Assembly: GCF_964204645.1 (NCBI RefSeq)
Contig: NC_134026.1
Location: 23,888,650-23,952,649, forward strand
Length of the DNA stretch: 64,000 nucleotides
Source: Tubulanus polymorphus
Lineage: Eukaryota; Nemertea; Palaeonemertea; Tubulaniformes; Tubulanidae
Direction of reading: 5' to 3'
In this document: positions 1 through 64,000 of the stretch, piece by piece
Numbering within the stretch: position 1 is the stretch's first letter
Layout: every line of letters begins with the position of its first letter
Notes under the pieces: generated by a model
Told to the model about the DNA's origin: nothing
The model's database searches: none
The model's input: the letters and a program-made list of their open reading frames with translations, nothing else
Made by a program: the position numbers and the translations under genes

Positions 1-1591
1 CTGCCTAGTTCGGCTTTGATAACGCATCTCGTTTCGTATTCCCAGTAGTTATTTTTTCAGCATCATCGACCAAGCGTAGAAAATATGACCAGCGCATACA
101 GAACACAAGCGGCTTGTACTGAACCAGGTCGCGTTGCATAGTGTCATTATAGAATATCAGTTTTATTTCAAGATTCACAATATTTCGGACCAGCATTTTT
201 ATGGAATTGTGACCTGAATGCGTTGCCTCGGTTTTCTGGGTTTCATCGCGTCCCACAGTCTATTATTTTTACTTTCGTCAGTTCTCAAGAAATGAGTTCT
301 TACATAGGGCTCACTGGTCCATGATTGACAAGAGTGAACGTCTTAATGGAGTTTTAATGAAATGGCCCTTCGTAAATGTGTTTTGCCATTTTGTAGACAG
401 GTGGCGCAGTTATGGATCGGTGAATCATCACCGTTTATAACTTGATAAATACGCAAGTCAGTATACGAAAAGGATGCGCTGGTAACCGATGAAGTAATAA
501 ACCATAAAAAAATCAGAACAAATGAAATCAGAAGGTTTCTACGCAGGAAACTAACCGATTATCGTATCCTGGCACTATATTCGATGATGGATCGTCACCG
601 GAATGTCATCTTAATCACGTTAGTATATACTGATTCAGTGACCAATCGACTGATGTCGATTATGAAGATGCCATTTGTACGTATAATAAATGAGACGAAA
701 CGCGGCTAATACATGTCAAAATGATGCTATTAATCACTAAGGTTGACACGCAGTTTCGTTATTATCTCTCATAACCTGATCTAATTTCTATCGGACGACA
801 ATGAAATCTACTTGTTGATTTATTCATGAATGTGTGGTTGAGATTTTCGGCGATCCAAAAAATGTACGTTTATTTATGCAGATGCTCTCAGTGAATATAC
901 GTGTAACCTGCAACAAGCGGGATTACACACGCGTATCATGGGCTAAACTCCCAACTAATGAATGAATAAAGATATTCTCCTAACCATCAGATAACTTCCA
1001 TGTAGACAACGTAAATACGCGCAGCCCTAAATATTCTTTGAATGAAAAGTATTCATGTTGCAGTAAAAAAACAGGCGATTACAGCGATATACCGAAGGTG
1101 AAGAGTAGGATAATTGCTTTGACTTTCTTGGCGACTCATACTTAACACCTGCCGTGACCCGGACTGGGTACGCGATATTTAACAGTCGTTGCAGGTGAAA
1201 TTCACCGTCTCGTTTGGTTGTGAAGGGCAATTTTGATGGATGGAGGTGTTACATTTCCATTAGTTGCAGAGCAGTAACATCAATGCATAAGTTGTCACCC
1301 GGTGCACGCTATAAACTAAAACTGATTGATGTCGACTTGAAAGAGATATACAAACAGACGACAACAACGATGAACTATAAAAGTGAAGTAGATTCTCGAT
1401 TCTTCTTCAGTGCAAACCTATCAAAATGTTCTTGTACTCTGCAAAAAGATGTCAGCTTGTATATAGTCTATATAGAAACGCAATAAATGGAACAAAATGT
1501 TCAAATGCTTGGAAGTAAATATGTTCTTTATCCTTTGTGATCAACCGAGAAGGTTGTCGAAGCAGGTCACAGCCATGACTTATTCACCATA

Positions 1592-1716
1592 TCAGTTGTT
1601 CAATATTGGTTAAAGTTAACTAGTGGATAGTTGACAAAGTGAAAATAAAATGTATTGTTAACATGGTGTCTATCCAGTGGTTAACTATAACTAACCTTTG
1701 GGCAGCCGACCCCTGA
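1592..1716. repeat. Degenerate MITE-like inverted repeat
   Basis: The left part (GTTAACTAGTGGATAGTTGA) closely matches the left interior of the intronic element at 49,750-49,882, and the right part ends in a decayed reverse complement (GGTTAACTATAACTAACC, then CGACCCCTG). It is therefore an older copy of the same family in the intergenic region. The ends are approximate and no target-site duplication is clear. Confidence 0.6.
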
Positions 1717-2238
1717 AGGACATTTCGTAAAAACAAATAAGAACCCTTATCTATTCACTACTATTTGAAATACTTTTCCTTGTTAGTGTATATAACGTGT
1801 CATCGCCCAGATCGAGATACTCAGAATTACGAGTCAATTTCTCAATGACATTGTATCTGAAACATCGATATATTGGACTTTTACACGAGTTTAGAGCTTT
1901 TCTCAATGGACATCGTTCGGAAGTCTTGATGCAAGACGAATCTGCTGGGCTTAGAGCGCGAAAGTAATAGCCCGAAGGAAAGTTTTAACTATTAAGCGAT
2001 TGAGACGGAATACAATGGTGTATTATGATTCCCTTTCAAGCCTCAAATAGGATAACGAGTTCAATTTCCTATACCACCTGGGGTTGATTAAAGATTAACT
2101 CATTCGTTTGTCAATATTTTTGAAAACTCCACCGAACAACTTGACAATCCGAACAAGGGGAATGTTACATGGAAAGCGAAAAGTCAAGGCCTAACGGATA
2201 TCACGTGATACGAGTTTCCAACACAAAAACTTGTCTCA

Positions 2239-2570
2239 TCCACACTGAGAATAAGAAAGAGTCTGAAATTGTTTCTCGAGCCAATATTTCATTCGATGTT
2301 ACTGCACCCTCCTAGTCATCTTCAGAACTATCAAAGTTATAACAAAATTATAATATGTATGTATCAATCCGCTGTTATATACTGTTTATTAAGATGTTAT
2401 ACTAAGTAGGGGTAATAAACAACATAAAACAGTTGGATTGTATACATAACTGTATCTCATTATTTTGTCATAAATCTATTAGTCCTGAAGATGACTTTTA
2501 TGAGGATGTAGTTGAAACGACGAATAAAGCTCGAGGAAACATTTCGGTTTCTTTTTAGTGTGGGATGTTA
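2239..2570. repeat. MITE-like element with imperfect terminal inverted repeats
   Basis: The left arm begins near CATCCACACTGAGAATAAG and the right arm, read in reverse complement, begins CATCCCACACTAAAAAG. About 80 nt of each arm align with mismatches, down to an internal TCATCTTCAG / CTGAAGATGA pair. The centre is AT-rich and encodes nothing. The internal CCTGAAGATGAC...GTTGAAACG signature is shared with the elements at 14,792 and 31,812, so these form one loose family. Ends are approximate. Confidence 0.7.
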
Positions 2571-5500
2571 TGCTGTCGTTACAGCACGGATTGAGAATGT
2601 TGAATCAATGGTAATAATGTCTCATAATATCGAAAAATGATCAAAACCTTAAGATCCATTGACTCACTCACATTCGCATGAATATCGTAAATAAAAAACT
2701 TTCAGAATTCGGGGAAGTGAAGCGGTAATAACCACTGAGTCCGGGGTCGTTTAATCGCGAACCGTGAATTATATAGATATTTTGTTAGTATTTGATCATA
2801 TTCCTTACAAAATAGCGACAAATATCTATGGCCTTTACTAAACGTTATTTACGTGTGATAAAGGTAGTCATTTTTGTTTATATATCTACGATATCTCCAA
2901 CTATAAGTAGAGGCGGGTCTATAGTGATGAAATTATCAGTGCTGCAACCGAACATACCAGTCGCTCCAATATTCCTCATCTTCAAGTACTGATGTTGGTC
3001 GTTACCATGGAAACCCGATTTACCAATCAATGAGGTGAAAGATCTGTAATATACATAAACATTACCTATAAATTTACGTTGATTGACAAGCACTGGTTTC
3101 GACGATGTTCCGACAGTAGCGCCCTATATTTCATGTTTTGAAATGATTCGTATGGTTTTCAATGTAAAGGATACCGACATTGAAATAAAAATCTATTTAT
3201 TTTTGATGATAAATATCCGGGAATGCGTGATGAATAGATTGTGTGGAGTAAATATTCTAAAACATGTTATTGAAACGTTCACAGTATCACTGCACCACAA
3301 GCTACGGAAATGATTTGGCTGCGACAATTTTCTCGATACTGCCGCGTCTGAAATTGAAAATCTTCATCTCAATTATAGTTTTCTCATTTTCGTCACAGCT
3401 CGAAATCAGTAGCATATCTCCGGTTTCAATTTACTGGAATTTTGTCGCAGATTGTGCGTAATGTCATTGCGAAAGTTATTGCCGATGTGCATAAGAACGG
3501 ATTATGCCCGCAATCATTGCGATGGAACCGCCTAAATTGACGAGTTTCGAATTAGTGTTTGTACACTCACTGATGGTATCACGACGCCGTGTAATTCGGA
3601 TCGCCCGTAACGAGATGAAATATGAAATTTTGCGCATAATAGATATATACAGGTGTGCAAATATCACCGCTAGCGTGCGTCAGGGCTGGGCTTGTCGGGA
3701 ACTGCTAAAAGCGCGCGCTGAGGAAGACGTGACTGAAGTAAGCCATAAAAACGCGCCGTTGAAATGGCAACCATTATGCTGGAATAGGTATCCAGAGAGC
3801 CATCAGATGCCTATATATTAATCTTGCTAGATTATCTACTTATGTTAATGTGAGTAAGGCGATGTCGATTCCCTCTTGTCGACCAGTTACGCATTGTCGA
3901 CGCATCGACCATTTTAATGGCGCTATGGCGCTGCACATCGGATATTTATTGCTGAAACAGGACACTTGCGGTAATATTTTTTCGAAATTATGTTCTACCA
4001 GTGGCAGGTTTTACGGCCGAGCAGCGCGGCGATCGAGCTCAGGCCGCACCAACACGATGATTATAAAGTCGAAAAGAAAAAGCAACGCGGTGATTATCGC
4101 GTACATTCATCTTCCAACGCATAATTCAGAATTCCTACGAAAATCCCAAGTAAACGTCGCTAAATCTTTCTTGGAGTTAAAAGAAAAATTATGGACACCG
4201 TAAATATTTCTACCACGAAGTATGCACCCCAGGTTGTACTTAAATGACAACGTGAACCTCTATGTCTATAAAAATACTTATGGCCCCAATGAACACTTTG
4301 AACACACTTTGAACACTTTATTTTTCAAATATAATTTACAGCATAGTGTACAAAGCATAATACAAAATACAGTAAATTAAATACAGTACAATGAAATATA
4401 TTTTTTTTTTCATTATACTATCCGATGTCTTTCCGAAAAAAAAGAACACTGCATAGATCTTGATTCCATATTGTAGACCACGAATCGTCCAATGGAGCAT
4501 AATCTAGGATATGCACAAACGCAGCCAAGCACAAATGCGATTGTATCAGCGATATAAGAACGTCAACTATCCCATCTATTATAATTAATAACTCGTCTCG
4601 CATGTTTGACAACAGTTAACTAGTTTGACCCCAACTGGAAGCACAAACGCGTTTGCCGGCGCAGAGATTCTCCGAGTCGGCAGACGACCGAGTCAGGTCC
4701 ACTGTCGAAACTTTGCTAGAAATCCAAGGCTATGTTCATTTTGGTCCTTCCAATTAAACGTAGTACCCAAGTTATGACCCGTGAAATCGTTTCCTTGTTT
4801 TTTAATGGCATTTATTTCTCATATCCATGTGTATGCATTAGCGAAATGGTATGAGTGATCGCTTTTATCCCGAAAGACGAACGAATAAACTATACCCATG
4901 ATTTTCATGAACAGATAATACCGACACGATGTAATGATAAGAGAAAGCTGTACCCAGTCCTGAGTATATTATAATTAATACTTAAAACTATCGAATAATG
5001 GAATTGATCAGGACAGGTTACACTATTTCATAAAGGTGGTTTCATAGGTCAAGCAAAACTGGATGAGCTGTGTGACCATTCGTACATATAAAAATATAGA
5101 TGCATGATTATACAAATTAATCATAACCACGATCACGGCCACCGGAGCAGCTGAGAATCGTTTATAGTAATTTTACAAAATTGTTTGATTGCCGGCACAG
5201 AAAAGCCCAATCAGTCAGATAATACCTCGAAATAATCGACTTCAACCCGTTAAGGACATGCTCCAGGATTCTTCAGTAAATAAACCTCGATTAGGGAGGC
5301 GGGGTTATCATTTGTTTTGGTGATTGAATATATTTGGTAAACAAACACTAAACACGTATTTTCCTCAATTGGCAATTTGACGAACGAGGATACCGCTACA
5401 ACAAAAAATATCAGCCTATTAAAAGGTAATCATTGAATGAATGCATCGTGTAAATAAGGGAAATGAGCGTCATTAGGCATTAAATTCTTCGACGGTTATA

Positions 5501-8500
5501 TCAAGGAATAGGACTGTTTAAAGCAACGCCAAGAATGAATGTCTCGAAGGAAATTTAGGATATCCTATCAGAGGACTTTGCGGGCATGTAACAGCGAAAC
5601 TAGGTAATTCTTCGGACTTAAGTTAACGCTGTGAATAGAAACATGGATAAACGTTTCGACAAAAAATGATAGTATTTAACATCAACTTCCTAAATAACAA
5701 ATAATTACCACCAGCGAAATTAACCCGCATATTATGTACAGCAAAAAATATGTTGAAACTATCGTAATTTCCTATAGTCTCTGGGTCACGATGGAATAAT
5801 TTCTGATAATAGTACATATCGACGACTACCCTCAACTCGGTTAGAGCGGTTCTGTCACTCAGAACAGTAACGTCATTCATAATTAGCAAAAATAGGAACA
5901 GATTGTTCTCTTGTCATTTTGCTTCTAGATTTGAGTATTTACGACCTCAATCTCCCTTAATCTCTGTCAATCCTGAAGATAAAATAAGGTATATGCTTTA
6001 AGGAAAATGCTAAATCAAATCTACACCACACTTCGATGCTTTGTTCGTATAAGTATATTTATATGATGCAAGAATGAGATGGCATTCGTGAGTGTGCAAT
6101 GCTTGCAGTGCATTTTCCCTACGGTTTATGGATCGAACCGAAATGACAAATCTGATCAACTGTTTTGCCAGACACGACATCGATCGTCGGACGATCACGC
6201 AGGCCAAATATTGGTCCCGTGGAAACACTGTCAAGAGTAGCCTGCCATGACAGATAACAGGCTAATCCTGATCGATAGCCAAATCCATCTTAGTCCGGAA
6301 TACAATTGCCTGATGATATCTCAATGCAGAAAATTAATTTTATTGAGCTAGCATGAAAATGCAATTTGATACGATCTCCCCGGCAGCACTGGCTGATTGA
6401 CAGTGGTCGGCGTGACGGCTAAGATAGCGCGAGGACATTCTGACGAACGAAATCGGAAAAGTTCGTTTTTTGACAGGGCCAGGTTTTATCAGCGGCAGTG
6501 CGACGCTGTTGTGTAATTGTTCGGAGATGTTCGACAGCTGAAGCCAATTTAGCTCAGTTTTAATGGAACGAGATACCGACCGTGGTTGACTTGTCTTTTT
6601 AACGCCGAATCAGCGCCTCCACGTTCGACTACGACAGCAATGATGTTGTGTATACGTACATTGGAAGTAGTTTTAGTTATCACGACATGCCAACCGCACC
6701 TGAAATCTAGATGATTTAAATCTATTCATAACGTCTCCTTGTGGCCATCTTTGAACAGGTCATGTTAGCGCTAGATGGCTGTGCGGGAGACAGGTCTGTA
6801 ATTACTTGCCAGCAACTCGAGTGGCTTAAGCGTTCGAATGGCCGGTAAATACTTTAATAACTACGGACCACTTCCGTGTCAACTGATTTAACGACTGTCG
6901 GATCACGAACATTACAATTCCAGTTTCCTTTCCTTGTGATTCTGGTGATGATAATGAGAGCGTATTTTAGGTTTTGGGAAACAATATCCGATAATGTCTG
7001 CTTTTTGGTTTTGCATCATCTAAAGCATGACCAATCGTAGAATATTGGGGGGATTGAGGGCAGACTATAAGCGTCGGTGAGTAATGCAGCAGACCAGACC
7101 TTTGCTACTGATACTATTGTACATGTTACGCGGCGATGAAAGAATCCGTTGTAATAATCGATTGGGTCGTTCTTTTTTACGGAAATCACAGCGGAGGGCC
7201 ATTCTGTAAAAATCTCAAAGATATATTCATCAGTTAAAATTGCCATCGATCGCGTCTCGTCGTCTCGTTGGGTGTCTTCCCAAACGTGTTGTTCGCGTCT
7301 CTTCGAGCAGAATTTCCATTTCCTCGGCGGCGACGGTTCGCTGAAAGTATAATGATTTAACAGAACCGGTGCCCAATAGTCAGAGCCAAGGCCCCGCGTT
7401 AAAAAGTACCACGTCGTGCGCAGTATACAGTAGTCTACAATTGAAGCGTCGCTAACTTAATGCGCTGGTGACTTTTAAAAAGCAACTGGTCAGAAGAAAA
7501 TGGATTACAATGGGTCGTTGTTATTCAGGAGATTTTTTCAGTGATGCGAAAAATCAGCCCACAGTAAAAGATGCCGGTTAATCCCCCGACGTGAAGCGTT
7601 AAGACACTAGACGTTCGTCTTGTGTCCATTGTACAACGGAGGACGTCACACTGGCCCACGTTTCTATTGATTTCACATTTTCCAATTAAATTTTCACTAA
7701 AGCTAATTATCTTAGAAGACTCAGTTCGCTCACCGGGGAACTGGAAATGAAGTCGAGTATCAAGGCTACGAAATGAAAGGTTATTCGTTCAATAAGACAA
7801 AATTAAGTGCTGTATCAGTGCCTGTTTCAGTTTTCGTCGTATAGTCATGAAAAATATGCTTTAAATCTGGAAGCCATTAACTCGATCGACGTCGCTGGGA
7901 TTTCAAATGATAAACGAGAATGAAATCGCACTTGAAACATGTCATAATATTGGGATTTGATGATATACTACTTCCATTATCGATATCATGACATTATAGC
8001 TATTGTTCAAACTTCACAGTCTTTGCTTAAACCATCGTTAATCCATTGAATTTATCAACATCAATTAAAAGCACGCTCGCAGCCGACACTGGCTAACTAA
8101 ACACTAACGCGCCACCACTGAATTAATATTTGCTAACAGAAATGAATTAGGATTTATAACTTTGCCGTCCAGGAAATTCTCAAATTTCAGAGACGCCTGA
8201 TCCCTTGACGGTCGTATATAGTGTTTTTAGTTGATTTAACCAGATTGCTTTTAACAATCTGAACGATATGCGCGACGCAAAGCGTATTCGGGAAAAAGAA
8301 TCTGGTTTAACGTGATCTATAAACGACGCAGTAACGAAGTTTATGTACGTACCTGGTAATAGAACCAAAAATCTTATGACTATCATTGAAACCTTGTTAA
8401 AACAATTTCCAATTGTATGCAACACATCTAATTACCCTCCCATTATCGTGCATGGAAAAAATGAGATAAATTGTCATGTATATTGCGTTTCCATTTGAAA

Positions 8501-11500
8501 AAAACCCGAAAATATATATCAGCTTTTTCACGATTTTATCATCTTCAGTTGATAGTATTCAGTGTTTCCAAACAAATATGACCCGAAAGTCTCTTGAAAC
8601 ATCAATTATTCAATAATTGCCCACTTGGCAGTGAATGATCACTTTTTAATCTCGTCTCCAATAAATCAGGAGCGAACAGATTACTTGGCACGGGCATTAA
8701 TGGGGGCAAATATGACCAAGAAGCCTATTTGTGTTATGAAATATAGCTTAATTAGATACCATTAATTATGCTCACGATCGTAGAATGGACCCATAAAAGA
8801 TGTTTTAATAGTACGTTACCCGTAAGTGTACGGGCCATGTGTCATTGATGTGATATTTGTTATTAATGCAATATCACGTATACGTCCTCCACCAAATTTC
8901 TATAAAATGCGATTATTTACGATAATTCCTCGAGATGGTAACGCCACTATAAGCTGTGAATTTTTTACAAGTCGATATAAAAAGCAATAGCCAATGGCCA
9001 ATTATTTCAGTTTCTAATAGCTTTTCGAAAAAACATCTTTCAACATTGTAGATGATATTATATATTGTTCATTTCATTAACCATGGACTTTTGTAAACAT
9101 GTACTATAGTCCATGCAGCAACGCATAAACTTTATTTTCAAATATTACACCTACAAATGGAACGGTGTTATGACGATGACATTAGAATGGATAAGGTTAT
9201 GATGGCCGCCGAGAAGCTAGTCCATGGCCCCTGCAGTCACATTACTTTACGGCGTAATTATGCGTAATATTTGAAAAACCCTTGAAACAGACTCCGTGTT
9301 GAAATAGTCAGGTGCTCGAAGGCTGGGATAGTAAATAAAAACCGATCACGCCATTAACGTAGAGTAATGAATTATTGTTCATCTGTTTAACAAAATTATC
9401 GATACCAGGTGCGAAACAGCTCTCGTCAAATATTGGATTATCTAACTGACAATGGGGACTGAAAAACGCGTACATTATAAAGATATTTTCATATCAGTTA
9501 TAGAGATTCCCCAGATAGCAAGAAAGGGCGCGACACCGCTGTTCCGCCATTAATAGAGACTGGTACCTACAGGCTGGCCCAAGAGTATTGCGTGCCGTCA
9601 TAAAACACAAATAGATGCTGCAGATACAAATATCCTTCTATTCACCAAGTCAACTGATGTCATCTCTATTGGGTATCGCCGGTGACGATACATTTTAAAT
9701 GTATAATTGCAGCTACGTGCGATAACGACCACATTACCGTGGCTGCTTTATGATCCCGATACATAAAACGGGCGCGGAACTTAGACGGCGCGGCATCCCC
9801 GGGGACCAGCGCGCGCATCAAAATGCAAATAAATGACATTCGGAGTCAAATTTGATAAGACGCTAATGCTTTGAAGCGGCTGTCTTCGCAAATCCGACGG
9901 CAGGCTAGAACGCCGTGGAGGATGTACCAAACGACATGAAATGATAACCAATCCCCGTGATCCAAAGGCTCAATTTTAGCTTTGATGATCGCGCGACGGT
10001 AAGACAAAAATCGATCATTCTTCCAAGAAACCCAGCATAAGGCGTCAGAATTTATTTTCGTGAGATGATAAGATTGTGTACTGAGCACAATACTAGATCG
10101 GTCACCGTTCAGCGGTATTTTCCCAATAAGATCGTCAACGTCAACAATATTTAGAGGTCGGAGAAGGACGACTTCTAACGCTACAAGGTGTTGTTCCTAG
10201 ATTAGACAATGAAATTCTATATTTAAAAAAAATCCGCTCGCCTGTCGTTTATACTTTGATATAAGATCCAACGCTAAAAGCTTTACACGCCATGAATCAA
10301 AGAGACACATCTCAGATAAAAACAAGACACATTTGCCCACTCGACTTATTCCGCACCACTGACATTGTCAGTTTCCTACTGAAAATCGAGGACATCTTCT
10401 ATAAAACTAATTCGAGTGGTGACAAAAACAGTAAGGCACTGGATTTCAGTTATTGTGGTCGCTGAACTCGACTCGACAGGAAGTGTGTATCCGTGTCCAG
10501 CGACCATGAAAATATCCATTAGGTTTTATCGTAGTAGTATGGCGCAATGCTCCCGAGACCTGTAACTTCAAAGCTCTGCCCACCAGCGATTTTCGAGCGT
10601 CGGCGAAGCGAAATAATTATAACATTTGCACTCAATAACTTTACGGTGTTCGTTTCAAACAATGACTTCTTGCCACGCAGCAATGGAGGACCAAATGTTT
10701 GGAAAGTTCCAAGTGTGAGTTGATCACACTGGGTTATAGTCTTCACCCTTAATGGAACTCCTCAAATGTATTGAGGAATTGTAAAATCGTTGACCATCAG
10801 ACCGATAAAAAGTCAGATCCTTAAAAATCTATGTTATTCCGGTCTTCAAGAAAGGCTTGTCATACTGATTTGACGTGCCGATAAAGACATATCTATCGAA
10901 AGATTTGATCAGATTTATCTCTCCTTATCTAGTGACTGGACATGAGCGTTTTGTTTTCTTTTCATTATCGAATTGAAACTACCCTAGATTACCGCATGTT
11001 ATACTTGGCAAAAGCAAGTCAATCAATCCTTCGCTACATATTTCTCGACTAACATTTTGTACAGAGCTCACTGCGTTTTCGTTTTTCGTTGATATGTAAG
11101 GAAACATTAAATTTTCCATAATTCCCATATACAAGCCGAGCTAAATTACTGTTAGACACATAAACAGTAACGAAAAAGATTATCGTTATCGTGTCGGTCC
11201 AATCGAAGAAAATATGTGGACCTATCTCTGAAAATGATATTGCCGCCAGTCTTGTGGTCGTATTCGAGTTGACTGCACAGTTAGTCGTCGACATGACGCT
11301 AATATCATGTGATGATTCAATCAATTCCAAGTCTTCACCGCCGACTGATGATCCTACAAAATCTAATTTGGCTCGTATCATCTTGCAGAAGGTCCCTGCA
11401 TACATCAAGAAGTAATTAACTCTTCAGTTTCATGAGTTGTCACAACTGGTGTATGTAAGTCAGTGCAATTGATGTGTCGTATACTGTAGCTTTTTGTCAA

Positions 11501-14500
11501 TAAGGCGACCGCATTCTCATTTTTAAGAAGGTTACACTCAACGAAAACTGGGTTAATATTTCGCTATTAATCATACGTTTTATCATGCCGTATATTCTGC
11601 GAAGACGACACAATCCAATACGTCCGATCAAATCAAATTCAAATGCTGGTACATGCGTATACATCGACAATAAGGTCACAACAACATTGCTAGGCATATT
11701 TTGGAAAAAAAACACAATTTTGGATAGCTACAGTACAAAACTGGTGAGAGAAGTGAGACGGGCGGATAATTTGAGAATTATCAATAACCATAATCATAAG
11801 TATATTAGATTAAATGCGACCCGCCGTAGAGTAGAAAACTCAAGGGGAACGTGTGCTTAACTTCATCCTGCAACTCCGGCGTTGCCCTCATAACAGTACC
11901 ACTTCAACATCTGCACAGCGTCGAGTCCCGGCGAATTCATAATCATATTGCAAGTTATAAGAAGCCAAAAGCACGAAGGACCCGCTATTATAGATCCAAG
12001 TACTTGCTAAGCTGAGGGAGATTTTATTTGCATAACTCTCGTCAGACACTTGAGGTAATCGAAGGGCATACTTCACGTAGCGATCTATCATAAGCCTGTC
12101 TCCACAACAAGGGCGAACGGATTCTTTAGGCATCTTAGTCGGAAGACGTCGAGAGCTCACACGGAGACTTGTGCACTACTTTTGACACAATCGAGGAAAT
12201 AGGCAAGAGATTCGAATGTTTACAAATCATACTGGAATTTCGGATTGCTCCACAGCGACTGGCGACGTGCTCAGAGATGCTTCACGGGAAGTCAAGTTTT
12301 ACTCGTGTACTGATGATGATAATGACGTATACGAGATGATTGGAAGTCGTGTGTTCGGGGTATGCGCGTTATCGCTAAGTCACATCAGGAACGGCAATGG
12401 CTGACTCAAGAACTTATATCAGCAGCACTCCGGGGATTTTGCGGTCTTAATAGCGCAATGATATACTGTAAGAGATGATTCCGAAATATAACGTTATCTA
12501 AACTGTAGTGCGCTCAGTCATATGAAAAGATTTGCCTACTCTGTACGAAACGATATTCGACAAACCAGAAAACCGTCTCCCGTTCTTAGGGCTGGATGCG
12601 AGCATCAAATGGGGACAGAGGGCTTGTGTTAAGAGGGGCTATGTAAGACTTATTCAAGCGTGAACTCCATCCCAAAAAACTGCTTGAAACTAATGAGAAA
12701 TACTGACACTCCGATTCCTATTACCGAAAAAATCGCAAACCCTTTGCGCTTGTCGATTCAAAAAATACCGTGATCGTGCAAATGAAAATAGTTGACAGTA
12801 AAAACAAAACGAATTTTAAGTGACTATCGCTGTTGTTCATGATTTGGCTGGCTATCATGTTTTAATAAGTACATTGAAAATCGCTTAACAAGAAATATTT
12901 CTCGTGTAGTGAAGTCCATATTTTATTTCTGGTGGGAAGCAGCCAATTAATGACGAAAGGAACGAGATCAGTATTTCAGTTTAGTTTTCTTAATTGCCTC
13001 GTTGTCGATTTATCGTGACGTTTCCTGCAGTTTCAAACGAGGAAGTCACGTGAACTGTGCAATCTTTAACCGTCGGTTAAACTGTATGCGCACGCACACC
13101 GCTGTATTCTCAACAAAGGTGAATGGCCTTTACTCTGAATCTAATGAAATAAAGAAAGTATTGCTGCAAAGCAGCGATAACGTTTTTTGCCTTAGAGGGC
13201 TGATTTTGGGATTCTTGGAGCCACCCTTTTCTCGCTCCAGCGGCTGAATTACAAATGGCATCGTTCGGCCATCACATCGGTGTCAGTCGATTTTGAATTC
13301 TGGAATTTCTATCGGAGTCACATCGTAGTTAGATTTTTATTGACTTTTCGGCTCGAATCCGGGAAGATTCAAATTCTTGCATCTAACGCTGTTGCAAAAA
13401 TGAATACCGGATTTCCTCAATGAAATTATTGCATTGTCGGGACACGCCTTTATGGGGAAATGAATACAGGCAAGCAATCACTATACGTAGTCTGTTCTTG
13501 CGGATAACTTTGAAAATTGGAAGATATATATTGATAATCATCATTACCAGAATACCAAAAGGTTTTCTGCGAAAAACAGAAAACCCTGATAACAATAAGG
13601 TTTCTATCGAGTGGACAAAAATTCCTGATTGTTTGAAGTAGCTGCTTTAAAGAACCAAACGCGGAACTGGGGCTATACTCCTCTAGGTGGTAGCTTCGCT
13701 CACAAAGCATACGACTAGAATAAATGATTTCATCATCACATCTCACATTGTACGTCGGCATTGAATATCTGAATGAATACACATACGTATATGTATATAT
13801 CAATCAGTGTTTTATGAACTGTTTAATATTGAATTAAGTCCGTGAAGAGGCATTGCATAAGTAGTTTATCGGAATTTATTACAATCTACGAATGAGACAT
13901 ATTCGTCGAGTTTACATCGGGAGCCAAACAGATGAAATGATTTTCACGTATAGCTGCTGGCGATCGGGGTTAATACACATGCGGGCATATAAATTAGATT
14001 TCCCTGTCAAGTATCATGGTCCGAGAAGATTTTATTACATTAATCAAGGGAATTTCCACGATTTATTCTTACAGCGGCAACGTCATTTCGTCCGAGTAAA
14101 ATAAATCGTGTGCCATGGTCATCGGGCAACTGGGATATTTGTCACTGACCATAACTGGATTTATTTGCGATAACAACTCAATGCGTGTATGCAAGCCCCG
14201 TGAGGGTAGAATCGTTGTCGCCACCTCGGCGACTGGAACGAGCTCGGCAGATGCCGCAGCGCCGACCGAGGGTCTGAACCCCGCGCGCGGTACGGCGTTT
14301 ATGGTGACACTGACAGGTGAAATGCGAGTAAAGGCCGTGCAATATATCCGCACGAACACGCAAGATTTCGATGAGACATTACGGTCGATGGAAGGTCTGT
14401 TCATTATAAAACTATTACATAAATGTCAGAATTGATGAAGTTGTGAGCCAAACCAGCCGATCCATTGTTACTGACGATCGACAGCGGTGTTTCAGTAGCA

Positions 14501-14791
14501 AATTAATTTCAAATCTCGACCGGCGTTGGTGAGCGGCATTTTGTCAAAGGAGTGACGTTGTGTCACATTGATGAATATTTCTGGCTGGAATGGAACTCGT
14601 TGCCCATTTGTTAACGTAGTAGACGAATTCATTATAATGAATGTATACATTATAAGATCAACTATACGGAGACAGAAACGTCATTAGATACTCAAAGCAA
14701 TATCGAAATCGTCGCTGATGGTCGGATTGCTTGACAGCAATATAACGATGGGAAGATCACGATTGGTAGAACACTATATCCGTGTTGACGC
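2571..14791. other. Gene-poor intergenic DNA
   Basis: No recognisable coding exon, RNA gene or repeat array was found on either strand. Open frames are short (at most about 120 codons), have no recognisable domain and often overlap open frames on the other strand. CpG dinucleotides are conspicuously frequent compared with the 27.6-55 kb gene block. Islands of mixed composition with homeodomain-like TAAT cores could be regulatory, but this cannot be shown without comparison to other species. Positions 1-1,591 look the same. Confidence 0.6.
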
Positions 14792-15087
14792 GATGAGGAG
14801 AGAATCCCACAATGATAATAAAAAGTCCGAAAATGAAACTTCGAGATAGTAGTTTATTTCAACGTTTCGACTATATCCTAATAGTCATCTTCAGGAATAA
14901 TGAGATACTACAGAAATTATGAGATATATATATACAATCCAGAGACAAAGAGACTAATTCAAGTAATCAGAGATGATACAAACTAAAGGAAAATTAACGT
15001 AGAAACTGTTTCTACGTTAATTTTTAAACTACTATCTCGAAGTTTCATTTTCGGACCTTTTATTATCATTGTGAGATTCTCTCCTCA
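14792..15087. repeat. MITE with about 60-bp near-perfect terminal inverted repeats
   Basis: The left end (GAGGAGAGAATCCCACAATG) is reverse-complemented at the right end (CATTGTGAGATTCTCTCCTC), and the similarity runs about 60 nt inward through a TGAAACTTCGAGATAGTAGT segment. The two arms differ at only a few positions, so insertion is recent. The left arm alone contains, on the minus strand, CCTGAAGATGAC and GTCGAAACG separated by a short stem-forming segment. A perfect small hairpin (AACGTAGAAAC / GTTTCTACGTT) sits near 14,995-15,017. There is no coding capacity. A target-site duplication was not identified. Confidence 0.85.
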
Positions 15088-15608
15088 ACGATGGGAAGAA
15101 TTAATCTGTGGCATAAATGCCATAATAGACAATTTAATCAAAAAGATACTACCTATCCTCTGCTAATATATATTTTGTTGTTTTATTCGTTTGCTTCTGA
15201 GTCACAATCCATTATGAAACACAAATATTTCAAGGATATATTCTCCCATCCAAAGTTAAGATATGATTCGAATTTTACTTACAGCAGCAATCCAGGATGG
15301 ACAAAATTGTTTGTGAACGAATTGATACAAAACAGAATAGCTCACCACCCCCTGCTACTCACTCCCTCCCCTCCCCTCTTTTCAGGTCAGGCAATTATTT
15401 TTTGCGAAAAGGAAGTTACTCAGTTTCTCTATAATCCCCTTTTGGAGGCCTATACCCATTGTGCTGATGAAAACCGCATGATACGACCCCTGTATAATCG
15501 TATATCTATTTTTTCCGAGGTGCGCGCGCGAATTATGGAAAGAAATCTCTTCCAAGTCATCGAATTGTGCAGTATCTTTTGTGCGGTGACTGTCCCACGA
15601 GAACGCGC

Positions 15609-16354
15609 TTATTTTCTGCGGGTTCTCTGATGTACACCGCCCGTAATTAATACATTTTCTAGCTGGCTGCAGGCTTTGGAGATTCGCGCCACTGGGAAAG
15701 TAACGCAATTACAATCACCAAACAGTTTCCTATTGAAGCCAAGTCTACAGACAAGATAGTGATCTAATTGTTCATCAAACCGAAGCAAGTGTAAGATACT
15801 TAGCGTATACATCGTTCTGTCGGAATTTATTCCATCTTCCACTTTAACCAAAGTCCCCCAGGTGCAACAATCAGGCGACCAATGATAAGAAGCAACTTCT
15901 TTGCCGAAAGTTTCTTCGTGATCATTCACCGTAATCACATTATAAGCACGACAGACTGCTGTGTATCCTGCTGAAAAAGATAGTTTCTTCAGACATATCG
16001 CCTCCTCCATAACACAAATCATACACAAATCAAAATATAGACCCTGTTCTTTAAATTCATTGAGATCGACAAGAGTTTCTTGGCGCGAGAAGAAATTACC
16101 AAATAACAATCCTTTTCCTCGAGGGTAAGATATCTTGAGAGTAAAACCTGTTCTCCTGGCAGGTGATAAGACATCAGAAAAAAATGATAAAACAAGCATA
16201 TACAATGCGTAGCTATATGGGTGTTGATTGGAGCCAATATGTCAAAATTTGTCTTCGGCAAAATGAAACGTACATTAATTGAAAACAAATGAGAAACCGA
16301 AGTGAACAAGAAAATTGCTGACGGCAAAATTAGATAGCTTGTCGCCTGTTTCAT
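15609..16354 (-). CDS. Candidate secreted cysteine-rich protein, possibly IL-17-like
   Basis: Two-exon model on the minus strand: exon 1 16,274-16,354 (27 codons) and exon 2 15,609-16,133, joined in phase 0 by a GTACGT donor and a CTCAAG acceptor, giving 201 aa. Exon 1 encodes a convincing signal peptide (MKQATSYLILPSAIFLFTSV). Exon 2 has nine or ten cysteines, including a PDCC at mid-length and a late CNC before a basic C-terminus (HQRTRRK). The order Y-N-V-x3-N-D-H-E, then a C nine residues after a V, then Y-x-L-S-I-L, then a late C-x-C resembles the IL-17 cystine-knot layout, and many invertebrate IL-17 genes have this short-signal-exon structure. The first two IL-17-type cysteines appear replaced, so the family call is tentative; a Trunk/PTTH-like or unrelated secreted protein is possible. 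The 198-codon open frame is the longest in the first 27 kb. An AATAAA lies at 15,182-15,187 (minus). An overlapping 179-codon plus-strand frame exists. Confidence 0.35.
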
Positions 16355-19300
16355 TTCGTATCTTTTAATCTGCGCTTTACTGACCCGAGGGTTTGAATTA
16401 ACTGCTGCAACCTCAATGACAAACTATGAAAATATTTGTTGCGAATCAATAAGAATGGTAACTCAATCAAAAACTAACAGCAGATGGAAAGAAAACATGT
16501 CAATCCCATGGGCATCGAACTATCGTCGGCTCGTTGCGGGAGAGACAAATATTCATAGGTTTTAATTATGTTACTAGCATTACGACTCCTCTAGGATGGT
16601 AACACTTCTAAATAGGCTTGCACGATTGATACACACGTAAATTAAGTCATAGCATGATTTCGAGCAGGGGGTGACGACAACCGGGGAAATCTGGTAAACA
16701 AACGACACCAGTCGAAATTTATTTTGACGCAGCTGCAGTGCAAGATGCAGCTGCAATGTTCACGTAGAATCTTATAAAGTTAAGCTCAAAAATCTTTTAC
16801 CAGTTCTTTCTTTTTCACGCAACAGCGGATTGTACAAGAGTTTTGCTGTTGACCTGATACTGAGCATACGTAAGTTTTTATGTGATATTCGTGTTTGGTG
16901 AAGTTACACCATATCGTTCGTAGTGAAAAATTGAACTTTTCGTCCGTGTCTATTCGGGCTTATGCCGACGCCATCTGATCTATCACGTGCGCTGTAGATG
17001 AAGTTGAAAAAGACATTTGGGCTCAAGAGAAAAACACCGACTTAAACACTAGAGCTCAACAACGGGATCCGAACGCATATTATTTTTTACGCATACATCC
17101 AGATAGCGACGTCTCTGTTGAGAGATGTGAGGAAAGCTCATTTCCAGCTTCATAAATGCCCGATTAGGTAGCGATAGTTGCCATCACAGGGAGGGATTGA
17201 TCGCCTCAACATGAATTATGTATGAATCATAAAGCCATGAACATCGGTACCGTTTAAGAGCACTCCTAAGACTCAGCGTCAAAAATCCCCGTACTGCGCG
17301 CTCACATTATTCTAATGTGAATATTAAAAGCTGATTTATACAAAAGACAATGATTAGAAACATCCGCCAATGTCTTCGTTTACGCATCGATGAACTTCGG
17401 CCAAATAACAAGTTTTCTACAAAAGATGACAGCTGGGCCTTTGATTTGGAAAAGCATATCCGTGGTATTTACGTACACCACCTTATATGTGGCTTTATTA
17501 TGTATATATGCATTGTGCAATGATAAGAAATGGTGAAAGTGGGACCGAAAAAAATTCATTTACTATTTATGACGTAATCAGTGTCAAGCACTGTCTTATT
17601 TGGGTGGGCATTTGGTAGCCTTTTTTCATCGCGGTGAACTATATTTTTTTTAAGATGCCGGGATTTACTTATTCATTGCTCTTATTTGTAGGATAAAAAA
17701 AGCATTTTCTGAACGCATTCCCGCTTGAGGATCCTCGCTTGAGACTTAAACATTACAGCGTTTTAACACACGAGAGCTGTGGGGTCCAACTAATTTACTG
17801 CTCCACTATAATTACATCTCAATGTAACTCGATGCACAGTAAGGTGGAATTCATTCAAAATGATTCGCATACAGAGAAAAAAACTGATTAATAGATAAGC
17901 TGCAAGTTGTGAATTATTGCTCGCGACAAGTTACAACAAATAAATATAGCTCGACTGTCACATTACTTCTACTAGAGCAGTTGCACTGAAATCTGATTGC
18001 GTGAGGCGGTTCGGACAATGCTCGAGATGAAGTTAACAAGTTTAACGGTATCATATCTCGTTTAACCAAGTGTGTCCAAGCCGATTAGGCATTTGTAACC
18101 AAATACTGAAAATGCAATTGGAGATTATACCCGTAGTGCTGTCAATATTATTTTTCCCTACGTCTGAGTCATTCTGAAAAAGTTTCCGGGATGTGGCGTT
18201 GGTGAAAGCTGACTTAGTCATGGCGTCATTAGACCCTATATCTTCTTAGGGCCGACTTCCATGACCAAGAAAAATCAACAAATGATTTTGATAAGTGATT
18301 CTAAAACAGACGAATTTAAAAATTTCCATGACGGGAATATTTGCAGCCCCAGCGCTTTGTTTTTTTAAAGAAACTCTAACTCTGTAGTTTGATGAAAATA
18401 GTTTTGTGTTCAGATAAGGTAGTTTAGTTGAAGCACCTTTGCAAGTCAGCTAATAAGACACCGTTAGCTGCTTTGAAAGAAAGCAAGCAAGGGAAGTTTT
18501 TGCTTGAATTTCATGAAAAAATTAGAAGACGTCTTTGTCAATGCGTCGATCATTCGTGTCGAGCGATTGGTCATCGGCACGCTAGCAAAACACACCGCAT
18601 CAATCATTCACAAAACTAACAAGCAGAACCTATAAAAATAAGATGTTCACAATAGCAGAGACACGAGCCGATAGACGAAATCTGTTCCATATCCCACACA
18701 ATCAAATCATTGCTAGTTATACTATTATCAATTATTCACCAATCCTACAAACGGCTGCTTTTCAAGGCGGGCCATCTCACCAAAAGAAATCATTAGAAAT
18801 CTCGGCGATCGTACAGCCATTAGAGTCTCGATTCGATAGATTTTCTTGTTTCCAATTTACTGAGGATGAATTATTCAAATAACAATTAACAAAATGTATT
18901 GTAAGTTGCATCCGTTGTCGCAGCACCAGTCGCAGTAATATATCCAGTCACCGCGTAAACGTGAGATGCAGAAAATAGACGATACGCCTCGCCGAAAACA
19001 AAGAATGCGATAAGATTGTAATTGTTCATCACTGCGGATGATTTGTTGGACAATACGAAAAAGAAAGATACTTAACCCTTAGAGGTTTTAGGTGAATGGA
19101 TAATCTCTGAAACGATGAGCTGTTTCAAATTGGATTGGTAAAACGAGAACATGCGACAAGATATGGAAATCTGAGGTATTGCGCTGCCGTGGAATTAAGT
19201 CAGCTTTCGTAAATTTCTTTCGGTGGAAAATGTCCTTTGACAATATCGAACTTCCAGCAGGTCTGTACGCTGGAAGAAACACGCGACAAGCGATTTTTGT

Positions 19301-22300
19301 GCCGTGCATCAGTGATTTCTAAACCATCGAATGTTCAAGCCAAATAGACAGATCACTGTCAGCAGTGATGATGCAGATATATATTCATGAATGTGTCCGG
19401 CCACATTATCAGAGTTCACAAAAAAAACAAAAAATCCGCCTATACTTGAATGGTTGAAGCTGAATGGAGTGTCAGCCCAAGTGTAGAATCCGGTTAAGTA
19501 TTTCTAGTCATCCAGTCGCCCGTGTTACGTTACGTGTACATTCGGTAGGTCTTATCACGTCATAATGAAAAACCGAATTACTACCAATGTATAGGATATG
19601 TTCCTAATACACCATTGCACTATCAGCCCGTATTTTACTCTCGGGCCGGAGTTTCTATGGCCTGATATAAGGGATATATAACATGCTAAACCAAGAACAG
19701 TTTCTAGTGAAATAGAACATAGTATTGTAAGTAATACCCCTTACAACAGAAAGGCAGTAAGGAATGGAGGTGAAGGGGTTTGAGATATAAATCGAGAAGA
19801 AATTCGTTGATGGTATACGAAAATTCCTATTCCGTAAAGTGCTTTGAGACTCCCCGGTCTATCGTTTTCGCATGGCAAAGTCTCATCTCGGAAACAATTA
19901 ACACATTTTGTTTGTCGTTGAATAGCGGCAAGGTAGGCTATTAGTACGCCTATGCAGATACTTCAATTTACACATCTTGTCTCGAAGTCCTGCAGTTGAC
20001 AGCAATCACTCCGGAACAAAAGTGTCGAAGATGCCACAATTATCAACACTTCTCATTGCATGATGTCTGGCTAAGCACACGAAGCGAATACCCCGCATAT
20101 AACACCCAAGATTGCATGACATGATAAAATCTAATTGCTGCAACGTGGGTTTATTGTATTTTCCGAATTTTCCGCTTCAACGGCGAATAGAGAGTTCATT
20201 GTTTTCGGTTCATTGTTCATCAGTAAAGGTTAAGATCCTGGCGTGTCCAGGCGCACCTGCTCCACTTTCATTTTCGTGAATGATATGGACAATTTTTGAG
20301 TCATAGAAAACTCCTGATATAGTATTAACGCAAATAACGCCTTGCTCGCGCTCTTCTCCTACGATTACTTTCAGAACGAATTTGTATGATAAGCAAGTCA
20401 ATCTATTATTGCGTATTTATACGGAACACAACGAACTCGACAAGAAATGTCTAACATTCCTAAATTTCCATTGTTTTAGAATTCACAAAAAGATTTCGAG
20501 AAGTCTATCTTTAGAGATTTCAAGAAAATGATATGGACTTTTCTCTAGCAGACTAGAAATAATAGGCATGTATTAATCATTAAGCCACGTAAAACGGCCA
20601 TCAAGGTAATTACACATGAAGAACTTGGCATGCTACACTTTGACGATGTTTCAACTAAAACATGCACTTAATCAGTTTTAAACGAGCGTGCTACATCCCC
20701 GGGGATCTACCTGCAAATTCCCGATGGGCTACGACACCGCGTCCCAACATGATTCATGAGAAAACTGATAATCCTGCTTGGCCAGCGTGAGCTACCCGTT
20801 AGACAACGCATAGAAGATTTATAACAGCCCGAGGTTAGCGCTTAATCCCCGGCGGTCCTATACATCATGCGGGAGGAGTACTAGAAACTTGCCTCAGTAA
20901 TCCCCTCTCTTCATTTACCACTCATTATCCAGGGACAACCTAAGTGTCGCTTTAGAGCCAATAATAGGACTGGATTGTCATATTTTCAACGCGCACAAAA
21001 GAATATATTCACTTTTACAGGGTCTACCTGGTAGCATTAACATTGAGATTATGACAGTTTTCCTATTACGGATGTCCCTCAATCATTTATTACCAGCTAT
21101 TCCCAGGGCTGACGCGCGCTAAACGCAAACTACAAAAGCTGGCGCTTTGATTACGGATAAAACTGCTATGGATGAATTGTTTTACACCTTAAACATTATA
21201 TTTATGACACCTTTCAACAGATCTTGAAGACTGAAGTCGCCTTTATGGATCATCCAGGACTCATCTAACACGTTTTTATTAATCCCAATACGCGATAGTG
21301 CCGAGACAATTTAGTATTAATCTCTCTCGGCGGAATTCCGGATCCTGCAATAAATGTTCACTCGAAATAAAACTGAAATTATCAAATCTGTTCGTTGCGT
21401 CGAGCTGGGAATCTCCACGAATCTCCGGATGGAGCTTCATAATCGTAAAGTCTGACAAAGACGAAGACGACGGGTCTAAATCATCATAAATATTTAAGGC
21501 GAATTCCACGAAATGTCCATTAGATAAACGTTAAATTATAAACAGACAAGATTTCTTGACAATATTTGAATTCATTTGACGGTCATATATCATAAAACAT
21601 GTATACATATAATGATATTCACTACTTTGACAATGGTTCGCTCCAATTCGCTATTAGTTGAGGCAAATACATAAACTTTTAAACACATTTATAGTTTTTT
21701 CTTTAATTTGTAATACGAGAAATTGCTGAATTTCACGTATGAATGTTGTCCAGTGATATCATATTTCGCAGGTAGAACTGTGTGGCGCACGTTCCCTATT
21801 GTCGGCGCATATAGAAATACTAGTAAGCAGTGTTTGTAGTAAAACATAGCCACCCCCATCCGCATCATTCTGTACTCGGCTAATATTTAGAGTTATGAAG
21901 TTTCCGGTGGGCGCCCGATGAACGCCACGTGGCCCCAGTTGACGTTTTAATGTCAATAAAGTACCATCACGATCACCAGAAGCCGAGTAAATATTAACCG
22001 ATCACTTGCCTGCACGAGGATCGTCGACACTTCCCTAACAACTTCCCCTTTCAGAATGAAGAGGTTTGATGAATTTACCGACTTCCTGAAATCGAGATGC
22101 CAGCTCAATCAAACACTATATACGCCGAGCCAGACCCAACCGTCAACTTCTCTCGCAGTTATGGCGGTAAAATAAATCGAATTTTCCCGATTCGGACATC
22201 GATGGTTTTCTTCTGTCCAAAGAGATGTCATACATATTTCTGATGTGCGAATAGGATAAAGAGCGTCCGGACGCAACACACACAAATGATTTTCGAAATC

Positions 22301-22733
22301 ATCTCCACTGCCACAAAATCGTGATCACAGAATTATACACAATTATTCTCTCTAAATCACTATATCCGTCATGTATTATGAATGAGTATAATACGACGTA
22401 AATATCCTACAATTGTAACTGAGCTAAAATGTCTTAAGTGACTCATGTCTTATTTCATATTTACACTGACACCATTTGATACTGAAGAATGGTGGTAAAC
22501 CACTCAAATTAACAGTTGAATAATCAATACTTGTGGAATTTCTATGTTTTATTTTATGTTATTCTATATATTTTCTGAGTTCAAGATCTTATTTCGAATA
22601 TTTCTACCCACATATTTGCCTTTTCGTCTTATGTGGTGGAACACGTTTGAGGAGATTCCTTTTTGTCCTACGTATGTGAAAGTTGACGTCGCAAGAGATT
22701 TCGATATGAGATTCAGTCGAGCGCGTCACTAAC
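16355..22733. other. Gene-poor intergenic DNA
   Basis: Nothing was recognised here. Open frames are short, without domain motifs, and not flanked by convincing splice-site pairs. One frame at 21,279-21,489 (minus) has a protein-like composition and ends directly at an AATAAA; it is discussed among the findings. CpG remains frequent. Confidence 0.55.
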
Positions 22734-22800
22734 CGGCGTTGCCGAACGGGTAGGGCGATCGCCTCAGACGCACGAGGGTCCGAGAACGAGACTAAGGTCT
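22734..22800 (+). repeat. tRNA-like SINE head (remnant)
   Basis: The segment contains TTGCCGAACGGGTAGGGCG (box A-like) followed by CGCCTCAGACGCACGAGG, a string typical of tRNA-derived SINE heads with a Leu-like anticodon arm, and then a degraded box B (GGTCCGAGAACGAGAC instead of GGTTCGAGTCC). No acceptor stem closes, so it is not a functional tRNA gene. A GC-rich 3' extension follows to about 22,830. Confidence 0.45.
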
Positions 22801-25800
22801 GAGGTCGCCCACACCTAGCGAGCGGACACACCTACGTTAATGCAAACAGGATAGATAAGGATTTCAACTTTCTTTTCTTTTTTTGCTAACCTCAACACCC
22901 TTCACGATGCGTTGACAGTCAGCTGACGTAAATTAGATGCTTTCACCCAAAGACACATGGCAAAAAGGTCGAAAAGTATAGATGATTTGCCTTCAATTCT
23001 GGAACGTCACTTATCCATTACTGATTCCTAAATCTCTGGATATCATCATTTAGACGTTTTCCTCGTCGGATTGTTAGACGCGGTTTGCCACCATGGTTTT
23101 GAACTTTTCAGACGCGTTGGAAACGAGGCAGATACACGCATCGTATGTAGCCGGTGACACCGCAACCTCGACGCGGGAAGAGCTTCTGCGCAAAATGTCA
23201 AAGTTGCCTCTGCATATAAATTGGTAATTACATTGCAGCCTCTTTCTGAGGAGAAAAAATAATAACTTCGTGATCGAGTCGTGGGGATGACGGAAATAAC
23301 TTTGCAACAGATTAATTAAGTTACTAATTGAAGCGAGAGAGACGAGAGCGAGGAAGACTACACACACACAAACCAGACCGACTGTTATATCATACTGCAA
23401 TACGACTTCGGGGATTCAATGAACTTTATTTCACAAATAAATTCCATTCAGAATACCTACGACGTAATCTACATATGAGAATATGAAAAAAACCACCCGG
23501 TGATAATCATTGCTACGAAAATATGAAAATCCTTTGAAAAAAATGATTAAGAAAACAAGCACGAATGCGTATTGAAAAGGGAATGTTATTGTTTTATGGC
23601 GGTTTTGTCTCTTTGTAAGTGAACATTAATTTGAACATTGTTATCTTGTCAACGCCAAAAGTCGAAAATATATTATCAATTTCAAACGGCAAAGAATATA
23701 TCGGGTAACATATGCATGAAAAGACAGTATAACGATAGGAGAATATTCGCCATATGTTGATATAGTCGGGCAATTTTGTTACATTTTGTCACGTCGAGTG
23801 AAAGCGAATGATTAAATAGCGTTTACACATTTTATACACATGTATCATGTACATATTCATTTTCACTCGATTCGCCCGACTAGTAATTAATTATACGGAC
23901 GTATTGTAATAATGCAAATATAACAATTCTTATGAGCTGGAGAGAGTTCGGCAAGGTGGCGATCTCTTGATTGTTTTGCGCCACGCTGTTGCGGTATTCC
24001 AAAACAGTACAGACGTCATCAATACAACACATTTTTGATTTATGACCGTCACACACCTGTGTAGAAGTTGTTGTTTGATGGATGTTTTCGTGGCTTTTCA
24101 TTGTGTTCTGATATCTGTGATACCGCGTCGACAAATCTGTTTCAGCGTTGGGGATTGCATCGTCTGTTAAGTTCGATTATATGAGCAAAATTCCATTTTT
24201 AACGTGTCATCTATATCTAATTGATGAGATATAACATATGTGATATATATACATATATCACGGTTTTACTATAAACAGATCACCCGTATATACGTTATTC
24301 ATAAATCAAACTCATTTTTTAAAGAGAAAAATAAAACATATTGAAAGCGTGATTGTTTTCACTTTGATTAATGAGATGATAACGACTTTTGGTCGAATCA
24401 AAAATCATGATTAGAAATGTAAGTTTATTAATTTCCTATCATCGAGAAATATCGCTTCATCCAAGAATTGACTAGATATTTTAATAACTAAGAACCATCG
24501 TTTGACAATTAACAATTTGATGGTAAAACCCAAAGCATTTGAGAAAAATGAATCGGAAGCTGAGACAATACGATGCTCCCTTGCGGCAACCTCATGAGTT
24601 ACATCACATTTTCATTTTCACAAGTTCGCTAAAACCAGACCTATGTGTCCAAACCAACACTATAAACGTTCACTTGTGCCGAGACTCAAATACTCAAATA
24701 CTCGGTGAAATTGTAAAGAATTTTTCAACGTATTACAACGGGTCTTTTGATTATAAAATCATCTACGTACTTACCCTGATTGCAATGATTGCCGGACAAT
24801 ATTATGATCGTAGGCGACAAAAAATGAATAAATCCTTGCTACGCGTGTGTCATCGTTCAGGCGACGTTTATCCCAAACAGCGTCCACGTTCTTACTGATA
24901 TCATAAGCAATTTGCTTAGCTCGAAAATCGTTCATTTCCATCTGAAATTGGGTTTCAGTCGAATAGTGGCTTTTAATTTTCCTTCGAGTGTGCCAACCAA
25001 TTAATTCGCCACACCAGCTAGCACAAACAGCATATTCTATACCCGTATCGGATCTTTACGTAGAACTTTTAATTTCGTTTCCAAATTAACTGTTAGCCCA
25101 GCACGTCGACTGAGGTCAAATTAATCATTCTCGGTTTACAATCAGAAGCCATTAACCGGGGGAAATGATGCGCCGACGAATTTCCATCAATCAACGAAAA
25201 CCCGATTTATATAGAGGATGCAATTTTCAAGATATGTATATACATGTATACATGGGATGATTATTGAATCTTCACTGATCGCACATCAAGGATCAAATAA
25301 TCGAAATAATGCATTGATTGGAAAGGATTTCAATTAAATGTTTACTTTTATAAACGCAGAGATACATGTCGTAATGAATTCGAGAGCGGTTAAAATATTT
25401 AGCAATTAGATGAAAAATATAGTGGAAAACGGATGATTAAAACGCCAAAATCGAGCTAACTGAATAAAACTTCCAATGTAAAATTGAATTTTATTTCATT
25501 GAATATACACATATTTTCCATTCGGTGGTACGGACGTGATCTGCAAGGTAAGAATACAATATTTAGGCTCAAAAATCCGCATTTCTCTGATGCTTTTTTC
25601 TGGAATTCATAAAGCAATCTACTCAAGATATATGATACCAATGAAGCCAAACGGATCCGTAGTCAAGTATAGATAAAAACCAAATATTCACAGCGTCGTA
25701 TTTTAGCGATTATTTTCATTTTTGCGTCGATCGCCAATCAAATATTGATGACTGATACGAGTTGTTTCGTTCGAATCAGATTGCGACGCGCTCCGATGGA

Positions 25801-27590
25801 AATAGATCTGGCGACGCATTTGGCGCGGTGTGAAATCCAAGCAGACAATATTTATCTCCGTTCGAGTTGTAGTTGTCTTATTCGGTCCGTTCTAAATTGT
25901 TGTCACTGAGGATTTACAAGACTAATCTACCATTAGCCTCATTAATGCAGGCAGACCGGGTTCTTCGGTGTCTCCCCAATCTTGCGCAGCTGAATACATC
26001 GCTCGTGAGATATGTATCACTTGATTTATTGCAGCTCCGAGTTGGATTTGGATGAATGTCGCGATCATATCTTGACGCAAAGACTTCTTAATGATGAAAC
26101 TATGTAAATATTGTATGAATTTGATGATGATTTTGTGAAGACTTCCAGGACGATCGTACATCCAAACTTTTTATTCATCCATGTTTTACTAATCGTTGCC
26201 CTAAAGAGTGTTTGTCTTCCGCATATACGCATTATAGATAAGTTCGAGCTGTACGAAGACAAAAGCAAAGAAATAAGAAATATATATGAGAGCCAATCAA
26301 AAGCAGTGTCACTGTCAGAGCAGGGATGTCTCATTTTATGATGTATCTGTATTTATAAACGTACATATCTATATTTTGGTCGGCCAAGAAATTATAGGGG
26401 CCACAACATCCATCACCCCGTCCCCGCTAAATTCTACATGTAAGTTCTTATCACTTGTGCCTGTTTCCGGGAAGACAGTTCGCCGTGTGGTTGACTTGCC
26501 GCCTGATGGGCAATATTTACGGTAGTTGATAATAATTTATGTACATGGTATTAATGTTTAGCTGCTTCGACAATGCCGTACAGTTAGGAGACATCGGGGA
26601 GTCGTACATCTTCTATTGTCCATTAGTTCAGCGGGTCCGGGCCGCCGAACGACCGCGGAAATGATGACCGCGGCTGATAATGCTTTCCAAGAGCATACCA
26701 GAAGACGGCGGGTAACTTTAACCTTAAAGAATACCAGTAAATGGTTCATCTAATGGCCTTTGTTTCGGGCATCAATCATTCGCGCAGAGACAGTGGGGAG
26801 ATTCTATACATGATAAAGTGGCCATCGGGCAGTCCGAAGAATATACAGCTAAGATTAACAGGGGATTATCAGGATCAGATGTATCATTTAAAATGTTGCA
26901 GATTAGCGCCGTGAAATAAATGTTTTGGCGTGAATTTGCCAATCGAATAACGTTTGAAGTGCATAAAAACCCTTTTCTCTGTCGTTCGCTTCCTACTCAG
27001 TTTCTTTTGCAAATAAGTAAAACTGATTTTCCTATACCTAACACGCGGACCCTACAGATTAGTGATTCCTGGATATAAGGAGTTAGGATAATAATTTCAA
27101 ATTTCGAGGAGTGTCTGCATCACTTTGTTACCCCAATTACTGTCTCGGTAAACCATTAATTTGATAGTATTGTAAGCACATCATCCTTTCCTACAATACC
27201 TTAACTTGGTTTCTAATTCGGTAAACCGCATAATTGGGGCAAAAAACCAGGTCTCAACTACGGTATATCGATTTAGCGGTACTCTTCTGTACAAACTGGA
27301 TACACATTTTTATTGCCAATTTCTCCGAATTGAAGCAGTTTTGGGAACTTCGTTCAAATCAAAGGAGTTTCCAAGCATCTTTAAAAGCATTTTCCGTTTT
27401 GAAGAAATCGAATTAAGGGACCCTACAACATAGACATTTCACAATTTCAAAACGCCCCATTTCGCAATCTGATCGATCGGGTTCACAGGTAGACATTTGG
27501 GCGGCTTTTTACTAGGGATTCTCAATCGACAACGCAGTTCCTGGTCACACGAGCATCTAAACCAATGAAACAACTAAATCCAGACGCCAT
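22801..27590. other. Gene-poor intergenic DNA downstream of ESCO
   Basis: No exon could be supported. An ATG in a good context (CCACCATGG at 23,090-23,098) opens a 44-codon frame but leads to no recognisable gene. AT-rich palindromes occur near 24,230-24,270 (ATATGTGATATATATACATA). Loss of CpG density becomes apparent near the right edge, where the ESCO transcript ends. Confidence 0.5.
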
Positions 27591-27610
27591 CTATAAGGAA
27601 AGAAATATAC

Positions 27611-27616
27611 TTTATT
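27611..27616 (-). terminator. Poly(A) signal, ESCO gene
   Basis: AATAAA on the minus strand, about 700 nt downstream of the ESCO stop codon. It is the last well-formed signal before the CpG-rich intergenic region. The implied 3' UTR contains a MITE (28,057-28,200). Confidence 0.5.
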
Positions 27617-28056
27617 CATACCAGAAAACTTGCAATTCATACACAGAAAATAACAATAAAATGCGTCTCATTTTGAAAAACGAAGAAAGATACGGTGTAT
27701 TTATAATCTATCTACATCGGAGGTTTTAATAAAATCTATTTGAATACTGATAAACATGACTTATTTTCAATTCAATATAATCTAACTACACATAATACAA
27801 AAATACACATACAAAATGAAATTCTAACAAACTGGGAAGAATCAAGTTCAACATCTTACCTAGATTTTCCAGACATCACCTTTATTACAAGTAGTGATAC
27901 AATTTATGTACAGCTTATGTGAAAAGCATCACTCTAAATTATGACATAATATTTGACAACACCATTCTTTCTAGATTTTCCGGCAAAGTACATTCTGATC
28001 TCAGATTTGTACACAAACACTAAGATTAAAGAACAATGTGTTTAACATTAGCACTA

Positions 28057-28200
28057 CAATAGACCTCACTTAATTCGGATTTTCAGTAAATTCCGATGAA
28101 ATATTTGGCCCAGTTAGCCTGGAACCATGTAAACTATCATTCATTATTTAGAGAAATCTGGGCTGTCCTTAGTCATCCGAATTAAGTATGTTCTACTGTA
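28057..28200. repeat. TA-flanked MITE (Tc1/mariner-like) in ESCO 3' UTR
   Basis: The left end TACAATAGACCTCACTTAAT and the reverse complement of the right end TACAGTAGAACATACTTAAT form about 25-bp inverted repeats ending in ATTCGGAT. Both ends start with TA, consistent with a TA target site. Related ends occur at 33,086-33,264 and 47,771-47,912. It is non-coding and likely transcribed as part of the ESCO 3' UTR. Confidence 0.75.
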
Positions 28201-28312
28201 TAAATAAATGCAGGAATTGCACAGTCATGAAGAAGTGCGTTAAACTCAAGATCCATTTTATTTAATAATCTGTAGCACCTGTAAACAGTTATTTGCATTA
28301 CAGGTTAATACA

Positions 28313-31262
28313 TCACTTATAAACGAGGAATTCTTTACTGCCGGTGTAAGATGTGGCAAACAGTTTCCCATCGGCAGTTGGATCAGTAAACGCAATATTT
28401 GCCTTGGATAATGGATAACCTAGTACAAAATTAAACCTGAAATAAAAACATGACAAAAATACATATTTCATCGTATCAATACACGTGGTCACTATTTTTT
28501 AGTTGTAAGACTGAAATCATACCTCAGACAATCTAATAATCTAGTCGCAATGCCTTTTCGTCTGGCGTGCTTAAAAACCCATACTCGACTTATGCCGCAT
28601 CTACACGGGAGCATTTCAGTGCTACAACACCAAGCTTTGCCAATCTCCTGTTTATCATCTCCGGCAAGAACACGACATGCCTACAATAAATTTCAGATTT
28701 ATTTAGATCTTTTTAAGAGACAAAAAAGATGACCGATTGGTTTGGAAGGAATGAAGTAATAAAATAAACTGCCATCTCCAGAGAAATCAGTAAGTACTCA
28801 CTTGTGAAATAGGCTCAGCAACACAACACCCTACTACTCTTTTCTCGTCATTCACATAAATATAAATCTGAAAGCAACATTAACAACAAAAGTTGTGGGT
28901 TTTATTCACTGAATCAGCATATAAAATATATGCATTTCTTGCACCACGACAGAAATAGACAAAACTGTTCCTTACACGTTTATTAGCTTTCTGGCTTTGA
29001 TCACACATTTCCGAAAATCCAAGATCATCATCAACCACTTTCAGAATGGATGCAATCTATGAGTAGATTTGGAAGATACATTCAGTACGAATTTGAGATT
29101 TACAACAGGTACCAGTGCAAATTTCAGAGTGTTCAAAGAGTATTTACGATTTTATGGGGGGAAAGAATTATGTCCTAGCTTCATATGTCAGGGTAGGGGT
29201 TAGAGTAAAATGTAAAGCGTCAAAAATTTCCTGATGCAAAATAAATTACATTTACAATACAAGTATCACAACACTCTACCCTACTTCCTAATTAGAAATA
29301 AATGTCCTAAAGTGAAAATGTCGAGCGTAGGTCGCATCTTAATAGATCAGTTGTTTCAGTGAATACCAGTAATTAGGCTAGGCAGTATGACAGCCAATTT
29401 GATGGAGGTGTAATTTTATCAATGAAATAACTACTATTTGAATGCTTCCTATGAGATTATATTCACCTTTTTCTGTGCAGTTTTGTCAGTATATGATAAC
29501 AGCACAATTTTGCCATCAGAAAACTCTTGGACAACTCTTTCTTTTTTCCAACCCTTGAAAGAAAATAAATCTTGTTTAGAGATACGTCCTTCAAGGGAAA
29601 TAGCTTAGAATGAATGTGTTATGTCTGGGTTTTGTTTTATGATCAAATGAGCTTGACCGTGAAATAAACATAGCACAATTGAATGTACACATTTCAAGTC
29701 ATCTGTAGTACATACTGTATATCTGAGAGCATTTAAAAATCGCTGATGGAATCTAGAATGAGCTGCTTCATCTTCTGGTTCTTTTTCTGTGTAAATCATT
29801 CCACAAGTCGGACATTCAATAGTGACATGTTCTTTCTGCCCAAAATCCTATAAAAAAATAAAATCATTGATATCTATTACATTATGCCATCTTTAAATTT
29901 CATTCCTTTACTAGCACGGGCATATGAATAAGAAACCATTACCAATATCATCTGCTCTTTTCCATCTTCGCGCAACGATTTCAACAGAGTCTGTCTTCTG
30001 GGCGTAGACTTTCGTGAACCAGGGCTATCATCCGTATTGCTGCAATATTGAAAACATCCTTAAAAACAGATCCAACCACAATGGCTACAGATTTCAAAAT
30101 GAAATTGAAAGCATTAGTTCTGAACATTCATTGCTTTAAACGGCATCGGTTATACTTACAATCTTAAAGTCGTTTGAATCGGGCTGTTGCGTGGACTAAA
30201 TATTGGGTAACACTTCTTTCCATCAATGATAGCAGGTGGAAGTTTGTTTTCGATATTCAACACATTTGTGTTATCTAGAAAATGAAGCCAAAACAATTTC
30301 AAAAATGTAAATATCGAAGACAGAAAATGTGTCCATCGAGACTTACCATTCAGGACAGTTTGATTTGAGGCTGGTACAACTAAACCATCAACAATATCCG
30401 TAGAGGAATTGACTTCTAAATTATCATTATTTTCACTAAGCGATGATGCACAACTTGATGCGCAGTTACTTGAGAATTCACCCGTAAATAAGTCCTGTGA
30501 GTAAACATTATTGCACATTGGTTCAGGATTGTCAGTCGATATGTTATTGTCAGCAATGTCGACATCATCATCGGAAACACCAAAACCTGTACTTCCACAT
30601 ATTTCAACCGGTTGTTGATCAGATTTAACCTCCACAAGACATTCCCTAGATAGCACAGGAGGTATATCGATGGAAGCAGACGCAACATTTTCATCTGTTT
30701 GTCGCATCAACATAGGAGGTTCGGAATTATCAGTGCTCAAGGCTCGGGGTTTCTTCTTGTCGGCATAAAACTCGAGCTCAGCAAAACTGTGTTTTTTCCT
30801 GGGAGCCTTCAACGATTCAGTTCTACGATGCTTCACTTTAGCCGTGAGATTGTTTCTCTTCTTTGAACCCTTACTATTCTGCTTATGGTAAATCAATTGA
30901 AAGGATGCACGCTGAACTGACTTTGTTCGGTGTTTGAAGAACTTCTTTCCATTATTTCCAACAGAATTTTCTTTAACATCCAAACCTTCATTAAGGCTAA
31001 TTTCCTTGACTTTCGTAGTTTGTGCCCTTGTTATGTTTCTTTTTCTACTGTTTGGAAGTGAACCAGCCTTAACTTCACCTAACACTTTAGGCGAATTATC
31101 ATGTTCTGATGGTCGCTGCATACACAGCTTTTTTGCTCCATAGAATGAGCCAATTTGAAATTCGACATCATCTGAAATGTGATCAACAGAACGCTTAGCT
31201 GATCTCATTGCATCGTCACAAGTAACTGCATCGGGTTGACTCAAAGATCTGATTGGCCTCAT
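28313..31262 (-). CDS. ESCO: ESCO-family cohesin (SMC3) acetyltransferase
   Basis: Ten coding exons on the minus strand close in frame to 591 aa: 30347-31262, 30160-30274, 29943-30039, 29716-29847, 29467-29553, 28976-29056, 28802-28867, 28523-28680, 28313-28436 (the first two belong to the basic N-terminal region). Family members acetylate SMC3 in the nucleus to establish sister-chromatid cohesion. Residues 1-345 are a Lys/Ser-rich, probably disordered tail. A C2H2-type ESCO zinc finger follows (C388-P-T-C391, H406, H410). The acetyltransferase domain starts at GWKKERVV (421) and carries RVVGCCVAEPI, the acetyl-CoA loop region CGISRVWVF...RRKGIATRLLD, and the diagnostic end AFTDPTADGKLFATSY...FLVY. 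A QTTLRF string at 339-344 recalls a PCNA-binding PIP box but lacks the second aromatic. The ATG at 31,262 gives the usual family length; an upstream non-coding exon probably lies in the CpG-rich stretch near 32,100-32,210. Nine exons are listed; exon 29716-29847 carries the zinc finger. ESCO1 versus ESCO2 cannot be decided. Confidence 0.95.
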
Positions 31263-32277
31263 ATTCACTTGTTTAGCACAGTTAGTGGATCCTACTCAAA
31301 TAAAAACATACAAAATTTATAAGACATTAAGCCAGGTGACTAGTCATACAAAATGGATATTTTCACAAACCACATCAATTTAACCTATTTGATTTAGCTA
31401 AAAATGTTTTGAATAGGAAACTTACTAACTAGGAGAGAATACAACCAGATAGATAGTACATCTATAGGTTAACTAGTTTATTTGACGCATGGCTCCTCTA
31501 CAAATCAAACTAAGGTCGGTTGGAGAAGCTACATCCTGGCCCTAGGGGCCTAATTCAAAAAATGAATTTTTTCTGCAACCAACTAATCTATAGAGTCCGG
31601 AAATATGATGGGTGGTCGTGCTGAAATCATATGAAATGGAAAATGCCCCTGGTATGGAACCACAGCCAGCCACACACACTACTCTAAGCTAAGCACATGC
31701 ACAGACACTGCTGCACTGCACTGCGGCAGGGCCGGGGAAGGAAAGAGGAGGGACGAGGGTAATGATACCAGTGTCAGTATTCCCGTAGGCTATTAGGGGG
31801 TTCATCCACTATTCAGTTTTCCTGAAGATGACCGTTATCGTTGAAACGTTGAATAAACTACAACAGCTCCAAGCAAGGCAAGCCAACCGATCCGGCGGAT
31901 CCGATGTCGATGATCGAGCAGAGGAAACATTTTCGGATTTCATTTTCTCGTAATTATTGTGGGAATCTCAGTTGTATCCACTATTAAATTGTGACATGCC
32001 CCTGCACTTGTGTCTCCAGCGTGGGGTACATTCTACTCAAACTAAGGGTCTTATTCCTATTGATAAATGAAGGAACAAACTAATTTACCACAATTTTTCC
32101 TTCTTCAGGCCTTAGTCTTGGCGCGCCATTACGCATCATAGATGGCAGCACGATACGGTCAGTGAACGAGTAAACGCGGCCGGAGAGATCCCTTATAATA
32201 ACTAACTGATGTTCGCACCAGAAAAATAAATTTTCACAAAAAGCTACGACTCAAAATTGAGTTAAATGCATAAATTC
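31263..32277. other. ESCO upstream region
   Basis: This is the spacer between the start of ESCO and the poly(A) signal of the DDX43-like gene; both genes are on the minus strand. It contains the half element at 31,812-31,975. A locally CpG-rich patch at about 32,110-32,210 (GGCGCGCC, AACGCGGCCGG) is the likely ESCO promoter. A GTAAAT donor (minus) near 32,090 could end a 5' exon carrying a short upstream frame that is not in phase with ESCO. Confidence 0.45.
31812..31975. repeat. Half element of the CCTGAAGATGAC family
   Basis: TTCCTGAAGATGACCGTTAT, then CGTTGAAACGTTGAATAAAC and GAGGAAACATTTTCGGATT match the right arm of the element at 2,239-2,570 and the left arm of the one at 14,792-15,087. 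No matching inverted arm is present on the other side, so it is a truncated copy. It lies in the spacer between the DDX43-like gene and ESCO, probably within the ESCO 5' intron. Confidence 0.65.
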
Positions 32278-32283
32278 TTTATT
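32278..32283 (-). terminator. Poly(A) signal, DDX43-like gene
   Basis: AATAAA on the minus strand, about 455 nt past the stop codon of the DDX43-like gene, in an AT-rich context. Confidence 0.6.
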
Positions 32284-32736
32284 AAAAAAATTCAAATGAA
32301 AAGTTGCAATTGACTTGATACTAAAACTTAGTGTTCAGTTAAACAAATTTCGCCAATATTCGTCAATTGCCCAAATACGTACTTCGATTTTACTGAGTAC
32401 AGTGACGAGTAAATTACACTCTTTATAAAATGATGGGAGAAAACAAGCATTAGTTCTATTCAGTTGTGAATCCAATATAATTTGTCCGCAGTTAGAACAT
32501 GATCCCATATCTATCTCATACAACACAATAAATGCAAACTGATTGTATTTCACTACTATTTTTCCCAATTAATGAGAATTTTCAGCCTCCTTCGAAATCA
32601 TACACAAAGGAACATATACGCTTAAAATCTGCAATATTGCACCTTGAACTGCATCTGTCAACCATCAGGTTCACCATCAGGCTTCCGATGAGTGAATTTG
32701 GAAAAGTCATTGAATAGATCTCCTCGTCACTGGTGC

Positions 32737-37662
<4,926 letters not shown>

Positions 37663-40288
37663 TCTACGCGATGAATATTACACTGTAATGATTTAATTCA
37701 AGCCCCAATTTCACTTAAATTGTTCAACTATTACGGGAACTGCGCGTGTGAACAGCGACATCTAACATCAGGAACGGCTGTAAGATTTTCACCGGAACGA
37801 CGATACCGTAGAAACTCAATCACAGTATTTCAGCACAATTTTGCTCCAAAATTAAAGACTATATGTTGATAAGATATTTCTAACATTCCGACATTTTGAC
37901 TGACAAGCATTTTTTTAGGTGTTTATGAAATTTAGGAGACAAGCCGCGACTATTTTTATTATTGGCAAGTGAGTGTACATTTTCGGTATTGAACAGGGAT
38001 TTCCTTTAATATCAAGGTCGAGGCAACTGTCAAACTTTTTTCTTCATTGTGAATCATTTTTTTGATGGAATTTGGAGGTTTGGCTCTGTTTCTCATGCTT
38101 TCAAACACTGAATCGTTGTTGAACTAGTAGCTGGAATTAAGGATTTATTGGATTGTTTGTGATAGTAGATGCTCACATACTTTTAGGTAAGACTGAAAAT
38201 GATAGAAAATCAATTTAACCGAGTTAATATTGCTTGCTGGAATTTTTTTGATCTTCAAGATCAAAAGAATTCCAGCAAGATCATCTTGTAACCAAAGAGG
38301 ACCGATGGATATGATACCTGCGTGATTATATTCTGTAAGTGACTAGGTTGTGGACAAAGTTTCATGTTATTCTTTTTACCCAGTCCTGAAGAAAGTGACT
38401 GTTTCGCGGCACTCCGTATGCTGACACTTGACTGACAGCTTGCGTTCCTCGGGGTCGCAATGAAGCGACACCACTGGCACTAAGGACAGTTCTCAGTGAA
38501 ATAAATCTCAGCTAATTTCAGCTATAATTGAAAAGTCTAGTCAGTGAATAGGATTTGAGAAATGTTTCTGAAGGCCTGCCTACTAGTAGTATCTAGTTAT
38601 GGGAACCCATACATTGTCTGGTACAGTTTGAGGCCAGTACAGCCTGAAAGTGTTGTGCTGTTATGTCTACCAACAAGGCTATATAGTTTATTTAGACAGA
38701 GTGACAGAAATCTTTTCAAACAACTTATAATAATCAGTAGTATAATCATTTTGTGCTCCAAAAACTTTTGGAATTTCTGAGGGAATAGATTTAAATCTGA
38801 ATCTGAACCAGTGTTAATTTGCTCTTAAATTTGTTCTTATTTTTGATTAATAAGTTTTTTTGTTAGCAATATTTTCAAATCAGATCAGTAGGCCAGTACC
38901 TCAAATAGGGTTAGGCCTAAGTTACCGTACACTTTACAGCACTGGGTATGTTAGTTCTGGTTGTATATCTAGGCTATAGTTTCTGTACAATAAATCAAAT
39001 ATTTTTCAATGATTAGTTTAGCATGCATTGAATGAATCACTCAGACTGACTTGCTGACTACAGATGATGATTATTCATTTTCCAGAGTTTATCAGAGCTA
39101 TTTGTGAATTCTTTAGGCCTACTATCTGCGGTATTCACATCTCAAAGAAACTTTCTACAGGCTGGCTCGATATCAAAAACGCAAATTTTTCCTTTGTTTT
39201 CGATATTATGTTGTTTTATGGATGGTTTTTCTACTTATGATCCTAAAAAACAAATGAATTACGTGTTTAGTTATAGAAATTATGAACACTGTCCCGACCT
39301 AACAATCTCAATAAAGAAGGTTAATGCTTCAATTAGCCAATTATAATAAGCATATCACTATAGGGTACCGGTAGTTTATTCATTGACCTAGTAATAATTT
39401 TCCTCACATATTCTTTCAAAGGAATAAATAGTATATATACACTCGAATTATGGTGGTATACAAACTTCTTTTAAGTCAAGACATCTCTTTAAGTGAAAGA
39501 CTTTGATCTTCCCAATCATGCCTGGTTACTGGCGTAGGCTTAGGTCTATTTATTTCTGAATTTTCTCTTGTCAGCACAATAATAGATCTGAGCGCAAGGC
39601 CTGTTAGATTGGGCGTGCCCAAAAACTTTGTCTATGATGATCAAACAAATACTTAAACTCTAAAATGAAATGGTGAAAGTATTATTGACCCAATATTCCC
39701 ACTCAAATATTCTGATGTGTTGAGTAATGTGAACTGTGTATACAAGCAACTTTTGCTACCTGTATGCGTTTAATACATTCACATAGCGCCGGAAGAGTTC
39801 CAGACTATCCTGTGCTGGTGGTTTGTATATTGCTGTGTGTAACTTCACTCATGCATTTTCTTGGATAGAATGAGAAAGTTGTTTTTGCGAAGCAGCTAAC
39901 AGTTAGTTTCATCATAGAGGTTGCTTTTATCTGACACTGAACATTCCGTGTGTGAATACCTTGTAGGTAAGAATTTACATTGATTTTTGGAAACCACTCA
40001 GGGCTAGTATGTTATCCCTATGTATTTAGGCAATAGTAGTTTCTGAAAGTATTCTAGATTCAGGAATGGATTTAGTTCAATGAGGTTTTGTGACTGACTT
40101 TGGCTTTGTGAAAAACATGTGGAGGAAATTATCTATCTGTAAGATGATGAATATTTGATTAGATATTCCAATAGTGACGAAATAGGACTGAGGAATTTAA
40201 CTACAAACCCTATTCCCTTTTTGGTTCTTATATGAGTGGGAATTGTTGAAGAATTTTTAGAATGGTTTGAATTATTTTTTTAGGTGGC
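37663..40288. other. Divergent spacer between DDX43-like and FRRS1-like A
   Basis: This holds the DDX43-like promoter (its left end, with CpGs near 37,730-37,810) and the upstream region of FRRS1-like A. An AG|GTAAGA donor at 39,966 is a likely end of a 5' UTR exon spliced to the acceptor at 40,282. A near-perfect hairpin lies at 38,234-38,278. Short open frames at 38,562-38,780 and 39,104-39,346 have no recognisable content. Confidence 0.5.
38234..38278. repeat. Near-perfect short hairpin
   Basis: TTGCTGGAATT...TTTTGATCTT is followed at once by AAGATCAAAA...GAATTCCAGCAA, giving a stem of about 20 bp with almost no loop. It may be a microRNA-sized stem or the relic of a palindromic element. 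The loop is too short for a canonical miRNA precursor. Confidence 0.6.
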
Positions 40289-43200
40289 ATGAATGCATTG
40301 ATAATATTAACGTTGCTGGTGGGTATTCAACTGTGTGGAGCGCGTATGACTGGAGCTCCTATTGATGCCTGCGTTACAATGGTACCGCAACATAGAAATT
40401 ATGTTCCGCAGAAATCGGCAGCTCCATTTACAGTAACAGTACCGAATACAGTGACTAGTTACACTGCTGCTCAATCAATCACAGGTATGTGTGTAATTTT
40501 TTGATAACAAATTATTTCATTTCACAGTTCTTATGAACCCTTTCTGTAACAGGCCTTTTTTATGGAAGCCCTAGGTGACGTACAAGATAATCTTTTCACA
40601 ATTCGACATAAGTCGAAATTGGGAAAAAATTATCTCGTATGTCACAGGGGCTTCCGTACTTTATCTACATTAGAATACTTATATTTTAGTGACGATTCAA
40701 CAGAAAGCTCCAAGCTCATTAAAAATTAAAGGATTTTTGCTGGAAGCTCGTCGTGTAAATTTTCAGCTGAATGTTGATGAGCCAATTGGAACTTGGACAG
40801 CAGCGGCAAACACTCAAACTGTCACATGTACTGCGGCTAATGTAAGAAAAATCTATTCGTGCAGTTTCAACAACTGTTGTTTTTATTTCGAAAAATGTTT
40901 AAAGATTTGTCATCAGGAGCATCTCTTTACTGTAATGGTTTCTTTTTCTAACATAATATCTTTGATGAAATATTTTCTATAGGACGCTCTAACTCACAAA
41001 TCACCTCTGAATCTGGCAACTATTACTGGAGCGTGGACAGCTCCTACACCAACCCAAGATCAAATTGTGTTTAAGTGAGTTTGGTCCTTATTAAAAGATA
41101 AATATGATGCATATTAAGATATAAATATGCGATGTATAAGGCTGACTTTGATTCACAAAAAGGAAAAACATTTGAAGGAATGGATTTTTATTGCTTATAC
41201 ATGTATCATTTTAGAGCAACGATAGTTACAAACTTCAACACATTTTGGACAGATGTAACATCGAAGGTGATCACAACCAGTGGTGCCCAACCTTTACCAA
41301 ATCCTACATTCGCTCCGGTAAGTGTTTAGTGAAAAACTAATGAATACTGTTATACTTACCTCATCATTGATTCAACTGCAACAAAGGGGAAATCAGTTTA
41401 ACATATTACTGTATACACATACATGTTAGTACATGAACTATCACTGTTTTGTTTCTAGTTTAATCCAATTGCTCAAATAAAAACCTTGGGAGAATGTGGA
41501 TTGACTAAGGGCTGTTTCATGCAGCCCTCAAATTGTGTCGAAAGTGACTGTGAATACTTGGTGACTTATCGTGAAACGCCGGATAAAACTGCTATAGATT
41601 TTGAAATGAGTGCAAAGACCACTGGTTATGTAGCTGTCGGATTCTCGAAAGACCAACTGATGGTAAGTTTCTGTACAAGGAGTTACTTGAGCTTTAATGC
41701 TCCTTAATGATTCTGTTGTTAGTAACGGCTATAATTTCTCTATGTCTTCATTCTGAAACAAGAGTAATGACGTCTTTACTGTATTATCTTCAGGGAGATG
41801 ATAGTGTGATTCAATGTGCTTTCGTCAGCAGTAATTCACGCGTGGTTATATCTAATTCATACAATGAAAAGAATCTTAAAGCAAATAGGCCAATACCTGT
41901 ACCATATGTAAGTCTTCATACCTCAATTAGATACCAAATTGATAAAGACATTTACCGGTATATGTGCTGTTTTTATGGTAGTTCGTTGTTGAATCCCATG
42001 CATTTCGTTTAGTAATGAAGTTTTGTTACGTACATTGTTCTGTTTCTATTGTCTTCTTGCAGAAGCAAGGTGGATTGACGGGCATGCAAGGGTATTACAA
42101 CAATGGACGTTTGAGTTGTAGATTCAGGAGAAATAAAGTAGTCACTGGTGGTCCATCTGCACAATTATTTGCAATTGATAAACCGTATTACTTGTTTGTT
42201 GCTCGAGGAGCTGTCACTCCAGATGGTGAGTCCATTTTGCTGCCTCGATGTCTGGTATTGCAATATTCGGTTATAACACATTGACGGACTGTTGTCAATC
42301 ATCAATTTTGATGAAATTTTTCCAGGCTATTTGGTGAAACACAACACTAGCCCAGGAATGTATCCACTTATATCTCCTAAGAAAGTTGACATGGTTGGCA
42401 ATAATATGCTGTATTCATATGTCCCTGTCAGAAACAATCTTGTCAAAGCCCATGGTAGGTCCAATTCTGCTAGAATTTCTGACCATTCGTGAACAGCTTT
42501 GTCAACTTTGTGCACATATTTGATCAATCTTCAGGTTGTATGATGATTGTCGCATGGATTTTGTTTGTCAGTTTTGCAATGCTGATGGCGCACTACTATA
42601 AACCTATGTGGCCAAATGAGTCGCTGTACAAAGAACGTGTCTGGTTCCAGGTACATGTATATACAGTCTTACAATCATCAAATATAATGATTCTATCACA
42701 TTGTGATTTGAAAAGTCCACCTTCACTATGAATACGTACATGTAATATGATACAGTTTTTCTGTACTGTAAAATATTCATAAGTGGAAATGATTTGTTGT
42801 TTTTATACCATTACGCATTTGTATATTCTTTAAGGTTCACCGCGCTTGTATGATTGTTGCTGTTATCTTGATTATTCTGGCATTTATTCTGATTCTGATA
42901 CACGCTCGTGGATACAGCAATGTGAGTATATTATGGAGTCTGGGAAAATCAACATGTTCCAGGGAATTAATTTGTCCTTTCTTATATTGTAGTTAAGAGG
43001 ACTGCCTTACGCTGCTCATCCTATCCTTGGGTTCATTATTGTTGCCCTTGTCATCATAAATGTAAGTTGTTATTGACAGCTTTTGTAGGTGTACTCTGCA
43101 TGCATTAAGTAAGCAATTTTGAGTTAATGTAGAAATTATGCTTTTCTTTATTCAGCCACTTATAACCTTGTGCCGCTGTAAACCAGAGGATGATGATCGT

Positions 43201-43814
43201 CCTATTTTCAATTGGATCCACTGGGGTATTGGAACGGTGGCTCACATATTGGCAGGTAAGAAACTTATCTTATTGCTGTTACTCAAATAAAGTCGCTCTT
43301 CACTACAATTCTGATGTTTTCATAATTCAATTTTTAGTCATCAATATTTTTATTGGGATGGATCTGGAAGCTGCAGCCGTTTTGTGGTTTTGCTCTTGGA
43401 TTCTGGTCGCCTGGGTCATCTTCCACGCTGTGGTACAAATTACCTTGGAGATTCACCAGTGCTGCATGCGAAGACGAGATAAAGGTTCGTAAATTTCATC
43501 TGATTCTGTAAATACAAGAATGAATTAATTTCTGATAAAAGGTATCTGATAATCTTTCAGAGAAAATGCATGATTATGAGCTGGAAAAAACCAAGACTGT
43601 ACAGACATACCCGTATAGACGTCCTGAACCAGCTGTAAGTAATCAACTATGAATTATCATTACCGGTAAATATTTCAATCAATTGATCATTCTCGAATAT
43701 ATTTCCATTATTATTCAGGGTCGTGGCTTTAAGATATGTATGCTGTCCATATATGGAGTAATAACAGCTTGTGTTGTTTTGGCTATGGTGCTGATCATCG
43801 CTATGTACCCATGA
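40289..43814 (+). CDS. FRRS1: FRRS1-like A: Reeler-DOMON-cytochrome b561 membrane reductase
   Basis: Fifteen exons close in frame to 613 aa: 40289-40484, 40690-40841, 40983-41074, 41215-41317, 41459-41662, 41794-41907, 42063-42225, 42326-42454, 42535-42650, 42835-42921, 42993-43061, 43156-43255, 43338-43484, 43561-43634, 43719-43814. Order: signal peptide (MNALIILTLLVGIQLCGA); Reeler domain (about 20-180, GAPIDAC start); DOMON domain (from 182, CGLTKGCFMQPSNC, AVGFSKDQLMGDD); cytochrome b561 core with the haem-type histidines in AHGCMMIVAW, WFQVHR, AHPILG, NWIHW and VAHILA; and a final transmembrane segment (C-terminal exon). FRRS1 proteins are ferric-chelate reductases that pass electrons across membranes. 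M249 of DOMON is kept, but the position that is His546 in the paralogue's second DOMON is Tyr330 here. The ATG lies just after a splice acceptor, so the 5' UTR is split. The paralogue is at 57,293-61,823 (minus). Confidence 0.94.
40563..40657. repeat. Small inverted-repeat element in FRRS1-like A intron 1
   Basis: TGGAAGCCCTAGGTGACGTA at the left pairs with the reverse complement of the right end (CGGAAGCCCCTGTGACATAC), continuing through GAGATAAT and an inner CGACATAAGTCG palindrome. The whole element folds into one long hairpin. It occupies nearly half of the 205-nt intron without touching the splice sites. Confidence 0.75.
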
Positions 43815-44185
43815 ATAAATTCGAGAAAAGATTTTCTATTCAACATAATTGGGAACTGAAATAATCGTTGAGAGTATTTTATATGCAGTTGCAGGTGTAT
43901 TGAATGTTTTGAACATTTTCTGTATCTATACCATCAATGCTATTTTGTGCGGAAACAAAAGCAAATTCTAGATTAATACAATAGCAGTTTTGGAAACCTT
44001 TGAATAGTTGTATATATGTTTTTTAGATATCTACATACATTTTTACATTTGTCTAAATTATTTGTGAGATCCTGCAGTGTTACGCACTTATTGTGAAATG
44101 GTGAAAATTTCATCTTTTGATATAAACACATACAGCATAATCCATGCTGAAGACAGTAAAACGTTCAAGGTATTGGTCAGTGTAT

Positions 44186-44206
44186 TTATATATATATATA
44201 TATATA
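44186..44206. repeat. TA dinucleotide microsatellite
   Basis: About ten TA units in the 3' region of FRRS1-like A. Confidence 0.85.
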
Positions 44207-44712
44207 CATATGTTTATAAGATTTAGGATAGAGTTCTACAGTTCCTTCTTTTTCATTATTTTATCACTGAAAACAGCTGCTTCCACATTTTATATTGTTT
44301 CATATTATATTTCGTTTGTATCATTACATGTACTTGTATTGTTTGAATGATATTGTTCATTAAGATAAACTTTTAAAGCTTTTAGTTAGCGAGAGACTAT
44401 TGTTCAGACCGATTGACCATCACCTATGATCAGTTTCAAATCAAAATAATTTTGGTAATTAATATCACACTGTCTAAGATTGTTTGGGTTTTATCATTGT
44501 TTTAATGCATAGTTATTTCTTGTGTATATATTTTCAATGCATTCATATTTTATATATTATCATAAAAAACGTGCATGAACTGAACTACTAACTACGTAGA
44601 AAGGTACAGCGCAACAGGTTTTACAAGCTCTGCCAACCGGTTGGGCAGTGAACCAGAAACATATCATTTAGAGATAGGTATTCTAACATTCACATAATGT
44701 CGATGTGAATGA

Positions 44713-44718
44713 AATAAA
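44713..44718 (+). terminator. Poly(A) signal, FRRS1-like A
   Basis: AATAAA about 900 nt past the stop codon in GAATGAAATAAAGGCTACTC. An earlier AATAAA directly after the stop (43,815) could give a very short 3' UTR instead. Confidence 0.4.
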
Positions 44719-45144
44719 GGCTACTCTATTTTGAGGTTTTTCTGAGGATTACCCAAACAATACCCAGGCAAGCAAAATGGTCACGATGTGAAACTATGCA
44801 AACATGTATACGTCCATGCTATAATGTGATAGTTAATATCTTAGTAATTTATATAGAATCCGATATCGGTCACATTACAATCATAATCATCACTTGATCA
44901 AATAGCGATGTATGAAAGCTTGTCTTTAAGCCAAGCAATTAATAAATTCGATACTGCTTCAGAAAAAGATGTTCTTTATGGTCAATGGAATTTCACCGTC
45001 GGGCTGTTGAGACTTATCATTTCGTGTCCATTCTATTTTGATAATATTTGAAATCCATGTGAAGAGGAGACCGATTATCACGCGAACTCTGTGGCAGACT
45101 AAGAACAAGAAAAACCTTATCCAATATTTTTTCTGAAACTTTCA

Positions 45145-45150
45145 TTTATT
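45145..45150 (-). terminator. Poly(A) signal, NIPSNAP gene
   Basis: AATAAA on the minus strand in TTTCAATAAATGAAAG, about 910 nt beyond the NIPSNAP stop. This would give a long AT-rich 3' UTR tail-to-tail with FRRS1-like A. Confidence 0.45.
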
Positions 45151-46060
45151 GAAACATACAGAATTTGCACTGTACATCATCTACAAAGGTATACAAGGGT
45201 TGTTATAACAAAATAACACCTCAGTTGGAAATAGCACATTTCACTGACAATGAATTGGAATAAAAGCCAAATGATGGAGATGCTACATGTACTAATAATA
45301 TACAATAAATAAAACTCATCTATGTTACATCAAATATATTCTGTGTTTCTAAGAAATTTGTGTTCAAGCTGTTGCATATATATCTTTTTCATTTCTACAC
45401 TAAGATATAATTATTTTAAGGCTTAAGGCATGTAATAAGTAAAACTACTTCATAGAATGGAAAATAATTTCTGTTGAACAGCCCAGTAAACTTCAAGTAG
45501 AGTAGATTATGCAGAACTTTTCCTGAACAAGTAAAAAACATAAGCTGAAGAATGTACTAAATTGTTCCAACTTAAAGAATGCAGAGATCAATTACTGATA
45601 ATATTGACATCAATTTAGACACTGGTAAACGGATATCCGCTTGTCTCACCCTTACAAGAAAAAGCACCTTATGTAGAAAGATGTTATATTCTTTTTTGAC
45701 ACACATGTACATATTGCAAGTATTTATTAAATCATTGGGCATTGGAAATGCTCTATTCTGTATGAAAATAAACATCCTATATTGCTGAGATGAACGCCAC
45801 AATTTACCAACATTATTCTAATCCATATGTACATATAAAAACCATGAGACAATGCGTGTAGTAAGTCTTGCAATTCTCCATTAGGGCCATGCATATTCAT
45901 GGAAACATTAACCCAATAATTCTTAATACCGGTTCATATTTTCACACGTTCTACTGTTTTTTTACTGCTGCTGAGATGATGCCGACAATATTTACAGTAT
46001 CTTGTTGCTTACTGAAGAGGAGAGAATGGAGTTGGAATCAGGATACGCGATTCTAAAGTC

Positions 46061-48833
46061 CTAATCAATGGAACTGAAATGCAAGAAACAATCGAAAATT
46101 AATGAAAACTTCTGTGTCATTTTTTTATCCAGCAAGGGGATCATCCAATTACCAGTGTAAGCAACACATTCATCCCATCCAGGTTTTTGCCAAGCAGACT
46201 CCCTCAATTCTTTCCGTGTCTGTAGATTCTTGTAAGCTATAAGATAAATTCATTTACATCATCAACACAAAAATAGACTTCCGAGTATTTAGTAAAGAAA
46301 ATTATAATTTAAGTATTAACCCCAAATGTGATGGACAGTATACAGTTCTCCCATGTTTGAAAAGAAGCCTCCAACCGGGGTTTCTAGTTGTTTCCTGGTG
46401 ATCAGACCACGGGCCCTGAAACAAAAAATCAAAATTCCATGCAATCAGTATGAGTGATACTGAAAATTCAATTTGACAAAAAATATTGCGTAATTTTACC
46501 AGTTATTTCCCCATTCTATCATAGTACCGGGCTGAAAGATAAAAGAAAGCAATTCAGAAAATATACAAAACTCATGGCCTGGCCAAACTCATTTGTTTTA
46601 AGATTAATACCAAACATTTTTCAGTGGAATATATTCACCTTTAATGTATAAGTTCTCAGTTCATAGATATTCTTCTCTTGTGTAGGTTTCTCAAATGGCC
46701 AAAAACTGAAGCTCAGAAGAATCTGATTGCTGCGCGAATTTATCATCTTATTACGGTTTTTGCGAAATTGAACAAAATCCTGCAAAAAACATGCAGTCAT
46801 ATGTGTGAGGACTAGACAAATTGGAATGACATAAAAGATCCATCTTCTTTTATTTAAGAGAGAACCTTAATATCATCAACTATTCGCCATTCTTTACCTT
46901 ATCAGTTCTATAAGTTTCCACAGCAGTATTCAGAGTAGGGTATCCGCCATCATATCTCCATATGTGAACTAAGAAAAAAAAACCAGAAGTTCTATACAAC
47001 CATTCAGTGCATCAACATTAATAAGACTGTTTTTAACATTTTCACTTTTTTGTTTTTTTAGCAGTTTATTTTCAGTAATAAGACAAGCGATTTCCAAATA
47101 AAATATAGAGAATTAAAATCAGCAAGGGAATATAGGTGATAGTCATTATGTGATAAGTGTAACATAGTCAGAACAAATACTGCGGATGAGTTATAAGCTC
47201 CATGAACATGCAATAATACCCACCAGTGGTGTAAGTGGTGGTGCATCGATTCATTAAATAAATTGTAACCTGATGATTACAAATCTAGATTACAGAGACA
47301 TTTATGATAACGATAACCACATTTATCTAAAAAATTTAGCAAAATTACCCAACATAGGACCTGTCATTATTTGAGTTTTTTTTTTAAGCTTAAAAAACCA
47401 TGACAACCCAACAACAATGGCTGAAGCAAATAAGATATGCTTTTTCAACCATTCTCATACTAACTGGCCTTATCTTGGTCCCCTATATCCACTGTAAAAC
47501 TGCCTGCCAATTCGGCACCAGGGGTTTTATGTTGGACAAGTTCAACAAATTTGGCACTGAAAAATATAAGCTCTAATTGTGAAAGACAAAATGCATACAA
47601 CGCATAGAAGGTTCTGTTCCATGGATTAAGAAGTTGAATGTTTTGAAGCAGAATTATTTTTGCCATAAAACATAGAATTTATTGGCGCATATCATCATTC
47701 CATCTATGCTTTTATCCATATCATATATGCCTCATATATACATAACACATGATGGCCATATGTGAAACGATACAATGGAACCTCGTGATTACAAACCCTG
47801 AGGACAAGAGGGTGTCACAAAAAACTGAAATCTAATCACCAATTTAGTATCTATCAGTACGATGAAAATACTAAAATTTCTGTTACATTAAATATAATGA
47901 GGTTTCACTGTATTGTTATGATATACATGTATAAATATGTTAAGACATCATAATTCACATCAGAGTTTTTTCCAGCTTAACTTCAGGACTATCAGTACGC
48001 AAAAGTCCACGAAACTAATTTTGACTCAGTCATCACAGTAGAACTGGATCGTAAACGAACAAACACTACTGATGTGAATCAAGTGACTTTAACTTCACTG
48101 GCTGGGTATTGAATGAGAGAAAACTTCTTGGATTTAAGCCGAACTAACACCTAAATACATCGGCCAAAGTGCAAATATATCTAACACAAGCGATACAATA
48201 CAATATCTAGTATCATGACAACAAGCAGAGATCGAAATATCAACTAATCATTTTCAAGTACCAGCTTCATCTTGTTTGCCAATACTGACAGTGAAGCTAC
48301 CCAACAACTCTGCACCAGTCCTTTTCTCTTGTACTAAATTATGAAAGTTTTGACTGAAAAGGAAGGTATAATGATAGTAGCTGGTATAATCAAACAATTC
48401 ATAAATGAACAATTCTCAAAATTCCTACTTTTCAATTGTAAATTCTTTGCAAAGAACAAACTTAACTCACAATTCATTCAAGTATTCTTCCATGAACTCT
48501 GGTTTTACCGAATGAACTGAAAACAAAAGCAAACATAGAATACTAAAGTAGCCTACTTTTTATTTCTGCAAAAAATATAGTCAATGATAAATTGTGACAT
48601 GGCAAATAATACACACGCTACTTTATGCCCAAATACTTACACTGTATCTCGTAAACTGTATTTCTGTTTGACAGTAAACTTGATGCCGAATCTTTACCGG
48701 TTTGTACCGGCCGGACGCGAAAAGCTTTACGCAGCCAGCCACCGGTTTTTGGTTGATCATTGCATAACACAACCGAAGAAGAAAATCCCCTGGAATTGAA
48801 TAAACTCTCAATATAGGACCATACAAATTGCAA
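46061..48833 (-). CDS. NIPSNAP: NIPSNAP family mitochondrial protein
   Basis: Minus-strand model of eight exons: 48641-48833, 48471-48516, one of two alternative 92-nt exons (48262-48353 or 47465-47556), 46898-46968, 46639-46779, 46500-46531, 46321-46415, 46061-46236. With either alternative the frame closes at 281 aa, like vertebrate NIPSNAP1/2 (about 285). Family hallmarks: GGWLRKAF near the N-terminus, [76 protein letters not shown] and [12 protein letters not shown]. The N-terminus ([10 protein letters not shown]) suits a mitochondrial presequence. NIPSNAPs are mitochondrial matrix proteins implicated in mitophagy signalling. The last residues after VAYT differ from the usual VPLxRxMESxIMIP ending; reading through gives [12 protein letters not shown], and a further exon behind the GTAATT donor at that point was sought but not found. 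The start lies in a local CpG-rich promoter patch. Confidence 0.93.
47465..47556 (-). other. NIPSNAP alternative exon 3b
   Basis: A 92-nt exon encoding [20 protein letters not shown] then [10 protein letters not shown], flanked by a TTTTTCAG acceptor and a GTTAGT donor. It enters in phase 2 and leaves in phase 1, exactly like exon 3a, and aligns with it residue for residue without gaps. It completes the codon for Ile before HIWRY. Confidence 0.85.
47771..47912. repeat. TA-flanked MITE between the two alternative NIPSNAP exons
   Basis: The left end TACAATGGAACCTCGTGATT and the reverse complement of the right end TACAGTGAAACCTCATTATA form terminal inverted repeats beginning with TA. The ends share the TACARTNNAAC pattern with the elements at 28,057 and 33,086. 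Confidence 0.7.
48262..48353 (-). other. NIPSNAP alternative exon 3a
   Basis: A 92-nt exon encoding [20 protein letters not shown] then [10 protein letters not shown], with a CTTTTCAG acceptor and a GTACTT donor. Same length and phases as exon 3b, 705 nt downstream in the transcript direction. It completes the codon for Val before HIWRY, as in vertebrate NIPSNAP1/2 (AVHLW). Confidence 0.88.
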
Positions 48834-49200
48834 CTTGTTGAACTACATACGACTGAGTACTGAGAGGGAAAACGAGAGTCGAGAGGAATTTGAACAGACC
48901 CTAGCCTCTCGCTCGGCCTCGAAATCGAATGTCAATGCGTCTCTACCTGTTTACGATATTTTCACTGACTGCATTCTTTTGAAGAGTCGAAATTATACAG
49001 CGAAACTGGCGTATACTACCGTGGCGAAACATTTTCAATCTCTAATAGCGATGCGAAGAAAAATAACAGTTGTTTATAGCGAAATTTTGGTCGCTTTCAT
49101 CATGATTTTGACATTGAGAATAATAAATGACAGCGCCCTCTTGTGGTCATTTGATCGAACCGGTTGCCGAGGGGTCGAATCCCGTAAATCAGAAATTAAA
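48834..49200. promoter_or_regulatory. NIPSNAP promoter region, locally CpG-rich
   Basis: The spacer between the NIPSNAP start and the CFAP73/CCDC42 3' end has a visible CpG cluster (CTCGCTCGGCCTCGAAATCG at about 48,908) inside the otherwise CpG-poor block. This is what an unmethylated promoter would look like. No TATA box is evident. Confidence 0.4.
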
Positions 49201-49211
49201 CGAATGTGGCA

Positions 49212-49228
49212 TTTATTAAAGATTTATT
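49212..49228 (-). terminator. Poly(A) signals, CFAP73/CCDC42 gene
   Basis: Two AATAAA hexamers on the minus strand (49,212-49,217 and 49,223-49,228), about 380 nt beyond the stop codon. Confidence 0.5.
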
Positions 49229-49600
49229 TATACATAACATAATTCAATAAACCTGACTGCAGTAGAATTTCAACCGATATAAAATCCTTGGATGGCATTC
49301 AATAATATATTACCCATCTAGACATCTCTAGTAGAGGCTGTACAAAAAATTTCATAATTTAATATCATAAACATCAGTCATTTTTCCAACAAATAAAATA
49401 TACAAATAAAATACAATTTCCATTTTATAAAAATACACACAATTATCACGGAATAAATCACGTTTGATATTTTACAATAAAAAAGATTTGAAGATTTTCC
49501 AACATGATTAATTGTTTTATGATGTAAACGATTTTTTAGAGTCACAAGTTAAGTCCCTGTCATGATTATAGTTTATGATTAGCATCACTATAGAAGATGA

Positions 49601-51671
49601 TCATTGACTGGAAGATGCCCCAGCAGTTGATTGAGTTGCTGCTTCAGAACGCTTGATTTCTTGGGTTATTTGATTTAAATCTTGTATAAATATCTGTATC
49701 TGTAACGAAGAAAAAAAAACATCAATCAAGTCATTAGTAGGTTATCGCTCAGGGGCCGGTTGCTCAAAAGTTGGCTAGAGTTAACCAGTGGATAGTTGAT
49801 AGGGTGACAATTGAAATTTCATTGTTACTATAGTATTTAACGGCTGGTTATCTTTAACCAACTTTTGAGCAACTGGCCCCTGGTTAGTAGATCATCGAGG
49901 AAAATCATCAGAAGACATACCTTACTGAGCTGCTCAGCTGTTTCATCAACCTGTTCATCTGGTAATTGTTTTTGGTGTCTCAGTACCAGTTGGTATAAAT
50001 TATGAGTGGCCCTACAAGACAACCACACTTACGTAAATTATGCATATAATTTGAGCAGCAAATTATGAAAAAAGAAACCCACACCTACATTTTGATTCGG
50101 CCAAGTAATAATGTCTTTGTAGCTGCAGTATTCTTTATGTGAGTCCATTTCGACTCCCATTTAACAGCGTCGCTTTCAGATTTATCAAGTCTTGTTTGTA
50201 ATCCTGCCAGTTGATTATTGTATCCCAATATCTCATTATTCTTATCCTTTGAGAATAAAGGAGGAAATAAAAACACAAACAAGTACAATGCCACGAAATT
50301 CTATTAATGTTCGTGAAAACTTGATAATAAATGATCATACCTCAGTGTATTTCATTAGTTTCTGTTTTTCTAATTCAACAGCCTCTTGGTTCTTTTGTTC
50401 TCTTTCCATCAAATCCTAGAAAATCCTATCTTAGTTCAAAAAACTACTGAACAGCACACAAAGTGAATTGAAAAAACAGTAAACTTCGCCTCACTTACTG
50501 GGCGAAATTGGTCAGAGTTAAGAAAAATTCTGATTTAAAGATCAGGGGCCAGTTGCACAGTCGTGACTTAAGTCCAAAAGTGGTCTTAAATCTTAAGATT
50601 GGTCTTAAGTTGTTAGATTGGCTATAGAACTGAGTTGGTCTTAGACTGGTCTTAAGTCTAAGTCATGACTATGCAACTGGCTCCAGGTAAGATAAGTTGA
50701 GGAGTCAGAAAATGACTTTCTTTTTGTCCATGTTTATCAAAAGTCTGAGTTGGTCATGCCTGAGTAAGGCAAGGATTACTGTATAGTATAGTACAAATAT
50801 GACTTACATAATAAGTAGCAGTCAGTGTGTCATATCGAGCAATTACTTCTCGTATCTCATGAAACTCTTCTGCAGTTTCGAGAACTTTATCTAAATATTT
50901 CTGGCAGACAACATGCTTCTCCAATTTATTTTGAAGATGATCTTTATCAGCAGAAAATAGACCAATCTCATCTCGCAGTCTGGAATCATGAAATTTTTAT
51001 AGAAATATCATAATCAGTCTAACAGGTAATTGTTGATAAAGTTTTTAATCCTGAAAAGCCGACCTGTCAATTTCCTTGTCCTTTGATCTTTTCAGATCGC
51101 GTTCATCTTGTGCCTTCTTCACTGCTCTGGCTCTTTTTGAATCGTTTTCCTGTAAAGGTTTTTACCTTTAAGACACCGAACATCTCAAAACAATCGAGTA
51201 AGATCTGGACAGTTGATTCATTTGAGAACTTACCTTCAAAAATTTATCGAATTTGAGTAAAGATTCCTTTAGCTGAAACTCTTTTCTCTCCAACTCTTCC
51301 CGACGTTGTTGTAAACTTTCCATTTTCATTTGAAACTCCTAAAATCAAAAGGCTCCTCATGAATTCCTTAGCAAATAAGATGACAAATAAGATTATTCAG
51401 ATTGACAGCATCATATACTTCTTTTTGTGCAGCTAATGCCTGTTCAACTTCAGCCATTTCCCTTCGTTTTTCCAGCAATCTTGTCGCTGGTGTCAAGTGA
51501 TCATCCTCTCTTTCAGGCATTTTTCTTGAAAAAAAATAGGGACACAGATTGATAATTTCATCGCAAAGTATACAAAGTTATCACTTTTTAACCAAATTAC
51601 GGTGATAATACTTACACAAGGAGCTTATCCTCGAATGTAGTTCGGAAATACTCTTCTAAACTAACAGCCAT
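49601..51671 (-). CDS. CFAP73: CFAP73/CCDC42 family ciliary coiled-coil protein
   Basis: Nine exons close in frame to 315 aa: 51616-51671, 51419-51524, 51234-51338, 51064-51149, 50808-50979, 50341-50415, 50089-50246, 49921-50011, 49601-49699. The length matches CCDC42 (316) and CFAP73 (308). The protein is coiled coil almost throughout. Conserved family strings: EEYFRTTFEDKLL at the start, LLEKRREM, KFLKENDSKRARAVKKA, EFHEIREVIARYDTLT, EILGYNNQLAGLQTRLD, and the signature WESKWTHIKNTAATKTLLLG then RIKMATHNLY. CFAP73 (MIA2 in Chlamydomonas) works with CFAP100 in the modifier-of-inner-arms complex at the base of axonemal inner dynein arms; CCDC42 is the testis paralogue. I cannot decide between the two from memory. 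Head-to-head with TEKT2 across 1,137 nt. Two MITEs sit in its introns. Confidence 0.94.
49750..49882. repeat. MITE in CFAP73/CCDC42 intron 8
   Basis: CAGGGGCCGGTTGCTCAAAA at the left and its near-perfect reverse complement TTTTGAGCAACTGGCCCCTG at the right give about 30-bp inverted repeats, extended by AGTTGG / CCAACT. The interior GTTAACCAGTGGATAGTTGA is shared with the decayed copy at 1,592-1,716. Imperfect 8-nt direct repeats (GTTATCGC / GTTAGTAG) flank it. Confidence 0.85.
50544..50685. repeat. MITE in CFAP73/CCDC42 intron 5
   Basis: CAGGGGCCAGTTGCACAGTC at the left pairs with GACTATGCAACTGGCTCCAG at the right, followed inward by GTGACTTAAG / CTAAGTCATG. The interior repeats the CTTAAG motif several times (TCTTAAATCTTAAGATTGGT). 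The CAGGGGCC ends are shared with the element at 49,750, but the interiors differ. Confidence 0.85.
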
Positions 51672-52267
51672 CTTGTTTATCTGACTGTATAGCCAAATAC
51701 AATCACCGACAAATTTCAAATCTGTGTTTGAGAATATACGCACGCAGTCCTAGGGCATCCACACAGCTTCTGGTCTAAATATTAAATAATTCCATAACTA
51801 AATATCGTAATAATAAAATAAATAATTGAATTGAATTTGAAATAAGAAAGGTTGCCGAGATCTCCGATTCTGGACCAGATATCCAATTAATTGCACAAAT
51901 ATTCAAGACAATTGTTATATTCTACACTTTTTTTCATTTATACCTATCCAACGTTTTCAACCTCGATAAATTTAATACGAACTCAAGAAAAAATAACCAA
52001 TTTGCAAATGAACCAGGAAGTAAAATCAAAGTGAAAAGTTAGCGAACAATTGTGTATAGGTAGCCGAAATGACGTACAGTTCAAAGCAAATATATTTCAG
52101 ACTCACCGGAATATATAACTTAATCTAGTAAAGGCAATTATATTTTGAAATCTCTTGCTAAATATTGTTCATGATGATGTGATGAAATCTGATTTTTACA
52201 CATTTCATGTTTCGGTTTCAGGATTTTAGTAGTTATATTACGCTCTCTTTCGTGGTATTGTTTACTC

Positions 52268-52280
52268 GTTGCTAGGTGAT
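52268..52280 (+). promoter_or_regulatory. X-box-like RFX motif 1
   Basis: GTTGCTAGGTGAT fits the RFX consensus (RYYNYY, 1-nt spacer, RRNRAC) with a perfect left half-site GTTGCT and one mismatch at the last base of the right half. Confidence 0.5.
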
Positions 52281-52297
52281 ATATAAGACAGTCGCTG

Positions 52298-52318
52298 ATT
52301 GGTCGCTGTTGAACCAAT
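52298..52318. promoter_or_regulatory. Pair of CCAAT boxes in opposite orientation
   Basis: ATTGG at 52,298-52,302 and CCAAT at 52,314-52,318 (in GAACCAATAGG), 11 nt apart and between the two X-box-like sites. NF-Y sites of this kind are common in bidirectional promoters. Confidence 0.5.
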
Positions 52319-52347
52319 AGGATGCGCTGTATTAGCGCGCAGTCTGT

Positions 52348-52361
52348 TTCTCCATGGTAAC
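52348..52361 (+). promoter_or_regulatory. X-box-like RFX motif 2
   Basis: TTCTCCATGGTAAC has a perfect right half-site GGTAAC and a left half TTCTCC with one mismatch (T for the first purine), spacer 2. It lies about 125 nt upstream of the inferred TEKT2 first donor. Confidence 0.55.
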
Positions 52362-52808
52362 TGAGTAACAACTACTAGCAAGTGACAAGTTGTGTTACTG
52401 TTTGGTTTGGCAGAACTGTTGCGGTCTACAATTTCACACATACTGCTAGCGGTGGAACGATCTGGACGCAAGGTAGGTTAACATTACTTCTCATTCATTC
52501 TAAAGATTTTATGGAAAATAGAATACAGGCATTGTTATGTTCAAGCAATCCTTGACCTTGTGACGTGCGTTGTTGAGAAATCAATCAAACCGACAAAAAA
52601 GTCAAAAAAGCACTGCAGTGCAAGGTAGGCAAGGGCATCATCTATCCAACCAACAAGATGTCATGATATGCACAAACCTAAAGGTCATTTTGGATAACGA
52701 GTAACCTAACTGGATAATGTTTTGGTTGGGTGCAAATGTATGCTTTTTCAGTTTTAGTTTTGAATAATAGCGTTTATTTGCCTTTTTAAATTTTCAGACT
52801 GAAGAAAA

Positions 52809-54635
52809 ATGGCAACTGCAATAAAAACAAGCACGCGATATTCTGTACCTGATTGGTATACTTCAAACCATGCGATTTCCACCAATGCTGAAAGACAGCG
52901 CGGTACATCACATGATGTTCGACAAAGCGCCAGAAAACTTAGAAATGAAACGGACAATAAAACAAAATGGGATCAATACGACAACAATACTCGTTTAGCC
53001 GATCGTGTAGATGATATTCGAAAGTGGAAGGAAATTTTGGAAAGATGTCTCGCCAACATTGACAGAGAAATTGCTGATCTTTCGGAAGCGAAAGATTTAA
53101 CCGAGCAAGCCTTAGAAGACAAAAACCTGCCGTTAGATGTAGCTATTGAATGTCAAACATTGCGAGAAGGAAGACAAGGAATCGATTTGGTTAATGACAA
53201 AGTACAATCAGAACTTGGAAATGTGAGTTTATTCCTCAAGGTTCATGATGCTCATTTCTATTAGATCAATGATCATTTGAAGATAACCTTTTCTGTGAAT
53301 TAGTAAACCTATTGTTGAACCACCTCATTGTCTTTTAGGAAGTAAATGTGATTGAAGGCATCAAAGGAGCATTACAGCAGAAGATTGACGAGTCATTTGA
53401 ACAGTTGTGCTTATTGCAAGAAGCTCGACAACAGATCGTCGCCGACCTTCGAGACAAGAATATTGCGCTCGGTATTGATATAGATCAATATAATCTTACT
53501 GAAAAATCGCCAGGAATCAGTTACAAGCCAGATCCATGCAGAGTTCCAAAAGGGTATGTATCTAGATGAAAAATATGAAATCCACCTATAAAGATGGAAT
53601 GTAAAACCCACATTTCTCATTGATCATCTCTGGTTTCATTACCTGTGAACTTTGCAGGAGTACAACACCACAGCAATGGGAAGACTTCAGCCGTATCAAT
53701 AAGGAAAGAGCAGAAGCAGAGATGCGCACATCAACTACACTTCGTGAAGCAATTCATCATACCCTTCAAAAAACTGCCAATGATTTGGAAGCACAAAAAG
53801 AACATCTAAACTATGAATACAGGAAACGCATTCGTGAGATGGAAGCAGCAAAGAAAGAACTTGAATGGCAGAAAGAAAATGTAAGTTACTCTAAAATAAA
53901 AATGTTTGAACTGCAGTCCTTCGATGTACAAGTTTTCAAATGCCAAAACAGATTTGGTTCATTGAAGACAAATTGTTTTAACTTTATGACAGACTGAAAA
54001 GGAAATCAAAGATCTTCGGGGAGATATCGCTGCCCTCGAGGAATCTATTCAAGCGAGAATACCACCATCTAAACTCGCTCAGACTAGGCTTGAGAACCGC
54101 ACATACAGGCCTAATGTAGAGCTGTGTAGGGATCGTCCTCAATATGGTCTTACTGATGAAGTAAAACAATTGGATGTTACAAAGAAAGCTTTGGAAGAAA
54201 AACTTAGAGAAGCAAGGTATTATTTGACCATATAAGGGATCATTCATTTATTACGTACGAATTAGGAGAGGGGATGGGTAAGTGCAATTGCGTACTGTAA
54301 TGCTTAATGTATATGAAAAAATTCAATTTCATGCGTACGTAATGAATGAATGATCCCTTACTGAAAAGAATGTGAGAAGCCCTATACATGTATTTTGTTT
54401 ACACTTGAAAATGAAACACGTGTAATATCTTTCTTTTTACAGGTATCAACTTGATGGTTTGGAAGATAACTTACACAAAATAGACGATGATCTTGCTCTG
54501 AAGACAAACTCTCTGATGTTGGACAAGAGATGTTTGGATGTACGTGAAAAGTTGAATGCCAGCGCCAAGAGTCAAACAGAAAGAAACTTGGGTTTAACTG
54601 GCATGGAAAGAGAACGATCCATGATTCTGGCATAG
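52809..54635 (+). CDS. TEKT2: Tektin-2
   Basis: Five exons (52809-53222, 53339-53553, 53658-53880, 53993-54216, 54443-54635) close in frame to 422 aa; vertebrate tektin-2 has about 430. Tektins are coiled-coil filaments inside the doublet microtubules of cilia and flagella. The N-terminus (PDWYTSNHAISTNAERQR) and the blocks RNETDNKTKWDQYDNNTRL, KNLPLDVAIECQTLRE, FEQLCLLQEARQQI, TTPQQWEDFSRINKERAEAE and the tektin signature RPNVELCRD (about 334-342) followed by QYGLTDEV all match tektin-2 rather than tektins 1, 3, 4 or 5. The end LALKTNSLMLDKRCLDVREK is also type 2. The start codon is preceded by an intron in the 5' UTR. Intron 4 carries a MITE. Confidence 0.97.
54233..54360. repeat. MITE in TEKT2 intron 4
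   Basis: TAAGGGATCATTCATTTATT and the right end AATGAATGAATGATCCCTTA form near-perfect inverted repeats extending to ACGTACG / CGTACGT. Both outer ends are TA. It fills more than half of the 226-nt intron. Confidence 0.85.
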
Positions 54636-55044
54636 GTTCATTGAAAATGATAAATTGTAAAAAAATATCTGTGTGAAATCAATTTATGCATAACTGTGAT
54701 TTTTAAAAATTAATTTTTTCCGAATAGCCTCACCCCTTTTAAAAGAAAACCAGTATGAGTACATTATCTACGTAATGAGGAAAGATCTCTACTGTTATTA
54801 TGTCACTGGATATCACTTCTTCCTTCTGGTGCTATTTGACCTTTCCGATTTTGGTACTGCACTGAATTTTTGTGATATTATTTTCTTTAATGAGGCAAAA
54901 TTATGGATTTGATTGTAAATGTTTTTTTTCTTTTATTCAATCTGGATCAATTCGATTGAGTCATCAATGAAGTATAAGATTCAGAATTTATATTATAGGC
55001 GCTTGATGTAAATCTTGTACATTGTTTGAGTGCTTTAAAATATC

Positions 55045-55050
55045 AATAAA
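55045..55050 (+). terminator. Poly(A) signal, TEKT2
   Basis: AATAAA in TATCAATAAAACATAATATA, about 410 nt past the stop codon. CpG density rises again just to the right. Confidence 0.65.
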
Positions 55051-57240
55051 ACATAATATATACGTATCGTCAATTATTGGTTGCGTTTCAAATTGTTGTC
55101 TGAAGTTTAGAAATACCGTACATTGCTAGACGAGCACATCCAACAAGGACATCGAAGAGTGAAACCTGAATGGGCAAGTGGACGGAAAAATATATTTTTT
55201 GTTTGATAGCATGTGTCTCGCACGCAGTGTATAATTCCCATACGTACATATCGAAAAGGGACGGATAAAAGTTGGTTTGAGCCTGATAAAAATGAAATAA
55301 AATGTGACCTGCCCGGTAAAGAGTTTTTTTTGGGCGAATATCGGTACTGTTTATCAGTCATTTTTTAGGTAGGTTAGTTAAGAAAACTGCTGGAATTAAG
55401 GATCAGGAAATACCTTTAAGACTCAGATAAAAATGAAAACGATTTGTCTTTAGTTAGGCGGAATGTCTGCGAGATTTGATATACCTGGTTTCTCCGTCTG
55501 CTGAGGTCAAAAATAAAAATTGACCCGGTCGCCTATCTACCCTGTACATCCCCTAGCCATAACAGACCAGGCAACTATAGAAATGAACTGATTACAAATT
55601 TTGTTGCAGTGACCCGGCCGCTGCGGAAAAGCGAGGTATCATTTTATAGCCTAAAAATGTCAAGCTTCAATACAATGACCAGAGACGGCCTCGGATGTTC
55701 AGAACAACGAACCATTTAACAAATTTGTTTCATATTCATTTTGTTGTTGATATGTTATCAAAACGATAGCTATCGTCGATATTAGCTGGATTCACCACGA
55801 ACAGTCAAAATTAAACTCTGATGTGCGCATTGGGGGCTTTTATTTGCCACGAGTTCACCAGACGAGGGCACCAGACAGTCGATTTCAAAGTCGGGATCCA
55901 CATCAAGAAGAACTTTAGATAAGGGGGTGTCAGGCTTTGTAGAGCTGGAAAAAGCAAGAAGGAACCGGATTGAGGGTTGCTTGTGCAATCAATAAGACTC
56001 TAATGGGATTGGGATAAGAGAGGTTCAATTCTAGTGGGACTAGATATATAGTATGTAGAGTATTTAGTATTTAGAGGGTAAGTCCAAGAGATTAAAGCGT
56101 GTGCGCAAAAACAAATTTTACCGCGCAAACTGATCATAAGGCAAACTGATAATTATATCATTAGCATGCAAAATCGATCTTTTTTGGGGCACTGAAATTC
56201 TTTTTTTCGCGATACACGAAAAAAGTTTTGAATTAAAGCATTGATTGGTAATAATCTGTCCAGTAACTTGTTCGGACTGATGTGTATGAAAAGTCCGCTA
56301 ATGAGTTCACCAAAGGAACCCTAACGTGATTGTCTGATGTACCACAGGTGGAACGAACGTCACTGAGGATCCCACCCAGTCCAGGGGCCCAGTTTCACGA
56401 AAAAGTTAAATTCAGATTTTTGGTGTAATTGCCATTGGTTACTTCATGTTTTCAATGAGGACAACAATTCAAACTTAACCGTTTTAGGCTTAAACTTTTT
56501 TCGTGAAACTGGACTGGGGCGAACTAACGACGTCGTAACGGCATCGTTGTAGCGGCAGGCCCGTGCGCGATAGTCAACGTCGAAGGGCTGCCAATGTCGG
56601 TTTTACCTATAGGCCTACTTCTGACTGACTATGACGGACGGTGAGACGTCGAAAATATATCGATAGAGTAAACCGAAAAACTCGGCGAAAAAGTCGAAGA
56701 GTTTGGCCGAAACAGAGTTTATTTTTTTAGTAAAATAAATGATTAACAAATTTGAAATTATGGATTGTTGAAATTAATATAGTTACCCAGCAACATAACT
56801 GGGAGTCATGGTTTTTTAACATTTCGTTTGAGATATACCAGGCCTACGGAGGAGGCGAATAGTTTTAGGTCAATAGTTTTGATGAAGGTATATTTTGCAG
56901 ACGCTGAGAATATAAGATTACAGCTATGAAAAATCGTGAGTAAACCTAAACAAAGTTACTTTATTCATTATTGTAAATAGCAAAATTATTGCATCATTGC
57001 AAAAAAACATTCATGATTCAAATTTAGTCCGCACATTTAGGCCTATGTAGCCTATTCAACTGATAATCTTAGTGCCATTGGACATTAATCGCTATATTGC
57101 CGATACCTGTGAGTAACAAAGTGAAGAAATTACGAATATACGTGGTATTGTTGGTGCATCTTATAAGTATATATGATTTTTAATGTAGCCTATAGGGTGG
57201 AGCACGAACCTAACAAAATAACTATGATAAGTGATGATGA
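55051..57240. other. Intergenic DNA between TEKT2 and FRRS1-like B (convergent)
   Basis: No coding frame was recognised. It contains the MITE at 56,381-56,520. CpG dinucleotides are clearly more frequent than in the gene block to the left (for example GACGTCGTAACGGCATCG near 56,530). The palindromic 7-8mer TAGGCCTA is common from here to 63 kb. Confidence 0.5.
56381..56520. repeat. MITE with CCCAGTTTCACGAA-type ends
   Basis: The left end GGCCCAGTTTCACGAAAAAG is reverse-complemented at the right (CTTTTTTCGTGAAACTGGAC), and the inner GTTAAATTCAG / TTAAAC tracts extend the similarity. It is non-coding with an AT-rich centre. Confidence 0.85.
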
Positions 57241-57246
57241 TTTATT
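57241..57246 (-). terminator. Poly(A) signal, FRRS1-like B
   Basis: AATAAA on the minus strand, only about 50 nt past the stop codon, giving a very short 3' UTR compared with FRRS1-like A. Confidence 0.5.
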
Positions 57247-57292
57247 CATCATTATTTTTTCATCTAAATTTTGGTTCATCATTAATCTCAAT

Positions 57293-60200
57293 CTAACCAC
57301 GTGCAACTAAAACAATCAAACACACGGTCACACCGCCAGCAATGACAATGTACACTCCAAGTGCCGAAACTCTGAATAAATCCCTCTGAAATATTCAATG
57401 GAAAAAATATTAAATCTTTAAAGGCCTATAAAATTCTATGCCTATTAGATTATGATAGGCTCTGGAATCGTTCAACACAAGACCCCTGTTTCAAATTCAA
57501 AAATTTACTTGAAATACCTACTTTTGGTTTACTTTCCGCAGCCAAATGTTGCTGACTATCGGCACCAGTCATTTCCATGGCCTCACTTTTTTCTACAATA
57601 CAAATAGACTTGTTAAGTAAATAAAACGTTAAGAAACATTAGCCTACACTGGTTGACATTCATAGAATATGCATGCGTGTGATTTGATGACAAGGATTTA
57701 AAACACAAAATCGTTACACGCGAGTAAATTCTTTTCATACAGGCCTACCTGAAGATCTTTTCGATTTAGTTCGGCATTTGTGGATATCCAAGACGAACGT
57801 TAACAATACATGGAATATGATATACCCAGCCATTACCCAAATGATCCAACGGGGAGTTTTGAAATCGTCCAGACCCAAACCGATCATTATTGTGGCCACT
57901 GAAAAATTAGCATAGATGCATAGATACATCGAACGAATATATCTTATGAATAATACACCGAAGAGGCAAGGTTACTTACTACTTAAAGAATGAGCAGCAA
58001 TTCCGACAAACCAATGCATCCAGTTAAAGACCGGTCTTCCCTTGTCCTCGGGATGGCATCGAAACATTGCCATAATTGGCTAAAACATAAATATTGTTAT
58101 ATAAGTACATAAGCGAAAACTTGGGCAACGAACTAAAAAAGATCATATCTATTTTCAAGATATTCACATTAAGGAGACACAACCCTGTCACAGTGATGCC
58201 AAGTATAGGATGAGCTTTCTCTGGAAGTTTATCGTCCTATGATAAAAGAAAGATGTTTAGATTTAGTCGATCTATTTTTCTTTTTTTTTTACTACCTGAT
58301 GAAGCGATTGTTTTACTTACAATATCCAAACCTTTTTCGGCAATAAATATCAAAACAAATCCGATCACAGTCAATATCATCACAAAAAGCATACACAGAC
58401 GATGTACCTTTAAGATCGAATTCAGGAAATGATTCATCATGTACGTACATCACATTATTTCCACTTGTTAGATTAAGACAGATACACTTACCTGAAACCA
58501 TATCTTTTCACCGCAACAGTACCCATATTCTTCTTTGAAAAATCTAGCTAATATTATTCCGACGCCCGCTAGCAGTACCCATGCGCAAATCATAAGACAT
58601 GCTGAAGTAATAGTGAGTGAGATCAGTAAGTGTATAAAGAAAACCCTATAGAAATCCCCTATAGGCCTACCACTCACCATGACATTTTTTGAACAACATT
58701 TTCATAGTCATGGCTTTTCCATCCGTTTCTGCCACTTTGAATTCGGTTAGATTAACTTTTGTACTCGATATTGCCGGATACTTTCCCTGTCCTGTTTCAT
58801 GCATTGAAATCTTTCCTGTAATTATCAATCAATGAATTCTGATTAGCACGTGAAGATTTTAATATATTATTCGTTCTTGGTACCGGGACCCTTCAAATCC
58901 ATATTTGCAGAATTCAGAGTCCACCATTTACCTCCAGTTTGGGATCCCCTGGCGACAAGTATATGCCACGGTTTAGCCAAGTCAAATATTCTATTTGTTC
59001 CGGTATCCCGCTTTCTCCTACCAGCCGTGTTCACCGTTATTTTTCGAGAATATTTACACGTTATTCTTCCATCTTTGAACATTCCTTGAGCATCTTTAAG
59101 CCCTAACGATGGCTATAAAAATCAAGCAGTATCGTGTCCATGTGTTGTGTGTTGACAGTATTGATGATGGTCACGTAGACCTTGGAGTAATTATCAAACT
59201 ACTGGAGTAATCAAATGATTACTCCAGGTATAGATCATGGACGTATAATCTAGATTCATACGTCCATGCACAGACCTATCCTGGGTATCGGGTGACTTAC
59301 GTTTGGTATAGCTATATTCTGGTTTCTATCATTGTAAGACTGATATACACTGATCGTATTGTTGTCCAATAAACAATTGATCACGGAGTCATCTCCCTAA
59401 AAAGAATAATTATCTTATTAAAAAAATTCAGAAGCTATGTATATAGGCTATGTGTGACAGAGTATTTTGGCATTTTCGAAATGAAAGTTAATTCAAATAT
59501 ACCATTTTCATATCGCTAGAAAAACCAACAGAAACGTAAGGTTCTTGAATGTTTTTGTCGGCTGGTATTTTCGCGCTGATCTCGAATTCTATGTAATCTC
59601 CCGATCGTTTATACGCCACAAGATATTCGCAGTCAGTATAGTTACAATTTGAAGGCTTTTGAAAACAGCCTTTCGTTTTTCCACAAGATGATGTATCTAC
59701 GGTTAGATCGGACACCTGCAAAATAGATTATTGTTATTTCTGGAACAAACCTATAGAAAATGTAACTTAAACTTTTCTGTGAAATATCTTAGCACGGTTT
59801 GATAAAAAGCCTATACGATCAGTCGGCTTGAAAAATATTCATTGATTAACCTTCTTAGATTTGCTTGAAGGTTTGACAAATATGTTCCCCTCACTGGTAG
59901 CAGTGAGGTTGATTCTTTTCTCGGAAATGACCGGGTAGTTTGCTCCCGACTGAAGCGAGTGTAACAACGGTCCATCTGAAAAGAAAGATCCATTTCACAT
60001 ATTATAGGCACAGTGATTTTACTTGAGACATTATTTTGAATAATAATTATTGCCTCACCTTTAGATGCTTTTCCTCGTGCCAATAAAAGATACCATTTAG
60101 TATTAAGGTTATAGATCTTATCGTTCATTGGAGTGACAACTTTTAAACGCTTAAAGCTGCAGCGTAAGCGATTATTCTGTAACGAAGCTTGCTGTTCCGA

Positions 60201-61823
60201 TAAACCCGCATCTGCCTGAAATTTCGATGATAGATTATTCAAGTTAGTTGCGTGTACAATCCTGATTTAAAAAATGAAAAAAATTGATCGTAGATTTTCT
60301 GAATCATAATCTGATGCAAACCCATTCCTCACCGGACTAACAGGAATGTTCATTGTCCCATAATTGTATGAGTTCACGATCATAAACTTGTTCTCAGGTT
60401 TGTAATACATGCAAGAGATGACGCTATCGGTACCCTGAAAGATTAAAATCATCTACGCCTATGAAACTGCCTGGGAGAATTATAAAATCTTCATTTCGTC
60501 CGAAGCAACCTACTGACCATGTGCTTATTATCTGAGAAGCCAATAGAAATGTAAGACGAAGGCCATCCGTCTGGAACTCTGGTTCCAAGTTCAAAATTTA
60601 TTGCATTGCCGGTCGCATCATTTGTGTAGGTTGCCACATATTCGCATTGATCTGCGACGCATCCACTCGGGCTTCGAAAACATCCTTTCGTCGTTCCGCA
60701 ACCACTTAGATCTATATCCACGGTCTTACTCATCACCTACGTATAGAAAGGAAATGAGTCATCATGAAATTACTGAAAGAACCTATACATGATATTGGAA
60801 ATCAGTTTTGTGAATTTACACCGTAACTGTTTAAGCTGGATTGAATTTGAAATAGACCGTTAAACTTACAGTTGGTTCCGTTGGTAGAGGCCCGGCCTGA
60901 GGATCATACAGTATCTTATCCGAAGGTATTTTTACCCAGAACGTATCAAAGTGCTCCACAATTGTTACACTGAATAGAACATAGATGAAAAATCTGAGAT
61001 TATAGATTTTAGATTTTTGAATGTGTGCAAATTTTGAAAAAAGAGATAATTCACAAAAACTGCAAATGTCCTTCAGATGTCGCGGGTGCGGTCCATGTCA
61101 ATGTCATCTGGTGCGTTTTAATTTCTTCGCTATGGGTCAACGCACTCTATACGAAACAAACATTCTTAAATTTTATCGATGAGATACGGAATCGAGAATA
61201 GACAGTCGCTTAAACTATATCCTGTTGGTCTACACATAGTTTTCAGAAGGTTTATAAAAACTAAAACTACAATTGAATTTACCCCGTATGGACTCAAGCA
61301 TCTCTTTTGAGTTTTTGATGCCGTGCTTGTATCAAATGTTCCGATCGGTTGCAGAGTATCGTGTTGGGTATCTATGCGGCGCGCTTGAATGAATATTCCC
61401 TCAATTTCCTTGCTGCCGCCATCAATGGTTACTTTGAAATGAAGAAAATTGATGGACACGATAGAAATGCGTCAAAGCGGCAATATTATGAGTTTATTAC
61501 TCACAAAAAAGATGGCAGTTTGCTTTCTTTTTTTCCATTGTTCATCAAAGCGAACTCGTGTCTCTTACAAGATAAGCTTTGTACTCACTGTTAAACGTCT
61601 CATTAGGCTGATAAGTTATGTTAGATTTAGCACCCGATGTCGGATTGACGGTTACGGTATAAGGTGAACTTGTCGTTTGAGGCTCATATGGTGTACCGGC
61701 GGCCTTGTTAAAGTGTACGGGTATCATCGATGCACACGCGTCCAGAGGGGCACCATACTCGTAGCCTTCGCACAACAACGCGATAGACAACGCGAAAACC
61801 AAAATTCTTATTTCTTTCAACAT
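57293..61823 (-). CDS. FRRS1: FRRS1-like B: Reeler-DOMON-DOMON-cytochrome b561 protein
   Basis: Nineteen exons on the minus strand close in frame to 828 aa: 61283-61431 and 61589-61823 at the 5' end, then 61055-61146, 60870-60969, 60518-60736, 60333-60434, 60059-60215, 59851-59975, 59503-59715, 59301-59396, 58932-59112, 58678-58815, 58492-58601, 58321-58407, 58168-58236, 57980-58079, 57749-57898, 57522-57592, 57293-57385. Order: signal peptide (MLKEIRILVFALSIALLCEG); Reeler (about 20-192); DOMON 1 (from 193, CGTTKGCFRSPSGC, SIGFSDNKHM); DOMON 2 (from 394, CGKTKGCFQKPSNC, SVGFSSDMKM); b561 core with CHACLMICAW, WFQVHR, AHPILG, NWMHW and AAHSLS; and a C-terminal transmembrane helix. Four b561 haem-type histidines are kept. 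DOMON 2 has WHILVARG (H546) where DOMON 1 has WYLLLARG (Y341). Probable transmembrane ferric/other reductase at the cell surface or in endomembranes. Paralogue of the gene at 40,289-43,814, sharing exon lengths 92, 100-103, 87, 69 and 100. Confidence 0.94.
59202..59268. repeat. Two adjacent perfect or near-perfect palindromes in FRRS1-like B intron
   Basis: CTGGAGTAATCA-AA-TGATTACTCCAG (59,202-59,227) is a perfect 12-bp stem with a 2-nt loop. Eight nucleotides on, CATGGACGTAT...ATACGTCCATG (59,236-59,268) is an 11-bp stem. They lie in the intron before exon 59,301-59,396 is read (between exons 10 and 11). Confidence 0.8.
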
Positions 61824-64000
61824 TTTCAACTCCTACAAAAATCAAATCAAACGCCCATATACATAAATATAAACACACTCAATCAGTAAAATGAATGTCC
61901 AAACGAGGGTGTTCGAAATACATTAAGTGTATGGGTGGGGTACGAAAATATGGAGTCAGTGGGTCATGGACGCCCATGTATTGAAAAACTGGTTTCATAT
62001 ATATTTTTAGTATTTGTGTCATAAACTTATGAATAATGTATGTTCGCGCTTTTGTTATGCAAAAGGCAATATATGGAACTTATGACTTTCTCGTCCACAC
62101 ATCATTTTTAAAGAAATTAGGTTCGTTGGTTGCAACGACTAATTCATTGCTAATTTCAAATTGAAAGCTAACAAATTGAAAGCTTTCAAATTGAAAAATT
62201 CTAAGCGACGCGTATGCAGCAAAATAACACCATCATCAAATCTTATATAGGCCTATATCAAAATATATATCGAGCAATTGATTATTTTAGCTTAACGATA
62301 TTCCAATGGATATGTCCTTTAGTTGGTTTACTCTGTTCCGTTAAGTTACAATTTAGAATGCTTATTGGGTACCAAATCGCGAAATCTAGATTGCTTTAAG
62401 CTTGTAAACAAATATCCAATCCACCCAAGTCTTGTACAATATGAAAAATGACATACTTACAAAAGCAACCTTCTTAAAAACTGGTTGAACTGCGACTGTC
62501 ACAAAATAACGATTCCCGAGAAAATTTGTATGAAAAAGAGACCCTAATTTATAAAACCTGTATTGGTGAACTAAGCTGCTTATATATTACTGGAGCTATT
62601 TCTGTTCTTCTTTACCGTAGTGTGGTCTTATTCATTCCATTCAGTCCCACACAATATTTGCCGTCTTTACAAATATATAGGCCTACACAATTAAGCTACT
62701 GTCGCTCGCAGCACTATAATAGTCACGTTATTCGTGACTTTCTTTAATCGTCACTATGGGGTGGTCACTGAAGTCGAGATTGAAAACTGTTACGCAGAAT
62801 ATCGAATACGAGTCAAACGATTTTAATGATGTATGAATATAGGCCTATATCATATGTAGGAGCGGATCCACGAATTTGAGCAGAGGGTCACGCGCGGTGT
62901 TTTCCCAGATATATCTTTTTTCAACATTTCAATGAAAAATGCGTTCATAAAAGTTTGCGCATTAACTACAGTTATTTCTTGCAGATGCCGAAACAGCAAT
63001 CGAGATAAAGATTTGAATCGCGGTTAGTTTCATCGTTGATATGAATGATATCGCTATCAGAAAATTTTCAAACACGGAGTGAGGGGGTCGAGACCCCTAC
63101 CCCTCCCTTGGATCCTCCCTGTATACTATCTTTTGATCATAAATTGACAGTCTATATACGGTCAATCACCAAATTCTACGTCATCCCGCATCTATTACAC
63201 TTATTCATTAACAATAAGTTATTATTTATTGATAAAGTATTATCAAATTCAAATTAGAACGTCTTAGTAATTTCTCGCAGGCGCCATCTATGTGAAAGCG
63301 AAAACATAGCAGGGCCTAGTTTATTTCGTTCGAAAAATCATTTATTCAAATAGAAAGTTCACGTTTGTTGATTGAATACAAACTCTAGTAGAGTACAATG
63401 TATATAATTTAAAAATTAGCAGGCAATTTTCCGCTTAAGAATTCGACGGCCAGGCCCGTATCGAGGGGAAGTTCGAAAAGTCCTTCAAAAAGTCAGTTTA
63501 AAAAGATTCGGGTCAATATTTTTCGTATAATTTTAATATAATTTTCATGTTTTTTTTTTGAAAAATGAAAATTAATCCATTCTCGAATGATTTATTCGGG
63601 TAGTCAGATTTTTTTGGGCGGGGGATACGGGTCACTGTTCAAAAAAGTAGTTGGAAAAGTTATAGCAGCCCGGTAAAGGATTCGAACTATCGTTGCTTAA
63701 GTTCAGGTTATCGAAAAAATCATATCCCTTTTTCAATCGGAAAGTGCCCCCAATTCACGGTGAAAAGTTCCATTTTTCATGAAATAGAACTGCCACTCAA
63801 AAAGGCTCGGCACGGACCTGAACAGGAAATTCGTACACTATAATCTGATAATTTCTTTGGTCAATTTCAATATTCAATTTTATTAACGTCCTTAGGTTTT
63901 CGGTCTGAAGGTTCGTGCGGAGATCGTACGCGAAACACTTTTTCTTGCTGCAAAAAGGCCACCTTTCTAGTGGAATGTCTTTTCTCTGAAAGAGAAAAAA
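61824..64000. other. Upstream region of FRRS1-like B
   Basis: It holds the putative promoter of FRRS1-like B (no TATA box or known motif recognised) and a transposon-like element at 62,852-63,123. No coding exon was recognised to the window's right edge. Confidence 0.5.
62852..63123. repeat. Transposon-derived element with GGATCC-containing ends
   Basis: The left end TAGGAGCGGATCCACGAATT and the reverse complement of the right end (TACAGGGAGGATCCAAGGGA) are imperfect inverted repeats, with G-rich GGGGGTCGAGACCCCTACCC near the right arm. TA occurs at both ends. No transposase frame is present, so it is non-autonomous. Ends are approximate. Confidence 0.55.

Follow-up and report, generated by a model that had tools for sequence, protein, structure and literature searches.

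A tandem-duplicated exon 4, predicted to be spliced in a mutually exclusive manner, in a NIPSNAP1/2-type gene of the nemertean Tubulanus polymorphus

Why does a NIPSNAP gene of Tubulanus polymorphus carry one of its coding exons twice, and how might both copies be used in its transcripts? NIPSNAP proteins act in mitochondrial quality control (mitophagy), and the gene in question lies in a 64,000-nt stretch of contig C2 (hereafter, the window) of a 267.8-Mb assembly. The original prediction held that the two copies are mutually exclusive exons. On the basis of the genomic sequence, mutually exclusive splicing of an anciently tandem-duplicated exon 4, with one copy placed between exons 3 and 5, is very probably the correct reading, and the animal probably makes two NIPSNAP forms.

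The minus strand of the window harbors a complete NIPSNAP1/2-type gene (46,009-49,032; ATG at 49,032, stop at 46,009) with 10 exons per transcript and GT-AG borders at every intron (Table 1). The gene is presumably orthologous to NIPSNAP1/2 and not to NIPSNAP3. The composition of the exon 1 product predicts that it starts with a mitochondrial presequence. Exon 4 is present twice (4A and 4B). Neither copy contains a stop codon, as had been claimed, and the 4A and 4B isoforms are both open from ATG to stop, with 286 aa each.

Table 1. Exons of the NIPSNAP gene and the intron between the alternative exons (window positions)
Feature	Position	Strand	Remarks
Exon 1	48947..49032	-	start codon and predicted mitochondrial presequence MFRHGSIRQFRCIISTLQK...; frame and GT donor
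Exon 2	48641..48789	-	
Exon 3	48471..48516	-	46 nt; common upstream exon; phase 2 at end
Alternative exon 4A	48262..48353	-	92 nt; 32 residues including junction codons
4A-4B intron	47557..48261	-	705 nt
Alternative exon 4B	47465..47556	-	92 nt; 32 residues including junction codons
Exon 5	46898..46968	-	71 nt; common downstream exon; HIWRYDGGY at start
Exon 6	46639..46779	-	
Exon 7	46500..46531	-	32 nt
Exon 8	46321..46415	-	
Exon 9	46153..46236	-	
Exon 10	46009..46073	-	includes stop codon

The two copies are identical in phase, each carrying in two nucleotides of a codon and carrying out one, and both have GT-AG borders; re-examination confirmed their coordinates, AG/GT borders, peptides, and common length as originally described. 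Joined between exons 3 and 5, either copy is open in one common frame, and the codon over the 3′ junction is GTT with 4A and ATT with 4B, yielding the anticipated exchange of Val for Ile. The claim that inclusion of both copies or of neither breaks the frame is upheld by translation: double inclusion leads to a stop within 4B (...VLQWI-stop), and skipping leads to a stop a few codons into exon 5 (...SHMEI-stop), both well 5′ of several later exon junctions. A non-productive transcript when both or neither are used is thus predicted here, a feature that is not obligatory for every exclusive pair. The copies also display the other hallmarks of mutually exclusive homologous exons, being neighbors of similar length that are homologous, share a frame, and have compatible splice sites.

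The similarity between 4A and 4B is far above chance. Including the junction codons, 20 of the 32 residues are identical, and the ungapped BLOSUM62 score is 95 versus a maximum of 37 in 20,000 shuffles. If the 36 substitutions separating the exons are placed randomly, identical residues average 10.7 and never exceed 17 (observed, 20); a stop appears in 69% of these randomized copies and is absent from 31%. The differences fall on codon positions 1/2/3 in the proportion 11/5/20, corresponding to 15 synonymous changes at 20 synonymous sites (pS 0.75) and 21 non-synonymous changes at 76 sites (pN 0.28). The resulting pN/pS is 0.37, in which pS is saturated and which, as a pairwise value, cannot by itself apportion constraint between the two exons.

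Identical codons are used at 8 of the 20 conserved residues versus 9.0 expected under independent codon choice, from which it follows that synonymous sites are saturated and that the pair is old. Homology was also sought between the intron flanks of 4A and 4B, and nothing beyond chance was found. Saturation together with non-homologous flanks indicates an old duplication, and the pair has been under a common protein constraint (i.e., purifying selection) ever since. A recent duplication or an assembly artefact is ruled out by the same two features. Open frame, phase, length, splice borders, and domain match argue that neither copy is free of constraint. Both exons would also be expected to stay conserved if one of them served just in a rare context. 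The earlier impression that neither exon looks decayed is consistent with the retained frame, phase, and length and with a protein that is conserved despite saturated synonymous sites.

Further copies were sought at three levels. Between 43,000 and 52,000, the best other match to exon 4 scores 18 and contains stops, compared with 80-148 for 4A/4B. No retrocopy recording a spliced form was found in the genome, where exon 3-4B-5-6 DNA and the protein match only exons of the gene itself, and no relatives were found in prokaryotic and viral collections.

Both copies complete a NIPSNAP domain. The protein encoded by exons 3-10 matches PF07978 (curated cut-off, 22.3 bits) in two stretches, with 158.8 bits for the 4A form and 156.1 bits for the 4B form. 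For the N-terminal domain, the scores are 41.2 bits (4A) and 38.4 bits (4B), both above the cut-off, and its NIPSNAP match is lost when exon 4 is scrambled or omitted. The relatives of known structure (5kak, 1vqs, 2ap6, and 1vqy) are short chains of 112-126 residues with a single NIPSNAP-like domain. Alignment to the second NIPSNAP domain and to 5kak, with secondary structure inferred, would have the exon 4 segment run from where the first helix ends, through the next strand, to the turn that leads into the HIWRY strand.

The core common to 4A and 4B comprises F, F, L-V-Q, G-A-E-L-x-G-S-F-T-V, I-G, and Q-D, while the variable positions are 2, 3, 5, 6, 10, 12, 13, 18, 24, 27, 30, and 32. Within the helical portion, F1, F4, L7, V8, and K11 are invariant, a pattern as would be expected for a kept buried face and a varying exposed face. 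Charge is altered at positions 24 (S/D), 27 (K/D), and 30 (E/K), the last two being the charge differences noted originally. Exchange of the exons may be viewed as a candidate means of retuning the first NIPSNAP domain at its surface while the core stays constant. By keeping the core and altering 12 positions of a 32-residue segment, the pair points to a portion of the first domain that may be open to functional tuning, and 4A/4B would represent a natural isoform pair ready for functional comparison. What the mutually exclusive reading predicts of the sequence was found throughout, i.e., length, phase, homology, open frames, purifying selection, frame break, and domain completion.

Both exons had also been credited with good splice sites, an assessment that holds for the acceptors (normal to good) and fails for the donors. 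All donors are of the U2-type GT. Among 17 donors scored in the NIPSNAP gene and the neighboring gene with a leave-one-out matrix, that of 4A (CTG/GTACTT) is the third-lowest and that of 4B (CCA/GTTAGT) the lowest. By U1 pairing energy, they are two of the three weakest (-4.1 and -3.6 kcal/mol, respectively); two named donors would both rank among the three lowest of 17 with a probability of 3/136 (~2%). Regulated exons often have weak donors.

Two weak donors, combined with premature stops from double inclusion and skipping, could also suit a gene in which only one copy is productive and the other is included mainly for double-inclusion transcripts, lowering expression via NMD. This is quite improbable; nothing obliges a poison exon to preserve the peptide it encodes, yet the change between the copies is biased toward synonymous sites, and the Pfam domain is completed by each. 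It is very improbable that the copies are served by different transcription starts (e.g., an internal promoter in the 4A-4B intron for 4B) instead of by splicing competition, as 4B, preceded by a consensus acceptor and entered in phase 2, needs a coding exon upstream, and exon 3 fits it exactly. That one copy is a decaying duplication relic, no longer spliced, would agree with the 4B donor being the weakest of those scored but is extremely improbable, given that the protein is conserved despite saturation at synonymous sites and that both copies are free of stops and keep phase and length.

Steric exclusion by a short intron does not apply, as the 4A-4B intron is too long. OGDH is nuclear, encodes a mitochondrial protein, and, like the NIPSNAP gene, has either-or exons (4a/4b), whose exclusivity is reported to be enforced through distant branch points (PMC7969005). 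In the window gene, the 4B acceptor is preceded by an AG at ~17-19 nt (TTAGAGCTTATATTTTTCAG), and an OGDH-like distant branch point is therefore unlikely. Ten combinations of intron-intron and exon-intron RNA pairing were all within the shuffle range (lowest fraction, 0.09). The intron-intron duplex energies, which bear on docking/selector control of the Dscam type, are among these, in a comparison within a single genome that would not show weak conserved pairings.

The introns after 4A (48214-48222) and 4B (47399-47407) have in common the 9-mer GTTGTCATG, located 40 and 58 nt into the respective introns and hence at a similar distance from the weak donors (P ~0.09 by shuffles). It is possibly a shared splicing element and is offered as just a lead. 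The RBFOX word TGCATG occurs once in the intron after 4B, which alone is not significant.

Taken as a sequence of events, exon 4 would have been duplicated in tandem long ago in a NIPSNAP1/2-type gene, and exactly one of 4A and 4B would now be joined between exons 3 and 5, with both expressed. Because their donors are weak, each exon may need activation in some cells. Transcripts with both copies or neither would be cleared by NMD. Of the models still standing, the simplest has one weak exon activated in a regulated manner, and the frame and NMD would clear mistakes.

Mutually exclusive exons that arose by tandem duplication are well documented as a class (PMC9741552, PMC3923563, PMC5740500). 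PMC9741552 reports 236 human events in 214 genes and 154 Drosophila genes, with ion channels, muscle proteins, and membrane proteins over-represented, and its main text does not name NIPSNAP. Like the pairs described there, 4A and 4B are homologous neighbors of the same length and frame, are ancient, differ by conservative substitutions, and exchange one protein region. Kassiopeia (PMC3923563), which covers Drosophila, Arabidopsis, and C. elegans and whose text is without NIPSNAP, relies on similar length, homology, compatible splice sites, and frame, all four of which characterize 4A/4B.

Human NIPSNAP1 and NIPSNAP2 have the same two-domain architecture as the window gene (family assigned by Pfam), and the literature searched describes no exon duplication in either. 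More generally, no such pair was found there under NIPSNAP mutually exclusive splicing, exon duplication, or isoforms, a search to which supplementary tables, subscription papers, and RefSeq isoform models are external. This agrees with the original remark that a described splice switch of this kind in NIPSNAP is not known, without proving novelty. The splicing class is already known, and NIPSNAP is provisionally new as a gene with such a pair; it would bring a mitochondrial member to a group made up largely of channels and muscle proteins. A broader proposal is that the switch is ancient and widespread in protostomes, providing them with two functional forms of the protein from a single gene, where splicing would do what vertebrates do by separate NIPSNAP1 and NIPSNAP2 genes; this is regarded as rather unlikely.

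Besides the window gene, the genome has at least one other member of the NIPSNAP family, which is NIPSNAP3-like and is located on contig C3 (L001 1440-3168, C3:10,567,000 region). The exon of this paralogue is continuous through the HIWEY strand, with no intron at the 4/5 boundary, and its intron positions differ from those of the window gene. No duplicated exon was found in the stretch of the paralogue that was read.

Several other features of the window and genome were observed. An R/G/S-rich open frame on the minus strand (37231-37677) resembles the N-terminal region of a Vasa/DDX4-type helicase, and this exon alone gave no Pfam match. A complete coiled-coil gene (49603-51671, minus strand) is located head to tail with NIPSNAP; it presumably resembles CFAP73/CCDC42 (cilia) and is adjoined by a plus-strand tektin gene from 52,803 onward (Pfam Tektin). 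The genome also carries mir-2 clusters and mir-1; mir-2 is limited to protostomes, which identifies the genome as that of a protostome. No match to mitochondrial COX1 was found in the assembly.

Intronic repeats were also observed. The first is a 129-nt palindromic element in an intron of the CFAP73/CCDC42-like gene (49752-49880; GGGGCCAGTTGCTCAAAAGTTGG...) whose arms are 77% complementary. Copies that are 95-97% identical are found on most large contigs (40 scored of 1791 first-look candidates), and the element looks like a MITE-type or foldback repeat of fairly recent spread. The second intronic element (50545-50684) has 26-nt terminal inverted repeats and an GGGGCCAGTTGC end in common with the 129-nt element, and it probably belongs to a related non-autonomous family.
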